64,000 nucleotides of DNA from Bacteroidota bacterium (lineage in GTDB: Bacteria; Bacteroidota; Ignavibacteria; Ignavibacteriales; Melioribacteraceae), in NCBI GenBank assembly GCA_018818065.1, contig JAHISV010000007.1:186001-250000 (forward strand), given 5' to 3'. The translations under genes were made by a program, and so were the position numbers. Shown here piece after piece: positions 1 through 64,000 of this stretch (position 1 is its first letter; every line of letters starts with the position of its first letter). Below the pieces are notes generated by a model that had not been told where the DNA came from, searched no databases, and saw only the letters and a program-made list of their open reading frames with translations.

Positions 1-402
1 TACGAAAGTGAACAGAGTATGGGCAAGATCATCATGATATTCTCACTCTTCTCGGTATTTGTCGGCTGTTTGGGATTATTCGGTCTAGCCTCTTTTACAG
101 CTGAAGAGAAAACGAAAGAAATTGGGATTCGGAAGGTGCTGGGCTCTTCTGTAGGTGAAATAATAATGATGCTTAGTAAACAATTTGTTAAATGGGTACT
201 TTTAGCAAATATTATTGCCTGGCCCCTTGCCTACTTTACCATGGATAGCTGGCTGCAGAATTTTGCTTACCAGACTGAACTTTCATTTGGGATTTTTATT
301 TTGGCGGGTTTTATTGCAATTATTATAGCTTTGGCAACGGTCACCTATCAGGCAGTAAAAGCAGCGTTAATGAATCCGGTAAGTTCGCTAAAACACGAGT
401 AG
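1..402 (+). CDS. FtsX/MacB-type ABC transporter permease, C-terminal part
   Basis: The reading frame is open from the first base, so this is the 3' end of a gene that begins before the window. The visible 133 residues hold the last FtsX domain: a membrane segment with the LGLFGLASF motif, then EEKTKEIGIRKVLGSS, then two more hydrophobic segments and a short tail ending in NPVSSLKHE. The same ending (NPI-SLKYE) occurs in the two full-length permeases at 35219-37822 and 38400-40826, so all three belong to one family of large two-FtsX permeases. These act in the inner membrane in export or mechanotransmission with a separate ATPase. No ATPase is visible here. A strong hairpin terminator follows the stop codon. 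The family is clear; the substrate is unknown. Confidence 0.85.
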   Translation, partial: YESEQSMGKIIMIFSLFSVFVGCLGLFGLASFTAEEKTKEIGIRKVLGSSVGEIIMMLSKQFVKWVLLANIIAWPLAYFTMDSWLQNFAYQTELSFGIFILAGFIAIIIALATVTYQAVKAALMNPVSSLKHE

Positions 403-421
403 AAAATTTAATAAATATTGA

Positions 422-452
422 AAAAGCCCCTCAGTTAAAATGAGGGGCTTTT
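422..452 (+). terminator. Intrinsic terminator after the ABC permease
   Basis: A 12-bp perfect stem (AAAAGCCCCTCA with TGAGGGGCTTTT) around a 7-base loop starts 20 bases after the permease stop. It is nearly symmetric in A and T, so it may also serve the minus-strand hemerythrin gene that ends at 480. Confidence 0.85.
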
Positions 453-479
453 CATTTTACCATCATAATTTTAAACCTT

Positions 480-896
480 TTATTCTATCCTTCCATTTTT
501 TGCAAAATAGTCCTTGTATTCCATATCCTTTTGAAGAATATGATCAATAAGCCATTCTTTAATTAATTTTGTTAATTCTTCAATAGCGTAGTTGCTACCA
601 TCTTTAAGACGCTCCAAAACATGGATAATTTGTTCAATAAGTTCCTCGTGCAATTTAGAATGGCTGACCAATTCAGGATAATAATTTTTCTTTAATAATT
701 CTTCTTCGTCCTTAAAATGGTACTTAGTGTAATCAATTAAACTTACTAAAGTATTTTTCAATACATCTTGCTGCAACCCATCAGCTCTTGCTTTTAGAAA
801 TGTATTTGCAATTTGGACAAGCTTTTTGTGCTGCTCATCAATTAACTCAATACCAACTTCATATTCTGTTTTCCAGACAATTCCCAGATAAGCCAT
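480..896 (-). CDS. Bacteriohemerythrin
   Basis: A 138-residue protein with the complete hemerythrin ligand set for a non-haem di-iron, oxygen-binding site: His23 in DEQHKKL, His60 and Glu64 in YHFKDEE, His79 and His83 in SHSKLH, and His119 and Asp124 in DHILQKDMEY. The length is normal for single-domain bacteriohemerythrins and there is no signal peptide, so it should act in the cytosol. The family binds O2 reversibly and is linked to O2 supply or sensing in microaerophiles and to motile or redox-responsive cells. The neighbouring genes on the same strand are small unknown proteins and do not narrow the role. Confidence 0.93.
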   Translation of the reverse strand: MAYLGIVWKTEYEVGIELIDEQHKKLVQIANTFLKARADGLQQDVLKNTLVSLIDYTKYHFKDEEELLKKNYYPELVSHSKLHEELIEQIIHVLERLKDGSNYAIEELTKLIKEWLIDHILQKDMEYKDYFAKNGRIE

Positions 897-951
897 TTAA
901 TATGCCTCAAATAATTATTTACTTAGATACATTCTAAAACTTAAATTTCAT

Positions 952-1311
952 TTATGACAAGAGCCATTTAATGCCTTCTTTTTCAGTCCGAAAAAGTTTA
1001 GCCATTCCGCCATTATTTGCAACTACAGTCTCACCAAAAGCATTACTTGAATATGTTTCTTCTTTAGGATCAATAAATGCTATATTCAATCCAGCAATCA
1101 ATTTAGCAACAATTACACTAAGACGATGAATTTCAATAGTCTTTAACTTCCCCGATACTTTATCAACAATTAAAATTTTTTCAATATTATCGTCTTTACA
1201 TTTCCGGACAAGGTTTTCCCAAAAGTCGACAGCCGCTTCAAATTTTTCAATCCCTTCTATTTGAACATACAAATACCCTGGTCTTCTTTCATATGAAATT
1301 GTATAATTCAT
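952..1311 (-). CDS. Small SpoIIAA/STAS-like hypothetical protein
   Basis: About 119 residues, not firmly recognised. The pattern of an N-terminal beta hairpin (YLYVQIEG), an alternating helix, then a hydrophobic strand KILIVDK and another helix resembles the SpoIIAA-like or STAS fold, but no signature motif settles it. I chose the ATG at 1311, which directly follows a GGGGAGGAA stretch with rather short spacing. An in-frame GTG at 1326 would add five residues. There is no signal peptide or membrane segment. It lies between the hemerythrin gene and another small gene on the same strand, with 50-bp gaps, and could be co-transcribed with them. Confidence 0.6.
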   Translation of the reverse strand: MNYTISYERRPGYLYVQIEGIEKFEAAVDFWENLVRKCKDDNIEKILIVDKVSGKLKTIEIHRLSVIVAKLIAGLNIAFIDPKEETYSSNAFGETVVANNGGMAKLFRTEKEGIKWLLS

Positions 1312-1362
1312 TTCCTCCCCAATCACTAAACTCTGTACAGAATCTTACTTAACTATGGCACT

Positions 1363-1632
1363 TTAAATTACTTCCATGAACCTCATAACAGGCTCTTCGA
1401 GCATACCCGATTCTTTTTGCGCATTCTTTGCTTCGGGTGCACCGGTGAAAGCCCTTGCTTTTTCTATATCAGTAACCCTGAAAATACAAGTAACAATATT
1501 AGGATTGAAGGCATCACGCATTAATTCCATATCACATAATCCAACTTTTTCCTGCGCCTCAGTGTGCGAAGCAAATATTTTGTACCATCTATCAAAATCT
1601 TCAACTATCTGTTTCACATATAAATATTTCAT
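1363..1632 (-). CDS. Small dimeric alpha-beta-barrel-like protein
   Basis: 89 residues, unknown function. The sequence starts with a strand (KYLYVKQIV), has a helix around the DFDRWYKIF segment, a strand VTCIFRVTD, a helix IEKARAFTGAPEA, and a final strand near MRFMEVI. This order fits the dimeric ferredoxin-like barrel fold of ABM/EthD-type proteins, which is an inference from pattern only. A good ribosome site (AAGGAG six bases before ATG) supports the start. It has no membrane or export signal. Confidence 0.6.
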   Translation of the reverse strand: MKYLYVKQIVEDFDRWYKIFASHTEAQEKVGLCDMELMRDAFNPNIVTCIFRVTDIEKARAFTGAPEAKNAQKESGMLEEPVMRFMEVI

Positions 1633-1675
1633 CCAATCTCCTTCATGTACAGAATATTTTTAGACGTTCGACATC

Positions 1676-2470
1676 CTATTTTCTAAAATCAAATTTATCT
1701 TCAAAATCTTCCTCACTAAGAATATCATCATCCAAATCAGCCGGGACAGGAATATCAGGATGTTTAGCAAATGAAAATGTAAGCTGCTCGAACCAGGAAT
1801 CTTCGGTATTAACCATCTTAAGGATTTTGTTCCAAAGTTCAACAGGCGGGCCAAAAATATTCCAGTCTACAACCAGAACCCTAACCCCTCTTCGGCGCAT
1901 TTCTTTAATTAACTTTTTATAATTTTTATCGAGGTGTCTAAGATATTCAAGAGGAACGCCGGATTCCTGTTTTCTGCCGCGCGAACTCATTCGTCTGAAA
2001 CACTCTTCAGGTGTAGTGTGCAAATAAATAAACAAATCCGGGGGCATTACATCGCGGCTCATATTCCTGAACACATCCACATAAAGCTCAAATTCCTCCT
2101 GTGTCATAAAACCCTGTTCCATTGCCGTAGTTGCAAATACTGTATCACCATAGATGGGTCTGTCCTGAATGACAATTTTTCCCTGTTCGCCCCACGCCTG
2201 TTCTACAGCTAGACGGTGTTGTTCGTATCGCCTGCAAAGCATAAACATCTGCATCTCGAATCCACCGCCTGTATTCTTGCCTGTTTTTAAATCATCGTAG
2301 TAGCGAGAAAGAAAGTGTGCAAATTTTGCATCATGCGTAGGTTCCTCGTGTACAATTGCCGGCCAACCACGGGAGGTAGCGGCTGAAGCAACTGCATGGC
2401 ATACATTGGTTTTTCCAGCACCAATATTAGCATCTATTGCTATAAACAAGCCTTTGTTGGTTTTATTCAT
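1676..2470 (-). CDS. Deoxynucleoside kinase family protein
   Basis: 264 residues of the deoxyadenosine/deoxyguanosine kinase type, which phosphorylates salvaged deoxynucleosides with ATP. The P-loop is at the N terminus (DANIGAGKT, about residues 13-21). The DRS-like motif appears as QDRPIYGDTVF, where the Arg contacts substrate. The YLHTTPEECFRRMSSRGR region supplies the lid arginines, followed by LEYLRHLDKNYKKL as in the family. A tail of about 55 residues rich in Asp and Glu extends beyond the usual end. The protein is cytosolic. It is followed closely by the small gene ending at 1363. The exact nucleoside preference cannot be read from the sequence. Confidence 0.88.
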   Translation of the reverse strand: MNKTNKGLFIAIDANIGAGKTNVCHAVASAATSRGWPAIVHEEPTHDAKFAHFLSRYYDDLKTGKNTGGGFEMQMFMLCRRYEQHRLAVEQAWGEQGKIVIQDRPIYGDTVFATTAMEQGFMTQEEFELYVDVFRNMSRDVMPPDLFIYLHTTPEECFRRMSSRGRKQESGVPLEYLRHLDKNYKKLIKEMRRRGVRVLVVDWNIFGPPVELWNKILKMVNTEDSWFEQLTFSFAKHPDIPVPADLDDDILSEEDFEDKFDFRK

Positions 2471-2651
2471 TCCATCCCCAAAGAGAATTTCAATAAGATA
2501 ATATTATAAATCATCACCACAGTAGTGGAGTTTTCGCAAGGGTTCAAAGTAATAAATTCCTAATAAAAATAGAAGCAAGATATATTGTGAATATTGACTG
2601 ATACATTAATTCACAGCACGTTATAAGGCAAGTTTAAAACAATAAGTACTG

Positions 2652-3158
2652 TTAGAATTCTATAACTTCAGGTCGTTTTTTAATCAAAAAGTTAGACAAG
2701 ATAAAAAGTCCGGCTCCTGTCATTATATAGACATCAGCCACATTAAATATTCCCGTATGCAAACCAAATGCGTGAAGAACCAGGAAGTCAATAACTGCTC
2801 CGCCGTTTAACACTCTGTCAATTAGATTTCCAACACCACCGCTAAAAAAGAGGAGAAAGGCAAAAGTCTGTAGTTGTGTAAGTTTTTTATTAAAAATTAT
2901 ATAGGCAAGAAATACGGTTAACATAATACCTATAAAAAGCTGAAATATTACAAATTTGGTTTCGTTTGAAAGTGAACTCCCCATACTTAACATGCCGCCC
3001 GAATTTTCGGCATAGACAAGTTTCACACTTCCATTCAGTAAGGATTTAAGAGGTTGTCCCTGTAAATAATCCTGAGCAATTCTTTTAGTCGATAAATCAC
3101 ATCCTACTAAAAGAATTACTCCGATAAATATCAGTAATGTTTTTCTATACTTTTGCAT
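2652..3158 (-). CDS. lspA: Lipoprotein signal peptidase (signal peptidase II)
   Basis: 168 residues with four membrane segments, the normal size. It cleaves the signal peptide of prolipoproteins in front of the lipidated cysteine, in the inner membrane. The two catalytic aspartates are Asp114 in GGVGNLIDR and Asp142 in FNVADVYI. The ENSGG motif near residues 51-55 corresponds to the conserved Asn-x-Gly segment. Several predicted lipoproteins in this window (20561-22441, 25233-25955, 27338-28084) would be substrates. It stands alone, 140-180 bp from its neighbours. Confidence 0.95.
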   Translation of the reverse strand: MQKYRKTLLIFIGVILLVGCDLSTKRIAQDYLQGQPLKSLLNGSVKLVYAENSGGMLSMGSSLSNETKFVIFQLFIGIMLTVFLAYIIFNKKLTQLQTFAFLLFFSGGVGNLIDRVLNGGAVIDFLVLHAFGLHTGIFNVADVYIMTGAGLFILSNFLIKKRPEVIEF

Positions 3159-3299
3159 ATGCCCAATAATTGTTCACTGCAAAATATGAATTAATTTGGA
3201 TCTTTGTTACAACAAGGAAGCAGAGATCTTTATTTTAATCAGATATGTAGATTTATATTTCGGACTAGAAGCAGGTTAGAATTCAGGGTGAGTTAGAAC

Positions 3300-5408
3300 C
3301 TAAACCAGGCAAGGAATTGTAATGGTGAATGTAGAACCTTTTCCGGGTTCGCTCTCAAGAGTAATTGTTCCATCCAACATCTCAATGTATTTTTTTGCAA
3401 TCGTGAGTCCTAGTCCGACTCCTTCGTAATCTCGTGAATATCCTTCACTCGCCTGTCTGAATGCCTCAAAGATTCTCGTTTTATCATCATCGGCAATGCC
3501 GATACCAGTATCCGATACTTTAATTTGAATATCTTTCAGCCGCCCGTTTTCAACTATTTCAGCATTCACCTCCACCATGCCTTCATTTGTATATATGATG
3601 GCATTTTCAATAATATTTTTAAGGCTTTCTGTAAACAAATCAACATCAACAAAGGCCTTCAAAGCCTGTTCTGTAATGCTACTGGTAAGAGTGAGATTTT
3701 TCTCCAGGGCTTTATCACGTAATTCGGATATAACAATAGTAATCTCTTCACTCAGGTTTACTTCCTTAAGGCTATCTGATAGGTCGATTGTTTCCATTTG
3801 CGAAAGACTTAATATTCCATTTAAAGTACTCATCAGTCTTTGTCCTGACATGGAGATACTGTTTACCATACTTAAAAGCCCTTCATCCTCAATTTCACTT
3901 TCAAGTATTTGTGAAAAACCCAGGATACCTATAAGCGGCGTTCTAAACTCGTGACTCATATTAGCCATGAGAATAGATTTTAATTTTTCAGATTCCTCAG
4001 CCCTCTCTTTCGCTATTATCAGTTCTTCGTGATTACGTTTTCTCTCCGTAATGTCTTCTTGAACAGAGAGATAATTTGTAATTTTTCCTTCAAGATTTCT
4101 GATAGGTGAAATGGCGGCAGACACCCAAAAAAGAGAACCGTCTTTCCTCTTGTTTTTATATTCCCCATACCATTCCTCTCCCCTACTAATCATTCCCCAC
4201 ATTTCCTTATATATTTCATTAGTAAGCTCACCTGATTTTAATATTCTTGGATTTTTACCCAGCACTTCCCTTTGTCCGTAACCAGTAATATCGCAAAATT
4301 TGGGGTTTACATATTCAATTTCACCAGTCAAATCGGTTATAACAATCGCCGATGTACTCTGATGAACCGCCCAGTATAGTTTCATTTTGTCATTTTCGGC
4401 TCGTATTCTCTCTTCAATTTCCTTTTGTAGTGACTTGTTTGCATGAGATAATTGTTCTGTTCTTTCCTCAACCCTCATTTCCAACTCAAAATGAGCTTTT
4501 TGAAGATCTTCTTCCATTTTTTTGCGCTTAGTAATATCAATAAAACTATCTAAATAAAATTCCTCTTCATTAATTGTAACTCTTACGGATGTTAAAATAA
4601 CTGGAACCAAAGTTCCATTTTCTCTAACAAGTAAAACTTCCTTGTTAATAATGTTTTGCTCTGAATTCATCATTCCATCTTTAAGTAGAAAATGAGAGTC
4701 ACGTGGTGTGCCTAATAATTTGCCCTTAACTGTGTTCATAATCTCCAAAGTCATAACGTTTGCGTCAGTAATCATATTTGTTTCGCAACTTACAAGCATA
4801 ATACCTGCTTGAACCATTTCGATTATGTTTTTAAGCTCTCGTGAACTTTTAATTATGTCCTTCGTTCGAATGGCAATTTTCTGTTCAGTGACCTCTTTTA
4901 GATTAACAACCTCCCGGATTAAATCATAAGTATAAAGGTGCATAGCAAAATAATTAGAGTGCATCCTGAAAACGCTATAGACCGCTCCCTTATCAAATAT
5001 TTCATTCGATAGATCTAAAATTATTAATCCTATTACACCGGCTTGAGCAATAAGTGGAATAAGAATATTAATTGAACTTTCCGATTCGGAATTATTTAGT
5101 GTCCATTCAACTATTTCTGAACCACTTAGAGCAGCTGCAACACCACCGTCATTGTTCAACTGCTCAAATATTTCTTTAATTATTGTATCTTCATGAGAAA
5201 GTGTAGAAGCACGGAAAGTAAACTCATATTCTTCCGTGTCAAGTAAAAATAATGCTGCTTCTCTGCATTCACTAAGGTTAGTGAATACACCCAAGCCCAG
5301 TTCAATCACCTCAGAACTTGATTTATCCCTCAACTCGAATGGATTGAAGTTTTTAACCGACTCCATGAATGCGCTGAATGATGCAATATTTAAATTTTGC
5401 GAATTCAT
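3300..5408 (-). CDS. PAS-domain sensor histidine kinase
   Basis: 702 residues without an obvious membrane segment, so probably a cytosolic sensor. The order is: a GAF-like N-terminal region (about 25-175), a first PAS with its C-terminal cap ending in FIDITKRKKMEE, a coiled coil, a second PAS (ITDLTGEIEYVNPKFCDITGY) with a cap ending in QEDITERKR, then HisKA with the phospho-acceptor His486 in MSHEFRTPL, and a HATPase domain with the N box ENAIIY, the G1 box DTGIGI and the G2 box GVGLGLTIAKKY. No receiver domain is attached and no response regulator gene is adjacent. It lies only 7 bases after the HDOD gene and is probably translated from the same message, so the two may share a pathway. Confidence 0.92.
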   Translation of the reverse strand: MNSQNLNIASFSAFMESVKNFNPFELRDKSSSEVIELGLGVFTNLSECREAALFLLDTEEYEFTFRASTLSHEDTIIKEIFEQLNNDGGVAAALSGSEIVEWTLNNSESESSINILIPLIAQAGVIGLIILDLSNEIFDKGAVYSVFRMHSNYFAMHLYTYDLIREVVNLKEVTEQKIAIRTKDIIKSSRELKNIIEMVQAGIMLVSCETNMITDANVMTLEIMNTVKGKLLGTPRDSHFLLKDGMMNSEQNIINKEVLLVRENGTLVPVILTSVRVTINEEEFYLDSFIDITKRKKMEEDLQKAHFELEMRVEERTEQLSHANKSLQKEIEERIRAENDKMKLYWAVHQSTSAIVITDLTGEIEYVNPKFCDITGYGQREVLGKNPRILKSGELTNEIYKEMWGMISRGEEWYGEYKNKRKDGSLFWVSAAISPIRNLEGKITNYLSVQEDITERKRNHEELIIAKERAEESEKLKSILMANMSHEFRTPLIGILGFSQILESEIEDEGLLSMVNSISMSGQRLMSTLNGILSLSQMETIDLSDSLKEVNLSEEITIVISELRDKALEKNLTLTSSITEQALKAFVDVDLFTESLKNIIENAIIYTNEGMVEVNAEIVENGRLKDIQIKVSDTGIGIADDDKTRIFEAFRQASEGYSRDYEGVGLGLTIAKKYIEMLDGTITLESEPGKGSTFTITIPCLV

Positions 5409-5415
5409 TTTAATA

Positions 5416-6261
5416 TTAAACCAGCATTATATGGATAGTTCTATCAAAATCTTCAATCAGTCTCTTTCTGCAAGAAGTAAAATAACCTTCCGGAAGATTA
5501 AGAATATCCCAGACTCTTTTATCAGGTTCATGAACTAGTCTGTCACCGGCGAATCCCAAATCCAGCATTCTTGCCATTATATCCGCAACATGAACCGAAG
5601 CAACTAATCGATCAGTTATGTCACCAGTTTTACCCTCATGATGAGCTGAAATAACATTTTGCAAATTTTTAGGCAGCTGCCATTTTTCTGCCAAAAGCAT
5701 TCCTGCATAAGAATGATCAAAACCCAATATTTTCTTTTCCGCTATTCTGATTGAAATATTTTCCGTTTCTACCAAGTCCAACACTGTGGAATATTCATCA
5801 TGCGCAACTTCAAGAAAGAGTAGTTTACCAATATCGTGAATAACACCACCCAGGAAATAGTTTTCCACAGATTTTTCCCCGATGGCACTACCTATCATTC
5901 TGGTTGCTATTCCTACCCCAATGGAGTGGGCCCAAAAATCTACCGGTTTAAAATTTGCCAAAACCTTGTCTTTTGAGAAGAAGTCAATTACGGTTAAAGC
6001 AAAAACAATATTTCTGACTTCGGTAAAGCCAAGATACATTATGGCTTGTGTTATTGTATCAATTTTTCCCCTGAAACCGAAAAATGGCGAGTTGGCTACT
6101 TTTAATATTTTGAATGCCGAAACCTGATCAGCGGCGAGTACTTTTGCTACTTTTTCAGAGGAGGCCCGAGGGTCTTCAATAGCTTCCGATAATGTTGAAT
6201 AAACAGTTGGAAGTGTTGGAAGCTTTTTTACTCCATTTAATATTTTGTCCTTCAGATCCAT
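5416..6261 (-). CDS. HDOD domain protein
   Basis: 281 residues, almost all HDOD domain. The typical N terminus is LPTLPTVYSTLSEAIEDP, followed by KILKVANSPFFGFRGKI and the helix ITQAIMYLGFTEVRNIVFA. Some metal-binding residues of a true HD hydrolase appear (FLGGVIHDIGKLL, SAHHEG), so the HD core is partly kept, unlike many HDOD proteins. HDOD proteins act in signalling and often partner two-component systems. The gene sits between a small DUF3391-like gene and the histidine kinase gene with gaps of 21 and 7 bases, a compact three-gene operon. Confidence 0.9.
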   Translation of the reverse strand: MDLKDKILNGVKKLPTLPTVYSTLSEAIEDPRASSEKVAKVLAADQVSAFKILKVANSPFFGFRGKIDTITQAIMYLGFTEVRNIVFALTVIDFFSKDKVLANFKPVDFWAHSIGVGIATRMIGSAIGEKSVENYFLGGVIHDIGKLLFLEVAHDEYSTVLDLVETENISIRIAEKKILGFDHSYAGMLLAEKWQLPKNLQNVISAHHEGKTGDITDRLVASVHVADIMARMLDLGFAGDRLVHEPDKRVWDILNLPEGYFTSCRKRLIEDFDRTIHIMLV

Positions 6262-6282
6262 AATAAATTTCCTTCAAACTAT

Positions 6283-6597
6283 TTATCTCAACTTGTCTAA
6301 TATATTGTCCATACCCATTTGAATGAGATTTTCTTCAAATTTGTTTTTTGGTGTCCAATATATTTTTTTGGCAAGAATAGTCTCTGCCTCAGCCATCAAC
6401 GATTCATCAATGGGCTCCTCACCTTCATCATCTGAAACTATCACAAGCGTTTCGATGCCCCATGTTCTAAAAAGGTTTTTATGTTTTTTCTCTAATTTTA
6501 CATTAGCTCCTAAAAGAACCTGACCGAACTTGTTTTTAAGAGGAACAGCGAGTTCCATTCCCTCTTCAAAATCATCAAGTAGGATTGTTTTATTCAT
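6283..6597 (-). CDS. Small DUF3391-like partner of the HDOD protein
   Basis: 104 residues. The first 60 (DDFEEGMELAVPLKNKFG, then LLGANVKLEKKHKNLFRTW) match the pattern of the short beta-rich domain found at the N terminus of many HD-GYP proteins, usually with a G-x-L-L-x-x-G core. Here it is a free-standing protein, first in an operon with the HDOD protein and the histidine kinase. It may regulate or dock the HD domain in trans; that role is inferred from position. There is no signal peptide. The preceding region of 367 bp has room for the operon promoter. Confidence 0.65.
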   Translation of the reverse strand: MNKTILLDDFEEGMELAVPLKNKFGQVLLGANVKLEKKHKNLFRTWGIETLVIVSDDEGEEPIDESLMAEAETILAKKIYWTPKNKFEENLIQMGMDNILDKLR

Positions 6598-6964
6598 TAA
6601 ATACTCCTTATCACCTTATAATACAACAATTTAATAATCGAAGATTATGTGACTAATTTTAGCTTCAATCTTATCTTTTTATAGTAGTAAAAGAAATGCA
6701 ATCTATTCTAACTCATATCTGATTCTTAGAATATAGTAACGCAGAGGATAACCAAAGAGTTGTATTAATTAAGATAATATTCAATTTATTTAAGTGCTAT
6801 ACTAGTTAAATGGGGTTTCTGCTGAATTAGGATAATGTTATTAATGAAGTAATTGTTGAATGCTGAAATTAAACCATCAAAAAACCTCCGATTTGCTCCG
6901 TCGGAGGTTTCAAATAATGACTTAGCCTAATAATAATAAAGAGGTTGAATGTTTTGAAATTCAA
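6598..6964. other. Noncoding region between two minus-strand transcription units
   Basis: 367 bp of AT-rich sequence with no credible gene on either strand. It holds a clear terminator for the minus-strand gene at 6965-7300 (see 6882-6910) and must hold the promoter of the HDOD/histidine kinase operon. I could not pick out a convincing promoter or operator. Confidence 0.6.
6882..6910 (-). terminator. Intrinsic terminator of the gene at 6965-7300
   Basis: A perfect 10-bp stem (AAACCTCCGA with TCGGAGGTTT), loop of 9 bases, followed on the minus strand by a run of T. It lies 55 bases after the stop codon of the small gene. Confidence 0.85.
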
Positions 6965-7300
6965 TTAATCAGTTAAGTTATCTACAATAATTGCAGGTTC
7001 TTCATTGCCTGGTTTTTCGTTTTCGTATCGAAGTTCATATAAATGATCAACCTTTGCAACGCAGTTGATATCAAGAAATCTCTCAAAAGGATGTCCTGGA
7101 TTATTAGGTTCGACAGTGAATTCTTTTTGGTCCAGAACATGATCATCAAGGAACCTAACAAATACTTTCTTGTCCGTTTTATTAACAAAATGTACTGGAT
7201 AAACAGTAGCTAAACTTGGGTCCCTCCATATTTTTTTCTTTTTGTCATCCGGAGTGGGAATACCCCCCTGATCATTGATTGTAATTGGTTTTGGATCCAT
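6965..7300 (-). CDS. Hypothetical protein
   Basis: 111 residues that I do not recognise. It has no signal peptide and no membrane segment. The N-terminal 30 residues are polar with a KKKK run, the middle is strand-rich (VYPVHFVNKTDKKVFVRFLD), and the end is acidic. It starts with ATG, ends before a strong terminator, and lies 85 bp after the Ser/Thr kinase gene, so it could be the last cistron of the kinase operon or have its own promoter. Codon use looks like its neighbours. Expression and function are open. Confidence 0.55.
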   Translation of the reverse strand: MDPKPITINDQGGIPTPDDKKKKIWRDPSLATVYPVHFVNKTDKKVFVRFLDDHVLDQKEFTVEPNNPGHPFERFLDINCVAKVDHLYELRYENEKPGNEEPAIIVDNLTD

Positions 7301-7385
7301 CTTAAATCTCCAATAATTTAGTTGAAAAAATAAAATTAATTAAACAAGAATGAGGTAATATTATATGATCATTATTTGTAAACAA

Positions 7386-10007
7386 TTATGGCAATGAACC
7401 AACCATCTCCTTAAACTTTTGATCTGTTATTAAATTTTTAAGCCCAAGTGTCTTACGTACTTTGTTTATTGCAAATCCGTTTTTTAGTGCTTTCATTATC
7501 CAAATCAATGCCTTATCTCTATCATGCATCCACTCTTCGTAGATTTGACCTATCAAAAATTGCAAGTAAACATCAGCAGGATTTGATTGAACTAAAATTG
7601 TCAAAATCGAATCTGTCTTTGAAAGATTTCCTGCCATCCCATAATAGGTGGCAAGACTTCCTAAGGTATTAAGATCATTCGGGTTAACACCCAATTTTAA
7701 TTCGGCTAAGGATATAGCTTGATTGTTTGCGTAATTAATTTTTTTCTTTTGTCGTTTTGTCCAATAGTAAGATGATGCTAGATAACCCCAAATTCGATAG
7801 TCCCCATCATTTAATTCTAAAATTCTTTCATAAGTCTGGGACGCTTCCTCATAATTCCCATCCTGAAAATACATGGAAGCAAGATTTGAATAGGTTCTGT
7901 AATCTGTTTCTATTGACAATGCTTTTTCATAGAACCTAATTGCTTCTTTTGATTCATCCAAATACGCAAACATACTTGCAGTATTTTTGTAACCCAAAGC
8001 ACTATTGGGAATCAAGTCAATTACTTTTGCAAACTGATTTACGGCTTTATCGTACTTGCCCTCCCTGAAGTAAAAGACACCAAGAGAATTGTAGACTATC
8101 CATAAATCTGGTCTAATCGCAATAGCTTTTTGATATGATTTTTCTGCTTCATCATTTTTTTTAAGATAAAAAAAAGTTAAAGCCTTCTCCTGATATGCCT
8201 CCCAATTCGTTGGATCCAATTCAAGAGCCTTTTGGAGCTCAGATAATGCAAATTCATTTTGCCCCTGTAAATTGAATAACTTAGCCATTATTATCTTCGC
8301 TTGTATTAACGTTTCATCAGAAGTCATAGCTTGCTTACAAGATTGGATTGCTTTATTGATGTCACCAGTTTCTCTACTTTTGTCATAAGAAATTTGATAA
8401 GCATCCGCTAAGCCAGCATGAGCTAAAGCGAAGGTTGAGTCGAGACCTACTGCCCTTTCAAGCAATTCAATAGCTGAGTTAATATTCTCTGCTATCTCGT
8501 AATTTGTTAGATAACCCCTCGCCTTTACATACAACTCATAAGCCTCTGGGTCAGTTGTTCCACCCTTCTTCATCTTCTCAAGACTCTCAGGTTTTAGTTC
8601 AAGGTTAAGCATCTCAGCTACTTTAATAATCGCTTCATCCTGCAGATAAGAAACAGTCGTCAACTGATCATCAATCATTCGGGAGTCGATTTGTTCTTTG
8701 GTTTCAGCATCTATCAGGTTTATGGTAACGCGGTAACCTTTTTGCAGTGCCTGCACACTTCCTTCAATAATCAGATTAGCGGCGTACTTATTATATGCAT
8801 CTTCGGGGGTTGTAATTTTGTTGCGTCTAATCTCTCCTGCTGGTACAACCCATAGCTTGCCATAGAACTGTTCGAGTTGTGAGAGTTTGCTTGTAAGTGT
8901 TTCCACTAACCCAGCGCCAAATGCCTGGACTGATGAATCATCACCAAAAGTAGTAAAAGGTAAAATTGCTATGTGTTTTTCATCTGGCGTCATGTTCACA
9001 CCAGCAAACTTGAGTAATTCATCCCCCTTAAATATTGCTAGTACAAGGAGAGCTAAGACCAATAAGCTGGTTATTGTAATGTTTCTTTTTCTATGGATCG
9101 GAAGAGAATAAATAACTGTCTTCTGCTGGTCTTCCAAAACATTATCGGAAGCTCTAACTCCGGCAGATGTTTGCGCGATAGAAGATACGCGAATAGGTGT
9201 TCCATCCCGAAGGCTCTTCAGATTAATTAGCAAATCACCGGCATTCGGATACCTGTCATCAGGATTTTTAGCAAGACATTTTTTTATTGCCTCAAACAAG
9301 TTTTTATATTTTTCGTCATCCTCTTCAATCTCTTTTGGCTCGGTGTTGAGAATAGAGTAGATAACAGCCTGCTCATATTTTCCCTTAAAGGGCATAGACC
9401 CGGTGAGCATCTCATACATCATTACACCAAGAGACCATATATCGCTGCGGTGGTCGACTTCCTCGCCGCGTGTCTGTTCAGGCGACATGTAATTTATTGT
9501 GCCAACCGTGCTGCCCATTTGGGTAAGGTTCATTTGTCCGGATTGTTTGGCCAGACCAAAATCCATTACCTTTATAAGCCCGGACTCTGTTAACATAATA
9601 TTGGCACTCTTAATATCCCGGTGAACAATTCCCTTATCATGCGCCGCCTTAAGACCTTCAGCAATCTGAATGGAATAATTTATCACTTCATCAGTTGTAA
9701 GAGATTCCTGAGCTAATTTTTTAGCCAGCTCAACACCCTCAATAAATTCCATAACAATAAAGGTTTCGTCGCCAACTTCTTCGGTAGCGTGTATTGTTGT
9801 AATGTTTGGGTGATTAAGAGCTGCGGCGGCTTGCGCCTCGATTACAAAGCGTTTGCGCATCTCAGGATTAAACGCGAGTTGCGGTGGAAGAAATTTTAAG
9901 GCAACCTGCCGGTTCAGTTTTTTATCGAGTGCCTTATAAACCACGCCCATACCACCGGCACCCAGCTTTTCCAGAATTTCGTAGTGTTTGAAGTTTTTGC
10001 CTATCAT
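7386..10007 (-). CDS. Membrane Ser/Thr protein kinase with TPR repeats
   Basis: 873 residues. The N-terminal Hanks-type kinase (about 8-270) has the glycine loop LGAGGMGVVYKA, Lys38 in VALKF, catalytic Asp131 in HRDIKSANIM, and Asp149 in DFGLAKQ, so it should be active. One membrane segment follows near 310-330. The part outside begins with a TolB/FlgO-like domain (IAILPFTTFGDDSS, then GLVETLTSKLS, about 345-450). It ends with about ten TPR units up to residue 830. Proteins of this shape sense or scaffold outside the membrane and phosphorylate inside. The gene starts 1 base after the stop of a GAF-PP2C phosphatase gene, and the two are surely co-transcribed. Confidence 0.93.
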   Translation of the reverse strand: MIGKNFKHYEILEKLGAGGMGVVYKALDKKLNRQVALKFLPPQLAFNPEMRKRFVIEAQAAAALNHPNITTIHATEEVGDETFIVMEFIEGVELAKKLAQESLTTDEVINYSIQIAEGLKAAHDKGIVHRDIKSANIMLTESGLIKVMDFGLAKQSGQMNLTQMGSTVGTINYMSPEQTRGEEVDHRSDIWSLGVMMYEMLTGSMPFKGKYEQAVIYSILNTEPKEIEEDDEKYKNLFEAIKKCLAKNPDDRYPNAGDLLINLKSLRDGTPIRVSSIAQTSAGVRASDNVLEDQQKTVIYSLPIHRKRNITITSLLVLALLVLAIFKGDELLKFAGVNMTPDEKHIAILPFTTFGDDSSVQAFGAGLVETLTSKLSQLEQFYGKLWVVPAGEIRRNKITTPEDAYNKYAANLIIEGSVQALQKGYRVTINLIDAETKEQIDSRMIDDQLTTVSYLQDEAIIKVAEMLNLELKPESLEKMKKGGTTDPEAYELYVKARGYLTNYEIAENINSAIELLERAVGLDSTFALAHAGLADAYQISYDKSRETGDINKAIQSCKQAMTSDETLIQAKIIMAKLFNLQGQNEFALSELQKALELDPTNWEAYQEKALTFFYLKKNDEAEKSYQKAIAIRPDLWIVYNSLGVFYFREGKYDKAVNQFAKVIDLIPNSALGYKNTASMFAYLDESKEAIRFYEKALSIETDYRTYSNLASMYFQDGNYEEASQTYERILELNDGDYRIWGYLASSYYWTKRQKKKINYANNQAISLAELKLGVNPNDLNTLGSLATYYGMAGNLSKTDSILTILVQSNPADVYLQFLIGQIYEEWMHDRDKALIWIMKALKNGFAINKVRKTLGLKNLITDQKFKEMVGSLP

Positions 10008-10008
10008 T

Positions 10009-11310
10009 CTAACCGCGTTTAATTATTGTAAGAGTTTTATCGTCAAGCTGTGTTCCGCCCAGTGTATAGTTATCAAGCTCTGAAAATATCACACTTATCA
10101 TTTTAGCAGCTGAGAGAGAAATGTTTTGAGAAATTATATCAGCCAGTCGAAAGTCACCAAACTGCTGCTCGTTGGCATTCTCCGCCTCAATGATTCCATC
10201 AGAGTAAATTATTAGGGTATCACCAATTCTAAGATTTATGGTTTTTTCTGTGTAGTCATATTCGGGTTGAATTCCCAAAACGATATCTTCTGTTTCCAGT
10301 TTTGCAATTTCGTATTTGTCTGAAATTATAATCGGGTTTTCGTGTCCAGCTGAGGAATAAGTCAGGTCCCCACTAACCTGATCAAGAATACCAAGAAATA
10401 ATGTGGCGAATTTATCCGACTCAATACTGTTAAAAAGAAACTTGTTAGATTCAGTTAAACAGTTACCACAACTGCCAGTAAGCAATATTTGAGTCCGCAA
10501 AATTGCCATAAGGTTAGCCATAATAAGTGCCGCCGGCACACCTTTACCGGAAACATCACCAAGACAAAAAGCGAGTTTATTCCCCGGCAAAGGAATAAAA
10601 TCATAAAAGTCACCACCAACATCCTTGGCAGAGATATTAATACTTGCTATGTCGTATCCCTCAATTTGCGGCAGACTTTTCGGTAATAATTTTTGCTGAA
10701 TATCTTTAGCCAGATCCATTTCTTCTTTCAGTTTATGGAGCGTCTTCTCTTCATTGTATAACCTTGCATTTTCAATAACCTGTGCTGATTGTGTCGCGCA
10801 AATAGAAAGCAAACGTTTGTCAGTTTCGCCAAAACCTTCATCGCCGATTTTATTAAAGACGGAAATCATTCCAATCATTTTTCCCTTAACAAACATTGGC
10901 ACACAAAGAAGCGAACGGATTGGTGAATCTTTCATAGCTGAGATATCGAAAAGATCTGTCTTTTCAAAATCATTGACAAGTATTGAAGTTTTGTTGTGAA
11001 GTATGTGACCCATCAACTGGTCATCCAGCCGGAACGGAAGTGAATCAATCAGGCTGTTCTTCTTGCGTATCATTGTTTCGAAAGGTCTATCTTCCTCGGG
11101 TTGCGTTAATAACATTACAACCCCCTCTTCAACATTAAGGTGCTTTACACACTTCTGTATTATGAGGCTTTCAATCTGCTCGATTGATTGAGTAGATGAA
11201 ATTGCTGTTGCAATGTCATTAAGAATAGATAATTCATCGACAGTATTTTGTAGCTCCTGATTCTCGTCTTTAAGGTTATTAATGATTTTTTCAAAATCTT
11301 TTTCGCCCAT
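10009..11310 (-). CDS. GAF domain PP2C-type phosphatase (RsbU/SpoIIE family)
   Basis: 433 residues. An N-terminal coiled coil (about 5-30) is followed by a GAF sensor domain (about 35-190), a linker helix, and a SpoIIE-type PP2C domain (about 210-430). The metal-binding motifs are all there: VGGDFYDF, GDVSGKGVPAALIM and YSDGIIEAEN. Enzymes of this group dephosphorylate the Ser or Thr of STAS-domain anti-sigma antagonists and so switch on a stress sigma factor or another partner. A STAS protein is encoded next to it (11435-12211) and a Ser/Thr kinase directly downstream, which fits a local phosphorylation switch. The true target is inferred. Confidence 0.92.
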   Translation of the reverse strand: MGEKDFEKIINNLKDENQELQNTVDELSILNDIATAISSTQSIEQIESLIIQKCVKHLNVEEGVVMLLTQPEEDRPFETMIRKKNSLIDSLPFRLDDQLMGHILHNKTSILVNDFEKTDLFDISAMKDSPIRSLLCVPMFVKGKMIGMISVFNKIGDEGFGETDKRLLSICATQSAQVIENARLYNEEKTLHKLKEEMDLAKDIQQKLLPKSLPQIEGYDIASINISAKDVGGDFYDFIPLPGNKLAFCLGDVSGKGVPAALIMANLMAILRTQILLTGSCGNCLTESNKFLFNSIESDKFATLFLGILDQVSGDLTYSSAGHENPIIISDKYEIAKLETEDIVLGIQPEYDYTEKTINLRIGDTLIIYSDGIIEAENANEQQFGDFRLADIISQNISLSAAKMISVIFSELDNYTLGGTQLDDKTLTIIKRG

Positions 11311-11434
11311 GGCAATATTTCTCTTTCTCTACAAACAGATAATATTCACTTCACTGATCATAGAAGATTAGTTGAAAAATTAGTACGTATGTTGGATCGC
11401 CCTAAGTAGGAGTGATATCTAATGAATAGTTAGT

Positions 11435-12211
11435 TTACCTGAAAAAACTATTCATTGCTTCGTCTGCATTGTTATATATTGAAAAAACTTTGTCCATTCT
11501 CGTAACCATAAAAAGCCAGGTTTTAACCTTATCGTTGGTAACCAATCTAAGGTCCCCTCCACGGGATGTAACCTTTCTTAAAGATGCTACAAGAGTACCC
11601 AGGAAAGTTGAGTCCAGTATTCTGCACTGTTGAAGGTCTATTAATAATTTTGTGGAGCCTTTTTCAATTATTTCATTAAGATATTCCCTGAATGCCGCGG
11701 AGTGTTTTATATTGCATCGGTAAAGATTTACGGATACAACAATAATACCATTGATCTCTTTTTCAGAAAGGACGTTTTGGATTGGACCGATATAAGAGTA
11801 AGGTTGAACATGATCCGTTTTTACGGCAATAGATTTTTCGCGAATTACATTTATAGGATTTTGCGAGTTTTTGTTCGGTGAGAACCCGATTTCGATTAGT
11901 TCAGAATCATCAATCGATTGAGCATCTTGAGTACGAATAGTTTTATTAAGTAATTCATCCAATCCAAAATACTCATCCTCAATAAAGACTTTGGTGGAAT
12001 TATTGCCAATAACTTTTACAGAACCCTTTACCACAAGATATAGGGAGTGAGCTTCTTCATCCCGCCTGTAAACCATGTCACCCTTACTAGCAAAACGACG
12101 CTTGCCTGTCAGGTTCTCTAAGGTTTCCAGCTCTGTAATCTTCTCTTCTATTTTCTCCATTTCTTCCGCATAAAAACTAGGTAGAATATGATGAATGTAT
12201 TGTCCTCGCAT
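11435..12211 (-). CDS. cNMP-like domain fused to a STAS domain (anti-sigma antagonist type)
   Basis: 258 residues. An N-terminal helix is followed by a cyclic-nucleotide-binding-like barrel (about 40-110, with YLVVKGSVKVIG). Its phosphate-binding cassette reads FGLDELLNKTIRTQDAQS and lacks the usual FGE and Arg-Ala-Ser pattern, so it probably does not bind cAMP in the normal way. The C-terminal STAS domain (about 155-258) has the phosphorylation segment LDSTFLGTLV with Ser201 and Thr202 at the expected place and a hydrophobic end IYNNADEAM. It lies upstream of the phosphatase gene with a 124-bp gap. It is the likely phosphatase substrate in a partner switch. No RsbW-type kinase gene is next to it. 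Confidence 0.85.
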   Translation of the reverse strand: MRGQYIHHILPSFYAEEMEKIEEKITELETLENLTGKRRFASKGDMVYRRDEEAHSLYLVVKGSVKVIGNNSTKVFIEDEYFGLDELLNKTIRTQDAQSIDDSELIEIGFSPNKNSQNPINVIREKSIAVKTDHVQPYSYIGPIQNVLSEKEINGIIVVSVNLYRCNIKHSAAFREYLNEIIEKGSTKLLIDLQQCRILDSTFLGTLVASLRKVTSRGGDLRLVTNDKVKTWLFMVTRMDKVFSIYNNADEAMNSFFR

Positions 12212-12330
12212 TAATTTAATCGGTAACTACGTTTATAACATAATTTAATGGGCTTTCAATGTCAAGGAAATCCATTAATCCAAACTTAGTAAAGCTGCGC
12301 CCGTAATAACCGATATAGAACAACTTCTAA

Positions 12331-12356
12331 ATAGAGAAGTGCGGAACCTTCTCTAT
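12331..12356 (-). terminator. Possible terminator of the Kelch protein gene
   Basis: A 9-bp stem (ATAGAGAAG with CTTCTCTAT) 37 bases after the Kelch gene stop. The following T run is short, so termination may be weak or factor-aided. Confidence 0.4.
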
Positions 12357-12393
12357 CAATGGTCAACAAATCATCATGAAGCTTCCATCCTTA

Positions 12394-13743
12394 TCATTTT
12401 AGCAGGATAAATTTTCTAACAGCTCTGTTCTCCTTAGTCCTTAGACAATAGAAATAAACACCGCTATCTAATTTTTCCGCATTGTAAAAAACTTCGTGCT
12501 TTCCACTCTGCCTGAATCCCTTATCAATTACTTCAACTTCTCTGCCTAGTAAATCGTAAACAGTAAGAATAATTTCACCGGCATTGGCAAGATAATAATT
12601 TATTGTAGTACTCGGATTAAAAGGATTTGGATAATTTTGTTCAAGTGAAAATCTGGTAGGGATTTCATCATTTTCATTTATCCCGGTAGGATTTACATTA
12701 AAAACATAGACCAGATCATTTAAGGTGCTATCGGCTTTCATCCCACCATAAACTTTTACTCTTTGGTTGACAGAATCGAAATAAGCAGTTGCGCTGAATA
12801 ATCCAAGAGGTAAATCTGCTTTTTGAGACCAGGTTTCAGTGTCATAATCAAAAAACCATGTTTCTTTCGAGGCTTCAAAACCTTCAGTTTTATATAACGC
12901 GTTTGTAAAATAGCCCCAACCGCCAATCTTCAGGATTCCATTCGCCAACTCAACCGTTGCTGCTAAAGGAGAGAATACAGGAGTATCGCCACTCGCGGCT
13001 GTTGTTATCCATCCACGTGTTGAAGTGTTAAGCTTAAACATGCTCGTTCCACCAAGAAATATTTCGGGGATAAAAATGTGTCCGTTGTGAAAGAATAATC
13101 CCTGTCCCCAAACTTCATGAGGGCAATTATTAGGAAGTTGAGTAAATCCAATCTCGTTTATTTTCCTCAGGTATTTAAATGAATTTGTACCGGAAGAAAA
13201 TGACCAGACATCATTAAGAAAATGGGCGTCACCAATCTGTCCACCCAAAATTATGGTCTCGCTCTCAGGTGTATTGATTACACTCGCATGCCAACGCGGC
13301 AAGGGTAATTGTCCTGTTACAACTTCTTCGGTCCATGCGTTTGCAGCCGGGTCATAACTCCAAAGATCATTCATCAACTGATGATTCTCTCCCAGACCCC
13401 CAAATACATACATTTTATCATCAGTCTCTAGCCACGCCGCATGATCTTTTCTTTCAGGAGGTACGCTGCCATTAATAACAACTTCGTTCCATTCATTATC
13501 CTGAAAAACATGAAGATCATTGAACAGATCTGCGTTTTCATCTTCGCCGCCAAACATCATAACCCGACCATCCGATAATTGAACCATACTGTGTCCAGCA
13601 CGCTGAGGAGCATTTTCTTCGGTAGGAGCCCATGTTTCAGTTCCGGTTTGGGCTTGAATACTAATATTAAATAGTACTACAGAAATTAGAAAAAGCATAA
13701 ACGAATGAAGATTTCCACAGCGGAAATTCGGAAGTGATATCAT
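12394..13743 (-). CDS. Secreted Kelch-repeat protein with type IX-style C-terminal sorting domain
   Basis: 449 residues. The start carries a signal peptide of about 31 residues ending near ISIQAQ. Kelch units follow from about 35 to 350; several keep the GG-(x)n-W/Y pattern, for example MFGGEDENADLFNDL, YVFGGLGENHQLMNDLW and KVYGGMKADSTLNDLV, enough for a six- or seven-bladed propeller. The last 90 residues hold FSLEQNYPNPFNPST, then a beta sandwich and a final RKFILLK, which is the Por-type sorting domain used by type IX secretion in Bacteroidota and Ignavibacteria. The protein is likely released or surface-bound and may bind sugar or protein. It stands alone with a good ribosome site (AGAGGTG). 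Confidence 0.9.
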   Translation of the reverse strand: MISLPNFRCGNLHSFMLFLISVVLFNISIQAQTGTETWAPTEENAPQRAGHSMVQLSDGRVMMFGGEDENADLFNDLHVFQDNEWNEVVINGSVPPERKDHAAWLETDDKMYVFGGLGENHQLMNDLWSYDPAANAWTEEVVTGQLPLPRWHASVINTPESETIILGGQIGDAHFLNDVWSFSSGTNSFKYLRKINEIGFTQLPNNCPHEVWGQGLFFHNGHIFIPEIFLGGTSMFKLNTSTRGWITTAASGDTPVFSPLAATVELANGILKIGGWGYFTNALYKTEGFEASKETWFFDYDTETWSQKADLPLGLFSATAYFDSVNQRVKVYGGMKADSTLNDLVYVFNVNPTGINENDEIPTRFSLEQNYPNPFNPSTTINYYLANAGEIILTVYDLLGREVEVIDKGFRQSGKHEVFYNAEKLDSGVYFYCLRTKENRAVRKFILLK

Positions 13744-13940
13744 AATACACCTCTTTGCTATTTATATATTGAGTTTCAAAAATCGGAAGAGTATTTTTTT
13801 TGTCACCAAACAGTTACTAAAATACCCCATTTTTTCAAAAATGAAATACTTTATTATTGTAAAACAATTTTTGTGCTTTGAGTCAAATTCCAGGTTTTGA
13901 TCTGAAATGGAGATGAAAAAAAGAATGAATATCAAACAAA

Positions 13941-13964
13941 GGAACCGGCATAAAAACCGGTTCC
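13941..13964 (-). terminator. Terminator of the ABC efflux operon
   Basis: A perfect 8-bp GC-rich stem (GGAACCGG with CCGGTTCC) with an 8-base loop and a T-rich tail on the minus strand, 7 bases after the stop of the last permease gene. Confidence 0.75.
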
Positions 13965-13970
13965 TAAAAT

Positions 13971-15137
13971 TTATCCTCTTAAAGCGGTTACGATGTTAAC
14001 TGTTGCCGCTCTTACAGCCGGGAAGAATCCACCTAATATTCCCATAAGTAAGGCAAAGATAACAGATGAAGTTGCTACGCTTGCTGAAAAAACGAATGAG
14101 AATGAGAGCTCAGAAAACGACTGAAAGTTTAGTGTTGATATGGAGAAGAACTGAAGGAACATTGAGAAGAATAATCCAACTGCACAGCCAATCAGTGAAA
14201 TCAAAACAGATTCAATGAGGAAAGCAGAAAGAATACTTCGTCTGCTAAATCCTAAGGATCGCAAAGTACCTATTTCTATTGTTCTGTTGGCAACTGCCGA
14301 GTACATGGTTATTGTAGCACCAATAGTAGCTCCCAAACTGAAGATAACGGTAATAAATATTCCAAGGATGCTGATAAAACCTGAAAGGAATTGTGATTGC
14401 TCCTCGTAGTATTTCTGTTCCAGTTTCACTTCAAATTGCTGCAGTCTTCTGTCCGATTCAAATATTTTTTGAACCTTGTCAAAATTATTTAAATCATCAA
14501 GCTTAAATGTTACAGCTGAGGCACTGCTGCCACGGTTAAAAGCATCCAGCAGCTGGCGGGAATCGCCCAAAATCTCAGAATCAAAACCGCTGCCTCCGGC
14601 ATCAAAAGTGCCTACTATTTTCCATTCATCACCGGCAAACTTAATCTGGTCGCCAACATCAGAATTGAGGAATTTTTTATGAATCGCCCCACCAACAATT
14701 AACTCGCGAAGCGCCGGATTAAACATTCTGCCCGATGTAATCTTTATATTGGGTCTAAGATAAATGGCCTGCTCCCCAATGCCCCGGACTGTAATATTGC
14801 TCATACCGCCATCCTTAATTTTCAGGTTGATGATAACAACAACTTCATCGGAAAGTATGGGATCGCCCTTATCATTTTTTGCAATATGCGGAAGTGTTTT
14901 AATAATATTTTGGGTATCACCATCGATGATGCTCGAAATTTCACTCGTCGCTGATTTCCTCACCACTTTAACGTTTTCCGGAAGACCTGTTGCAACAAGT
15001 GTTTTCTTAACGCCATCAGCCATCATCAATACCGCAGAGAAAACAAGAACAACAAGTGCCACACCGAATATTGTAATCCCTGTGGTAAGTTTTCTCGTCT
15101 TAAAATTTTTAATAATATATTTAAATGGAATTTTCAT
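13971..15137 (-). CDS. ABC transporter permease, FtsX/MacB type
   Basis: 388 residues. One N-terminal membrane segment (GITIFGVALVVLVFSAVL), a periplasmic MacB-like domain of about 220 residues, and a C-terminal FtsX domain with three membrane segments and the TIEIGTLRSLGFSRRSIL motif. It is the last gene of an operon with a second permease 14 bases upstream, an ATPase and a membrane fusion protein. The two permeases probably form a heterodimer that works with the ATPase as a MacAB- or DevBCA-like exporter. The substrate cannot be read. A ribosome site GAGGGA lies just before the ATG. Confidence 0.9.
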   Translation of the reverse strand: MKIPFKYIIKNFKTRKLTTGITIFGVALVVLVFSAVLMMADGVKKTLVATGLPENVKVVRKSATSEISSIIDGDTQNIIKTLPHIAKNDKGDPILSDEVVVIINLKIKDGGMSNITVRGIGEQAIYLRPNIKITSGRMFNPALRELIVGGAIHKKFLNSDVGDQIKFAGDEWKIVGTFDAGGSGFDSEILGDSRQLLDAFNRGSSASAVTFKLDDLNNFDKVQKIFESDRRLQQFEVKLEQKYYEEQSQFLSGFISILGIFITVIFSLGATIGATITMYSAVANRTIEIGTLRSLGFSRRSILSAFLIESVLISLIGCAVGLFFSMFLQFFSISTLNFQSFSELSFSFVFSASVATSSVIFALLMGILGGFFPAVRAATVNIVTALRG

Positions 15138-15151
15138 TTTTAGTCCCTCAT

Positions 15152-16312
15152 TTAACCTACAAACCGGAAACCATCAACAATTTTGGTTGTCAATGCTCTC
15201 TGAATTGGGAATATGGCTGCAGCTACTCCAATAATTAATGCTGCCGAGATTGCCAGAATAAGCGTTATTGGTTCAACCTGAAATACCGGGAAAAAACCTT
15301 TAGGAATAACCTGGGCAAATCCGTTGATTATCGGATAAGTAAGGAAAATACCCAAGCCACCACCTAATGCTGAAATGAGTAACGACTCACCCAATATTAA
15401 GCCTGTGAGATGGAAGGCAGAGAATCCCAATGTTTTGAAAACAGCATATTCGCGTGTTCTTTCACGAGCCGACATAATCATGGTATTACCTAACACAAGC
15501 ATTATGATCCCTACAATAACAAACGACAAGATATTCATTGCGGTAATAATAGCCCCGGTAGAAGAAATGAATCCCTGGGTAAAGGCTCTTTCAGTCTCGG
15601 TTTTTGTTTCTGCCAGTGAATTTTTAAACAGGGCGTCAATCTTAGTTGAAATTTCTGCCGACTGTAAAGGATCCTCGACTTTTACAATATACCAACCAAC
15701 ATTTCCTTCGCGCCCCGGAGATTCAGCTTTCATCCGCTCATCAAGATAAGTCCAGTGGAAAAGCATTTGCGTGGCATCCGTATTTTCAAACTTAGGCTTG
15801 TAAATTCCACGAATAACAAACTCCCAGGTTCCGGGATAAATGTCCCCTTCAAGGGTAACTAAGTCACCAATTTTGAAATTATATTGTTTCGCAATACTCT
15901 CTCCAACAACGCAGGAATTTCTTTCCTTTTGGAAAGCAGCTTTCTCATCATCAGACAAAGAAAATTCAGGATATACTTCAAAAAAAGTTTCATCGTCTAC
16001 AGCCATCCTGGCAAAAAACTGACTTTTGTCTTTATATACTCCGCCAAACCAGGTTGCAAAACTCAGATTGGAAACTCCCGGAAGAGCAGCAATTTTTTCC
16101 TTGTAAGAATAAGGGAGAGGGAAAATAAATGAAATTGCCTGTCTGGTAATAAGTCTGTCTGCCGCGGCGGCGTCAACGCCAACGTTCCAGGCTGTATAAA
16201 CCGTACGTAATATACCAAAGGCAATAACAGCCACAGCTATACCAATAATTGTAAGTATGGTACGGAGCTTGTGCCTAAGTATATTTTTAAATATTAATTT
16301 AAATACTTTCAT
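15152..16312 (-). CDS. ABC transporter permease, FtsX/MacB type (second subunit)
   Basis: 386 residues with the same plan as its downstream neighbour: a first membrane segment (LRTILTIIGIAVAVIAFGIL), a large periplasmic part, and a C-terminal FtsX domain with SARERTREYAVFKTLGFS. The start codon overlaps the ATPase stop by 4 bases (ATGA), so translation is coupled and equal amounts are likely. Sequence identity to the other permease is low, which fits a heterodimer rather than a recent duplication. Confidence 0.9.
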   Translation of the reverse strand: MKVFKLIFKNILRHKLRTILTIIGIAVAVIAFGILRTVYTAWNVGVDAAAADRLITRQAISFIFPLPYSYKEKIAALPGVSNLSFATWFGGVYKDKSQFFARMAVDDETFFEVYPEFSLSDDEKAAFQKERNSCVVGESIAKQYNFKIGDLVTLEGDIYPGTWEFVIRGIYKPKFENTDATQMLFHWTYLDERMKAESPGREGNVGWYIVKVEDPLQSAEISTKIDALFKNSLAETKTETERAFTQGFISSTGAIITAMNILSFVIVGIIMLVLGNTMIMSARERTREYAVFKTLGFSAFHLTGLILGESLLISALGGGLGIFLTYPIINGFAQVIPKGFFPVFQVEPITLILAISAALIIGVAAAIFPIQRALTTKIVDGFRFVG

Positions 16313-16992
16313 GATGGCTCCACTACTAAGTCGCCTTTATCCAAATGTACAACTCTTGTGGCTCTTTCTGCCGCGTGCGGATCGTGTGTTACCATAACAA
16401 TTGTCTTCTTGAATTCTTTATTCAATCTTTCCATCAGCGTTAAAATTTCATCGGCAGAAGTTTTATCCAAATCGCCTGTGGGTTCATCAGCAACAAGAAT
16501 AACCGGATCAGTAACGATTGCTCTTGCAATAGCCACTCTTTGCTCCTGCCCGCCCGATAATTGTTTAGGATAGTGGTGGATGCGATCGCCAAGCCCGACA
16601 ATATTAAGCGCCATTTCAACATGCTTCTTTCTTTCAGACCTCGACAACTTTGTTAATAGAAGCGGCAGTTCAACATTTTCATAGGCTGTTAGTACGGGGA
16701 TCAGATTATAAAACTGAAAAACAAACCCGACATTTGATGAACGCCATTTGGCTAATAGTGATTCGCCGAGTTTTCCAATATCAGTTCCGTTTACTAAAAC
16801 ATCACCGCTGCTTGGTTTATCAATCCCGGCAATTAGGTTAAGCAAAGTAGTTTTGCCGGAGCCTGAAGGTCCCATCAGGGTAAGGAATTCACCCTCTTCC
16901 ACTTCCAAATCAATATCCTGCAAAACGGGAATTTCAATTTTATTCCGCCAGTAAGATTTAGCTAAATTTTTCACCTGAATAATTACAGACAT
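16309..16992 (-). CDS. ABC transporter ATP-binding protein, MacB/LolD type
   Basis: 227 residues, a free-standing nucleotide-binding domain. Walker A is GPSGSGKTTLLN, the Q loop lies in FVFQFYNLIPVLT, the signature is LSGGQEQRVAIARA, and Walker B is VILVADEPTGDLD, with His in MVTHDPH. The PTGDLD form and the size place it in the MacB/LolD/FtsE branch that powers FtsX-type permeases. It sits between the membrane fusion gene (15-base gap) and the first permease (4-base overlap). Confidence 0.95.
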   Translation of the reverse strand: MSVIIQVKNLAKSYWRNKIEIPVLQDIDLEVEEGEFLTLMGPSGSGKTTLLNLIAGIDKPSSGDVLVNGTDIGKLGESLLAKWRSSNVGFVFQFYNLIPVLTAYENVELPLLLTKLSRSERKKHVEMALNIVGLGDRIHHYPKQLSGGQEQRVAIARAIVTDPVILVADEPTGDLDKTSADEILTLMERLNKEFKKTIVMVTHDPHAAERATRVVHLDKGDLVVEPS

Positions 16993-17007
16993 TAATGACT
17001 CCTCAGT

Positions 17008-18198
17008 TTATTTAATTTTGACTTTTACTTCATTTTTAATTTCATCCGTAAGGTTATTTATTACCCTGTCTCCATTGTTCAAACCACCGGTAATTTCATA
17101 ATAATCGCCAAGGTCTCTTCCAATTGAAACGGGCATTTCCGTAGCCAAATCATTGCGGACTACAAATACAAAACTATTCCCGCCCTCTTTTCGTATTGCA
17201 TTTTTGGGCAGTACCAGATACTGTTCTTGTGTTAGAACAACATCTTTTTCAATATCATTAAGGAAAAGAACCTTCGCACTCATCTCGGGCAAGACACGGG
17301 TATCGTAGTTTTTGAATCCTACTTTTACCATTACTGTGGCTTTCGACCTGTCAGCAGTGGGGACAATTTTTGCGACGTATCCTGCGTAATTGTAAGAAGG
17401 ATAAGCATCAAGAGTAATCTGGCAACCCTGATCCGGTTTTATTTTTTCTATGTTTGATTCAGATACATCTGCCTCAACCTGAAGTGAAGTCATATCAGCC
17501 ATGGTTACAACGGCTCCTCTGGAATTTACACCTGCACCAAGCGGCGCAACTACTTCTCCAACATCGGCATTTTTGGTTAAAACTGTACCGTTAAAAGGAG
17601 CTCTGATAAGTGTATTTTCCAGGGCAACTTCAGCGCCAAGAACCATCGCTTTTGCAACATCAATAGAGGCAAGTACTTTTTGATATCTTGTTTCGGCAGC
17701 GTCAACATCCATCTGGCTCGTAAATCCTGATTTCAGAAGTTCTAATTGACGATTGTAATTTCTTTCGGATTCTTTTAAATCCGCCTCGCTCAATTTTTGG
17801 TTGGCTTTAGCCTGTTCAAGCTGAGCCTTAATATCGCTATCTTCAATTCGCGCGATAATCTGATTTTTAAAGACCGCATCCCCCTCTACAACTCCCAGCT
17901 GAACAAGCCGACCTGTCGCTTTTGAAGCCACGGCAGCTTTTCTCTGAGCTACTACATAACCGCTGGCAGTTAACACCGCGTTTGACTGGGCGGGCGTTTG
18001 AAGGGTCACTGAAGTTAATGAAACTTCAATATCTGCTGTAAACAATTTTGTATAACCATAATAAATAGCAAAACCAACAACGACCAGCACAATAACTGTA
18101 ATTATTGTATTAATCAGTCCTTTATTCCTGTCCGGGTTCACTGTTTTATTTGATCTGTCAATTCTCAGTGAGGATAAATCTGCATTCTTTGTTTCCAC
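17008..18198 (-). CDS. Membrane fusion protein (RND/HlyD periplasmic adaptor)
   Basis: 396 residues. A cytosolic N-terminal stretch of about 28 residues, a membrane anchor (INTIITVIVLVVVGFAIYYG), a lipoyl-like half domain (TASGYVVAQRKAAVASKATG), a coiled-coil hairpin (about 115-180), the second lipoyl half (TLIRAPFNGTVLTKNADVGEVV) and a beta-barrel domain. It bridges the inner-membrane ABC exporter to an outer-membrane channel; no TolC-like gene is nearby. It is the first gene of the operon, and a 19-bp palindrome about 80 bp upstream may be its operator. Confidence 0.92.
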   Translation of the reverse strand: METKNADLSSLRIDRSNKTVNPDRNKGLINTIITVIVLVVVGFAIYYGYTKLFTADIEVSLTSVTLQTPAQSNAVLTASGYVVAQRKAAVASKATGRLVQLGVVEGDAVFKNQIIARIEDSDIKAQLEQAKANQKLSEADLKESERNYNRQLELLKSGFTSQMDVDAAETRYQKVLASIDVAKAMVLGAEVALENTLIRAPFNGTVLTKNADVGEVVAPLGAGVNSRGAVVTMADMTSLQVEADVSESNIEKIKPDQGCQITLDAYPSYNYAGYVAKIVPTADRSKATVMVKVGFKNYDTRVLPEMSAKVLFLNDIEKDVVLTQEQYLVLPKNAIRKEGGNSFVFVVRNDLATEMPVSIGRDLGDYYEITGGLNNGDRVINNLTDEIKNEVKVKIK

Positions 18199-18639
18199 TT
18201 TTGCTCTCAGAATTAGTTTCCAAAGTAATTTTTATTATTAGTAGATAATTGCATAATTAAGGCAAATCCATAGTCTTGCACTAAACATAGTTTAGTGGAT
18301 ACTGGTTCTGTTTACCAATAGAATTTAAAATCTTAAGTGTAGTTATTAACCCGTATTGCTTCTAAATCATCCCTACGAGCTAATCATTGCTCTGCCAGCA
18401 ACATTCCATTTGACGTATAAATCTAGATTAAGTTTGAAAAATATTAAGATCGATACTACTAAAAAGAAATATTTTACTCGTATAAAATAATGAAGATGTG
18501 TGACAAAAATTTTACAATTATTGCTTTTTTCATAATTTCACAAATAAGGCATCATTATTAGTTTTAGAAAAAAATCAATTGTTATTTCTGAGCGGGATTT
18601 CTTTCAGGTTAAATGAGAGATCGGTTCGTTAACAAAGAC
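18199..18639. other. Noncoding region between the YgiQ gene and the efflux operon
   Basis: 441 bp without a credible gene. It must hold the end of the ygiQ transcript and the promoter of the efflux operon. The one feature that stands out is the 19-bp palindrome at 18279-18297. I see no strong hairpin terminator. Confidence 0.6.
18279..18297. promoter_or_regulatory. Perfect palindrome, candidate operator of the efflux operon
   Basis: CACTAAAC-ATA-GTTTAGTG: two perfect 8-bp arms with a 3-bp centre, about 80 bp before the ATG of the membrane fusion gene. Size and symmetry suit a dimeric repressor such as TetR or MarR. No regulator gene lies beside it, so the binding protein is unknown. Confidence 0.5.
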
Positions 18640-20397
18640 TTAGTTTTTCCTTCTTCTCTTTCCCGCATTCTTTTGGCGTACTTCGGGTTTTACGTGAGCA
18701 ACCGGATTCCTGGTGGGTAAAGTAGCAATATCTTTCTGCTTGTTTTTGCCGCCAAGTTCTTTTTCAACAAACAGCTTTTCTCTTGTGAAAGGATTAACTC
18801 CTGTATAGTACATGAGAGTTGAGTAGGTGGAAGGTGTTGGAGTAAATATCTGAACCTGTTCGGGAGAAATCTCCAATCTATCGGAAGCGAATGTTTTTAA
18901 TTCTTTCATTTCTTCACCTGAACAACCGGGGTGAGCGGCAATAAAATAATAGGTAAGAAACTGGTTCTTACCCGCCTCTTTTGAATAGCGGTAGAACATA
19001 TCCTTAAATTTTTCGAGAGACTTCTTACCCGGCTTGCCCATCAAATCCAGTACTTTATCATTGGAATGCTCGGGAGCTATTTTCATTTGCCCGGATGTAT
19101 GTTTGCTAACAACCCGTTTTAGATATTCATAACCATATTTATCATCATCGGTAACAAGATCATATCGAATCCCGCTGGCGACAAAAATCTTTTTAATCCC
19201 CTCAATTCTTTCCATCTTCTCAAGGATTTCAATATTGGGTTTATGGGTTGGTTTTAAGGCGCCGCATGTATCGGGGAATACGCACCGCTTTTCTTCGCAG
19301 ACACCAAGCTTCAGTTTCTTGTCGCACTCATATCCATACATATTTGCTGTAGGGCCGCCAACATCTGCAATGTTGCCCTTAAAAGTTTTGTCTTTTGTAA
19401 AATCGTTCGCTTCATTAATAATGGATTCCTGACTCCGGCTAACAATAGTTCTTCCCTGATGAACAGCTATGGCACAAAAGTTACACTCGCCGTAACATCC
19501 ACGATGTGTTGTTATTGAATGACGAATAGTATCCAGGGCACGGACCTTTCCTTCCTTGCCGTAATATGGATGAACCTCTCTCTCAAACGGGAGGTCATAG
19601 TAGGAATCAAGTTCTTTCATGGTTGGATTTGGCTGCGGCGGGTTTTGTATGTAATACCTGTCACCTGTCTGCTGACATAAACCTTTAGCCGTAATAGGAT
19701 CATTATTGTGATAGAAGAGTTCGAACATTTCTGCGAATGCCTTCTTGCTTTCGACACACTCTTCAAAGGAAGGAAGTTGAACATATTTATAGTTTGGCTC
19801 ACTGGAGATATAAGCAACACCTTTTACGGAATCTCCGCTTTTACCCTGTTTAAGTTTTTTGGTCAATTCAAGTGTTGCCTTTTCGCCCATGGCATAAACA
19901 AGGTAATCAGCTTTCGCATCGAAGAGCAAGGATCTGCGGAGCTTATCTGACCAGAAATCATAATGAGTAATTCTCCTCAGGCTAGCCTCAATCCCACCAA
20001 GAACAATCGGTTTGCTGCTTTTATAGTATTGCCGAATAAGATTGGAGTATTTAATTACGGCGCGGTCGGGGCGTCTGTTGTTCACTTCGCCCGGTGTAAA
20101 GTCATCTTGTCTGCGTTTCTTTTGTGATGCCGTATAGTTCGCCACCATGCTGTCAACGCTTCCGCCAGTCACGCCCCAGTAAAGTTCAGGTTCGCCAAGC
20201 CGCTTAATATCTCTATCGTTAGTCACATCCGGTTGAGCAATAATCCCCACCTTGTAACCATGTTCAAGAAGAAGCTTACCGATAACTGCAACACCATTAA
20301 AGGAACTGTCGATATATGTGTCGCCTGAAACGAGAATAATATCAAGTTTATTCCAGCCGAGGTGGTTCACTTCTTCAATGGTTGTGGGGAGAAACAT
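18640..20397 (-). CDS. ygiQ: YgiQ-family radical SAM protein
   Basis: 585 residues. An N-terminal B12-binding-like Rossmann part (DIILVSGDTYIDSSFNGVAVIG) is followed by the radical SAM domain, whose [4Fe-4S] cysteines are Cys301, Cys305 and Cys308 in HRGCYGECNFCAI. The C-terminal part has the YgiQ-type FTPTPSTYSTLMYYTG segment and a basic tail (KKNAGKRRRKN-like). The family is widespread but its reaction is not established. The gene has its own unit; upstream, an 89-bp palindromic element separates it from the hydrolase gene. Confidence 0.92.
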   Translation of the reverse strand: MFLPTTIEEVNHLGWNKLDIILVSGDTYIDSSFNGVAVIGKLLLEHGYKVGIIAQPDVTNDRDIKRLGEPELYWGVTGGSVDSMVANYTASQKKRRQDDFTPGEVNNRRPDRAVIKYSNLIRQYYKSSKPIVLGGIEASLRRITHYDFWSDKLRRSLLFDAKADYLVYAMGEKATLELTKKLKQGKSGDSVKGVAYISSEPNYKYVQLPSFEECVESKKAFAEMFELFYHNNDPITAKGLCQQTGDRYYIQNPPQPNPTMKELDSYYDLPFEREVHPYYGKEGKVRALDTIRHSITTHRGCYGECNFCAIAVHQGRTIVSRSQESIINEANDFTKDKTFKGNIADVGGPTANMYGYECDKKLKLGVCEEKRCVFPDTCGALKPTHKPNIEILEKMERIEGIKKIFVASGIRYDLVTDDDKYGYEYLKRVVSKHTSGQMKIAPEHSNDKVLDLMGKPGKKSLEKFKDMFYRYSKEAGKNQFLTYYFIAAHPGCSGEEMKELKTFASDRLEISPEQVQIFTPTPSTYSTLMYYTGVNPFTREKLFVEKELGGKNKQKDIATLPTRNPVAHVKPEVRQKNAGKRRRKN

Positions 20398-20470
20398 AAA
20401 TTCCTACTAAATATCTTATTTACAAATAAAGCTCATTAAGGATGGAATTACAAGGAGAATATTAAAATAC

Positions 20471-20559
20471 AAATAGCACGCTGATAACGCAGATTTAACA
20501 GGTTATCACAGATTAAAACTGTGAATATCAGTCTGATCCGCGTCATCTGTGTTCTATTT
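20471..20559. repeat. 89-bp imperfect palindromic intergenic element
   Basis: The whole stretch folds on itself around position 20515. The outer arms match as AAATAG...CTATTT, then GAT-ACGC-GAT blocks in register, and the centre is TCACAG-ATTAAAA-CTGTGA. About 31 of 41 positions pair as Watson-Crick. It ends one base before the stop codon of the CocE-like gene. It looks like a REP- or MITE-like dispersed intergenic repeat rather than a simple terminator, since the stem is long, imperfect and lacks a clean T run on the minus strand. Confidence 0.7.
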
Positions 20560-20560
20560 T

Positions 20561-22441
20561 TTACTCGCTTTTTTGAAAAACTATCTGCGACGGAAAGTCT
20601 CCAGATAAATAAATACGTTGTGTTGCTTTCTGAAAATCACTCTCATCCGCAGAATATATGTCAACAAACTTTTGCGGATTCCTGTCAAATAGCGGAAACC
20701 AGCTGCTTTGTATCTGAACCATTATTTTGTGCCCCTTCTTGAAAGTATGAGCAACATCGTTTAGATCAAATTTCAAATTTGTTACTTCGCCGGGAACCAT
20801 TGCTTCGGGCTTTTCCATGCTATTTCTGAATTTAGCCCTGAAGATATCTCCCCTAAGCATCATCTGATATTCATCTTCACGATTCATTTCTTCGCCGGGG
20901 ATTACATCAATCACTTTTACAACAAAGTCACAATCTGTCCCACTGGTTGAAACAAATAAATCAACTCCAATTTTTCCCAGCACAGTAAGGTCTTCTTCAA
21001 GAATTCGTGATTCGAATACTAGCACATCTTCACGATCAGCCACAAATGATTGATCTTCCACCATGTATGGTTTCGGTACATCAGTGGTAACCTGTGCTGT
21101 AAATGGAACCGGGTTGGATGGATCACTTATATATTCGGCATAATCTAACTTGTCAATCCCGGAAGGTTTGAAAGATAATGCCCCATTGGGGCCTAAATAT
21201 AATGGTGTATCAACAAGTCCATTAGGGGGCCAAACATCGAATTCTTTCCACTCATTTGAGCCCGTAATAAAAATACTCGCCTCAGGAATTGTAAGATTTC
21301 CTTTCCCCTTCAAATGATAATTGAAAAATGGCAGAATAATTTTTTCAGCATAAAAATCACGTGTCTTGCTGGCAAATGAAATATCACCTAAACTATCTCC
21401 CGCGCAACGAACCCAACCACCATGGTACCATGGACCCATTACCAGATTATTCTTACTGCCGGGACTATTGGCTTCAATCGTCTGATAAGTCTTAAGTGCG
21501 CCATTCAGGTTCTCAGCATCGAACCACCCGCCAACAACTAAAGTGGCTGGTTTAATATTTTTAAGGTGAGGAAGAATATTTCTGGCTTTCCAGAATTCGT
21601 CATAGGTGCCGTGGGTTATAATATCATTCCAGAAGGGTATTTTGTCATGATAATAATTTTCGTTTACATTTTTAAGTGGGCCCATTTCCAGAAAAAATTT
21701 ATATCCGTCTTTGGTCGGGAACTGAAACTCTGCAGGCCAACTATCTGTCAATCCATTTCGTTCAGGGCCGAATACATACATAAATCCGAAACTGCCTCCA
21801 AGTGCAAGCGCGCCATTGTGGTGCCAGTCATCACCGTTAAACCAATCCGCAATGGGAGCCTGCGGTGAAACGGCTTTAAGGGCAGGATGAGCATCAATAG
21901 CGCCGGCGGAGGCATAAAACCCGGGATATGAAATTCCGAACAGACCAACATTACCATTGTTGTTTGGAACATTCTTAACCAGCCAGTCTATAGTGTCATA
22001 TGTATCTGTGCTCTCATCAATATCAGCTGCACCTGATTTCTCGTTAAGGTGCGGACGCATGTTTACATACTCACCCTCTGACATAAATCTGCCCCGAACA
22101 TCCTGATAAACAATTATGTAATGTTCTTTTATATAATGATTCCATGCATATCGTCTGTGAGCATAATAACCAGTTGAATCACCATAAGGTCCTATGCTAT
22201 AAGGTGTACGGAGAATTAATATTGGATATTCTATGGAAGTATCATTTGGTGAGTATACGATTGTATGAAGTTTTATCCCATCCCGCATCTCAATTCTGTG
22301 ATTACTTTTAGAATAATTTTCTTCAAGATATGAGTCATCTACAAAGTATTTTTTTTCAGAAAAAGGTTTTTCAGCAGGTTTGCATGAAATAAACATTGTT
22401 GTTACAATAAACAAAGCGATGATTAAACTAAGAGTTCTCAT
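20561..22441 (-). CDS. CocE/NonD family lipoprotein hydrolase (X-Pro dipeptidyl-peptidase-like)
   Basis: 626 residues. A lipoprotein signal (MRTLSLIIALFIVTTMFISC, Cys20 lipidated) anchors it to a membrane. The alpha/beta hydrolase domain has the oxyanion segment RTPYSIGPYG, the DVRGRFMSEGEY motif, and the nucleophile Ser171 in FGISYPGFY. The C-terminal jelly roll typical of CocE and X-Pro peptidases runs from about 400 (DVARTFKKGH-like ending, KKGHKIMVQIQSSWFP). The family cleaves acyl esters, glutaryl-amides or X-Pro peptides; which applies is unknown. It appears to be transcribed alone. Confidence 0.92.
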   Translation of the reverse strand: MRTLSLIIALFIVTTMFISCKPAEKPFSEKKYFVDDSYLEENYSKSNHRIEMRDGIKLHTIVYSPNDTSIEYPILILRTPYSIGPYGDSTGYYAHRRYAWNHYIKEHYIIVYQDVRGRFMSEGEYVNMRPHLNEKSGAADIDESTDTYDTIDWLVKNVPNNNGNVGLFGISYPGFYASAGAIDAHPALKAVSPQAPIADWFNGDDWHHNGALALGGSFGFMYVFGPERNGLTDSWPAEFQFPTKDGYKFFLEMGPLKNVNENYYHDKIPFWNDIITHGTYDEFWKARNILPHLKNIKPATLVVGGWFDAENLNGALKTYQTIEANSPGSKNNLVMGPWYHGGWVRCAGDSLGDISFASKTRDFYAEKIILPFFNYHLKGKGNLTIPEASIFITGSNEWKEFDVWPPNGLVDTPLYLGPNGALSFKPSGIDKLDYAEYISDPSNPVPFTAQVTTDVPKPYMVEDQSFVADREDVLVFESRILEEDLTVLGKIGVDLFVSTSGTDCDFVVKVIDVIPGEEMNREDEYQMMLRGDIFRAKFRNSMEKPEAMVPGEVTNLKFDLNDVAHTFKKGHKIMVQIQSSWFPLFDRNPQKFVDIYSADESDFQKATQRIYLSGDFPSQIVFQKSE

Positions 22442-22601
22442 TTTATCTCCATGTATTAAACAGAAAAGGAATGGTCAGCACAAATAAGATATCTTTCGGG
22501 GTAAGATTTTCTATTGATCTAACTGAAGTAAAAATAATTGAAGTTAGGCAAATGTCAAAATACTTTTAAGGTATTTTGGTAATTCTGTACCTGGAATGGA
22601 G

Positions 22602-23186
22602 TCAAATGCCAATTTTTATATCAAAAACATTAAGTAATGATATCGCTTCCGGGAGGGAGAATTTCGCCTCTTTCAATTTATTATTGACCGGATTAATTGA
22701 ATAGTCCTTCGCATCACTAAAATCAGCTTTCGAAAGATTGGTCTGGTCGAAAAGAGTACCTGTTAGTGTTGTACCGGAAAAATCGGACGCCGTCAAATTG
22801 GTTTTATAAAAATCACAATCTACTACTTCGCTATTTATAAAATTAGTTTTAGACAACATTAGTTCTGAAAAATTACAATTATTGATGAGGCAAGCATTAA
22901 AATCAATCTCAATAAGCAGGTTATTCACTTCCACAAAGTTTATTCCAACCAGTTTACATTCAGTAAATTTCACACCCTGTAAACTTGTTCCCTTAAGATT
23001 TGTAAGACTGAGGTTGCACGATTTGAAGTGACAGTTTGTAAATACTGAGTCAAGAAAGATTGCTTTGGTAAAGTCACACTTTTCGAAAGTGCACTCATGA
23101 AATGATTTGGACAACAGCTTATAGCCGGAAACATCAAGATCTTTGAACTCTACTTTTTCAAATTCTTTTTTAGTACTCCCTTTCAT
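22602..23186 (-). CDS. Pentapeptide repeat protein (McbG/Qnr-like)
   Basis: 194 residues, nearly all pentapeptide repeats with Phe or Leu at the centre (for example FEKCDFTKAIFLDSVF and NLTASDFSGTTLTGTLF), which form a right-handed four-sided helix. The C-terminal tail, NKLKEAKFSLPEAISLL, is the pattern seen in McbG/Qnr-like DNA-gyrase-protecting proteins. Protection of gyrase is thus possible but not shown. It follows the Nudix gene by 8 bases and closes a RecQ-Nudix-pentapeptide operon. Confidence 0.87.
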   Translation of the reverse strand: MKGSTKKEFEKVEFKDLDVSGYKLLSKSFHECTFEKCDFTKAIFLDSVFTNCHFKSCNLSLTNLKGTSLQGVKFTECKLVGINFVEVNNLLIEIDFNACLINNCNFSELMLSKTNFINSEVVDCDFYKTNLTASDFSGTTLTGTLFDQTNLSKADFSDAKDYSINPVNNKLKEAKFSLPEAISLLNVFDIKIGI

Positions 23187-23194
23187 ACCTAATC

Positions 23195-23743
23195 TTATTC
23201 TCCAAATATTTTATGAGATTTGCGCACAAGTCTAAGCACAGATTCGTCCTGTGTATATTCATTTATTTTACTTAGCTCAATCCACTTAAGATCGTGAGAT
23301 TCATCGCTAACCAGATACTCTTCAGAACCGTTGCAAATCATTAAAAACCTAATATCAAAATGGAAATGTTCAGGTTCAGTTCCTCGAGCAGGAATAGGAT
23401 GAACATCAATATCAAATATTTCTTTAGAATAAGGATGGGAATCACTTAATCCTGATTCCTCTTCCACTTCCCTTATGGCAACATTCAGTGTATTTGGATC
23501 ACCATCGGAATGTCCACCTAACTGCAACCACTTATCCAGTTTTTTATGATGAGTAAGAAGAGCATGCGATTTAGCTTTATTGAGTAACCAGGCTGATCCG
23601 GTAATGTGCCCGTAAATTTGTGATCTTTCGAAACAGTCCTGATAATCTGAAATAAACCTTACAAACTTGTTTGCAATATCACTTTCATCTGGAGTGTTCA
23701 ATTTGTATTTATCCAATAAACCAAGCAAAGATTTTCTATGCAT
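23195..23743 (-). CDS. Nudix hydrolase
   Basis: 182 residues. The Nudix box is LGGHSDGDPNTLNVAIREVEEESGL; the core REVEEESG that binds the metal is intact, while the upstream Glu is Asp, as in many relatives with GGHxDGD. After the box comes PARGTEPEHFHFDIRF, common in this subgroup. The enzyme hydrolyses a nucleoside diphosphate linked to another group; the substrate is unknown. It is the middle gene of an operon, 11 bases after recQ. Confidence 0.9.
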   Translation of the reverse strand: MHRKSLLGLLDKYKLNTPDESDIANKFVRFISDYQDCFERSQIYGHITGSAWLLNKAKSHALLTHHKKLDKWLQLGGHSDGDPNTLNVAIREVEEESGLSDSHPYSKEIFDIDVHPIPARGTEPEHFHFDIRFLMICNGSEEYLVSDESHDLKWIELSKINEYTQDESVLRLVRKSHKIFGE

Positions 23744-23754
23744 TTATTTCCTTT

Positions 23755-25206
23755 TTAATCACCACAAACATCACAATTCTGACAGGCTTTTTCACCAGGA
23801 AAGCCAAAGTAATCCGAGATGTAAGTTCTTCTGCAATCAACGGACTTAAAGTAATTGACAACAGAGAGTAGTTTTTTATTATCACTCAATAATTTTTCGG
23901 CAAGTCTTTTATCATCTTCCAGTTCATGCGGGAGCGAGCCAACTAATTTGAAGTTACCCTCTTCCAAAGTTCCTTCGGTAACACCATAGCGGTCCAACAT
24001 TGAAAGAACAGTTTCTACACGAAAATCATTCCTATCTCTATGACTCATTCTCTCCCGAATATAATCTGCGCCCATTGCCGCTACAGCATCCTTATCAGTC
24101 TTAAGAATATCAAATACCTGTGAATAGTATTCTGCATTTGGATTTGCCCATTTGATAAACTCCATCTGCGTATAAAGATCCTGCTGGTTGTACATCATCA
24201 GGCATGTAGAGTCTTTTCCATCCCGTCCGGCGCGTCCAATTTCCTGATAGTATGATTCTATTGACGAAGGAACTTCGGCATGAATAACAAACCTGATATC
24301 AGGTTTATCGATACCCATTCCAAATGCATTTGTAGCCAGAATTAAATCCTGCTTGCCCGAGAGAAAATCCCGCTGAGTCTGCTTACGCCTTCTTGCCTCA
24401 AGCTTGCCATGGTAAACACCATGCCTGTAACCTTTATCACCAATAATCTGGGAATAATATTCAAGTTTTTTAATAAGTGAAAAATAGATAATTCCGGGAC
24501 CTTTGTATTTTTCAAACATTCCATAAATAGCTTCAAGCGTTTCTTTTTCATCATAGATGTCTACCGTTTCCAACCTAAGGTTCGGGCGCTGAATGCCCTG
24601 ATGAAACACCTCTATTTGATCCGGGGTTAACCCAAGTTTATCAATGATATCTTTCTGCACATCAGGGGTAGCGGTGGCAGTTAAAGCAATGGTAAGAGGA
24701 TTACCCATAAACTCTCTGAATTCGGCAATCCTTGAATAATCCGGACGAAAATCATGTCCCCACTCAGATATGCAATGCGCCTCGTCTACAGCAAGCAGAG
24801 AAATTTTTGTTTTTTTAATTTCTTTAACAAAGTCAGGTTTTCTGAAACGTTCAGGAGTCACATATAGAAGTTTCACTTCACCATCAACAAATTTTTGAAG
24901 CCTGGCTTTACGCTGTTTTGGGGTAACGGTTGAATTAATAAATTCGGCAGGAATATTCTTTTTCTTGAGGGCATCAACCTGATCCTGCATTAAAGCAATA
25001 AGGGGACTAATAACAATAGTCCCCCCATCAAACATTAAAGCCGGTATTTGATAGCAAAGTGATTTGCCACCGCCGGTTGGCATCAAAACTAAAGAATGTT
25101 TATTCTCGTTTACAGTTCTTTCAATAATCCTTTCTTGCTTTCCACGGAACGAATCAAATCCAAAAAATTTATTCAGAACATCTTTTGCCTTACTCATAAT
25201 CACCAT
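23755..25206 (-). CDS. recQ: RecQ-type ATP-dependent DNA helicase, short form
   Basis: 483 residues. All helicase motifs are present: motif I MPTGGGKSLCYQIP, motif II AVDEAHCISEWGHDFRPDY, motif III ALTATATP, and motif VI QEIGRAGRDG. The zinc site is Cys-x16-Cys-x2-Cys-x2-Cys at the very end (CRRTYIS...ACQNCDVCG). The protein stops there, so it lacks the winged-helix and HRDC domains of long RecQ proteins and resembles the RecS-like short forms. It unwinds DNA 3' to 5' in repair. The start could be the ATG at 25206 or the one three codons later. Confidence 0.92.
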   Translation of the reverse strand: MVIMSKAKDVLNKFFGFDSFRGKQERIIERTVNENKHSLVLMPTGGGKSLCYQIPALMFDGGTIVISPLIALMQDQVDALKKKNIPAEFINSTVTPKQRKARLQKFVDGEVKLLYVTPERFRKPDFVKEIKKTKISLLAVDEAHCISEWGHDFRPDYSRIAEFREFMGNPLTIALTATATPDVQKDIIDKLGLTPDQIEVFHQGIQRPNLRLETVDIYDEKETLEAIYGMFEKYKGPGIIYFSLIKKLEYYSQIIGDKGYRHGVYHGKLEARRRKQTQRDFLSGKQDLILATNAFGMGIDKPDIRFVIHAEVPSSIESYYQEIGRAGRDGKDSTCLMMYNQQDLYTQMEFIKWANPNAEYYSQVFDILKTDKDAVAAMGADYIRERMSHRDRNDFRVETVLSMLDRYGVTEGTLEEGNFKLVGSLPHELEDDKRLAEKLLSDNKKLLSVVNYFKSVDCRRTYISDYFGFPGEKACQNCDVCGD

Positions 25207-25232
25207 TTATAACACTTCGCAGAATCAATTAC

Positions 25233-25955
25233 TTAATTACTTTGTACTGATAATTTTTTACCATTCTCAAGAAGTACTTCGTACTTATAACCGAATCCAA
25301 AATCTTTATCGATGGCAACAGCCCCTTCAACTTCTACAATAGTACCAATTTCAAAAACATCATCAGTTGTTAAGGTTAAATCAAAGTTACCATCAAAATC
25401 AGTACCGTCCTGAATATGAACCCAATTCTTGCTCATGATAGCGGCATTGAACTTTGTTACTTTTCCACTTAGCTTAACCATCTTACCATTAAGGTCTGCC
25501 TTATTTTCGTACAAATCTGCAATTGTAATTCCCCCTTCGGCAGGTTCCACTGAAACAGTAATTTTATCGCCTATTGCTTTTTTACTTCCGGGAGGGGTAT
25601 TTGCTTCTGGAGCATTTTCCAACATAAAGGGTTCGGTTCTTATTTCCTGAACGAAAAGAACGGATTCAAATGTGCGGTCTAAGTCCTCACTTTTGAAATT
25701 TTTCATTTCCATAAAATCTTTATAATAATATTTTTTACCTATCTCTATTTCCTGTTTTGGAATTGCAATCCAGATTTTATCACCATAGTCATCAACTAGA
25801 ACATAAGTGTAAGATGCAACGTTAAGTACTTCTTCCGCAACTACTTCGATAGACTGTGGATCAATTTTCGATTTATCAACTACTACCTCTTTTTCATTTT
25901 GACAGGCACTAAAAGTTAAAATAACAACAATAAGGGTTAACGCTAAAGATTTCAT
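25233..25955 (-). CDS. Lipoprotein with NrfJ-like OB-fold domain
   Basis: 240 residues from the ATG at 25955, which has the ribosome site AAGGAGT and begins a lipoprotein signal (MKSLALTLIVVILTFSAC). A longer frame up to 26021 has no ribosome site and would bury the signal. The C-terminal half (VKLSGKVTKFNAAIMSKNWVHIQDG, then VVEVEGAV-like IVEVEGAVAIDKDFGFG) matches the OB-fold seen in NrfJ-like and nucleic-acid-binding lipoproteins of Bacteroidota and Geobacter. The N-terminal half has a similar strand-rich layout (YTYVLVDDYGDKIWIAI) and may be a diverged second copy. Function unknown; it sits in the outer or inner membrane facing the periplasm. Confidence 0.75.
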   Translation of the reverse strand: MKSLALTLIVVILTFSACQNEKEVVVDKSKIDPQSIEVVAEEVLNVASYTYVLVDDYGDKIWIAIPKQEIEIGKKYYYKDFMEMKNFKSEDLDRTFESVLFVQEIRTEPFMLENAPEANTPPGSKKAIGDKITVSVEPAEGGITIADLYENKADLNGKMVKLSGKVTKFNAAIMSKNWVHIQDGTDFDGNFDLTLTTDDVFEIGTIVEVEGAVAIDKDFGFGYKYEVLLENGKKLSVQSN

Positions 25956-26139
25956 ATGGTACTCCTTTTGATAATTTTGGTTCGCAATATACGAAACATT
26001 TTCAAAAGCGTTCGACCTCATAATTGATTTTTGAACTTAAAAAAGATTTTCCTATTGGAAATCTATATTTTGTTTGCAATATTGCCTTCAGAATATTCGC
26101 TTTATCGACTACAAATCAAATAACCGGGGGGACAGTTTG

Positions 26140-26982
26140 ATGAAAACACTAATCTATTCTTTTCTAATTATCCTATCACTTTCCATCACTTATGGTCAAA
26201 ACTCTCAGAATGATGAGATTTCTGGCATTACAGGCTGCGCAATGGATTATATGGAAGGGGCGCTGTCAGGAGACGCCGAACGAATTGCCAGAGCGCTTCA
26301 TCCCGATTTTAACAAAGTTTATCCATTTATCTATCCTGCTACACAAAAGACCACACTTGTATACGCCACTTACTCGGGACTTGTGGAATACACCCGATCG
26401 AATGGAATGTTCGTGGAACCGAACGAAAGAAACATCAAGGTAAAGATCCTGGACATCGAAAAAGAACTTGCCACTGTGCTTGTAACTTCTGTTAAATTTT
26501 ACGATTACCTTCTTATGGAGAAAGTGGAAAGTGAGTGGAAAATACTTAACGTATTGTGGGTGCCAAATAAAATTGCAGATAGTAATTCAGGGAATGATAT
26601 TGAGTTGGAAGAGGCAGCAATTGAAAAAACTGCAAGGAATTATGCTGAAGGATATTTTACAGGTGACGCAAACAGGATGACGCAGGCTATCCATCCCGAA
26701 ATATATAAGTCGACATCAAACATTATTGAGAAAACAGGCAAAAAAGCATTTAGAAATATGGGCTCTTCTTTGCTGATTGAGGCTGCCGCCGGCGGACGAG
26801 GCAAGATACCTGAGAGTGAATGGAAAATCACCTTCGAAGTTTTGGATATCTTTAATAATATTGCCTCGGCTAAAATTTTCACTTCGCAATTCAATGACTA
26901 TTTACATCTTGTAAAAATAGGCGGGGAATGGAAAATAGTAAATGTGCTTTGGCAGAGCGGACCCGAATACAAACGCAATTAA
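26140..26982 (+). CDS. Secreted protein with two tandem lumazine-binding-like (NTF2-fold) domains
   Basis: 280 residues from the ATG at 26140 with a GGGGGGAC site before it. A signal peptide ends near LSITYG. Two copies of one domain follow: YMEGALSGDAERIARALHPDF with EWKILNVLW (about 25-145) and YAEGYFTGDANRMTQAIHPEI with EWKIVNVLW (about 165-275). They match the SnoaL/NTF2-like putative lumazine-binding family, which often binds small molecules or has lost catalysis. The tandem copy is an internal duplication. It is alone on the plus strand in this region and ends at a hairpin shared with the opposite strand. Confidence 0.8.
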   Translation: MKTLIYSFLIILSLSITYGQNSQNDEISGITGCAMDYMEGALSGDAERIARALHPDFNKVYPFIYPATQKTTLVYATYSGLVEYTRSNGMFVEPNERNIKVKILDIEKELATVLVTSVKFYDYLLMEKVESEWKILNVLWVPNKIADSNSGNDIELEEAAIEKTARNYAEGYFTGDANRMTQAIHPEIYKSTSNIIEKTGKKAFRNMGSSLLIEAAAGGRGKIPESEWKITFEVLDIFNNIASAKIFTSQFNDYLHLVKIGGEWKIVNVLWQSGPEYKRN

Positions 26983-26999
26983 TTTTAGGATTTTTGAGT

Positions 27000-27039
27000 G
27001 GGGATAGAGTGCTATTTAATGAGGATAAAAACTATCCCC
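27000..27039. terminator. Possible bidirectional hairpin between convergent units
   Basis: GGGGATAG at 27000-27007 pairs with CTATCCCC at 27032-27039 across a 24-base AT-rich loop. It lies 17 bases after the plus-strand stop and just beyond the end of the minus-strand Nudix relic. Weak T runs on both sides. Confidence 0.45.
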
Positions 27040-27045
27040 TCTAAA

Positions 27046-27333
27046 TTATTTTAATATTCCCATTTTTATAAAAGTGTCTGGTGTCTCAACAATCAAATCG
27101 AGCTCGTTTAGGTCAGAGTCTTCAACCTATTCGTAAGTTTAAAACTCATCATTAAGAGTCAAATCATTTTCATCAGTTTTACAATGAAAGAGGAGAAATA
27201 TCATGTAGACTTCTTTTTATGTCCCATCCGCGAAAGATTTGGTATATGATCCATCCTTGAAAAACACAGGACTAATGCTATGAATTTCAATGCCCAATTC
27301 TTCTTTAAGTTCACGTCTGAGGGCATCATTCAT
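27046..27333 (-). pseudogene. Nudix hydrolase pseudogene
   Basis: Reading the minus strand from the ATG at 27333 gives a 96-codon frame with three internal stop codons and no frameshift. It begins with the second half of a Nudix box (ALRRELKEELGIEI), continues with SPVFFKDGSYTKSF and, after a TAA, KEVYMIFLLFHCKT. After a further TAA and a TAG comes VEDSDLNELDLIVETPDTFIK, the usual Nudix C-terminal pattern, then a TAA. The first half of the Nudix box and everything before it is missing, so the gene is both truncated and stopped. It directly follows the stop of the lipoprotein gene at 27338. Confidence 0.75.
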
Positions 27334-27337
27334 ATAA

Positions 27338-28084
27338 CTAATCTCCTGAGACAAAAAATACCATCTTCCAACCTCCACCCTGGTTCATGAATCCTGCCCT
27401 ATAATCAATCGGGCTCCTTAATTCATTTTGGCGTACATAACCGATTGTACCGTCCTGAGTCTCTAATTCAACCCAGTCTTTCCCTGAGAGATTTAAAAGA
27501 TTTACTATCTCATAATTAAGAAAACTAATAGTTTTTGCCGCATTATCGGGTTTCGACTTCAACTTTACCTGAGGAGATATGATTGCTCCAAACTCAAATG
27601 CGTCAAACTCATCCGGCCAACGTGAATAGAGATAAGGGAACACGAACATCTTCTCCTCATAATTTTCCAAGGTGCCGCCTAAACCCAGGCAGGTTTTCAT
27701 TTCAAGCCAGAATTCTGATCTTTCTGAATCAAGATTCCAATAATTTATAAAATCCTTCTTCCCGTCGTCGCCGCCAAATGAAACCTTAATATTGTCATCA
27801 AGAATTGAGGTTATAAAACCAACATCTTTAGAATCCAAAGCATTAAGCAAACGACTCTTAAAGACTATGAAAGTACTATCCAGAGAAGATTCATCGACCG
27901 GAAGAACTCTGACCACTAAGCTATCGTATACGGAATCGTAACTTGGCTGTACATTTCCTTCCTGCTCATTCTGCATCGATTCATCAACCGGAAGCATTTT
28001 ATCATTCGGCCTGTTCTGGCAATTTGTAAACATTAAGAAGGCAAGAAACAAAGGTAAAAAAGTAAATCTCAGATTAATTAGCAT
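27338..28084 (-). CDS. Lipoprotein with SH3-like C-terminal domain
   Basis: 248 residues with a lipoprotein signal (LPLFLAFLMFTNC, Cys near 22). A low-complexity linker rich in Glu, Ser and Asp follows, then a domain of about 90 residues, and from about 170 an SH3-like unit (SPQVKLKSKPDNAAKTISFL, DWVELETQDGTIGYVRQNEL) of the bacterial SH3 type that binds peptidoglycan or proteins. It follows the Nramp-like gene by 13 bases, so the two are co-transcribed. Function unknown. Confidence 0.75.
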   Translation of the reverse strand: MLINLRFTFLPLFLAFLMFTNCQNRPNDKMLPVDESMQNEQEGNVQPSYDSVYDSLVVRVLPVDESSLDSTFIVFKSRLLNALDSKDVGFITSILDDNIKVSFGGDDGKKDFINYWNLDSERSEFWLEMKTCLGLGGTLENYEEKMFVFPYLYSRWPDEFDAFEFGAIISPQVKLKSKPDNAAKTISFLNYEIVNLLNLSGKDWVELETQDGTIGYVRQNELRSPIDYRAGFMNQGGGWKMVFFVSGD

Positions 28085-28097
28085 TCCTGTTCCGAAA

Positions 28098-29357
28098 TTA
28101 GTAAATGAATTTGCTGATAATAAATATTAGTGAAAAAAGAATTAGAAAAATAATTCCGCACCAACTCAATATTTTCAGCCACTTTTTTGGTCTATCGGTT
28201 TCAGGCATAAAATCAGAAGTAACAACTTTGTAGTTAATAATTGCGAAAACCGGAGCAGCTAAAAAGGAAACGATTGCCGCAAAGTCGAGCAGTGTTTTCA
28301 GTCCGCTTGTAAATAGTCCGATAATGATGAGAGAAGTAATCACCATTAATATACCAAACCACCAGTAAAAAGAATCGACCGAAGTTTTGAGCTTAGTAGA
28401 AATTAGCTTTAAGGAACCCGCCAGAGTTCGCGGATAGGCATCGAAAACAGTTAGCGTTGTGCTCATCATTGTGATGAACACGATGGTAGCAATGATTATC
28501 TCGCTCCACTCGCCAATGGTCTTGGTATAAAGAGAAACAAGTTGTGATGAGAACACGACACCACTGTTGGAAAATGTTTCGCCGCTGCCGAACATAACAA
28601 AGGCACCTAAACCAACAAAAAATAGCGCCATTATTGTAGTGCCGATGTAGCCTATGTGGAAATCCACCAGCGCTTCTTTTAAGGTTGGTTTGTACCTGGT
28701 CTGCTTACTTCGTTCAATTGCCCAAAGTGAGGGCCATACAGAAGATTCAATAGGAGCAGGCATCCATCCCATTAATGCAAGCAGAAAAGCAATACCCGCG
28801 GCATCCCAAAGTTCCGGTTGAGTAACTGTTTGATGGAGGCGTGTGGGATCTTTAATAGCAATTGTTATCAGTACGGTGGCAATAGTTGTAATGGCAAGGA
28901 GGGCAATCATCACTTTCATTATGCTGTCAAGGAAAGAATATCGACCAACAAACAGAACCGCCATAGTAACTAATAATACAAAAAGACTTATGATCATGGG
29001 CGAAAACGTTAGTCCAAACAGGTTGGCACACAAACCAGCAGTTACCAGCGTTACTGCGGCCGCGTTAATGATTGAAGTAAATACATTCATAATAAAAAAT
29101 AACATTACAGTTGGCCGCCCAAGCTTGAGATAGCCTTCGAGAAGGGACTCACCTGTTGAGGCTGTATATCTATGTCCAAATTCAAAGAACGGGTACTTGA
29201 ATAAATTTATTAGCAGAACAAGAACCAGCAGGTCTAATCCGAAATTTGCTCCCGCCCTTGTTGATTGAATTAGATGTGAACCACCAATGGCTGCACCGGC
29301 AAAGAGAATTCCGGGACCGATTGTTTTAAGAAGATTTTTAACTTTACCGTCTTTCAT
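28098..29357 (-). CDS. Nramp-family transporter with altered metal-site motifs
   Basis: 419 residues and about 11 membrane segments. The start LLKTIGPGILFAGAAIGGSHLIQSTRAG aligns with the Nramp first helix, but the Asp-Pro-Gly-Asn that holds the metal is replaced by IGGSH at residues 24-28. The sixth helix reads LLALMGWMPAPIES where classical members have Met-Pro-His. So it belongs to an Nramp-related branch that may carry another ion or solute. It lies 114 bp after the APC permease gene and 13 bp before the SH3 lipoprotein gene. Confidence 0.85.
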   Translation of the reverse strand: MKDGKVKNLLKTIGPGILFAGAAIGGSHLIQSTRAGANFGLDLLVLVLLINLFKYPFFEFGHRYTASTGESLLEGYLKLGRPTVMLFFIMNVFTSIINAAAVTLVTAGLCANLFGLTFSPMIISLFVLLVTMAVLFVGRYSFLDSIMKVMIALLAITTIATVLITIAIKDPTRLHQTVTQPELWDAAGIAFLLALMGWMPAPIESSVWPSLWAIERSKQTRYKPTLKEALVDFHIGYIGTTIMALFFVGLGAFVMFGSGETFSNSGVVFSSQLVSLYTKTIGEWSEIIIATIVFITMMSTTLTVFDAYPRTLAGSLKLISTKLKTSVDSFYWWFGILMVITSLIIIGLFTSGLKTLLDFAAIVSFLAAPVFAIINYKVVTSDFMPETDRPKKWLKILSWCGIIFLILFSLIFIISKFIY

Positions 29358-29471
29358 AAGTTTAGTCTTTCTCGTCTGATTAATGGAAATGAAAAAAATA
29401 GTGAGATTAAGTTCTCGTAAAAATATAACCTTCCAAATGCTGAATCAACTAATCATATCTCATTAACATAA

Positions 29472-30779
29472 TTATTTCTTTTTCATGTTAAGATAGATTG
29501 GAATCCCGGCTATGAGTAACAACGTACCCCAAAATATAATTTCAAGTCCGGCACCCATAATTGCCCAGGCTGAATAGAGAAGAGCCAGACTTGCAATAAT
29601 AATATGTTTAATAAGTTCTTTTCTAGGCGTATTTGCCTTTGCTCTGAGAAGGAGCACAATTTGAGAAAGTGAAACAAAAAAGTATGGAACCAGGCAAGCA
29701 AGAGTAGCCAGCAGTATAATAAAGGTAAATTTATCAACCAATCCTTCTGTATAGTTAAGACTTATAAGCAAAGTGACCAGAATACTTGAACCGATTAGTC
29801 CTATTACCGGTGTTCCTCTCTCGGAAACTCTGCCAAAGATTAAAGGAAATACTTTGTCACGAGCGGCAGCCATCGGAATCTGTCCCTGCAGCAATATCCA
29901 GCCATTCAAAGCACCAAAGCAGGAAATTACTGCACCAGCTGCAACAAGGTATTGTGCCGAATCACCAAAAATAATTTTAGCGGCATCAGCAAAAGGCGCT
30001 GTTGATTTTGCAAGAATTTCCGGCGAAATAATCCCCATTACAGCCGCGGTTCCGCCTATATAAATAACAGCGGTGATAATGGTTCCCCACAACGTTGCCC
30101 TGGGAATTGTTACTTCCGGATTTTTAATATTTTCTGCCGGGATTGTTCCGGACTCCAACCCAAGAAACGCCCATAAAGTTAAAGCCGCAGTTGCTGTTAT
30201 GGCTGTAAAGTCCGATTCACCACTGAGGTTAAAGGGTATAAAATGATCGGGGTTTAAATAAAACAATCCAAAAAATGAGATTAGTATCAGCGGCACCAAC
30301 TTAAGTATTGTTGTTACTAACTGAAGAATGCCAGCCTTTTTTACTCCCATACAATTGACAATAGTTAAGAGCCAGATGGCGGCTAATGCCGTAAGGGAGG
30401 CAAGCATATAATTTGTGGATAAGACAGGTATAAAAACGGCAAGATAACCAACAAACGCAACTGCTATTGCAGCGTTAGCACACCATATGGAAACCCAGTA
30501 ACCCCATGCAACAAGGAAGCCTAAAAAACTGCCAAGCCCCGCTTTAGTATAGATATATGGTCCACCTGTTTGCGGCATCATCCTACTGAAACGAGAAAAA
30601 ACCAAGGCTAAAAGTACAGCTCCTGCCGATGTAAACAACCATCCCACAATACTTAATCCGCCAAATACTGCCAGAGCAGCCGGAAGCAGAAATATTCCTG
30701 AACCAATCATGTTACCAACAACTATTGAGGTTGTTGTCCAAATACCAAGTTCACGTTTAATTCTAGGATCTGAATTCAT
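29472..30779 (-). CDS. APC-superfamily amino acid permease
   Basis: 435 residues with 12 membrane segments. The N terminus holds TTTSIVVGNMIGSGIFLLPAAL, the typical first helix with the GSGIF substrate motif, and helix 6 holds LTLWAFLGLESGTIPAE. This is the AdiC/YjeH-like type that moves amino acids or amines. It follows the homocysteine methyltransferase gene by 30 bases on the same strand, so it is probably the last gene of the corrinoid methyl-transfer operon and may bring in the methylated substrate. That link is inference; MmuP, the S-methylmethionine carrier, is also an APC protein next to a homocysteine methyltransferase. Confidence 0.88.
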   Translation of the reverse strand: MNSDPRIKRELGIWTTTSIVVGNMIGSGIFLLPAALAVFGGLSIVGWLFTSAGAVLLALVFSRFSRMMPQTGGPYIYTKAGLGSFLGFLVAWGYWVSIWCANAAIAVAFVGYLAVFIPVLSTNYMLASLTALAAIWLLTIVNCMGVKKAGILQLVTTILKLVPLILISFFGLFYLNPDHFIPFNLSGESDFTAITATAALTLWAFLGLESGTIPAENIKNPEVTIPRATLWGTIITAVIYIGGTAAVMGIISPEILAKSTAPFADAAKIIFGDSAQYLVAAGAVISCFGALNGWILLQGQIPMAAARDKVFPLIFGRVSERGTPVIGLIGSSILVTLLISLNYTEGLVDKFTFIILLATLACLVPYFFVSLSQIVLLLRAKANTPRKELIKHIIIASLALLYSAWAIMGAGLEIIFWGTLLLIAGIPIYLNMKKK

Positions 30780-30809
30780 TGAGTCACTTCCAGTTAATAA
30801 TCGGAATAT

Positions 30810-31697
30810 TTATTTCCATGTATCTACAATTCGTCTGATAGCCCTGATATGATTCGGTGTTGTACCGCAACATCCACCAATAATTGAGACACCAACTGAT
30901 TTCATTGCTGCCAAATGATGAGCAAAAAACTCAGGCGTTTCCGGGTAGATCAGATGTCCTTCTCTCACTTCAGGAAGACCTGCATTTGATTGAATAATAA
31001 TTGGCAGGTCAGAAACATTTCTGAATTCCCGCGCGATTTCAATCATATTCTCAATTCCATTTCCGCAGTTGGAACCAATAATATCAGCGCCAACTTCCTT
31101 CAGTCCCTCAGCGGCAGATGATATGTTCGTTCCCATTACTGTAAAGTACCCGCGTGGAATTTTATCAAACGTCATAGTCGTCATAACAGGAGTATCTTTT
31201 GAAAGAGCTTTTACGGATTCGATGGCGATTGCTGCCTCGCGTAAATCAGTCATTGTTTCAAAACAGATTATGTCCACTCCAGCCTCAATTAGAACACGTG
31301 TTTGGCGTTCAAACGCTTCATAAAGTAATTCAGGTTCGGCATCACCATAAGGCAAAAGCATCTTGCCCGACGGTCCACAAGAACCTGATATATATGCTTT
31401 GTCACCAACAACTTTTCTAACGGCTTCAACCGCTCTCTTATTAATTTCATCAGCTTCTCCTTCTAATCCATATTCCTTCAATCTCAGGACTGTACCGCCA
31501 AAAGTGTTTGTCTGGATGATGTCAGCGCCTGCTTCAAGATAAAACCTGGCAATCTCTTCAATCACCTCCGGATGATCAAGATTCATTTTTTCAGGGCAGT
31601 CTCCTCTTTGAAGTCCGCGTTGAAAAAGCATACTACCCATTGCTCCGTCACCAACAAGAATCTCACCGGCTTTAATTCTCTCCAGTATTGTTTTCAT
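30810..31697 (-). CDS. Homocysteine S-methyltransferase domain protein (MetH N-terminal/BhmT type)
   Basis: 295 residues, a single homocysteine-binding TIM barrel. The start GEILVGDGAMGSMLFQRG and DIIQTNTFGG fit MetH N-terminal modules. The zinc cysteines are Cys211 in IGSNCGNG and Cys276-Cys277 in GGCCGTTP. It would take a methyl group, most likely from the corrinoid protein encoded 21 bases upstream, and form methionine from homocysteine. An alternative is a MmuM-like enzyme using S-methylmethionine directly. The separate corrinoid and activation genes in the same operon favour the first view. Confidence 0.9.
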   Translation of the reverse strand: MKTILERIKAGEILVGDGAMGSMLFQRGLQRGDCPEKMNLDHPEVIEEIARFYLEAGADIIQTNTFGGTVLRLKEYGLEGEADEINKRAVEAVRKVVGDKAYISGSCGPSGKMLLPYGDAEPELLYEAFERQTRVLIEAGVDIICFETMTDLREAAIAIESVKALSKDTPVMTTMTFDKIPRGYFTVMGTNISSAAEGLKEVGADIIGSNCGNGIENMIEIAREFRNVSDLPIIIQSNAGLPEVREGHLIYPETPEFFAHHLAAMKSVGVSIIGGCCGTTPNHIRAIRRIVDTWK

Positions 31698-31718
31698 TAA
31701 TTTCTCTCCCGCAAACTA

Positions 31719-32348
31719 TTATATCAACAGTTTAATTTGATCAATTGCATTGGCAGCATCAAACGCATAGGCATCGGCACCATACTCGTCCGCAATATTT
31801 TTTGTTACAGGCGCACCACCTATAATAGTTTTTATATTGCCCTCAGGATCTTTCTCTTTCAGCATACTAATAATTTCTTTCATTACCGGCATTGTAGTTG
31901 TTAACAAGGCAGATAACCCGACAACGTTCGCCTTCTCAATAATTGCTGTTTCAACAAACTGTTCGGATGCAACATCCTTTCCCAAATCAATAACATCATA
32001 ACCGGCACCTTTAAGCATAATGCCCACAAGATTCTTTCCTATATCATGAACATCCCCTTTTACGGTACCTAATACAATTTTGCCCATGCCGGGAATTTTA
32101 TCTCTTTCTAAAAGCGGTTTTATTTGATTAAGCCCTGCCTGCATTGCCTTAGCGGCAAGAAGAACATCCGGGAGAAATATTTCATGATTCTTAAATTGTT
32201 TCCCGATAATCCCAATTCCGGCAAGAAGACCATCATCCAATATTTCCTTTGGAGAAATGCCCTCCTTGATGGCGATACCCGTTAGCTCAAATACTTTTTC
32301 GTCATCACCCTGTTGAAGATATTCTGAGATTTGATTTAATAATTCCAT
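31719..32348 (-). CDS. Corrinoid (B12-binding) methyltransferase protein
   Basis: 209 residues, the normal size of MtbC/MttC-type corrinoid proteins. The helical cap domain (about 1-85) is followed by a Rossmann domain with the cobalt-ligand motif Asp99-x-His101-x-x-Gly104 in VKGDVHDIGKNL. The SxL motif appears as GLSALLTTTM and a GG motif as IIGGAPV. It carries the methyl group on cobalt between the MttB-family enzyme and the acceptor enzyme. Gaps to its neighbours are 18 and 21 bases. Confidence 0.93.
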   Translation of the reverse strand: MELLNQISEYLQQGDDEKVFELTGIAIKEGISPKEILDDGLLAGIGIIGKQFKNHEIFLPDVLLAAKAMQAGLNQIKPLLERDKIPGMGKIVLGTVKGDVHDIGKNLVGIMLKGAGYDVIDLGKDVASEQFVETAIIEKANVVGLSALLTTTMPVMKEIISMLKEKDPEGNIKTIIGGAPVTKNIADEYGADAYAFDAANAIDQIKLLI

Positions 32349-32366
32349 CTGGTTTCCAATATTGAT

Positions 32367-33053
32367 TTATTTTTTTAGGTTTTTCATTCTCGAAACACAT
32401 GTGTGATCGACGCAAGTAGAACAGAATTGAAAATTATTTCTAAACAGGTGAATTTCTTTTGGTCCTTTTATTATAACACCCGATACGGATTTTATGGGTT
32501 CCATAAGAAATGAATCACTCAAATGAACATCAATTTTTTCTGGTTTTAGAATTCTGAAAATCTCTGTCTGCCCAGCCAGATGCCACCCGCAATAACCCGG
32601 ACTATATCCGAGGACGGTTTCTTCTTCCCGTGAATTCCATTTTTCTGCGAAATAATCTTCCAGTAGACCAACTGAATTTTCAACCGCAAGGGATGCAATA
32701 GTATCCATCATTGAAGCGATTACTATCTCATTTTTGGTCATACATTCTTTGATTTTCTCTGTGACCACTCCCCCAACAGTAATGACAAAAAGAGCTATTT
32801 GATCGGCAGCGGAATAAATACTTTGCAGCGGATTTTCTTCTTCATTAAGTCCGGAGGCGTTGAAAATTTCATCAAAGATTTCTTTAGAAATTTCCTCTGC
32901 GAGATATTGCGGCTTTGCGGAGGATTGAAATATTTCAAGAGCAGAATAAAAGTCCAGTCGAATAGCCTCTTTTATTGTTGCCTGCTCAGGCACACCTTGT
33001 CTGCGGAGTACATCAGAAAACGAAGGTACTATTTGTGAAGTAATCAGTTCCAC
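32367..33053 (-). CDS. MetH-type reactivation domain protein
   Basis: 228 residues. The VLGYSPGYCGWHLAGQTEIF segment and the SFLMEPIKSVSGVI ending are the signature of the SAM-binding activation domain of B12-dependent methionine synthase, here as a separate protein. It would rescue oxidised cob(II)alamin on the neighbouring corrinoid protein with SAM and an electron donor. After the domain comes FCSTCVDHTCVSRM, a Cys-rich tail that could hold a metal or Fe-S cluster. The start is GTG; the TAG stop of the MttB gene shares its G with it (TAGTG), so translation is coupled. Confidence 0.88.
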   Translation of the reverse strand: MELITSQIVPSFSDVLRRQGVPEQATIKEAIRLDFYSALEIFQSSAKPQYLAEEISKEIFDEIFNASGLNEEENPLQSIYSAADQIALFVITVGGVVTEKIKECMTKNEIVIASMMDTIASLAVENSVGLLEDYFAEKWNSREEETVLGYSPGYCGWHLAGQTEIFRILKPEKIDVHLSDSFLMEPIKSVSGVIIKGPKEIHLFRNNFQFCSTCVDHTCVSRMKNLKK

Positions 33054-34513
33054 TACACTTCCCTCTCAGGCAGCGAACCCTGTCCATGTGTCTTAGCTTC
33101 CTGTTCCATAAGGTTAATTAACTCTTTTCTAACCTCATCAGTAAGGTGAGATGAACTATATTCGCTTACAAGTCTTTCCACCTCAGAATGCGCACGTTGA
33201 AGCAGTGTTGTTGAACCCTCTTCTATCCAGCGTGAACGGCTGGCACGATTAATAATACTGCCCGGGAAATGATGCTCCGTACGTAAGTGTTTTCTCGTAT
33301 GCTTGGAAATTAGCAGATGCTCTTCTTCAAGAAGTTCGGTAAAAAGAGAGATTGCGGGGAAATCATCCTTCGGTTCAATCCCCTTTATCATTCGCAGAGT
33401 TTTTCCACACACTTCATTATCGAAGACAAGTTTTTCCAGACTGAAACAGTTTTCAAAATCCATCATGCCGGGACCGGAGATATTGTTGATACCTGACAGG
33501 GCTGCCAGTGTGGCGCCCATTCCATCTTCAAGTCCTGCCTGAGCGTCAAGGAATTTCGAATCGCTTAGAGCAATATAGGCCTGGGTTGGAATTCCAAGGT
33601 ATTTGCCAATTTCATTATAAGCGCAATCAATCATCATGGTTTCAACGGCGCCCATGGGTGTGGTTTCGTACCTGATATCAAAAATTGCGGGCGAACCACC
33701 ATATAGAATTGGAGTTCCGGGATTTGTCATTTGGCTGATTACAATTCCGCTAAGAGTTTCTGCAGTATGTTGGATGAGAGTTCCTGTAAGAGTAACGGGA
33801 GAAATAAAACCAGCCATGGGCATACAGACAATTTCAACAGGAATTGAATATCTGGCGCAGTCCGTTAAATTCTGCGAGGAAACATCTCCCCACTTTAAGG
33901 GGGAAGTTGGACAAGCGGTAAATACAGAAAGTGGTTTCTCTTTCAATGCTTCCTTCGATCCCCTAACGGTTACAAGAAAGTTTTTCATAACCTCAAATGA
34001 TTCGGCTGTAAATGTGCCGGTAACAACAGGCTTACCGCTGTAAAGCAGACTAAGGAACAAACGATAACTATCCGCAAATTTATCTTGAACATCGGTAGGA
34101 ATAAACGCCGTACTTTGCGATGCTATGTATTTCAATTGATCGACAATTTTAACATACCGGATATAATCTTTTGTGAGAGGCTGCTTAATGTCCTGCGATT
34201 CGTAATCCAGAAAATTTATAGCAGAAGAGCCGGGAGTATAATGAATGTTATTACCAGAAAAATTATTTGTCTCATTGCCAGACGAGTCAAATAGTTGAAA
34301 ACTCTTAGGTACACTTTTGAGGGCACGCTCTATTATTTCATTCGTGAAGAACACTTTACTAGCATCATTTTCTATTCGCGCCCCGTAATCGGCTAGCTTA
34401 GAAACCAGTTCCGGGTTTTCGATTTTTACCCCAAGTTTGCAGAGTATATCTTTTGCCTCGGAAATGATTTGTTCTATCAGACTTTTCGAAAGGAATTTAA
34501 CTGTTGGTCTCAT
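33053..34513 (-). CDS. MttB-family methyltransferase without pyrrolysine
   Basis: 486 residues, full length for the trimethylamine methyltransferase family. The N-terminal helices (AKDILCKLGVKIENPE), the NIHYTPGSSAINFLDY segment and the later TLIQHTAETLSGIVISQM and ALSGINNISGPGMMDF blocks fit the MttB TIM barrel. There is no in-frame TAG inside the gene, so it is of the non-pyrrolysine group, which includes glycine betaine, proline betaine and carnitine demethylases. It would pass a methyl group from a quaternary or tertiary amine to the corrinoid protein. It is the first gene of the operon. The substrate is unknown. Confidence 0.9.
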   Translation of the reverse strand: MRPTVKFLSKSLIEQIISEAKDILCKLGVKIENPELVSKLADYGARIENDASKVFFTNEIIERALKSVPKSFQLFDSSGNETNNFSGNNIHYTPGSSAINFLDYESQDIKQPLTKDYIRYVKIVDQLKYIASQSTAFIPTDVQDKFADSYRLFLSLLYSGKPVVTGTFTAESFEVMKNFLVTVRGSKEALKEKPLSVFTACPTSPLKWGDVSSQNLTDCARYSIPVEIVCMPMAGFISPVTLTGTLIQHTAETLSGIVISQMTNPGTPILYGGSPAIFDIRYETTPMGAVETMMIDCAYNEIGKYLGIPTQAYIALSDSKFLDAQAGLEDGMGATLAALSGINNISGPGMMDFENCFSLEKLVFDNEVCGKTLRMIKGIEPKDDFPAISLFTELLEEEHLLISKHTRKHLRTEHHFPGSIINRASRSRWIEEGSTTLLQRAHSEVERLVSEYSSSHLTDEVRKELINLMEQEAKTHGQGSLPEREV

Positions 34514-34663
34514 CAGGATTGTCCCGACCTATGATAGAGAATAAAACGAATATCGTTTTTACATTTGTGATGAATATAGGGATATAAAGAATAAGTTGAA
34601 ACCCTCCATTCCCCGGCAAGGATGGAGTCAATTTAAAGAACCATGGCTAAGTGTAATTATTGC

Positions 34664-35101
34664 TTACCTCTCATGAGTAGGCACAACAAGAACCGGTACA
34701 TCCGATTGATGGAGTATACCCTCACTCACGCTCCCGACAAGTATTTGATACATGGCACCATGCCCATGAGAACCCACAACAATCATATCAGCCTTAAGAA
34801 TTTTAGCTTCCTTCAGAACCATTTCAATAATTGGCCCAGTGGTCCATTTACTTTCCACGCCGCAGTCCTGGTTTTTAAGAGTATCAACTATTTCCAAAAG
34901 AGCTTTCTTCGATTCTTCATGTTTCCTCAGCAATGTATCACGTGGTGATTGTGGTCCATGCTCCATTCCAAGAAATTCCGGAACTGAATCCGCTACATGA
35001 AGCAGGCACAATTTAGCATTGAGCTTAAGAGCAATTTTTAGTGCCTCATCAAGAATGGTCTGGGTGTTCTTTGAAAAATCAACAGGGACAAGGATTTTCA
35101 T
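34664..35101 (-). CDS. Universal stress protein, UspA family
   Basis: 145 residues, one Usp domain. It starts with MKILVPVDFSKN and ends with the ATP-binding motif GSHGHGAMYQILVGSVSEG and the strand VPVLVVP, which has the G-x2-G-x9-G-S spacing of ATP-binding Usp proteins. It is cytosolic and probably induced by stress or growth arrest. It stands alone, 150 bp from the MttB gene and separated from the permease gene by a terminator. Confidence 0.93.
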   Translation of the reverse strand: MKILVPVDFSKNTQTILDEALKIALKLNAKLCLLHVADSVPEFLGMEHGPQSPRDTLLRKHEESKKALLEIVDTLKNQDCGVESKWTTGPIIEMVLKEAKILKADMIVVGSHGHGAMYQILVGSVSEGILHQSDVPVLVVPTHER

Positions 35102-35155
35102 GTAAACCTCAGCTTTGATTATATTAAAACATTTAGTGATCCGAAAAAGTGCAAT

Positions 35156-35183
35156 AAAAAACCCCGCTGTTTGCAGGGTTTTT
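35156..35183 (-). terminator. Terminator of the large permease gene at 35219-37822
   Basis: AAAAACCC pairs with GGGTTTTT around a GC-containing inner loop (CGCTGTTTGCA), followed by T on the minus strand. It closely resembles the terminator at 38342-38370, down to the CCCCGCTGTTTGC core. Confidence 0.75.
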
Positions 35184-35218
35184 CATAATACTCAAGTCTC
35201 AACAGGCCAAATTATTAT

Positions 35219-37822
35219 TTATTCATATTTTAGTGAATCAATTGGATTAATAGATGCAGCTTTATATGCTTGTCGACTTATAGTAATAAGCGCGACAATA
35301 AGGGCAATTAATCCGGATAGTATAAATACCCAAATACCAATTTCCGTACGATAAACAAATCCATCGAGCCAACTTCTTATTGAGAAATATGCGATTGGCC
35401 AGGCGAAAATATTAGCCAGCAAGACCCACTTAAAAAATTCCTTTGAAAGAAGTAAAAATAGTGCTGGAATTGAAGCGCCAAGCGTTTTACGAATTCCGAA
35501 TTCTTTAGTCCTTTGCTCCGCTGCAAATGTTGAAAGACCGAACAAGCCCAGGCAAGCCACAATTATTGCCATCATGGCAAACGCGCTGAAAATAGTTGTC
35601 ATCTTTTGCTCTGTCTTATAGATCTTATTAAAGTTATCATCGAAAAATGTGAAGTGGACCGGGTAATTTGGAGAATACTTTTCAATTACGCTTTTTATGT
35701 AATCGGTTGTCGCAGCAATATTATTAGTGTTTATTTTTATTGAGATATAATTAAAATCATCAGTGTCTAGGAAAATATACAACGGCGCAATCGGGCGATG
35801 CAATGAATGCAGATGAAAATCTTTCATGACCCCAACTACATTAGCCTTTTCGCCCGACCAGTGAATCAGCTCCTTTCCAATAGCTGTTTCCCACCCAGCT
35901 GCTTTCACAGCTGCTTCGTTAACCAGGAATGCACCGTTATTATCCGATACAAATTCTCTGGAAAAATTTCGCCCTTCCAGTATTTCAATATCGTACAATT
36001 CAATAAAATCATAATCAGACATATTATAGTAGGTTAGTATTATTTCATCAGGATCTTTGCCTGTCCATTTCAGGCTCGTATTCATATCAATGTTATGGGG
36101 CAAGCTTTCTGAGGACGAAATAGCAATAATATCAGAAGATTGTTCTAACTCGTTTTTGATAACCTGATAATTTTTTCTTATCTGATGATCCTGAACCTCA
36201 AGATTGATAATTTGTTCACGACTGTACCCCATATCCTTATTCTTAATAAAACTCACCTGATCGTCAACGATGAAAGTCAGGGCAAAGAGAACAATGGTAA
36301 TGGTAAATTGAGTTAGTACCATTACATTCCGCAGAGCTAATCCCTTTGCGCTTTTTGTAAAACCACCCCCAATTATAGAAACGGGCTTAAATCCTGATAG
36401 TCGAAATGCAGGATAACTACCAGCAAACAAGCCAATAAATAATGAGAGAAGAAAAACACTAATTGCTATTTCGGAATTACTAACAGGATTAAACGTCAGT
36501 TGCCTTTCAATAAGAGTATTAAAAGAAGACAAGGAAAGCAGAACAATAACAAGAGATAAGATCATCGATATAAACGTTAGAGCTATTGATTCAAACAAGA
36601 ATTGCTTTATCAACTGTTGCCTTTTTGCACCAATTACTTTTCGAATACCCACTTCCCTGCCGCGTTGACCTGAACGAGCAGTTGCAAGATTCATATAATT
36701 TATACAGGCAATTAAAAGAAAGAGAAGTGCAGTAGAAGAGAACAAAATTATATAAGTGATATCACTATTGGCTTCAATTTCCTGATTAAGGTGTGAGTAT
36801 AGATGAATATCGGTGAGCGGTTGCATTTTTATCCGTTGCTTAAATTTATCTCCAATATCAAAACCTGCATAAACAAACTTATCCAGGAATGATGGGAACT
36901 TTGCTTCCAGTTCATTTTCATTAATATTCTCCTTCAATTGAATATAGCTATAACTGAAATTCCCACCCCAACTATTGATGTCTTGCCCCGTTTCCAGAAA
37001 GTATGTCTTGTACGGAGTAATAAAATCCATCACAAAATGGGAATTAGCAGGCATATTTTTAAAGACGCCTGCTACTCTGAAATCAGTATTCTCAAAAAGA
37101 GTTAAAACCTGTCCAACCGGATCATCCATACCGAAGTATTTTCCTGCCATATCCTCAGACAAGACGATACTATAAGGATTATTTAATGCGGTTTTAGACT
37201 CTCCCCGGACAAACGGGATATCGAAAATATCAAAGACAGTATAATCAGCCCAAAACAATCTATCCTCGACAAAATGTTTTTCCCCCTGTGTTATAAGAAT
37301 ATCATTACTCTTAATCAATCTGGAAGCATTCAAAACTTCAGGGAGTTCCTCCAACATTAGTGGAGCCAATGGAGCAGGTGTAACAGATGTACGTGTATAG
37401 GTTCCGGCTTCACCATTAGGTTTTTCTCTGATCACCCTGAATATTCGATCAGCGTTTTTATGGTATCGATCATAACTTAATTCATGTTGAACATACAAGG
37501 TTATCAATACAAAGGCTGCAAGTCCTGTTGCTAATCCGAATATATTGATAAATGTATAAACCTTATTCCGAAGAATATTTCTGTAGGTAATTTTTAAATA
37601 ATTTTTAAACATTGCTACCCCCCAGTAGGTTGATTTATATATTACAGGAATGATTGATTTGATAATATGGAACCAATACCAGAGCATTCCAAACCACAAT
37701 CCTTTATCAGTTACTACATCATTATAGATTTCTTCAATATCACCAAGAATTATTTCTTTATCCTGTTTACGAAGTAAAAACCGCAATAATTTTTCTGCAA
37801 TTTTTGGCGGATTGTGAAACAT
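35219..37822 (-). CDS. Large ABC transporter permease with N-terminal prefix domain, PadR-linked
   Basis: 867 residues. The first 75 (PPKIAEKLLRFLLRK, LGDIEEIYND) form a small helical prefix domain seen in permeases that sit next to PadR regulators. Then come two MacB/FtsX units, each with a first membrane segment, a periplasmic part and a three-helix FtsX domain (GQRGREVGIRKVIGAK near 385 and EQRTKEFGIRKTLGAS near 785). One chain thus equals a permease dimer. The ATPase must be encoded elsewhere. The PadR gene is 10 bases upstream and probably controls the unit. Confidence 0.9.
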   Translation of the reverse strand: MFHNPPKIAEKLLRFLLRKQDKEIILGDIEEIYNDVVTDKGLWFGMLWYWFHIIKSIIPVIYKSTYWGVAMFKNYLKITYRNILRNKVYTFINIFGLATGLAAFVLITLYVQHELSYDRYHKNADRIFRVIREKPNGEAGTYTRTSVTPAPLAPLMLEELPEVLNASRLIKSNDILITQGEKHFVEDRLFWADYTVFDIFDIPFVRGESKTALNNPYSIVLSEDMAGKYFGMDDPVGQVLTLFENTDFRVAGVFKNMPANSHFVMDFITPYKTYFLETGQDINSWGGNFSYSYIQLKENINENELEAKFPSFLDKFVYAGFDIGDKFKQRIKMQPLTDIHLYSHLNQEIEANSDITYIILFSSTALLFLLIACINYMNLATARSGQRGREVGIRKVIGAKRQQLIKQFLFESIALTFISMILSLVIVLLSLSSFNTLIERQLTFNPVSNSEIAISVFLLSLFIGLFAGSYPAFRLSGFKPVSIIGGGFTKSAKGLALRNVMVLTQFTITIVLFALTFIVDDQVSFIKNKDMGYSREQIINLEVQDHQIRKNYQVIKNELEQSSDIIAISSSESLPHNIDMNTSLKWTGKDPDEIILTYYNMSDYDFIELYDIEILEGRNFSREFVSDNNGAFLVNEAAVKAAGWETAIGKELIHWSGEKANVVGVMKDFHLHSLHRPIAPLYIFLDTDDFNYISIKINTNNIAATTDYIKSVIEKYSPNYPVHFTFFDDNFNKIYKTEQKMTTIFSAFAMMAIIVACLGLFGLSTFAAEQRTKEFGIRKTLGASIPALFLLLSKEFFKWVLLANIFAWPIAYFSIRSWLDGFVYRTEIGIWVFILSGLIALIVALITISRQAYKAASINPIDSLKYE

Positions 37823-37832
37823 TCGGTATCCC

Positions 37833-38153
37833 CTAATCTAATGCTGGTTTATTAAATCCTTCCCAAAACATGTTCTGCACTTCCTTGATATCTGCAAGAG
37901 CATTTATTCCCTCTTCTGTTATTTCATAAAAACGTTTACTCTTACCGCCCCGTTTTTCAGTTGGCTTACCCTGGTAGGTTTTCACATATTCTCGTTCGAC
38001 CAATTTGTCCAAGGGGACATATATTGAACCAATGGACCAATACTTACCGGTAACCTGGGAGATATATTCACGAATACTAACCCCGTAAGCATTTCCTTTT
38101 AGTTTCCATATAGATAATAGCACTATTTCTTCCTGTCGTGTAAGAAGTTTCAT
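37833..38153 (-). CDS. PadR-family transcriptional regulator
   Basis: 106 residues. The winged-helix segments are LTRQEEIVLLSIWKLKGNAYG, then WSIGSIYVPLDKLVEREYV and the wing KRGGKSKRFYEITEEG. The usual PadR form YPALHRLEEEG is replaced by YVPLDKLVERE, close enough for the family. It has a short tail instead of a long dimer helix. It is the first gene of an operon with the large permease and most likely represses it, as is common for this pair. Confidence 0.9.
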   Translation of the reverse strand: MKLLTRQEEIVLLSIWKLKGNAYGVSIREYISQVTGKYWSIGSIYVPLDKLVEREYVKTYQGKPTEKRGGKSKRFYEITEEGINALADIKEVQNMFWEGFNKPALD

Positions 38154-38341
38154 TGATTTCCCTTCTGCCGTACTGAAATTAGTAGAATAAAATAGAGAAA
38201 CGAGTATTTCCTCTAGTTTTTAGAATAAAACGATTACTTCTTAAGACTAAACTTATTTCAAAAGGTTGCACGCAGAGAGAAAAAAGTAAATGTTAGATGT
38301 ATCAATAGGGTGGACTTGAAAGAAAATATGAAATGCGCAAT

Positions 38342-38370
38342 AAAAAGCCCCGCTGTTTGCGGGGCTTTTT
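38342..38370 (-). terminator. Terminator of the permease gene at 38400-40826
   Basis: A perfect 12-bp stem (AAAAAGCCCCGC with GCGGGGCTTTTT), 5-base loop TGTTT, on the minus strand followed by A/T-rich sequence. It lies 30 bases after the stop codon. Between the two is a short CTCAC-TACTCACATCTCAC-rich stretch. Confidence 0.88.
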
Positions 38371-38399
38371 TCTCACTACTCACATCTCACTACTATTTA

Positions 38400-40826
38400 T
38401 TACTCATATTTCAATGATTTTATCGGATTAGCCAACGAAGCCTTAACTGCCTGGTAACTAACAGTAATAAGAGCAATAACCAGGGAAAGAATTGCGGAGA
38501 CGAAAAAAGCTGTAAAAGTTATATCAACCCTGTAGGCAAAATTTTCCAGCCATGTACTCATCCAGAAATACGCTATTGGAAGTGCAATTAAATTTGCAAT
38601 AATAACCCACTTGGTAAACTCTTTACAAAGGAGAATTATCAACCCGTTAACCGAAGCTCCCATCGTCTTGCGGATACCAATTTCTTTGGTACGCTGCTCT
38701 GCCATAAATGCCGCAAGACCAAATAGACCAAGGCAGGCAATTAAAATACCCAGAGCGGAAAAACCTTTGAACAAGGCACCTGTTCTGAACTCGGCAGTAT
38801 AAACCCTGTTAAACTCCTCATCAAAGAAAACATATTCGAATGCCTGATCATTGGCATATTTTAACCATGAGGCTTCAATTTTCCTAACTGTCTCCTTTAT
38901 ATCAGTAGAGCTAAATTTTACAGCAATGTAGCGCCCCAACTGACCCCGCTGGAAAGGCTGAATTACCAAAGGTTTTATAACATCATGTAAGGACTGAAAA
39001 TGGAAATCCTTTACCACCCCGATAATTGGCATCACGCGTTCTCCATTTTGTCGTCCAAAAGGAGTAATAACATTCTGTCCGATAGGATCGCCAACAATCC
39101 CCAATGTTTTTACAGCAGATTCGTTTAATACAATAGCAGCAGTATCTGTAGTGAATTCTGCCGAGTAAAATCTGCCTGCCGCCATCTCAAGCTCATAAGT
39201 TTTGGCAAAATCTACATCTACGCTAAAATTCCAGATTATATGAGTTACGTCAGGTCCATCACCCTGCTTTCTATAAACTGTGTTTCCAAAATCATATCCA
39301 AAAAGATTGTTGGAATTGCTTACAGCCTGCACTTCAGAAAACTGAAGTAATTCCTCCTTAAACGGTATTATCTGCTGCCCTATATCATCGGTTTTTTCAA
39401 CTATCAGAATATGATCCTTCTTAAACCCGAGCTTTTTATTTTGTAAGAATTGCAGCTGGTCATCAACGATGTAAGTACCTACAATAAGAACTATGGAAAT
39501 AGAAAACTGAAATATCACAAGAGCGCTGCGCAGCCATTTTTTGCGACCCCCTTTTTGAGCGCCTTCTTTTAGCACAATTGCCGGATTAAATGATGATAGA
39601 TAGAAGGCAGGATATAAACCTGCTGAAGTACCCACCAAAAATATTAAAGCGATTAAAGCCGGTATGGTAATAGGATCAGAAAAATCTATGAACAAGGACT
39701 TGGAGGCAACATTGTTAAATGTGGGCAGTACCAACTGCACAAGGAGCAAGGCAATTGCTACTGAAATAAAACTCATGAATATCGATTCGGCCAGAAACTG
39801 CCAGATTAACTGTCCCTTGAGCGAACCCAGAGATTTTCTCACACCTACTTCTTTGGCTCGGTTTGCTGAACGGGCAGTCGCAAGATTCATAAAGTTAACG
39901 CAGGCAATAATCAAAATGCTTATAGCGACAATGAGAAAGATATAAACGTATGTTGCATCGCTGTTTGGTTCAATTTCAAAATCAACATTTGAATAAAGAT
40001 GTATATCTTTTACGGGATGAACAAAATATTTATAATATGCGTCACCACTGCCAATAGTCTGTTCCCATGGAACTCCGGTTAATTGCTGTAGCTGAGGACC
40101 GACATATTTTTCTACCAATGCAGGGAGCTTTGCTTCGAACTCTTTATAATCAGTGCCGGGTCTTAACCTGAAATAAGTATGGAAATTATTACTGACCCAA
40201 AAATCATCACCCGGATTCAAATATGTAAGAACAGTTGTCAGGAAATCATAGTGAAAATGAGAGTTTTTCGGCACATCTTCAACAACCCCAATAACGGTAT
40301 AGTCACGTCGTCTGTCTGAATTTATTATTTTTCCAATAGGGTTTTCATCACCAAAATATTTTTTTGCCATCGATTCTGTTAATATTATCTGAAGATCCTG
40401 TGCAAGCGCACCTTTGGGGTTACCCTGAAGCCATTTAACGGTAAACACATCAAAAAAGGTTGAGTCCACTGCAAAAGACCTTTCCTCACTGAAAACATTA
40501 TCTTTATAACGCAGTACCGGGAAACCATAATTGCGTACACGTGTCGCGGCAACTACTTCCGGGAACTCAGCAACTAGCGTACTTGCCATTGGTCCGCACG
40601 CGATAGCGCCTTTGAATTCATTACCCAACACTTTGGCATCCAAACCAACACGGTAAATGTCGTTGGCGTGTTCGTGATAAGTATCGTAACTGAATTCATC
40701 CTGCACAAACAGGAGTATCAACATGGTACAGGCAAGACCTATTGCAAGACCAAGAACATTTATTATTGAGTATCCTTTGTATTTTAATAGATTTCGAACG
40801 GTAATTTTGATAAAATTCTGCAGCAT
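38400..40826 (-). CDS. Large two-FtsX ABC transporter permease
   Basis: 808 residues, the same plan as the permease at 35219-37822 but without the prefix domain. First unit: GYSIINVLGLAIGLACTMLIL, a periplasmic part, and FtsX with SANRAKEVGVRKSLGSLK. Second unit: SALVIFQFSISIVLIVGTYIV, a second periplasmic part, and EQRTKEIGIRKTMGASVNG. The C-terminal NPIKSLKYE matches its relatives. No ATPase is encoded nearby. A promoter should lie in the 520 bp upstream. Confidence 0.9.
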   Translation of the reverse strand: MLQNFIKITVRNLLKYKGYSIINVLGLAIGLACTMLILLFVQDEFSYDTYHEHANDIYRVGLDAKVLGNEFKGAIACGPMASTLVAEFPEVVAATRVRNYGFPVLRYKDNVFSEERSFAVDSTFFDVFTVKWLQGNPKGALAQDLQIILTESMAKKYFGDENPIGKIINSDRRRDYTVIGVVEDVPKNSHFHYDFLTTVLTYLNPGDDFWVSNNFHTYFRLRPGTDYKEFEAKLPALVEKYVGPQLQQLTGVPWEQTIGSGDAYYKYFVHPVKDIHLYSNVDFEIEPNSDATYVYIFLIVAISILIIACVNFMNLATARSANRAKEVGVRKSLGSLKGQLIWQFLAESIFMSFISVAIALLLVQLVLPTFNNVASKSLFIDFSDPITIPALIALIFLVGTSAGLYPAFYLSSFNPAIVLKEGAQKGGRKKWLRSALVIFQFSISIVLIVGTYIVDDQLQFLQNKKLGFKKDHILIVEKTDDIGQQIIPFKEELLQFSEVQAVSNSNNLFGYDFGNTVYRKQGDGPDVTHIIWNFSVDVDFAKTYELEMAAGRFYSAEFTTDTAAIVLNESAVKTLGIVGDPIGQNVITPFGRQNGERVMPIIGVVKDFHFQSLHDVIKPLVIQPFQRGQLGRYIAVKFSSTDIKETVRKIEASWLKYANDQAFEYVFFDEEFNRVYTAEFRTGALFKGFSALGILIACLGLFGLAAFMAEQRTKEIGIRKTMGASVNGLIILLCKEFTKWVIIANLIALPIAYFWMSTWLENFAYRVDITFTAFFVSAILSLVIALITVSYQAVKASLANPIKSLKYE

Positions 40827-40970
40827 TGTATGGCTCCCCTTTTGATAAACACGCTACTTAAGACGTGAAAACAGAGTAAAGGTTTGTTGGATTGAAAAGA
40901 AAGAGTAAGATTAAGTTCATGATTAAGATTATGAATATGACTTCAAAATTTCTACACAACAGTGAAGGTT

Positions 40971-41020
40971 GATTCATTTACATGTACGTCCCGCTAAACT
41001 TTTAGATCATGTTCTTCATT
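40971..41020 (-). pseudogene. Possible relic of an S23/IVP four-helix-bundle gene
   Basis: The minus strand reads NEEHDLKV, a TAG stop, then RDVHVNES. The intact S23 gene of this window begins HNFKELKVWQRSREL, and the DNA agrees over CTAAAAGTTT-GC-G with a TGG to TAG change. It lies just downstream, in the right orientation, of a TAGA-type repeat like those beside the intact gene. The match is short, so this is only a suggestion. Confidence 0.35.
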
Positions 41021-41066
41021 CAAAAGTAAAAGACAAATTCCCCTTCCCTATAACCTTTCTTGTTTC

Positions 41067-41086
41067 GTCTAAATATCTAAAAGTCT
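41067..41086 (-). repeat. TAGA-type repeat, decayed cassette copy
   Basis: On the minus strand AGACTTTTAGATATTTAGAC, which is nearly the same as the repeat over the S9 peptidase stop codon (AGACTTTTAGATGCTAGATATTAGAC with a gap) and like the left arm at 47795-47820. Confidence 0.5.
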
Positions 41087-41149
41087 GGTTTCTGTCAGTC
41101 TGGCGTCTCGTTTGGCGGCATGAAAATGAAGGAATGGGAAGCCTTTGGG

Positions 41150-41208
41150 CTATCATACCGATTCTTCCACAATCTTTATTTCATCCTCAGTTAAACCAAA
41201 CAATTCGC
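41150..41208 (-). pseudogene. C-terminal remnant of an Eco57I-like methylase/restriction gene
   Basis: The minus strand encodes CELFGLTEDEIKIVEESV followed by two stops. The pattern LFGLTEEEIKIVE is a common end of Eco57I-type restriction-modification methylases. The frame closes a few codons upstream, and nothing else of the gene is left in the window. Confidence 0.4.
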
Positions 41209-41347
41209 AATCATGTTACTGCTCTCTCGCCTTTTCGGCGTGCGTAAAACGGTTACTATTAAGAATAGCAGCCTATTGTGAGCTACAATCCTTAAAAACA
41301 GTATTGAACCAGCTATTATCATTACACATTGCTGTGGTGCGGTTTTA

Positions 41348-42301
41348 TCAAATTTCCTTTGAAACCAAATAAACTGTATAAATCAGATAAAAGCCTAATA
41401 ATATTCCTGCTTCCCATCTATCAAGTTTTTTTCTTTTTCCAGTTATCATAGCGATTATCAGGAAAACTGTGCCCCCAAATAGTATTGCAATATCCTGATT
41501 GAAGTTCTGATTAAAATTAATCGGCCTGATGAAGGAACTGAATGAAAGTATTAGCAGGATATTAAAAATGTTTGAGCCAATTACATTGCCAATTGCTATA
41601 TCACTATTTTTTTTAATTGCAGCGACTATGGAAGTTACCAACTCAGGTAAAGAAGTACCAGCAGCAATTATTGTTAATCCGACAATTTTTTGACTTATGC
41701 CTAAATTGGTTGCTACATCTACGCTATTATCAACAACTAATTTCCCTCCAATTATAAGACCAGCGAGTCCTGCTGACATCAAACCGCAAATTTTAGTATT
41801 TGATTTTTGTTTATAAGAAATTACCAGGTTTTCTTCTGTTTTCATTTGCTTAAAGACATAATATAAAAATAAGATAAACAAAGAAAACAGAATGACCCCA
41901 TCAAGTCTGGATATTTCATAAGTCTGATTGAGAAAGAAATTGTTTGCCAGTGCAAATAGAATTACAGTAACTATTAATGAAATAGGAATTTCTCGCCAAG
42001 CTGTTGATGATTGTACAGTAATAGGATAAATCAAGCCTACTAATCCAAGTATGAAGAATAAGTTAAAATTATTGCTGCCGATAACATTTCCCAGAATAAT
42101 ATCAGAAAGTCCATCAACTGAGGCTACAGAATTGACTACTAATTCTGGCGCAGAAGTTCCAAAAGCAACGATAGTAAGACCTATTGCTAAATCTGATATT
42201 CTGTGTTTTTTCGCTAGTGCAGATGCTCCGTCAACTAACCAATTCGCCCCAAAAATCAAAGCGGAAAATCCGACTACAATTAAAATCAATGAAATAATCA
42301 T
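41348..42301 (-). CDS. Calcium/sodium antiporter, CaCA family (YrbG type)
   Basis: 317 residues with about ten membrane segments in two inverted halves. Each half has the alpha-repeat motif: GTSAPELVVNSVAS with GNVIGSNNFNLFFILG, and GTSLPELVTSIVAA with GNVIGSNIFNILLIL. The two Glu residues of the GT-S-x-P-E-L motifs bind Ca2+. It exports Ca2+ against Na+ or H+ in the inner membrane. It follows the membrane protein at 42413-43126 by 111 bp. Confidence 0.93.
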   Translation of the reverse strand: MIISLILIVVGFSALIFGANWLVDGASALAKKHRISDLAIGLTIVAFGTSAPELVVNSVASVDGLSDIILGNVIGSNNFNLFFILGLVGLIYPITVQSSTAWREIPISLIVTVILFALANNFFLNQTYEISRLDGVILFSLFILFLYYVFKQMKTEENLVISYKQKSNTKICGLMSAGLAGLIIGGKLVVDNSVDVATNLGISQKIVGLTIIAAGTSLPELVTSIVAAIKKNSDIAIGNVIGSNIFNILLILSFSSFIRPINFNQNFNQDIAILFGGTVFLIIAMITGKRKKLDRWEAGILLGFYLIYTVYLVSKEI

Positions 42302-42412
42302 ATTAAATCCTGTTTTTTTTAATGCACCACAATGGTTTGGCTATGTGGAATGGGGGATTTCTAATTACTTATTTTTCAAACCCGCAACTGAGCCAACTCG
42401 TTTATTCATATT

Positions 42413-43126
42413 TTATTCGACACTCGCTATCATTTTCAATCTGTTCTTTATAAATATGCTTATTAAAATTCCTATAGCTATTGTTATTAACCAATTTATC
42501 GTAATAGCAGCGACTTCAAACCGATAACTCCTCTCAATTCCAAATTTGACAGAATAAAAAATAAAGGAAACAACCGTGAGCAAAAATGAAGAGATAAGTA
42601 TCAGACGGATTGCCTTCTCTAAGCGGTTTTTCATTGAAAAGATAAACGCTAAAAACAGAAAGGATATGCTCATTGTAATGTAGCCTAATTCTTCCATGGC
42701 AACAAATATCCCGTGTCCATTATATTGTGTAAGTAAAGCAATTCCATCCGTCTCTCCATTCATCACACTAACAGGAACTACGGAAAATTGAACAAAGTAC
42801 GCAATCAATAAAACAATAGTAGAAATAAGAGCAAAAGCAACGCTTATAAAACTAAATAACTTATTTTCACTAGGGGTAATAAAATGGATTGAAACAATAA
42901 AAATTAAATAGGCGAATAACTGAAAAACCGCAAAATACATCCAGTAGTAATCTCTTGGGTAATATGGAAGAAGATCAGAAAAAGGATAATTCATGCAATC
43001 ACCCGGACAATATGGTCCCGATGGTGGAATAGCCGTCATAGCAAATCCCCAGGTAATAATTGTCAACAGAGTTAATAACAGTGCTGCGTATAATCCAAAT
43101 TTTAATATCTGTTTTTCTGCATTCAT
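42413..43126 (-). CDS. Integral membrane protein of unknown function
   Basis: 237 residues with six membrane segments (about 10-30, 59-82, 90-112, 147-163, 171-193, 204-226). Between the first two is a loop with two cysteines (GPYCPGDCMNYPFSD) that could form a disulphide outside. I do not recognise the family. It is on the minus strand upstream of the Na/Ca exchanger gene and might be transcribed with it. There is no enzyme motif. Confidence 0.65.
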   Translation of the reverse strand: MNAEKQILKFGLYAALLLTLLTIITWGFAMTAIPPSGPYCPGDCMNYPFSDLLPYYPRDYYWMYFAVFQLFAYLIFIVSIHFITPSENKLFSFISVAFALISTIVLLIAYFVQFSVVPVSVMNGETDGIALLTQYNGHGIFVAMEELGYITMSISFLFLAFIFSMKNRLEKAIRLILISSFLLTVVSFIFYSVKFGIERSYRFEVAAITINWLITIAIGILISIFIKNRLKMIASVE

Positions 43127-43537
43127 AATTTTTCGGGTTTATTAATTTTTAATCTCAACTGTTTCGTTCTGGTTTTGGCTGCACCAAACGAATATTTATT
43201 TCACTTCTGCTTATCCAGTAGATTTAACTTTACACACACTATAGTTTAAATTTCTGTTGTAATTTCACCATCCCATATTAAAGAATCAAGAATCAGAATT
43301 CATAATATTATCAATAGTTTTTTTAGCCTACCTACCAATTCCAAATAAATGTACCGCATCAATCACTCCAATCATGTTTTCACCTCCGACAGCGAAAGGT
43401 TGACTCTATTGCAAGCAAATCCCGGGTAATCTTTTATAATATAGTTGTCATTCAAAAAAAAAGACAGGCTCCCGTTCTCGGCAACCTGTCTTTGCTGTAG
43501 TCTAAAATCTTGCGTCTAATATCTAGCATCTAAAAGT
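43127..43537. other. Noncoding region between the S9 peptidase and membrane protein genes
   Basis: 411 bp without a credible gene. It holds the S9 peptidase terminator (43460-43493), a solo TAGA-type repeat (43501-43540) and the promoter area of the membrane protein gene. The rest is AT-rich with no further pattern I can defend. Confidence 0.6.
43460..43493 (-). terminator. Terminator of the S9 peptidase gene
   Basis: AAAGACAGG pairs with CCTGTCTTT over a 16-base loop; on the minus strand a run of eight T follows. It lies 45 bases after the stop codon, with the TAGA-type repeat in between. Confidence 0.85.
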
Positions 43538-43540
43538 CTA
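43501..43540 (-). repeat. Solo TAGA-type repeat over the S9 peptidase stop codon
   Basis: The plus strand at 43501-43532 matches the right arm of the S23 cassette (48188-48219) at 26 of 32 positions without gaps. Read on the minus strand it begins with the TAG stop codon of the S9 peptidase gene (43538-43540) and continues ACTTTTAGATGC and so on. No gene is attached to this copy. Confidence 0.65.
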
Positions 43541-46141
43541 TTTATAAAGCTCATTCCACCACTCCGGCTGCCCTTTAAGATACTTATCAAAATAAGCGAT
43601 TACGGTGCGTGACCATTTATTACGCTTATGGTATTCCATCACCCAATGACCAATCTGGTCAATCTCAATCAACTCAACATCTTTCCCAAGTATTTTAAGA
43701 GCTGAGTACATTGACCAGCTCTCGCCCTTTGGCACGTTGGGATCAATGTTACCGTATAGTAAAAGTAATGGAGTATTAATTTTATCAGCATTATAAATAG
43801 GGCTGTAATCAACATATATATCTTTTCTGTTCCAAGGGTAACTGTTTGCTGTAGCCACGGCACTGTAGGAATGTCCCCAGTATCCTTCTCCCCAGTAGCT
43901 GGTAAGCGTACTAATACCGGCGTGTGAAATCCCGGCGGTAAAAATATCTGTCTTTGTTAGTAAGTTCATGGTCATAAACCCACCATAGGAAGCGCCAATA
44001 CAACCAACACGTGTGGGATCAGCATATTCTTTCTCTTCTAGAAAAGCTTTTGTTCCCTCGATAATTTCCTGAGCTGTGATTTTTCCCCAATCGTTTACAT
44101 GCTTAGCGGAAAACTCCTGACCAAACCCGGTAGCGCCGCTTGGTTGAAGTGTGTAAACCACGTATCCGTTTGCTGCCCAGATATTTGCGGGGTATCTTCC
44201 CTCGAAATTTCTGCTTACAGGACTTGTGCCCCCGTAATAGTTTACAATAACAGGATATTTTTTACCAGAATCGAAATTAGGTGGGAAATTAATTCTGCCA
44301 ATAATTTCCTGCCCTGCTGATGAGGTAAATGTAAAGTCCTCAACATCACCCAGTTTAATATTCTTAAATGAATTATAGTCGGGATCGAGCAGAAGTGAAA
44401 CCGACTCCGTGGCAAGGTCCAGTGTAAAAACTTTTCTGGGGATGTTACTGCTCTCTCCAATAAAGACAGCTTTTGAACCATCCTGAGAGAAGCTGATAGT
44501 TGTCAGGTACTCAACTCCCAAATCAACATAGGTCATTGTCTTCGAATTAACATCATATCTATATAAGTGATCGAAAGATTTATCGGTCGTATTAAAATAA
44601 ATCGAATTACTTTTTGCAGCCCAGTGCATTGATCCAACCGCCGGATCAAAATTTTTAGTGATTGGAGTAACCTGTTTACTGCCAAGATTATATATAAAAG
44701 CCTGAGCATCATAATCATTTGGCCATACACCCACTGGAACATTCTTACCAATTCCATCGAATGATTGCGGAGAACCCTGCACCAGCAGATATTTTCCGTT
44801 TGGTGAGTATTCAATTCCCCCGGCAAAAATCATGGTAAATAATGTATCGGAACTCAAGTTCTTCAATTTCATTTTGTGGTAGGTTGTTTTATCAAAAGGC
44901 CATTCAGTGGGGTCACTGACCGACGTTGAAAAAATAAGTTCTGAACCATCCGGGCTAATGGCACCGAAAGAACTATTTACATCTTTATTGGTAAGAGTTC
45001 TTTTCATTCCATTCGGTAAAAACACCTGATGAAGAGTTGTAATGTCTCTCCCGTAAGGCCAGCGATCTTCAATTCGCGTAAACTTTTTAAAATTCTTATC
45101 ACTCTCTTCTGGTCGTTTGGTAGTTGAATAAATTAATGAACCCGCGTCAGGCAGCCAGTAATAACCACTGAGATCTTCTTCGTTCGAAAGGAGTTCAAAA
45201 TTTTCTCCCGCTGAGAAATCATAAATCCAGATTGAGGAACCTTTCGTTCCAGTAGTCTGGTAGGCAAAAGAATTTCCTTTGGGAGCCCAGAGTGGAGAAG
45301 TGACTGACATTCCGCCACGCAGCTTTTGTATCAGCGATCCATCTTCAGTATCGAAGAGTTCAATCCAGGATTCCTGTGTGTCTTCTTCAATATCTCTTTT
45401 TGAGAGCATGATTGCCGCGATATTTCCATCATAAGAAACAGATACGTCTGTTACCTTAATATGATCCAGCAATTCTCTAAAATTAACATTGTACTCAGGA
45501 TCTGTTGAAATAGTAAGTGAACCGGCAAATTCCTCAGCTGCCTCCAGCCATGATTCAACATACCATTCTTTATCCATTTCGGCTGATGAGAGGGTTTTAA
45601 GAACAACAATGTGTTTTCCGTTCTCTATTTTCAATTTTGAAGTAATAAGTCCCGGGAAGAGTTCCCCTTCTGAATTAGCAGTTTCATAAGAATCTTTTTT
45701 ATTGATTTCTTTGCCATCATAAAATACCGAGAACATTTGAGGAGATTTTATTTTCAAATCAGCTGTCATCCATCTGTCAGCGCTTATATAAAATGCCAGA
45801 TAATTTACAGCAACATCATCATCCGCTTTCTTAGAAAGGATAATTTTGCCTTCAGCGGCTGATATTGTATTCCAGAAAAGAGTGTTACTATTATTTAGAA
45901 TAAACGGATCATTCTCTGCCGGCCATAATTCGTTAAGAGCAAAACTTTCCGTTAAAAGGTTTTTCAAATCAGAATTAGAATCCTTTTCGTTTGAGAAAGC
46001 AGGTAAATTCTCAGAAAATGAACCTAATTTAAGGTATTTGTTAACAATTGACTTTTCTTGTTCAGCGTTAATGTTTAGCCCAAAAAAGAACATTAATAGT
46101 ATTATAAATGAGGAATTATTGGATTTTAAGAAACGTTTCAA
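43538..46141 (-). CDS. S9-family prolyl oligopeptidase-like serine peptidase
   Basis: 867 residues with a signal peptide ending near LNINAEQ. The N-terminal 200 residues are not recognised, followed by a WD40/TolB-like propeller region (for example SPLWAPKGNSFAYQT, AISPDGSELIFST and FSQDGSKAVFIGES) up to about 600. The C-terminal alpha/beta hydrolase has the nucleophile Ser718 in GASYGGFMTM, Asp in NIDPNVPKGES, and His in DQIGHWVMEYH. It is a periplasmic or outer peptidase of the acylaminoacyl/DPP4-like group that digests peptides. The gene diverges from the nuo operon. Its stop codon lies inside a dispersed repeat. Confidence 0.92.
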   Translation of the reverse strand: MKRFLKSNNSSFIILLMFFFGLNINAEQEKSIVNKYLKLGSFSENLPAFSNEKDSNSDLKNLLTESFALNELWPAENDPFILNNSNTLFWNTISAAEGKIILSKKADDDVAVNYLAFYISADRWMTADLKIKSPQMFSVFYDGKEINKKDSYETANSEGELFPGLITSKLKIENGKHIVVLKTLSSAEMDKEWYVESWLEAAEEFAGSLTISTDPEYNVNFRELLDHIKVTDVSVSYDGNIAAIMLSKRDIEEDTQESWIELFDTEDGSLIQKLRGGMSVTSPLWAPKGNSFAYQTTGTKGSSIWIYDFSAGENFELLSNEEDLSGYYWLPDAGSLIYSTTKRPEESDKNFKKFTRIEDRWPYGRDITTLHQVFLPNGMKRTLTNKDVNSSFGAISPDGSELIFSTSVSDPTEWPFDKTTYHKMKLKNLSSDTLFTMIFAGGIEYSPNGKYLLVQGSPQSFDGIGKNVPVGVWPNDYDAQAFIYNLGSKQVTPITKNFDPAVGSMHWAAKSNSIYFNTTDKSFDHLYRYDVNSKTMTYVDLGVEYLTTISFSQDGSKAVFIGESSNIPRKVFTLDLATESVSLLLDPDYNSFKNIKLGDVEDFTFTSSAGQEIIGRINFPPNFDSGKKYPVIVNYYGGTSPVSRNFEGRYPANIWAANGYVVYTLQPSGATGFGQEFSAKHVNDWGKITAQEIIEGTKAFLEEKEYADPTRVGCIGASYGGFMTMNLLTKTDIFTAGISHAGISTLTSYWGEGYWGHSYSAVATANSYPWNRKDIYVDYSPIYNADKINTPLLLLYGNIDPNVPKGESWSMYSALKILGKDVELIEIDQIGHWVMEYHKRNKWSRTVIAYFDKYLKGQPEWWNELYK

Positions 46142-46264
46142 GCATACCCCCGATTTTTCAAGTTTTTGTAAGACAAATAATAAGGAATAAAAAAATAAAA
46201 AATAAATTCATTCTTTTGTAACAAGATTAAAAGATTTTATATATCTTTTATCCTGTAAAAAAAA

Positions 46265-46293
46265 TTGACATTGAATTTTTTCAAATGTATTTT
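46265..46293 (+). promoter_or_regulatory. Promoter of the nuo operon
   Basis: TTGACA at 46265-46270, a 17-bp spacer, and TATTTT at 46288-46293, which also reads close to the Bacteroidota TAnnTTTG form (TATTTTG). The nuoA start follows 25 bp downstream. The same hexamers and spacing occur before the Rrf2 gene at 57460-57488. Confidence 0.6.
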
Positions 46294-46318
46294 GCATTCA
46301 AAATCATATTAGAGAAAT

Positions 46319-46741
46319 ATGCTAACAGAATTCGGTAAGATTTTTATTTTCATTTTAGTTGCTATCCTATTCGTGCTAATAGCCTTTGTAATGGCAAAAT
46401 TAGTCAGACCGAGCAGACCAACTTACGAAAAATCAACAATTTATGAATGTGGTGAAGAACCTATTGGTTCACCATGGGTGCAGTTTAATATTCGTTTCTA
46501 TGTAGTTGCCCTCATCTTCCTCATTTTTGATGTTGAAATAGTTTTGCTTTTCCCATGGGCACTATCCTATCAGGATTATGGTTTCTACGGATTTGCAGTT
46601 GGAATTATATTCCTCGTTGTTCTTGGTATTGGCATGGCTTACGAATGGAGAAAAGGTGATCTTGAGTGGGCACGCCCCAAAATTCAAGTTCCAGTCTTAA
46701 ACAATCTAATTAAAAGAAGCGAAGTTAAATCTGAATCCTAA
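46319..46741 (+). CDS. nuoA: NADH-quinone oxidoreductase subunit A
   Basis: 140 residues with three membrane segments. The motif YECGEEPIGSPWVQFNIRFY in the first loop is typical of NuoA, and the second segment holds LIFLIFDVEIVLLFPWA. It is a membrane-arm subunit at the junction with the hydrophilic arm near the quinone site. It is the first gene of the operon, 27 bases before nuoB. Confidence 0.95.
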   Translation: MLTEFGKIFIFILVAILFVLIAFVMAKLVRPSRPTYEKSTIYECGEEPIGSPWVQFNIRFYVVALIFLIFDVEIVLLFPWALSYQDYGFYGFAVGIIFLVVLGIGMAYEWRKGDLEWARPKIQVPVLNNLIKRSEVKSES

Positions 46742-46768
46742 TTAACTTATAGGAAGATCGAACGGATT

Positions 46769-47260
46769 ATGGGATTACTCGATAAAGAATTTGCTGAAGG
46801 CAACATTATTGTTGCGAAAACGGATGACGTACTAAACTGGGCAAGGCTCTCTTCCTTATGGCAGATGAGTTTCGGTTTGGCCTGCTGTGCTATTGAAATG
46901 ATGGCAACATCAGCGTCACATTACGATTTTGACCGTTTTGGTGTTATACCACGCCCTTCTCCGCGTCAGGCTGACCTTATAATTATTTCAGGTACAGTCA
47001 CCTTAAAGATGGCAATTAGAATCAAACGATTATACGAACAGATGCCTGACCCCAAATATATTATATCTATGGGAAGCTGCGCGAATTGCGGTGGTCCTTA
47101 TTGGGAGCATGGTTATCATGTGTTAAAAGGTATTGATCGCGTTATTCCGGTTGATGTTTATGTGCCAGGATGCCCGCCAAGACCGGAGGCATTGTTGGAA
47201 GGTTTACTTAAATTACAAGAAAAAATCCGTCACGAATCATTGAGAAAAAAATCGGCATGA
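46769..47260 (+). CDS. nuoB: NADH-quinone oxidoreductase subunit B
   Basis: 163 residues. It ligates the last Fe-S cluster (N2) of complex I. The paired cysteines are in [12 protein letters not shown] and the others in MGSCANCGG and [13 protein letters not shown]. The [16 protein letters not shown] block is strongly conserved. Ribosome site AGGAAGATCG precedes the ATG. The stop overlaps the nuoC start by 4 bases. Confidence 0.97.
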
Positions 47261-47790
47261 AGGAAAGAGAAGAAGTCTACGAAATTTTGAAAAATAAGTT
47301 TTCAGATTCTATATTCGAATTACTTACCGAGGAGCCAACCGAACCGGTTGTTCCGGTCGATCCGCTAAAAATCCATGAAGTTTGCGAATTCCTTAGAGAT
47401 GAGGAAGGATTGAAGTATGATAATCTCATGCTGCTTAGTGGTGTTGATGATGCTAATGGAGAAGAAATTGAAGAAGAAGACGGATCGAAGACTATTAAAG
47501 GCGGAACATTAAGCGTCTGGTACCATTTAGAATCATCTGTTCTTAAACATAAATTGACATTAAAGGTTTCTGCCCCAAGGGAAAATCCCGAGGTAGAATC
47601 CGTAGAAATGATTTGGCGATCTGCTGACTGGCATGAGCGTGAAGCTTACGATATGTTTGGTTTTAAGTTCTTAAATCACCATGACTTAAAAAGAATATTA
47701 ATGCCATACGACTGGGAAGAAGGCTCACATCCGCTAAGAAAGGATTATAAAAACCCTGAGTTTTATCAGGGGATGAAAATACCTTACTAG
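47257..47790 (+). CDS. nuoC: NADH-quinone oxidoreductase subunit C
   Basis: 177 residues. The C-terminal signature is [20 protein letters not shown], then [19 protein letters not shown]. An acidic insert ([12 protein letters not shown]) lies in the middle. It is part of the hydrophilic arm, next to NuoD and NuoB. NuoC and NuoD are separate here, unlike the fused form in E. coli. Its TAG stop is followed directly by TAGCTAGATG, the start of the repeat-flanked S23 cassette. Confidence 0.95.
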
Positions 47791-47794
47791 TAGC

Positions 47795-47820
47795 TAGATG
47801 TTAGTATTTAGATATTAGAA
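47795..47820 (+). repeat. Left arm of the S23 cassette repeat
   Basis: TAGATGTTAGTATTTAGATATTAGAA, starting 4 bases after the nuoC stop. Its sequence type recurs in inverted orientation at 48188-48219 (reverse complement TAGATTTTAGATTTTAGACT), so the S23 gene lies between inverted imperfect repeats. Confidence 0.6.
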
Positions 47821-47835
47821 AAAGCAGAGAAAAAA

Positions 47836-48192
47836 ATGCACAACTTTAAAGAGCTAAAAGTTTGGCAGAGATCGCGAGAACTTGTAAAAAAGATCTATGA
47901 CATTAGTTCAAAATTTCCTGATCATGAAAAATTTGTGCTGGTTTCGCAAATCAGAAGAGCAGTTATTTCCCTCCCATCAAATATTGCAGAAGGATGTGGA
48001 AGTAATTCAGATAAAGAATTTAATAGGTATTTGGGTATTGCAATGTCATCATCGTACGAGCTTGAAACTCAGCTTTATCTTGCTTTTGACCTTCAATATC
48101 TTTTTAAGAATGAGTTAGATAGTACAATAGAAGAATTAAATGAAATTCAACGAATGCTTGTTGGATTGAAAAAGAAGTTGGATTTTGTCTAA
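47836..48192 (+). CDS. Four-helix-bundle protein, S23/23S rRNA intervening-sequence family
   Basis: 118 residues. The start HNFKELKVWQRSRELVKKIY, then FVLVSQIRRAVISLPSNIAEG and the helix KEFNRYLGIAMSSSYELETQL are the hallmarks of this family. Members were first found in insertions within 23S rRNA genes; most are free-standing and of unknown role, and they share their fold with Avd of diversity-generating retroelements. This copy sits inside the nuo operon, 45 bases after nuoC and 42 before nuoD, with inverted TAGA-type repeats on both sides. Its stop codon lies in the right repeat. The ribosome site is weak. It has no known link to complex I. Confidence 0.9.
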   Translation: MHNFKELKVWQRSRELVKKIYDISSKFPDHEKFVLVSQIRRAVISLPSNIAEGCGSNSDKEFNRYLGIAMSSSYELETQLYLAFDLQYLFKNELDSTIEELNEIQRMLVGLKKKLDFV

Positions 48193-48219
48193 CATCTTAA
48201 GTCTAAAATCTAAAATCTA
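48188..48219 (+). repeat. Right arm of the S23 cassette repeat
   Basis: TCTAACATCTTAAGTCTAAA continues to 48219 with three TCTAAAATC-like units. It includes the TAA stop of the S23 gene. The nuoD ribosome site (CTAGGG, 48218-48222) seems to begin at its edge. The solo repeat at 43501-43532 matches it at 26 of 32 positions. Confidence 0.65.
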
Positions 48220-48234
48220 GGGTCCATAGTAAAT

Positions 48235-49350
48235 ATGTCACTTAAGACTGAAGAATTAACACTGAACATGGGACCTCAACATCCGTCAACGCACGGGGTT
48301 TTGAGGTTAGAGGTTGTACTTGATGGCGAAGTTGTTGTTGAAGTACGTCCGCACCTTGGCTATTTACATCGTTGTTTCGAAAAACATTGCGAAGCTATGA
48401 CATATCCACAAGTAATCCCCTATACAGATAGAATGGATTATCTTGCTTCTATGTATAACAACTTTGGATATGTTACTGCTGTAGAAAAATTAATGGAAAT
48501 TGAAGTACCTGAACGTGTTGAATATATACGTGTAATTATGGGTGAACTTCAACGTATTGCTTCACATCAGGTGGCGGTTGGTACATACGGACTTGATGTT
48601 GGCGCGTTTACTCCTTTCCTTTATCTTTTTAGAGATCGCGAAACAATTTTAAGTTTGTTTGAAATGACATGCGGCGCAAGGTTACTGTATAACTATATGT
48701 GGGTTGGTGGTTTATCGCATGATCTGCATCCCGATTTTTTGCGTAAAACAAAAGAATTCCTTGAGTATTTAAAACCTAATATAGACGAAATAAACAACCT
48801 GCTTACCTTCAATAAAATATTTATTGAAAGGACTGCTAATGTTGGTGTTTTACCCGCAGATGTAGCCTTAAACTTCGGTGCTACTGGTCCAAACCTGCGT
48901 GCCAGTGGTTACAAGTGGGATCTTCGCAGAGATGACCCTTACTCAATTTATGACAGGTTTGATTTTGACGTGATTGTAGGCGAGGGGCTGGTTGGAACAA
49001 TTGGCGACTGCTGGGACAGATACTATGTTCGCGTTCTTGAGATGAAAGAAAGCATTAAAATTATAGAGCAGGCAATTGAACAAATTCCTGAAGGCGACAT
49101 TACAACAGCATTACCAAAGAGAGTTAAACCTCCAAAGGGACATATTTATCATCGTGTGGAAAATCCTAAAGGGGAGCTTGGGTACTTTATTATAAGTGAT
49201 GGGTCAGTTAATCCGTCACGTGTAAAAGTTCGTCCTCCTTCATTTGTAAGTTTATCTGCAATTAATGACATGAGCAAAGGTCATCTGGTTGGTGATCTGG
49301 TAGCAATTTTAGGTAGTTTAGACATTGTACTTGGAGAAATAGATAGATGA
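48235..49350 (+). CDS. nuoD: NADH-quinone oxidoreductase subunit D
   Basis: 371 residues. Early motifs are GPQHPSTHGVLRLEV and HLGYLHRCFEKHCE; later come GLVGTIGDCWDRYYVR and SDGSVNPSRVKVRPPSF. The subunit shares the quinone-binding cavity with NuoB. The His of GVLR and the Tyr of the quinone pocket lie in conserved blocks. The ribosome site is poor (TAGGG 14 bases upstream), perhaps because the S23 cassette moved the original one. The stop overlaps the nuoH start by 4 bases. Confidence 0.96.
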   Translation: MSLKTEELTLNMGPQHPSTHGVLRLEVVLDGEVVVEVRPHLGYLHRCFEKHCEAMTYPQVIPYTDRMDYLASMYNNFGYVTAVEKLMEIEVPERVEYIRVIMGELQRIASHQVAVGTYGLDVGAFTPFLYLFRDRETILSLFEMTCGARLLYNYMWVGGLSHDLHPDFLRKTKEFLEYLKPNIDEINNLLTFNKIFIERTANVGVLPADVALNFGATGPNLRASGYKWDLRRDDPYSIYDRFDFDVIVGEGLVGTIGDCWDRYYVRVLEMKESIKIIEQAIEQIPEGDITTALPKRVKPPKGHIYHRVENPKGELGYFIISDGSVNPSRVKVRPPSFVSLSAINDMSKGHLVGDLVAILGSLDIVLGEIDR

Positions 49351-50417
49351 TCCAGGAAATATTAATAGACCTTTTCGGAAATGAGATAGTTGCCTTTATA
49401 ATTTCGGCAGCGCTTCCACTAGTATTTATTGTACCATTTGTAATTTTTGCTGTTTGGCTGGAACGTAAGGTATCTGCCCATATGCAGGATCGTTTAGGTC
49501 CGATGAGAGTGGGATGGCACGGTGTTCTTCAAACTGTAGCTGATTTTATTAAATTGGTTCAAAAAGAAGATATAATTGCCGCAGATGCTGACAAAAAAAT
49601 GTTCATCCTTGCGCCAATTATGGTTTTCGCCGGAAGTTATGCGGCATACGCAGCCTTCCCTTTTAGCAGTGCTTATATTGGCTCCGGAGTTGATGTTGGT
49701 ATCTTTTTCGTTATAGCAATTTCTAGTGTTGTGGTTGCTGGTTTGCTTATGGCTGGCTGGGCTTCAAATAATAAATACTCACTTTATGGCGCTATGCGTT
49801 CCGCTGCTCAGATAGTCAGTTACGAGATTCCAACCGCACTGGTAATATTATCCATTGTAATGGTTACCGGAACACTCAGTCTTGCAGAAATGAGCGAATT
49901 ACAAGCTGGCGGATTCTGGAACTGGCAGATATTTGGTGGTGCGGAAACTGGCCTGGTAAAGATATTATTGATTCCATTTATGATAATAGCATTTATAATT
50001 TTTTATATAAGTTCACTCGCTGAGGTGAACAGAACTCCTTTCGACATGCCTGAGGCAGAATCAGAATTAGTGTCAGGTTATCACACAGAATATTCCGGAA
50101 TGAAATTTTCAATTTTCTTTCTTGCTGAGTACGCCAATATGTTTGCTGTGTCAGCAATAGCCGCAATTCTCTTTTTTGGCGGCTATCAATCACCTTTTGG
50201 TTACATTGGTGATTTACTTGGAATTGATTGGCTTGTTCCATTTGAGCAATTATTCTGGTTTGCTATGAAAGGTTTATTCTTTGTATTCGTACAAATGTGG
50301 TTACGTTGGACTCTTCCGCGTGTTAGGGTTGATCAGCTGATGACCATCTGTTGGAAATATTTAATACCATATGCTTTTGTTAATCTAATAATCATTGGAC
50401 TAATTACTTTAATCTGA
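49347..50417 (+). CDS. nuoH: NADH-quinone oxidoreductase subunit H
   Basis: 356 residues with eight membrane segments. Conserved blocks are AVWLERKVSAHMQDRLGPMR near the start, EVNRTPFDMPEAESELVSGY in the quinone-facing loop, and LRWTLPRVRVDQLM near the end. It links the proton-pumping arm to the quinone site. It is coupled to nuoD by overlap; nuoI starts 1 base after its stop. Confidence 0.97.
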   Translation: MIQEILIDLFGNEIVAFIISAALPLVFIVPFVIFAVWLERKVSAHMQDRLGPMRVGWHGVLQTVADFIKLVQKEDIIAADADKKMFILAPIMVFAGSYAAYAAFPFSSAYIGSGVDVGIFFVIAISSVVVAGLLMAGWASNNKYSLYGAMRSAAQIVSYEIPTALVILSIVMVTGTLSLAEMSELQAGGFWNWQIFGGAETGLVKILLIPFMIIAFIIFYISSLAEVNRTPFDMPEAESELVSGYHTEYSGMKFSIFFLAEYANMFAVSAIAAILFFGGYQSPFGYIGDLLGIDWLVPFEQLFWFAMKGLFFVFVQMWLRWTLPRVRVDQLMTICWKYLIPYAFVNLIIIGLITLI

Positions 50418-50418
50418 T

Positions 50419-51000
50419 ATGAAACAATATCTTAGAAATAGCTGGGACGGCATCTGGACTGTATTAGTAGGTATGAAAATAACTTTCATGCATATGTTTA
50501 CAAAGTCTGTTACCATCCAATACCCTACAGTAAAAGTGAAGTTACCTGAACGTGTTAGAAACCGTTTGTATGTTAATATGGATGATTGTATCGGCTGCCT
50601 GCAGTGCGAAAGAGCATGCCCTGTTAGCTGTATAGAAATTGAAACGGTTAAATCTGTTCCATCGGAAGATTTAGGAACTACATCGAATGGTAAGAAGAAG
50701 GCTTTGCATGTAACAACATTCAACATTGATTTTGCTAAATGTTGTTATTGCCAATTATGCGTCTTCCCTTGTCCTACTGAATGTATCTATATGACTGAAA
50801 CATATGAGTTTAGTGAATTTGAAAGAAATAGTCTTAACTACAAATTCGCAACGCTTACACCGGAAGAAGTTGTAGATAAAAAACAAAAACTAGAAGTATT
50901 TGATGCAGAAAAAGCAGCTGCCAAAGCCGAAGCAGAAAAAGCCAAAGCTGAAGAAGCCGCAAAAAAAACTGCTGAAGATAAACCTGAAACTGAAAATTAA
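50419..51000 (+). CDS. nuoI: NADH-quinone oxidoreductase subunit I
   Basis: 193 residues. It carries two [4Fe-4S] clusters: CIGCLQCERACPVSC (about 56-70) and CCYCQLCVFPCPTEC (about 109-123). The first 40 residues attach it to the membrane arm. The tail from about 155 is a repetitive Ala-Lys-Glu helix (DAEKAAAKAEAEKAKAEE) not found in most NuoI proteins; it probably is a flexible charged extension. It lies between nuoH and nuoJ with small gaps. Confidence 0.95.
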   Translation: MKQYLRNSWDGIWTVLVGMKITFMHMFTKSVTIQYPTVKVKLPERVRNRLYVNMDDCIGCLQCERACPVSCIEIETVKSVPSEDLGTTSNGKKKALHVTTFNIDFAKCCYCQLCVFPCPTECIYMTETYEFSEFERNSLNYKFATLTPEEVVDKKQKLEVFDAEKAAAKAEAEKAKAEEAAKKTAEDKPETEN

Positions 51001-51021
51001 TTAAGGATATAACCTAATACC

Positions 51022-51516
51022 ATGGGTTTATACGACATTATATTTTATTTATTTGCCTTAGTAACCGTTTCATCGGCTGTGGTGGTTGTTTCAGCTAAGA
51101 ATATTATTTACTCAGCATTCAGTCTCTTATTCACACTGTTCGGCGTTGCCGGAATGTATGTCCTGCTGGGTTCTGATTTTATCGCTATAGTACAATTGAT
51201 GGTTTATGTTGGCGGCATCCTGATTCTCCTTATATTCGGTGTGATGTTAACCAACAAAGTCACAAATGTTGAGATTAAATCGGGTAGTATTCAATTATTA
51301 CCAGCTTTAATCGGCGTAGTAGTATTAGCTGTATTATTAATCATGCTTATGACAAATACTAACTGGCATATTCAACCGGGTGTAATTCCCCAGACAACAA
51401 CCAAAGAGTTGGGTAAACTATTGCTTACTGATTACGTACTCGTATTTGAGTTGTTAGGAATTCTATTATTAATTGCTCTTGTTGGAGCAGCATCAATAGC
51501 CCGTAGAGAAGAATAA
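51022..51516 (+). CDS. nuoJ: NADH-quinone oxidoreductase subunit J
   Basis: 164 residues with five membrane segments. Typical blocks are AKNIIYSAFSLLFTLFGVAG and IAIVQLMVYVGGILILLIFGV, the latter with the pi-bulge helix of NuoJ. The end holds LLLIALVGAASIARRE. It is part of the proton-pumping arm. A 19-base gap leads to nuoK. Confidence 0.95.
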   Translation: MGLYDIIFYLFALVTVSSAVVVVSAKNIIYSAFSLLFTLFGVAGMYVLLGSDFIAIVQLMVYVGGILILLIFGVMLTNKVTNVEIKSGSIQLLPALIGVVVLAVLLIMLMTNTNWHIQPGVIPQTTTKELGKLLLTDYVLVFELLGILLLIALVGAASIARREE

Positions 51517-51535
51517 TAATAAAAGGAATTTATAA

Positions 51536-51847
51536 GTGCTACAAGTAGGATTACAACATTTTCTTATCGTTAGCTCGATATTGTTTGCCCTGGGTATTTA
51601 CGGCATAGTTACCAGGAAAAACGCAATTATGGTTTTAATGGGAATTGAGTTGATGCTCAATTCTGCGAATATAAATTTTGTTGCATTTGCCCGTTACGGA
51701 AACTTTGGTTTACACGGTCAGATATACGCGCTGTTTGTTATAATTTTAGCGGCTGCAGAAGCTGCCATCGCATTGGCTATTGTTCTTAACCTGTACAAAA
51801 CCTTTGCGAAAATAAATGTTGATGAAGTTAATAATTTAAAAGAATAA
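51536..51847 (+). CDS. nuoK: NADH-quinone oxidoreductase subunit K
   Basis: 103 residues with three membrane segments. It starts with GTG at 51536, with AAAAGGA 8 bases before. The two essential Glu residues are in VLMGIELMLNSANINFV and in AAAEAAIALAIVLNLY. The subunit belongs to the proton channel next to NuoJ and NuoN. It ends 6 bases before nuoL. Confidence 0.96.
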   Translation: MLQVGLQHFLIVSSILFALGIYGIVTRKNAIMVLMGIELMLNSANINFVAFARYGNFGLHGQIYALFVIILAAAEAAIALAIVLNLYKTFAKINVDEVNNLKE

Positions 51848-51853
51848 ATCCCT

Positions 51854-53950
51854 ATGTCAGACGCCACATTAGTATTTATATCATTAGTCATATTGTTTCT
51901 GCCATTGGCAGGATTTACAATTGTTATTCATTTAGGTAAAAAGTTTCCTAAACTTTATCTTTTTGAGGTTGGACTTCAATTAGTTGTCCTGCTCCTTACA
52001 ATTGTAGTCGCAGTGGTAAAACTTGCAACTCCAGAATCCGTAATCATATCTGAATTTCACTGGTTCAGTTTAGGCGATGTTCCTTTAGTTGGCAACATGG
52101 TTGTTGATCTCGGTATCAAAATAGACAACATTACTGTTTTGATGATGATAGTTGTTAATCTGATAAGTTTCCTAGTTCATCTCTTCTCTGTTGAATACAT
52201 GAAGGGTGACAAGCGATACACAAGATACTTCGCATACTTAGGAATCTTTACCTTCTCGATGTTAGGCATTGTATTAACACATAACTTGTTAATGATGTAC
52301 ATCTTCTGGGAATTGGTTGGACTATCTTCTTATTTATTAATCGGGTTCTGGTTCGAAAAAGATTCAGCCGCAGACGCTGGCAAAAAAGCTTTCCTTGTAA
52401 ACCGTGTTGGTGATATTGGTATGTTCCTCGGGATACTAATACTATTCACCCAGTATCACACGTTTACATTCGACACCATTTACGCACAGATAGCAGCCGG
52501 TAACCTCCCATTCGAAAGCACAGCCTGGTTAACAGCAGCTGGTATTTTGATTTTTATGGGCGCAGTTGGTAAATCAGCTCAGTTCCCTCTTCATGTATGG
52601 CTACCTGATGCAATGGAAGGTCCTACACCGGTTAGTGCATTAATCCATGCAGCTACTATGGTCGCCGCGGGTGTTTATTTGTCAGTTAGAATATTTGCAA
52701 TGTTAACTGCTGACGCAATGCTTGTAATTGCCATTTTTGGAGCATTTACTTCATTTGTTGCCGCTACTATAGCATTAACTCAAAACGATATTAAAAAAGT
52801 ATTAGCTTACTCAACTGTTAGTCAGTTGGGATATATGGTAATGTCAGTTGGTATTGGCGCTTATGCTTTTGCTTTCTTCCACCTTGTAACACACGCCTTT
52901 TTTAAGGCTTGTTTATTTCTTGGTTCAGGTTCTGTTATTAATAGCATGCACCATGAGCAGGATATCCGTAACATGGGCGGTTTAAGGAAAAAGATGCCTA
53001 TTACCTACCTTGCATTTCTGATTTCAACTCTTGCAATTTCTGGTATTCCTCTAACATCCGGCTTTCTGAGTAAGGATGGATTGTTAGCAGGATCGATTGC
53101 TTTTGGTAGTCTTACGGGACATTGGTTAATTCCAATTATTGGTTTTACCGTTGCGGCTATGACAGCATTCTACATGTTCCGTTTAGTGATTATCACTTTC
53201 CATGGCAAACCAAGAAATCAGGACAAGTATGATCATGCACATGAATCACCACGTGTAATGACATTACCTCTGATAATATTAAGCGCACTTTCAATTTTTA
53301 TTTGGTACACTCCAAATCCTATAGCTGCAGCCGATGGCTGGTTCTTACAGGATTGGGTTAAAACACCGGCAAGTGTAGTCCCTCAGGAAGTACGGTTTGA
53401 TTTTATGAAGACCGATGCTGCTCATGAGACTAACGCAGAAGAGCCTGGTAATGAAATTGTTCATTCAGAAATGTATACCGAAGCAATGCACCATGCACAC
53501 TACCCTGCTATGTTTTTATCATTAGCGCTTGGTGGACTTGGCATTTTATTCGCTTTCATGTTATATCAATGGAAGAAAATAGATCCTGATAAACTTGCTG
53601 AAAAACTAAAACCACTTTACAAATTCTCACTTAACAAGTGGTACGTTGATGAGTTATACCACGCAACAGTAATTGCAGGCACATTAGCCTGGAGTGGACT
53701 CCTTTCCTGGTTTGATGGAAATGTTATTGACGGTATTGTTAATGGTACTGCCACGGTAACCCGTTTCTTCTCCAGGATCAGTAACTGGTTCGATACTTTT
53801 GTTGTTGACGGAATTGTTAACCTTAGTGCACTGATAAGTGGATTTGTTGGATTAACATTAAGAAGATTACAAACTGGCAAAGTCCAGTCATATATACTTT
53901 TTGTAGTATTCTCGGTTTTAATAATTGTTTTAATCTTCCAACCATTTTAA
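51854..53950 (+). CDS. nuoL: NADH-quinone oxidoreductase subunit L
   Basis: 698 residues, about 16 membrane segments. Conserved blocks are YIFWELVGLSSYLLIGFWFE, then VWLPDAMEGPTPVSALIHAA, and KKVLAYSTVSQLGYMVMSVG; they hold the channel Glu, Lys and His. A hydrophilic, His- and Glu-rich loop (about 510-545) separates the core from the long lateral helix HL near 600-640 and the last membrane segment. It is the outermost antiporter-like subunit. It is followed by a small Cys-rich gene, not by nuoM. Confidence 0.96.
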   Translation: MSDATLVFISLVILFLPLAGFTIVIHLGKKFPKLYLFEVGLQLVVLLLTIVVAVVKLATPESVIISEFHWFSLGDVPLVGNMVVDLGIKIDNITVLMMIVVNLISFLVHLFSVEYMKGDKRYTRYFAYLGIFTFSMLGIVLTHNLLMMYIFWELVGLSSYLLIGFWFEKDSAADAGKKAFLVNRVGDIGMFLGILILFTQYHTFTFDTIYAQIAAGNLPFESTAWLTAAGILIFMGAVGKSAQFPLHVWLPDAMEGPTPVSALIHAATMVAAGVYLSVRIFAMLTADAMLVIAIFGAFTSFVAATIALTQNDIKKVLAYSTVSQLGYMVMSVGIGAYAFAFFHLVTHAFFKACLFLGSGSVINSMHHEQDIRNMGGLRKKMPITYLAFLISTLAISGIPLTSGFLSKDGLLAGSIAFGSLTGHWLIPIIGFTVAAMTAFYMFRLVIITFHGKPRNQDKYDHAHESPRVMTLPLIILSALSIFIWYTPNPIAAADGWFLQDWVKTPASVVPQEVRFDFMKTDAAHETNAEEPGNEIVHSEMYTEAMHHAHYPAMFLSLALGGLGILFAFMLYQWKKIDPDKLAEKLKPLYKFSLNKWYVDELYHATVIAGTLAWSGLLSWFDGNVIDGIVNGTATVTRFFSRISNWFDTFVVDGIVNLSALISGFVGLTLRRLQTGKVQSYILFVVFSVLIIVLIFQPF

Positions 53951-53992
53951 TAAGGTTAGGATTAAAGTTCTTTTAGTAATGAGGCAGCATTC

Positions 53993-54220
53993 TTGGCAAT
54001 CAAATTATTTTCGACAATAACTTGTCCAAAATGTGGTTATCAGAAAAAGGAGAAAATGCCCGAAAAGGCATGTCTGTTTTTTTATAACTGCAAAAGTTGT
54101 GGGCATTTAATGAAGCCAAAAAAAGGCGATTGTTGTGTATTCTGCAGCTATGGCAACGTTTGCTGTCCTCCTATTCAAAAGGATGGAAAAGAAAGTGGAT
54201 GTTGTAGTCAAAAAACTTAG
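53993..54220 (+). CDS. Small Cys-rich protein with GDCCVFCSYG motif
   Basis: 75 residues with 12 cysteines: CPKCG (11, 14), Cys27, CKSCG (33, 36), GDCCVFCSYG (47, 48, 51), CCPP (57, 58) and Cys70-Cys71. The start is a TTG with GAGG 9 bases before; no in-frame ATG is available earlier. Proteins with this GDCCxFCSYG pattern are widespread, small and uncharacterised, and the Cys pairs suggest a metal site. It sits between nuoL and nuoM on the same strand, with gaps of 42 and 38 bases, so it is co-transcribed with complex I. I cannot name its role. Confidence 0.75.
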   Translation: MAIKLFSTITCPKCGYQKKEKMPEKACLFFYNCKSCGHLMKPKKGDCCVFCSYGNVCCPPIQKDGKESGCCSQKT

Positions 54221-54258
54221 TAAACTTGAAATAAAAATATAATAGGCTGATTTATACG

Positions 54259-55860
54259 ATGGATGGATTTCCAATACTATCATTGCTTACATTTTTACCA
54301 GTCCTTGGGATGGTAATTATTTTGTTCCTCAAAAAGGAACAAGAAAAGGAAATTAAATACACTGCATTAATTGTTACCGGTCTTCAGGTAATACTTGCCG
54401 CTATATTGTTAGGCAACTATGACTATTCTATGGCTGGTATTAATGATGTAAATTCATTTCAATTCGTTGAGAAGTTCAGATGGATTGAAGTAACCGGTCT
54501 TTCCTGGTTAGGGACTCTTAAAGTCGACTACTTTATGGGAGTTGACGGAATTAGCGTTCCAATGGTCTTATTGACTGCTATAGTTTCATTTATAGCAACA
54601 ATATCATCATGGAAGATACCTAAAGCGCTAAAAGGTTACTTTGCACTGTTCCTCCTTCTTGATACCGGAATGATGGGTGTGTTTGTATCATTAGATTTCT
54701 TCTTATTCTACGTTTTCTGGGAATTAATGCTACTCCCAATGTATTTCCTCATTGGTATTTGGGGTGGTCCAAGAAAAGAATACGCTGCAATCAAGTTCTT
54801 CCTTTATACTCTCGTTGGTTCAGTATTCATGCTATTAGTAATGATTGGACTCTACTTCAGTGCTACTGAAACATTGGCTGATGGCACACAAGCCTTTACA
54901 TTTAACCTGCTGGCTTTAATGAATCAGGCTAATTACACGGCTACGGGAATTCTATCACCGTACAATCCGGAAAACTGGAGGTTCGTTGCTTATATTGCTC
55001 TCTTCGTGGGATTCGCAATAAAAGTACCGATGTTCCCCTTCCATACATGGTTACCCGATGCACACGTAGAAGCTCCGACACCAATATCAGTAATCTTGGC
55101 TGGTGTGCTTCTGAAAATGGGTACTTATGGACTATTAAGAATCAGTTATCCAATTTTTCCTGACGTCACCCGTGAGTTAATGTGGGGTATCGCTCTCTTT
55201 GGAATGATAAATATTGTTTACGGGGCATTTGTAGCCCTCGCACAAAAAGATTTTAAGAAGCTCATCGCGTACTCATCAGTTTCACATATGGGTTATGTCT
55301 TGCTCGGAATGGCATCCCTCTCTTCTGCCGGTATTAATGGTGCCGTTTTCCAGATGTTTAACCATGGTACAATAACAGCAATGTTATTCCTTATTGTTGG
55401 TGTTCTTTATGACCGTACACATACACGTGGCTTAAATGACTTTGGCGGACTGGCTGCAACATTACCAAGGTATACTGGTTTTGTAACTGTTGCATTCTTC
55501 GCTGCTATTGGTCTTCCTAGTATGAGTGGTTTTATCTCTGAGGCTCTTGTATTTGTTGGAGCATTTGGTGTCGAAACAACTCGTACCTTAGCAATGATAT
55601 CAACTTTAGGTATACTTTTAGGTGCGGCATATATGCTGTGGACACTACAGAGAGTATTCTTTGGTAAACTAAATGAAAAGTGGGCCGACATTACAGATCT
55701 TGATACACGAGAACTTATCATGTTTATCCCCTTGACGATAATAATAATCTTCTTGGGAGTTTACCCATCATTTATGTTGGACATCATGAGTACTTCAGTT
55801 AATTCATTAGTTGAAATTGTAACAACCAGTTTCAGTAATATTACAGTAAGCGGATTATAA
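54259..55860 (+). CDS. nuoM: NADH-quinone oxidoreductase subunit M
   Basis: 533 residues, 14 membrane segments. Conserved blocks are YVFWELMLLPMYFLIGIWGG, then PFHTWLPDAHVEAPTPISV and KKLIAYSSVSHMGYVLLGMA. It is the middle antiporter-like proton channel. A loop (about 200-235) holds a less conserved, Asn-rich stretch. Seven bases separate it from nuoN. Confidence 0.97.
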   Translation: MDGFPILSLLTFLPVLGMVIILFLKKEQEKEIKYTALIVTGLQVILAAILLGNYDYSMAGINDVNSFQFVEKFRWIEVTGLSWLGTLKVDYFMGVDGISVPMVLLTAIVSFIATISSWKIPKALKGYFALFLLLDTGMMGVFVSLDFFLFYVFWELMLLPMYFLIGIWGGPRKEYAAIKFFLYTLVGSVFMLLVMIGLYFSATETLADGTQAFTFNLLALMNQANYTATGILSPYNPENWRFVAYIALFVGFAIKVPMFPFHTWLPDAHVEAPTPISVILAGVLLKMGTYGLLRISYPIFPDVTRELMWGIALFGMINIVYGAFVALAQKDFKKLIAYSSVSHMGYVLLGMASLSSAGINGAVFQMFNHGTITAMLFLIVGVLYDRTHTRGLNDFGGLAATLPRYTGFVTVAFFAAIGLPSMSGFISEALVFVGAFGVETTRTLAMISTLGILLGAAYMLWTLQRVFFGKLNEKWADITDLDTRELIMFIPLTIIIIFLGVYPSFMLDIMSTSVNSLVEIVTTSFSNITVSGL

Positions 55861-55867
55861 TAAGATT

Positions 55868-57358
55868 ATGGATATGACAAATTTATCAGAGTTGGTCGGG
55901 CTTTTAACTCCTGAGATATCAGTTTCACTATTCTTGGTGGCAATTGTAATATTTGACCTTATTTTTAATAAGGACAAAAAAATATTACCATTCATTGCTC
56001 TGGCAGGAGTTGCAGTAACACTCTTTTTTGTAGTTTCTCAATATGGGGAAATAGCAGAACCCATTAAAAGTGGTATGATTACAGTTGATAAGTTTGGACT
56101 TTATTTTAAGGTTCTGATCCTTATCTCTACTGTATTTGTCATATTTTTCACACTCAGTTCAGATGAGATAAAAGCTTCTGCCGATAGACTTGGTGAATAC
56201 TACACGTTAATGTTTGGTATGATGCTTGGAATGTTCATGCTGGTAACCGCAACTGATCTGATCTTAATTTATTTGTCCCTGGAACTCTTATCTCTCTCTT
56301 CATATGTTTTAGCCGGCTTTACTAAGCTTCGTTCAAGAAGCAGCGAAGCAGCCTTAAAGTACATTCTCTATGGTGCTGTCTCATCCGGCTTAATGCTTTT
56401 TGGTATCTCATTAATTTACGGACTAACCGGAAGCACCAACCTTTATGCTATAAATGATTACTTACTATCCTCTAATGGTAATGTTGTTATTCTGGCTCTT
56501 GCGAGTGTGATGATATTTGCTGGTATCGGATATAAAATTTCAGCTGCTCCTTTCCACTTCTGGACTCCTGACGTATACGAAGGCGCTCCTATCACGATTA
56601 CAGCATATCTGAGTGTTGCCAGTAAGGCAGCCGGATTTGCAATGCTGGTGCGGATACTCTACATAGGTTATGTATCAGTTTCTGATGCAACCGGTCATTG
56701 GACGGTTATCGAGGCTTTCGATTGGCAGATGCTGCTTATCGTAATTTCTATATTCACGATGACCTTAGGTAACTTCACTGCTCTCTGGCAGGATAACCTG
56801 AAACGCATGTTAGCTTATTCAAGTATTGCTCATGCAGGTTATTTGTTATTGGGCGTATTGGTATTATCTAATCAAGGTCTTATTGCCGTATTAATATATT
56901 TCTTCTTTTACATGCTGATGAACCTTGGAGCTTTTTATATTGTCATGTTAATTGCTAACAAGACAGGTTCAGAAAACATTAACGAGTACGACGGGCTTGG
57001 GTACACTTCCCCATTCTTAGGTGTGGCTCTTACAATTTGCTTAATTTCTCTAACCGGACTTCCACCAACAGCCGGCTTTATTGGCAAACTTTATATCTTT
57101 ATTGCGCTTGTTGACGCTAAGATGATAGCGGTTGCTGTGATTGCACTGCTAAACAGTGTTGTCTCACTGTACTATTACGTTAGAGTCTTAAAGCATATGT
57201 TCCTTACAAAGGCTACAGAGACCACTCCTGTGGTAAAAGCATCGTCGTTCGAGAAAATAGTCCTCTTAGCACTGGTTATTCCAATACTGGTCTTCGGTGT
57301 GTATTTTGAACCGATTATAAACTTTGCTAAAAACAGTCTGGCGGGATTTGGATTGTAG
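55868..57358 (+). CDS. nuoN: NADH-quinone oxidoreductase subunit N
   Basis: 496 residues, 14 membrane segments. Blocks are YLSLELLSLSSYVLAGFTK, then PFHFWTPDVYEGAPITITAY and KRMLAYSSIAHAGYLLLG. It is the innermost antiporter-like subunit. It closes the operon, followed by a strong terminator at 57390. There are no nuoE, nuoF or nuoG genes here. Confidence 0.97.
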   Translation: MDMTNLSELVGLLTPEISVSLFLVAIVIFDLIFNKDKKILPFIALAGVAVTLFFVVSQYGEIAEPIKSGMITVDKFGLYFKVLILISTVFVIFFTLSSDEIKASADRLGEYYTLMFGMMLGMFMLVTATDLILIYLSLELLSLSSYVLAGFTKLRSRSSEAALKYILYGAVSSGLMLFGISLIYGLTGSTNLYAINDYLLSSNGNVVILALASVMIFAGIGYKISAAPFHFWTPDVYEGAPITITAYLSVASKAAGFAMLVRILYIGYVSVSDATGHWTVIEAFDWQMLLIVISIFTMTLGNFTALWQDNLKRMLAYSSIAHAGYLLLGVLVLSNQGLIAVLIYFFFYMLMNLGAFYIVMLIANKTGSENINEYDGLGYTSPFLGVALTICLISLTGLPPTAGFIGKLYIFIALVDAKMIAVAVIALLNSVVSLYYYVRVLKHMFLTKATETTPVVKASSFEKIVLLALVIPILVFGVYFEPIINFAKNSLAGFGL

Positions 57359-57389
57359 GAAAAATCATATAAATAAATTTGGTTTCATG

Positions 57390-57423
57390 AAGCCGGAATT
57401 TTTTGAATTCCGGCTTTTTTTTT
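57390..57423 (+). terminator. Terminator of the nuo operon
   Basis: An 11-bp perfect stem (AAGCCGGAATT with AATTCCGGCTT), 5-base loop, then a run of nine T. It lies 32 bases after the nuoN stop. Confidence 0.93.
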
Positions 57424-57459
57424 GCTTTATATCTTAATAAAAATTTCATACAGCTGACC

Positions 57460-57488
57460 TTGACAAATTCCAAAAATATGTATATTTT
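57460..57488 (+). promoter_or_regulatory. Promoter of the Rrf2 regulator gene
   Basis: TTGACA at 57460-57465, a 17-bp spacer, then TATTTT at 57483-57488, 28 bp before the ATG of the regulator. The palindrome at 57472-57489 lies across the spacer and the -10 box. Confidence 0.6.
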
Positions 57489-57489
57489 T
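57472..57489 (+). promoter_or_regulatory. Candidate operator of the Rrf2 regulator
   Basis: AAAAATAT-GT-ATATTTTT, a perfect 8-bp inverted repeat over the -10 box of the Rrf2 promoter. The place suits negative self-regulation, as for IscR. The AT-only arms make a chance origin possible. Confidence 0.45.
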
Positions 57490-57516
57490 ATATCCGACAA
57501 TAATAGTCGTATTTAT

Positions 57517-57927
57517 ATGTTGAAAATTCAAAAAAATATCGAATATGCTCTCCTCGCTCTCAGATACATTTATCAGAATCAGGAGAATAAAAGTATCAGT
57601 TCTAAGGAAATATCTGAAACTTTAAGCATTCCATATGAGTTATTATCTAAGATACTGCAAAGGATGGTTAAGTCGGACTTAATATCATCCCAGCAGGGTA
57701 AATATGGCGGTTATACATTAAATGAATTACCTGATAACATTTCATTCGGCAGAGTAATTTCTGCGCTTGATCAAAAAGTGCAACTGACTGATTGCATGGT
57801 TAGCGATCCTTCAAAAGAGAATTGCAAACGTGTGGAAGGTTGCTGTTTACGCAGTCCCCTTTCAGGAATTCAAGATAAAATAAATGATCTTTTTAACAAC
57901 ATTACTCTCAACGAGATCTTAAATTAG
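57517..57927 (+). CDS. Rrf2-family transcriptional regulator (IscR/NsrR-like)
   Basis: 136 residues from the ATG at 57517. The frame extends upstream, but that part overlaps the promoter and reads as random. The winged helix is EYALLALRYIYQNQ, then SSKEISETLSIPYELLSKILQ and LISSQQGKYGGYTLN, typical of Rrf2. The cluster-binding region has cysteines in DCMVSDPSKENCKRVEGCCLR (Cys-x9-Cys-x5-Cys-Cys), a spacing unlike IscR, so the ligand set may differ. It probably senses iron-sulphur status or nitric oxide. Next to it on the same strand are an unknown gene and an A-type Fe-S carrier. Confidence 0.9.
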   Translation: MLKIQKNIEYALLALRYIYQNQENKSISSKEISETLSIPYELLSKILQRMVKSDLISSQQGKYGGYTLNELPDNISFGRVISALDQKVQLTDCMVSDPSKENCKRVEGCCLRSPLSGIQDKINDLFNNITLNEILN

Positions 57928-57937
57928 TGAGGAATTG

Positions 57938-58240
57938 ATGAACTATTTAGATGTACTCAAAAAAGAAAGCGGAATTTTTTGGAAGTATTTTGAAGCTAAG
58001 TACAAGTTATTTTATAACTCTAATCTTTTTTTAAGAGACCTTCAATATGCAATTCAAAGATATTTCGAGACAAAAAATGTATATATAAGCTATTCTCAAG
58101 CTGAAACAACAGCCCTGGAATTTGTAAAGGAATTAGAAAAAGAGGGGGATTTATTGCGGCTTGATGCACATACATGGAGAGTTAACTTTCATATAGGCAG
58201 TGATAAAAAAGAAGAATTAGTTGAAGAAATAAACGAATAA
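57938..58240 (+). CDS. Hypothetical protein in the Rrf2/Fe-S carrier operon
   Basis: 100 residues that I do not recognise. I chose the ATG at 57938, with GTGAGGA just before; a TTG one codon earlier is less likely. It is mostly helical with many aromatic residues (ESGIFWKYFEAKYKLFYNS) and ends in an acidic helix (KKEELVEEINE). No Cys, no signal peptide, no membrane segment. It starts 10 bases after the regulator stop and ends 13 bases before the A-type carrier, so a role in Fe-S assembly or its control is plausible only from context. Confidence 0.65.
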   Translation: MNYLDVLKKESGIFWKYFEAKYKLFYNSNLFLRDLQYAIQRYFETKNVYISYSQAETTALEFVKELEKEGDLLRLDAHTWRVNFHIGSDKKEELVEEINE

Positions 58241-58253
58241 GCTGGAGTAAATT

Positions 58254-58607
58254 ATGAGTGATCAAACAGCCGTTCAGGCAGAGATAAATATTACGGACAA
58301 GGCAGTTAAAGAAGTTATACGTATTAAATCAGAAAATAGTATTCCTGGAGAACATGCCCTCCGTATTGGCGTAAAGGGCGGCGGATGCAGCGGTTATACC
58401 TACCAATTGGGTTTTGATGGAGAATCAAAAGAAGGCGATACCGTTGTGGAAAAAGATGGTGTAAAACTTTACGTTGATGCAAAAAGCTTTTTTTACCTAA
58501 TGGGAACAACCCTCGACTTTTCGGATGGTTTGAACGGAAAAGGATTTGTTTTTAATAATCCCAACGCTCAAAAAACCTGTGGATGCGGAGATTCTTTCTC
58601 AGCTTAA
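58254..58607 (+). CDS. A-type iron-sulphur cluster carrier (IscA/ErpA family)
   Basis: 117 residues. The three cluster ligands are in KGGGCSGYTYQLGF and in KTCGCGDSF near the C terminus, with the usual spacing. The family takes Fe-S clusters from the scaffold to target proteins. Complex I, just upstream, needs several clusters. It is in the same unit as the Rrf2 regulator, as for suf/isc systems, though no IscS, IscU or Suf gene is in the window. Confidence 0.93.
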   Translation: MSDQTAVQAEINITDKAVKEVIRIKSENSIPGEHALRIGVKGGGCSGYTYQLGFDGESKEGDTVVEKDGVKLYVDAKSFFYLMGTTLDFSDGLNGKGFVFNNPNAQKTCGCGDSFSA

Positions 58608-58638
58608 TTAAAACTTTATAAAATATTTTAGTGACAAT

Positions 58639-59367
58639 ATGAAACGTATACACTTTATTAAGACATTAGGTCTCTTCTCGGTTAGTGCCGGGTTTTTATA
58701 CGGCAGCGGGATGGGCAAAATTTTAACAAAATCAAATAATAATAGGAGTTATAATAAAATGGCAAAATTCGAATTACCTCAATTACCATACGCTTACGAT
58801 GCACTAGAGCCACACATTGATGCAAAAACGATGGAAATACATTACACAAAGCATCATGCCGCATACATTAGCAAATTTAATGCTGCGATTGAAGGTACTC
58901 CACTGGAGGCACAATCAATGGAAGATATTTTCGCAAATATCTCAAGTCATGGTGCGGGTGTTCGTAACAATGGTGGTGGCGCCTGGAATCACAGTCTGTT
59001 TTGGAGCGTTATGGGGCCAAATAAAGGTGGTCAACCAAGTGGTGAGTTAGCTGCTGCAATCAATGCGGCTTTTGGTTCTTTTGACAAATTTAAAGAAGAA
59101 TTTGCAAATGCCGGTGCTACTCAATTTGGTTCTGGTTGGGCTTGGCTGGTTGTGGTTGATGGTAAATTGGTAGTTAGCAAAACCCCAAATCAGGATAATC
59201 CGTTAATGGATGTCGCCGATGTAAAAGGCACTCCGGTATTAGGACTTGATGTTTGGGAACACGCGTACTATTTGAACTACCAGAACAGAAGACCAGATTA
59301 TATCCAAAGTTTCTTCAATGTTGTTAATTGGGATGAAGTTGCAAAGAGATATGCTGAAGCAAAATAG
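58639..59367 (+). CDS. sodA: Superoxide dismutase, Mn type, with possible export leader
   Basis: 242 residues from the first ATG, 202 from the internal ATG at 58759. The dismutase domain has the metal ligands in [22 protein letters not shown] and [12 protein letters not shown]. The Gln of NQDNPLMD and the GGG before AWNH are marks of Mn enzymes. The first 40 residues ([18 protein letters not shown]) resemble a Tat leader whose second Arg is replaced. The internal start has AGGAG 10 bases before it, while the first ATG has a poor site. Both a cytosolic and an exported form are possible. Confidence 0.93.
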
Positions 59368-59386
59368 TTTCTTGCTTTTTACAAGT

Positions 59387-59423
59387 TACCCGAAAGTCAC
59401 TATTGACTTTCGGGTATTTTTTT
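59387..59423 (+). terminator. Terminator of the superoxide dismutase gene
   Basis: A perfect 13-bp stem (TACCCGAAAGTCA with TGACTTTCGGGTA), 4-base loop, then seven T. It starts 19 bases after the stop. Confidence 0.95.
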
Positions 59424-59463
59424 GAGAATTATCAGGTTAGAAAATAATAGTCTAGGTAATTGA

Positions 59464-60084
59464 GTGAAAATTCCAATATTCCCCTTAAAACTTGTTATGT
59501 TTCCCGGGGCAAAATACCCTCTTCATATTTTTGAAGAACGTTATAAGCTACTTATAAAATATTGTATAGAAAATGATGAAGGATTTGGCATAGTTGCCGC
59601 CTCTGATGAAAACCCTTACAAAGTAGGATGCTTTGTAAGGATATCAAAGATTCTCAAAAGATATGAAAATGGTAATCTCGATTTAACTGTAACTGGTCTC
59701 TACCGCTTTTCCTTAATTTCTTCTGAAATTGGAGATGATGGATATCATATAGGCGAAATTGAAGAGTTTTCAGATGAGATTCAGTATGAAAAAAATGATT
59801 TTCTGAATGAGGAAGCAGTAGAAAAATTCCAAATTATTGTCCGAAGAACTGATCTCTATTTAAGTGAGACTTTCTGGAGAAATTTGGCTCTATCCAATCG
59901 TAAAAGTTTTAAACTCGCGGAGAAATCCGGACTAAGCCTGGAACAACAACAATCAATACTATCCATGAAAAGTGAAAATTCGAGATTAGATTTTTTGGTA
60001 GAACATTTTAGCAAAGTAAAGGAATACCTTGATAGAAATGAATTTATGAAGGATGTAATTTCCGGGGATGGTTACCTGAACTAA
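59464..60084 (+). CDS. LON N-terminal (substrate-binding) domain protein
   Basis: 206 residues, start GTG at 59464. The domain begins KIPIFPLKLVMFPGAKYPL with HIFEERYKLLI, and continues with GFGIVAASDEN and VTGLYRFSLIS, which is the LON substrate-binding fold alone, without ATPase or protease. Similar free-standing proteins are common and of unknown role, perhaps in protein quality control. The C-terminal helices (SGLSLEQQQSILSMKSEN) complete the fold. Confidence 0.9.
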   Translation: MKIPIFPLKLVMFPGAKYPLHIFEERYKLLIKYCIENDEGFGIVAASDENPYKVGCFVRISKILKRYENGNLDLTVTGLYRFSLISSEIGDDGYHIGEIEEFSDEIQYEKNDFLNEEAVEKFQIIVRRTDLYLSETFWRNLALSNRKSFKLAEKSGLSLEQQQSILSMKSENSRLDFLVEHFSKVKEYLDRNEFMKDVISGDGYLN

Positions 60085-60088
60085 AAAA

Positions 60089-60113
60089 AAGCCCGCATCA
60101 AAGATACGGGCTT
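60089..60113 (-). terminator. Terminator of atpDC (bidirectional shape)
   Basis: AAGCCCG-x-ATC pairs with GAT-x-CGGGCTT over AAA. On the minus strand a run of eight T follows, 29 bases after the atpC stop. It lies directly after the plus-strand LON gene stop and may serve that as well. Confidence 0.85.
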
Positions 60114-60141
60114 AGTAATTATTCAGTATATATGATTATTG

Positions 60142-60552
60142 TTACATATATTTTTTCTTAATATTCAGTCTATTAATTGCCTTCTTAAGTGATAATTCGG
60201 CTCGGTCATAATCAACCTCAGGCTTCTCGCCTCCGTAAATCCTTTCCTTCGCCTTCGCCAAACTTTCCATAGCACGCCTCTCATCAATATCTGCAGCAGT
60301 TTCAACGCTTTCCGCAAGAATCAAGATCCTATTATCCTTCACTTCAACAGTTCCACCGCCTGTAGAATAATGAACGACGTCATCGTTTTGTTTTACCAGC
60401 TTTATCTCACCTACATCTAAAGTACTTAAAATTGAGGCATGATTTTTCAGTATTTGAAAAGCGCCGGAAGAACCAGGCACAGTACATGATTTAACAACAC
60501 CAGTAAAAACAATCTGGGATGGAGTTACAATTTCAATATTCAACTCATTCAT
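60142..60552 (-). CDS. atpC: ATP synthase F1 epsilon subunit
   Basis: 136 residues. The beta sandwich is typical: LNIEIVTPSQIVFTGVVKSC, then PGSSGAFQILKNHASILSTL and YSTGGGTVEVKDNRILILAE. A short helical hairpin completes it. The subunit is in the central stalk and inhibits futile hydrolysis. It lies 6 bases after atpD. The other ATP synthase genes are not here, as in many Bacteroidota and Chlorobi. Confidence 0.95.
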   Translation of the reverse strand: MNELNIEIVTPSQIVFTGVVKSCTVPGSSGAFQILKNHASILSTLDVGEIKLVKQNDDVVHYSTGGGTVEVKDNRILILAESVETAADIDERRAMESLAKAKERIYGGEKPEVDYDRAELSLKKAINRLNIKKKYM

Positions 60553-60558
60553 AATTAC

Positions 60559-61971
<1,413 letters not shown>

Positions 61972-62002
61972 TCACCTCAAAATGAAATTATTACAAGCAG
62001 TA

Positions 62003-62031
62003 AATTTATAAACTATGGCGTTCATTATCAA
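62003..62031 (-). promoter_or_regulatory. Promoter of atpDC
   Basis: On the minus strand TTGATA (62026-62031), 17 bp, TAAATT (62003-62008), 35 bp before the atpD ATG. The layout matches the promoters before nuoA and the Rrf2 gene. Confidence 0.5.
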
Positions 62032-62202
62032 ATATATTAGGTCTTTTATCTATAATTCTGCATTAAAGAAATTCTCGGTTTTTCATCAATTTAATCCTAA
62101 ATTTTTCCCTTTTCCATGCGATAATATATCAGGCGGATAATAATATTCATTTGTTCGCAATGTGTTTGGGGCAAAAATGATGTAAGTAAACTGGGGAGTA
62201 AT

Positions 62203-64000
62203 ATGTTTAAGAATCTTACAATACGAAAGAAAATTCTCGTTTCTGTATTAACAATTAATTTCATCATGTTTTTGGCAATATACCTGATTTATTTTCAATT
62301 TTCAAAAAACCTTGTTACTGATCAGACTCAGGAAATGCTGAGTACAAAAGTTGATGAGATGATAAGCAGACTTGAAGGTAATCTGATTGAGCGTGGAAAA
62401 ATTGGTTGGACTGTATGTAATAATGCTGATTTCGTTACCTGGCTGGACACGAATAGTACTCGCTTCGTTGAACCAGAAAAAGATCCTGTATTCAGAAAAT
62501 TCAGAGAATATGGAAATACTCTTGTAACCAAAGATGGTGAAATTAATTCTGTATTCCTGGCAAGTGAAAAAACACAGAATTACTATGATAATATTGGATA
62601 TCGTGTTGATGATGCCTACAGAGTCGGAAGTCGTCCCTGGTACAAAGACGCAGTCTCGCAAAAAAATCCCTCATTTGATTTTGACATTGATTATTCTTCA
62701 GGCGAAATTCTGGCAAATTACAGGCACCCGATATATGCCGGCAACAGGTTAGTTGGAGTTGGTGGAATAGATATTCGTTTAGAAACTATCAACAACATGA
62801 TGAGTCAATATAAAATCTTCGATTCCGGATATGCAATGCTTCTCGGTAAAGATGGGACAATTTTATACCATCCTGATGAAGCAATTATGTTAAAAACAAA
62901 AATCGATGAATATATAAACTCTGGTAATAATGAAAGTATCTCGGTTTCCGGTATGCTGAGCAAGGAAAGAGGAATGATTTCTGTTACCCTTAATGATGAA
63001 TCGAGAGTTCTACTTTATTCGCCTTTTAAGAGCCTGGATTGGATTCTTGTATTAAACGTGGCAGAGGAAGAAATTAATGGCTCATTGTCAACTTTAACTC
63101 AATCCTCATTAGTATTCTTTCTATTGGGCTTCGGAATTCTTACTCTTGCAATTATATTTACCGCTAACTCAATCGCCGAACCCATTAAAAGACTTGCCGC
63201 CGGAATTCATGCCTGCGCTGATGAAGGAAGTCTTGATGTTGAATTGGATGTAGACTCAAATGATGAAGTGGGTGACTTAGGAAGATCGTTCCACAGAATG
63301 TTAACTTCCCTAAAATCAAAAGTTGCTACTGTTGATCTGTTTGCTCATGGACATATATCAGCCGAGGTAGAGATTATTTCAGGTAAAGATGAATTAGGCC
63401 GTTCTATGGGTTCTATGCGGAATAGAATTGGTGCTGTAATTGCAGAACTTGACAATATTGCCCGTGCCGTTACAGAAGGTGACCTTGGTTATTCATCGGA
63501 TTTGAGCAAATTTGAAGGTGAATATGCAAAGATAATTAAAGGCATTAATGATGTTATTGGTGAACTATTAATCCCGGTTCGCGAAGCTTCAGATTCCCTT
63601 TCACATTTATCTCAGAAGGATCTAACAGCGAGAATGAGAGGCGAATATAAAGGGGATAATGCTAAACTGAAGAACTCATTTAATACTGCCGTTGAAAATT
63701 TGGAAACAATTCTTCATCAGGTAAGGAATTCTTCTGATCAAAATTTATCAGCTCTGTTTGAGATTAAAGCAATTATTGAGGAGCTGGTACAACAATTTGA
63801 GCAACAAGCAAACCAAACGATTGAAGCATCAACATCCATCGAAGAAATGGCACATAGTATTATAGATAATGCTACGAATGCGCAGGATATGTCGAACACA
63901 GCTACTAAGTCGAGAGAATCAGCGGAAAAAGGGGGAGAAGTTGTAAAGCAGACCATCACCGGAATGAAAGAAATAAGTGCAGAAGTTAACAATTCTGCCC
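62203..64000 (+). CDS. Methyl-accepting chemotaxis protein, partial
   Basis: 599 codons visible from the ATG at 62203, which has GGGGAG 5 bases before it; the gene runs past the window. Order: N-terminal membrane segment (about 12-32), a periplasmic dCache-type domain with SRPWYKDAVSQKNPSF and VGVGGIDIRL, a second membrane segment (about 300-322), then a HAMP domain (IAEPIKRLAAGIHACA, DEVGDLGRSFHRM). At least one further HAMP-like unit follows (KDELGRSMGSMRNRIG) and then the start of the signalling helix (ASTSIEEMAHSIIDNATNA). The second HAMP-like block is unusual. Ligand unknown. Confidence 0.9.
   Translation, partial: MFKNLTIRKKILVSVLTINFIMFLAIYLIYFQFSKNLVTDQTQEMLSTKVDEMISRLEGNLIERGKIGWTVCNNADFVTWLDTNSTRFVEPEKDPVFRKFREYGNTLVTKDGEINSVFLASEKTQNYYDNIGYRVDDAYRVGSRPWYKDAVSQKNPSFDFDIDYSSGEILANYRHPIYAGNRLVGVGGIDIRLETINNMMSQYKIFDSGYAMLLGKDGTILYHPDEAIMLKTKIDEYINSGNNESISVSGMLSKERGMISVTLNDESRVLLYSPFKSLDWILVLNVAEEEINGSLSTLTQSSLVFFLLGFGILTLAIIFTANSIAEPIKRLAAGIHACADEGSLDVELDVDSNDEVGDLGRSFHRMLTSLKSKVATVDLFAHGHISAEVEIISGKDELGRSMGSMRNRIGAVIAELDNIARAVTEGDLGYSSDLSKFEGEYAKIIKGINDVIGELLIPVREASDSLSHLSQKDLTARMRGEYKGDNAKLKNSFNTAVENLETILHQVRNSSDQNLSALFEIKAIIEELVQQFEQQANQTIEASTSIEEMAHSIIDNATNAQDMSNTATKSRESAEKGGEVVKQTITGMKEISAEVNNSA

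Follow-up and report, generated by a model that had tools for sequence, protein, structure and literature searches.

A conserved four-gene module as a putative split, folate-independent methionine synthase in uncultured bacteria

Introduction

Can methionine be formed from a methylated compound by way of cobalamin, with no methyl-folate involved? This question is raised by a group of adjacent genes in the window, that is, the whole stretch of 64,000 nucleotides that was analysed. The first-pass annotation had described an operon of five genes, which is confirmed by ORF coordinates and Pfam profiles:

33053–34513, minus strand: MttB-superfamily corrinoid methyltransferase, 486 aa, non-pyrrolysine (PF06253, 239 bits); proposed methyl-donor module
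32367–33053, minus strand: ACT, a free MetH-type activation protein, 228 aa (PF02965, 38.8 bits at a cut-off of 25); proposed cobalamin reactivator
31719–32348, minus strand: corrinoid-binding protein (COR), 209 aa (PF02310 and PF02607); methyl carrier
30810–31697, minus strand: homocysteine S-methyltransferase (HMT), 295 aa (PF02574, 236 bits); methyl-acceptor module
29472–30779, minus strand: arginine/agmatine-antiporter-like APC permease, 435 aa (PF13520)

All five ORFs lie on the minus strand and form one tight operon, in which the GTG start of ACT shares one base with the stop of MttB, followed by gaps of 18 bases between ACT and COR, 21 between COR and HMT, and 30 between HMT and the permease. 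Gene content, folds, motifs, linkage, co-evolution and genome-level absences together make it probable, in our judgement, that the four genes from MttB to HMT specify a split methionine synthase that depends on cobalamin and works without folate.

The proteins of the operon

MttB lacks pyrrolysine, as had been claimed: no in-frame stop interrupts the gene, and a CTA codon (Leu316) occupies the position in question. A Pyl-dependent trimethylamine methyltransferase was rejected on account of this leucine in place of an amber codon, and because the NCBIfam model trimeth_pyl scores 357 bits, under its cut-off of 525. The sole Rfam match, PYLIS_3, was likewise rejected as a sign of pyrrolysine, since it reflects coding homology inside mttB. 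The AlphaFold2 model (pLDDT 89.8) is a TIM barrel with MttB (7xcl) and MtgB (9yce) as closest PDB folds (TM 0.92), which together with the PF06253 profile places the protein in the non-pyrrolysine MttB superfamily. Its clade comprises 70 rows with full tree support and more than 12 phylum labels; by its sequence, the operon MttB is a new conserved clade of the superfamily. MttB-family proteins borne on Roseobacter and Sinorhizobium plasmids were rejected as members of the same system, with 24–27% identity and unrelated neighbouring genes, and no plasmid relatives of ACT were found.

The assignment of ACT as a free MetH-type activation domain is upheld by the PF02965 profile and the predicted fold. 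Its AlphaFold2 model (pLDDT 95.5) has TM0269 of Thermotoga maritima (1j6r, E 1.9e-12) as top PDB match, with MetH reactivation domains next; as modelled, ACT is a genuine reactivation-domain fold. TM0269 is also a free MetH activation domain and has the PGY motif in common with ACT, but it reads GYGDL where ACT reads GYCGW, and the match stops short of the CxxCx4C tail of ACT. The ACT and MttB alignments, from which all statements on conservation are drawn, show Cys155, Cys211, Cys214 and Cys219 of ACT to be invariant across relatives, and these four residues point to a site for a metal or an Fe-S cluster. The arginine of the SAM-site motif RxxPGY is a glycine in the window and is kept in 20 of 51 relatives. 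With this key arginine often missing and the four cysteines invariant, the use of SAM by ACT is uncertain. The earlier proposal of SAM-based cofactor repair keeps the MetH-type fold on its side and has the arginine against it.

The two remaining core proteins carry the motifs first attributed to them. COR contains GDVHDIG with His101, matching Asp-x-His101-x-x-Gly, and its top NCBIfam model is MtgC (NF047996) with 208 bits versus 133 bits for MetH. In HMT, the zinc ligands Cys211, Cys276 and Cys277 align with the motifs of T. maritima MetH.

Conservation and co-evolution of the module

Including the window, 34 loci with more than 12 phylum labels encode MttB, ACT, COR and HMT all at full length, so the operon is not a chance cluster. 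The carriers are uncultured bacteria. Among the 33 loci outside the window the order MttB-ACT-COR-HMT is strict in 31, with mostly short or overlapping junctions; of the exceptions one starts with ACT (L044), and the other (L077) is scored off only through an extended overlapping frame. Distance matrices correlate for all six protein pairs (r 0.62–0.81, Mantel p 0.001), and judging from these sequence comparisons the four proteins co-evolve as one conserved module. This part of the first-pass interpretation is supported, while its views on donor, import, SAM repair and origin from MetH have to be revised.

The permease is outside the conserved core. It occurs in few loci, one of which (L023) also has an APC permease after HMT, and it best resembles arginine/agmatine antiporters (NCBIfam PRK10644, 345 bits, below cut-off). 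Both observations leave the idea of an imported methylated amine unsupported. A search for SAM or cobalamin riboswitches near the operon found none in the window or in 29 related loci, which counts against the proposed methionine synthase.

Outgroup arrangements extend this picture. In Aminicenantes, RACo is found with COR-MttB (L083, L087) or as RACo-HMT-COR-MttB (L096), and in Chloroflexi the arrangement is MttB-COR-HMT without ACT. The linked activator varies between lineages, being RACo or ACT, and HMT is constant. This gene order supports HMT as the putative methyl-accepting partner even in outgroups without ACT, and the exchange of activators next to a constant homocysteine enzyme would offer a small, separable system for B12-enzyme repair.

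Methionine and folate genes in carrier genomes

If the module makes methionine, which other routes accompany it? Host contigs were searched family by family with profiles. The genome from which the window comes has a full-length MetH of 1243 aa (C13) with its own activation domain and also MTHFR, so that the operon is an addition there; the MetE-type family PF01717 is absent. With this complete MetH present, methionine synthase is not taken apart in the host. As a description of the operon, the phrase is a functional analogy and does not hold for ancestry: MttB is the presumed substitute for the folate domain, and COR matches MtgC-type models better than MetH.

The claim that a RACo-type activator is lacking fares better: RACo (PF14574) was not found in the host genome and is missing from 37 of the 43 operon-carrying genomes searched. 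No PF00809 protein is encoded in the operon, and those of the host are FolP and the separate full MetH only. Four MAGs from two lineages (G395, G419, G436 and G437) combine the operon with FolP; in these assemblies, which may be incomplete, no MetH, MetE (PF01717), MTHFR (PF02219) or free PF00809 pterin methyltransferase was found, the search for free pterin methyltransferases covering PF00809, whereas MtgA may belong to an MtrH-like family. These MAGs match the prediction of methionine synthesis without methyl-folate, a claim that gains from them and loses in the host with its MetH and MTHFR. By gene content, the operon appears to be the sole methionine synthase in some lineages. Elsewhere the module is often redundant, since in about 25 of 45 searched genomes MetH carries an activation domain of its own.

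Proposed mechanism and methyl donor

We infer the direction of methyl transfer and its partners as follows. MttB would demethylate a small donor compound and load the methyl group onto Co(I) of COR, and HMT would pass it on from methyl-Co(III) to zinc-bound homocysteine, yielding methionine. Should Co(I) be oxidised to Co(II), ACT would restore it by one of two routes, reductive methylation with SAM as in MetH or electron transfer via a metal or Fe-S site built from the four invariant cysteines of ACT. A methyl-folate step would not be required anywhere. Precedent for every step comes from Ruegeria pomeroyi, whose mtgC and mtgD mutants need added methionine and do not grow on glycine betaine (PMC12478193). 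In the host of the window the operon would supplement MetH, sparing methyl groups made by MTHFR whenever the donor is at hand.

Which compound might be the donor? The glycine betaine ligands of MtgB, which are docking-based proposals and not measured values (PMC6855144), are Y94, N199, R309, H345 and F/Y353; all five are replaced in the operon MttB, by S96, C201, Q311, S346 and E354. An MtgB-type glycine betaine pocket was rejected on these grounds, and none of the other templates offered a match to a solved ligand. Flanking genes, clustered for clues to the donor, held nothing recurrent except a few APC and ABC transporters. With the MtgB-like pocket missing, the donor class rests on membership in the MttB superfamily, and the earlier proposal of a betaine or methylated-amine donor comes down to this argument. 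By analogy, a small methylated compound, a quaternary amine, would be the most likely donor. To our knowledge, the substrate is known for a minority of superfamily members.

Alternative fates of the methyl group

Could the operon serve catabolism instead? MttB and COR would then mainly feed folate-linked C1 oxidation as in MtgBCD, with HMT in an accessory role, and in genomes with MetH the methyl group would reach folate through reversed MetH or an unrecognised methyltransferase. The quaternary-amine relatives MtgB, MtpB, MtcB, MtyB and MthB, likewise non-pyrrolysine MttB proteins with a small corrinoid protein, pass their methyl group to tetrahydrofolate or coenzyme M and depend on RamA/RamQ-type activators (PMC12155760, PMC6855144), and in R. 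pomeroyi one corrinoid protein serves both glycine betaine demethylation and methionine synthesis (PMC12478193). Nevertheless we regard a catabolic role as unlikely. Every complete locus has HMT in the operon. As described above, the PF00809 search revealed no free pterin methyltransferase by the operon, only FolP in the MAGs without MetH, and FolP and MetH in the host. MTHFR, which the oxidation of methyl-folate needs, is absent from several operon carriers, and no catabolic genes recur in the operon flanks, whose lack of conservation fits a biosynthetic unit and not a catabolic island.

Rather improbable is a second reading, in which HMT takes a methyl group directly from betaine, DMSP or S-methylmethionine without COR, and MttB, COR and ACT do something else. 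BHMT and MmuM do belong to PF02574, and purified Bmt of Phaeobacter inhibens needs no cobalamin to form methionine with DMSP and betaine as donors (PMC12366255). The nearest solved relative of HMT, however, is by a wide margin the homocysteine domain of T. maritima MetH (1q7m), which scores 199 bits; BHMT reaches 87 bits, and 5dml, a free homocysteine S-methyltransferase of solved structure, 56 bits. On comparison by eye, the aromatic betaine ligands Trp44 and Tyr77 of human BHMT appear to be missing from HMT. Two unlinked activities would also leave unexplained the co-evolution of HMT with COR and ACT and its linkage to MttB-COR in outgroups.

That ACT mainly reactivates MetH or several corrinoid enzymes, the operon being MetH spare parts and not an independent synthase, would suit five genomes (G411, G423, G425, G426 and G427) whose MetH-like ORF of 789–797 aa has no activation domain and in which the operon ACT is the only PF02965 protein, but it is very improbable overall, as in most MetH-bearing carriers, the host included, MetH brings an activation domain itself, and the operon is also found where MetH is absent altogether.

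Relation to known systems

The proposed split synthase has the homocysteine, corrinoid and activation modules, the zinc cysteine triad and the DxHxxG motif in common with MetH. It differs in having MttB in place of the folate module, in its distribution over four chains, and in an ACT with extra cysteines and an often missing SAM-site arginine. The core methionine synthases MesA–MesD are also folate-independent, and some of them probably receive the methyl group from a corrinoid protein (PMC7857596). They belong to the MetE-type family PF01717, unlike HMT with its MetH-type PF02574 domain, and membership of the operon in MesA–D was rejected on this basis and for the lack of PF01717 in the host.

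A wider version of the proposal is more speculative, and we put it forward tentatively. The module may represent a PF02574 MetH-type folate-independent synthase, outside the four Mes families with their MetE-type enzymes, that is the sole one in several uncultured lineages (Cloacimonadota, Zixibacteria), is fed by a widely available methyl donor and is kept active by a new four-cysteine (metal or Fe-S) reactivator of the MetH fold. If the main proposal holds, many uncultured phyla could derive the methyl groups of methionine and SAM straight from methylated compounds via B12, bypassing folate. Methionine auxotrophy would then wrongly be predicted for such bacteria, estimates of their B12 demand and their use of methylated osmolytes would be off, and the MttB superfamily would gain an anabolic branch.

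The closest published systems are MtgBCDE of R. pomeroyi and the three-part MetH of P. inhibens, in which donor (PF06253), corrinoid and PF02574 proteins are likewise separate. MtgBCDE cannot do without its folate protein MtgD (PF00809) and is reactivated by RamA-like and DUF1638 proteins (PMC12478193), and no PF02965 protein was found in P. inhibens (PMC5764234). The operon, in contrast to MtgBCDE, has no folate protein, a four-cysteine PF02965-type activator and an MttB of a different clade. It extends the already known split-methionine-synthase systems; what is new is the widespread form free of a folate module. As published for marine Alpha-, Gamma- and Deltaproteobacteria, mtgE usually lies away from mtgBCD, with S. 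meliloti as an exception in which MtgBCDE and two reactivation modules stand side by side (PMC12478193).

Gene content and protein families

The operon that the first-pass annotation had read as a methionine synthase taken apart matches its description exactly.

29472-34513, minus strand: operon genes for MttB, ACT, COR, HMT and an APC permease
28098-29357, minus strand (as APC): Nramp-type transporter, downstream of APC after 114 bases

The Pfam scan of the window assigns PF06253 to the methyltransferase MttB, PF02965 to the free activation protein ACT, PF02310/PF02607 to the corrinoid protein COR, PF02574 to the homocysteine methyltransferase HMT and PF13520 to the permease. MttB and ACT overlap by 1 base, and the subsequent intergenic gaps are 18, 21 and 30 bases long. 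The Nramp-type transporter lies outside the conserved core, and its gene is possibly co-transcribed with that of APC. At the residue level, the corrinoid motif (GDVHDIG, with His101) and Cys211, Cys276 and Cys277 of HMT are as first read. So is the lack of pyrrolysine in MttB: mttB has no amber codon, and CTA/Leu316 occupies the pyrrolysine position. Inside mttB (33469-33567, minus strand) and in the mttB genes of many related loci, which likewise lack the amber codon, the Rfam pyrrolysine insertion sequence model PYLIS_3 scores above its gathering threshold; this annotation is misleading, since what the model detects seems to be mttB coding sequence.

The ACT model is confident (pLDDT 95.5, pTM 0.90). 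Among solved structures it best matches TM0269 (1j6r, E 1.9e-12), a free MetH activation domain; the MetH reactivation domains of E. coli, Thermus and human come next. The MttB model (pLDDT 89.8) reaches a TM of 0.92 against Methanosarcina MttB and the glycine betaine methyltransferase MtgB of Desulfitobacterium, while HMT scores highest against the T. maritima MetH homocysteine domain (199 bits versus 87 for BHMT).

Distribution and descent

A scan with the MttB pair across 84,980 species genomes yielded 80 loci. Together with the window, ACT adjoins or is near MttB in 51 and all four genes are full length in 34. The strict order MttB-ACT-COR-HMT is kept in 31 of the 33 complete loci outside the window; in L044 ACT comes first, and the different score of L077 stems only from an extended overlapping frame. 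Carrier labels include Cloacimonadota, Neomarinimicrobiota, Stahlbacteria, WOR-3, Planctomycetota, Zixibacteria, Gemmatimonadota, Fermentibacteria/Aegiribacteria, Electryoneota, Eisenbacteria, Acidobacteriota, Ignavibacteriota and Bacteroidota. The four proteins are correlated in their pairwise distances (r 0.62-0.81, Mantel p 0.001), and shared descent by itself adds to such correlations. The MttB clade (70 rows) has full SH-aLRT support; no conservation of flanking genes was found across the related loci.

Only 3 of the phylum's 395 genomes, host included, contain an MttB like the host's; one of these, G172, carries all four genes, with MttB 60% identical. In the tree, window MttB clusters with locus L023 and Cloacimonadota, not with other Bacteroidota, which suggests that the operon was gained horizontally.

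Some loci deviate. Five from Planctomycetota (L036, L037, L049, L057, L064) have a solitary same-clade MttB with no adjacent COR, ACT or HMT, whose partners may be encoded at other sites in the genome. In L029, two small ORFs (7160-8301), by appearance possibly a toxin-antitoxin pair, separate COR from HMT in an otherwise intact operon. L081 (JABMPU010000182.1) is labelled Armatimonadetes, probably wrongly, as its MttB and downstream ABC transporter genes resemble those of Cloacimonadota L017 and L068.

Among published systems, MtgBCDE of R. pomeroyi comes closest; there, mutants in mtgC and in mtgD are auxotrophic for methionine and cannot use glycine betaine (PMC12478193). Both MtgBCDE and the split MetH of P. 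inhibens (PMC5764234) depend on a folate protein and on different activators; in P. inhibens, unlike the present operon, the PF02965 family is absent. The Mes enzymes need no folate but are MetE-type (PMC7857596). A search of openly available literature found no report of the MttB-ACT-COR-HMT combination. The operon type is both widespread and testable.

Methionine synthesis in host and carriers

The host assembly (3.95 Mb, 87% complete) contains a full MetH (1243 aa, contig C13) and MTHFR; the operon therefore supplements normal methionine synthesis there. MetE-type proteins, RACo and a free pterin methyltransferase were not found in this genome, whose pterin-family proteins are FolP and MetH only and which has a single MttB. 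A second free HMT (292 aa; PF02574; C9:67498-68313, L006) sits between glycosyltransferase-like and ispE-like genes, distant from any methionine gene.

MetH with an activation domain is present in about 25 of 45 genomes searched. Four carriers have no MetH, MetE or MTHFR, and FolP as their only pterin protein: G395 (Cloacimonadota), G419 and G436 (Zixibacteria) and G437, labelled Armatimonadetes but Cloacimonadota-like in MttB and downstream genes. That two independent pairs of relatives show the same absence makes assembly gaps in these MAGs a less probable cause. G431 also lacks MetH, MetE, MTHFR and pterin routes, but has an additional HMT; G397 (1.1 Mb) lacks even FolP and is uninformative on the need for methyl-folate.

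Methyl donor

The substrates of known MttB enzymes without pyrrolysine are quaternary amines bearing an acid group (PMC12155760), and five residues of MtgB have been proposed to bind glycine betaine (PMC6855144). Their positions in window MttB hold S96, C201, Q311, S346 and E354. Because these are nearly invariant over 70 proteins of diverse phyla, a single specific substrate is probably common to the clade, bound otherwise than proposed for MtgB. Import of a methylated amine by APC finds no support here: the window permease is arginine/agmatine-antiporter-like, and no transporter recurs beside the operon across related loci, save APC permeases in a few. Just upstream of the G172 operon (L013, 9640-15452) are genes for a divergent APC permease, a further PF02574 protein and one resembling sodium-solute symporters, and these may hint at the donor.

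Corrinoid reactivation

Sister loci from Aminicenantes show RACo-COR-MttB (L083, L087) or RACo-HMT-COR-MttB (L096), where Pfam confirms RACo, and those from Chloroflexi show MttB-COR-HMT, ACT missing. Across sister lineages HMT persists while the linked activator changes. This pattern suggests that HMT is the methyl acceptor enzyme, with ACT and RACo as alternative repair proteins. RACo was not found in 37 of 43 operon-carrying genomes searched. In L087 a Cys-less ACT-like ORF lies beside RACo-COR-MttB; one locus can therefore hold both RACo and an ACT-like protein. In five carriers (G411, G423, G425, G426, G427) MetH has no activation domain and may be served by ACT as well.

The proposed SAM-based repair is uncertain: ACT keeps the PGY motif, but the window has Gly in place of the RxxPGY Arg, and only 20 of 51 ACT proteins carry this Arg. 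Cys155 (PGYCGW) and Cys211/214/219 (C-terminal CxxCx4C) are invariant across 44 aligned ACT proteins and absent from the L087 ORF. MetH and TM0269 lack both the tail and the PGYCGW Cys; TM0269 reads GYGDL, and its match ends before the tail. From this pattern, a metal site (Fe-S or zinc) within the reactivation domain is possible.
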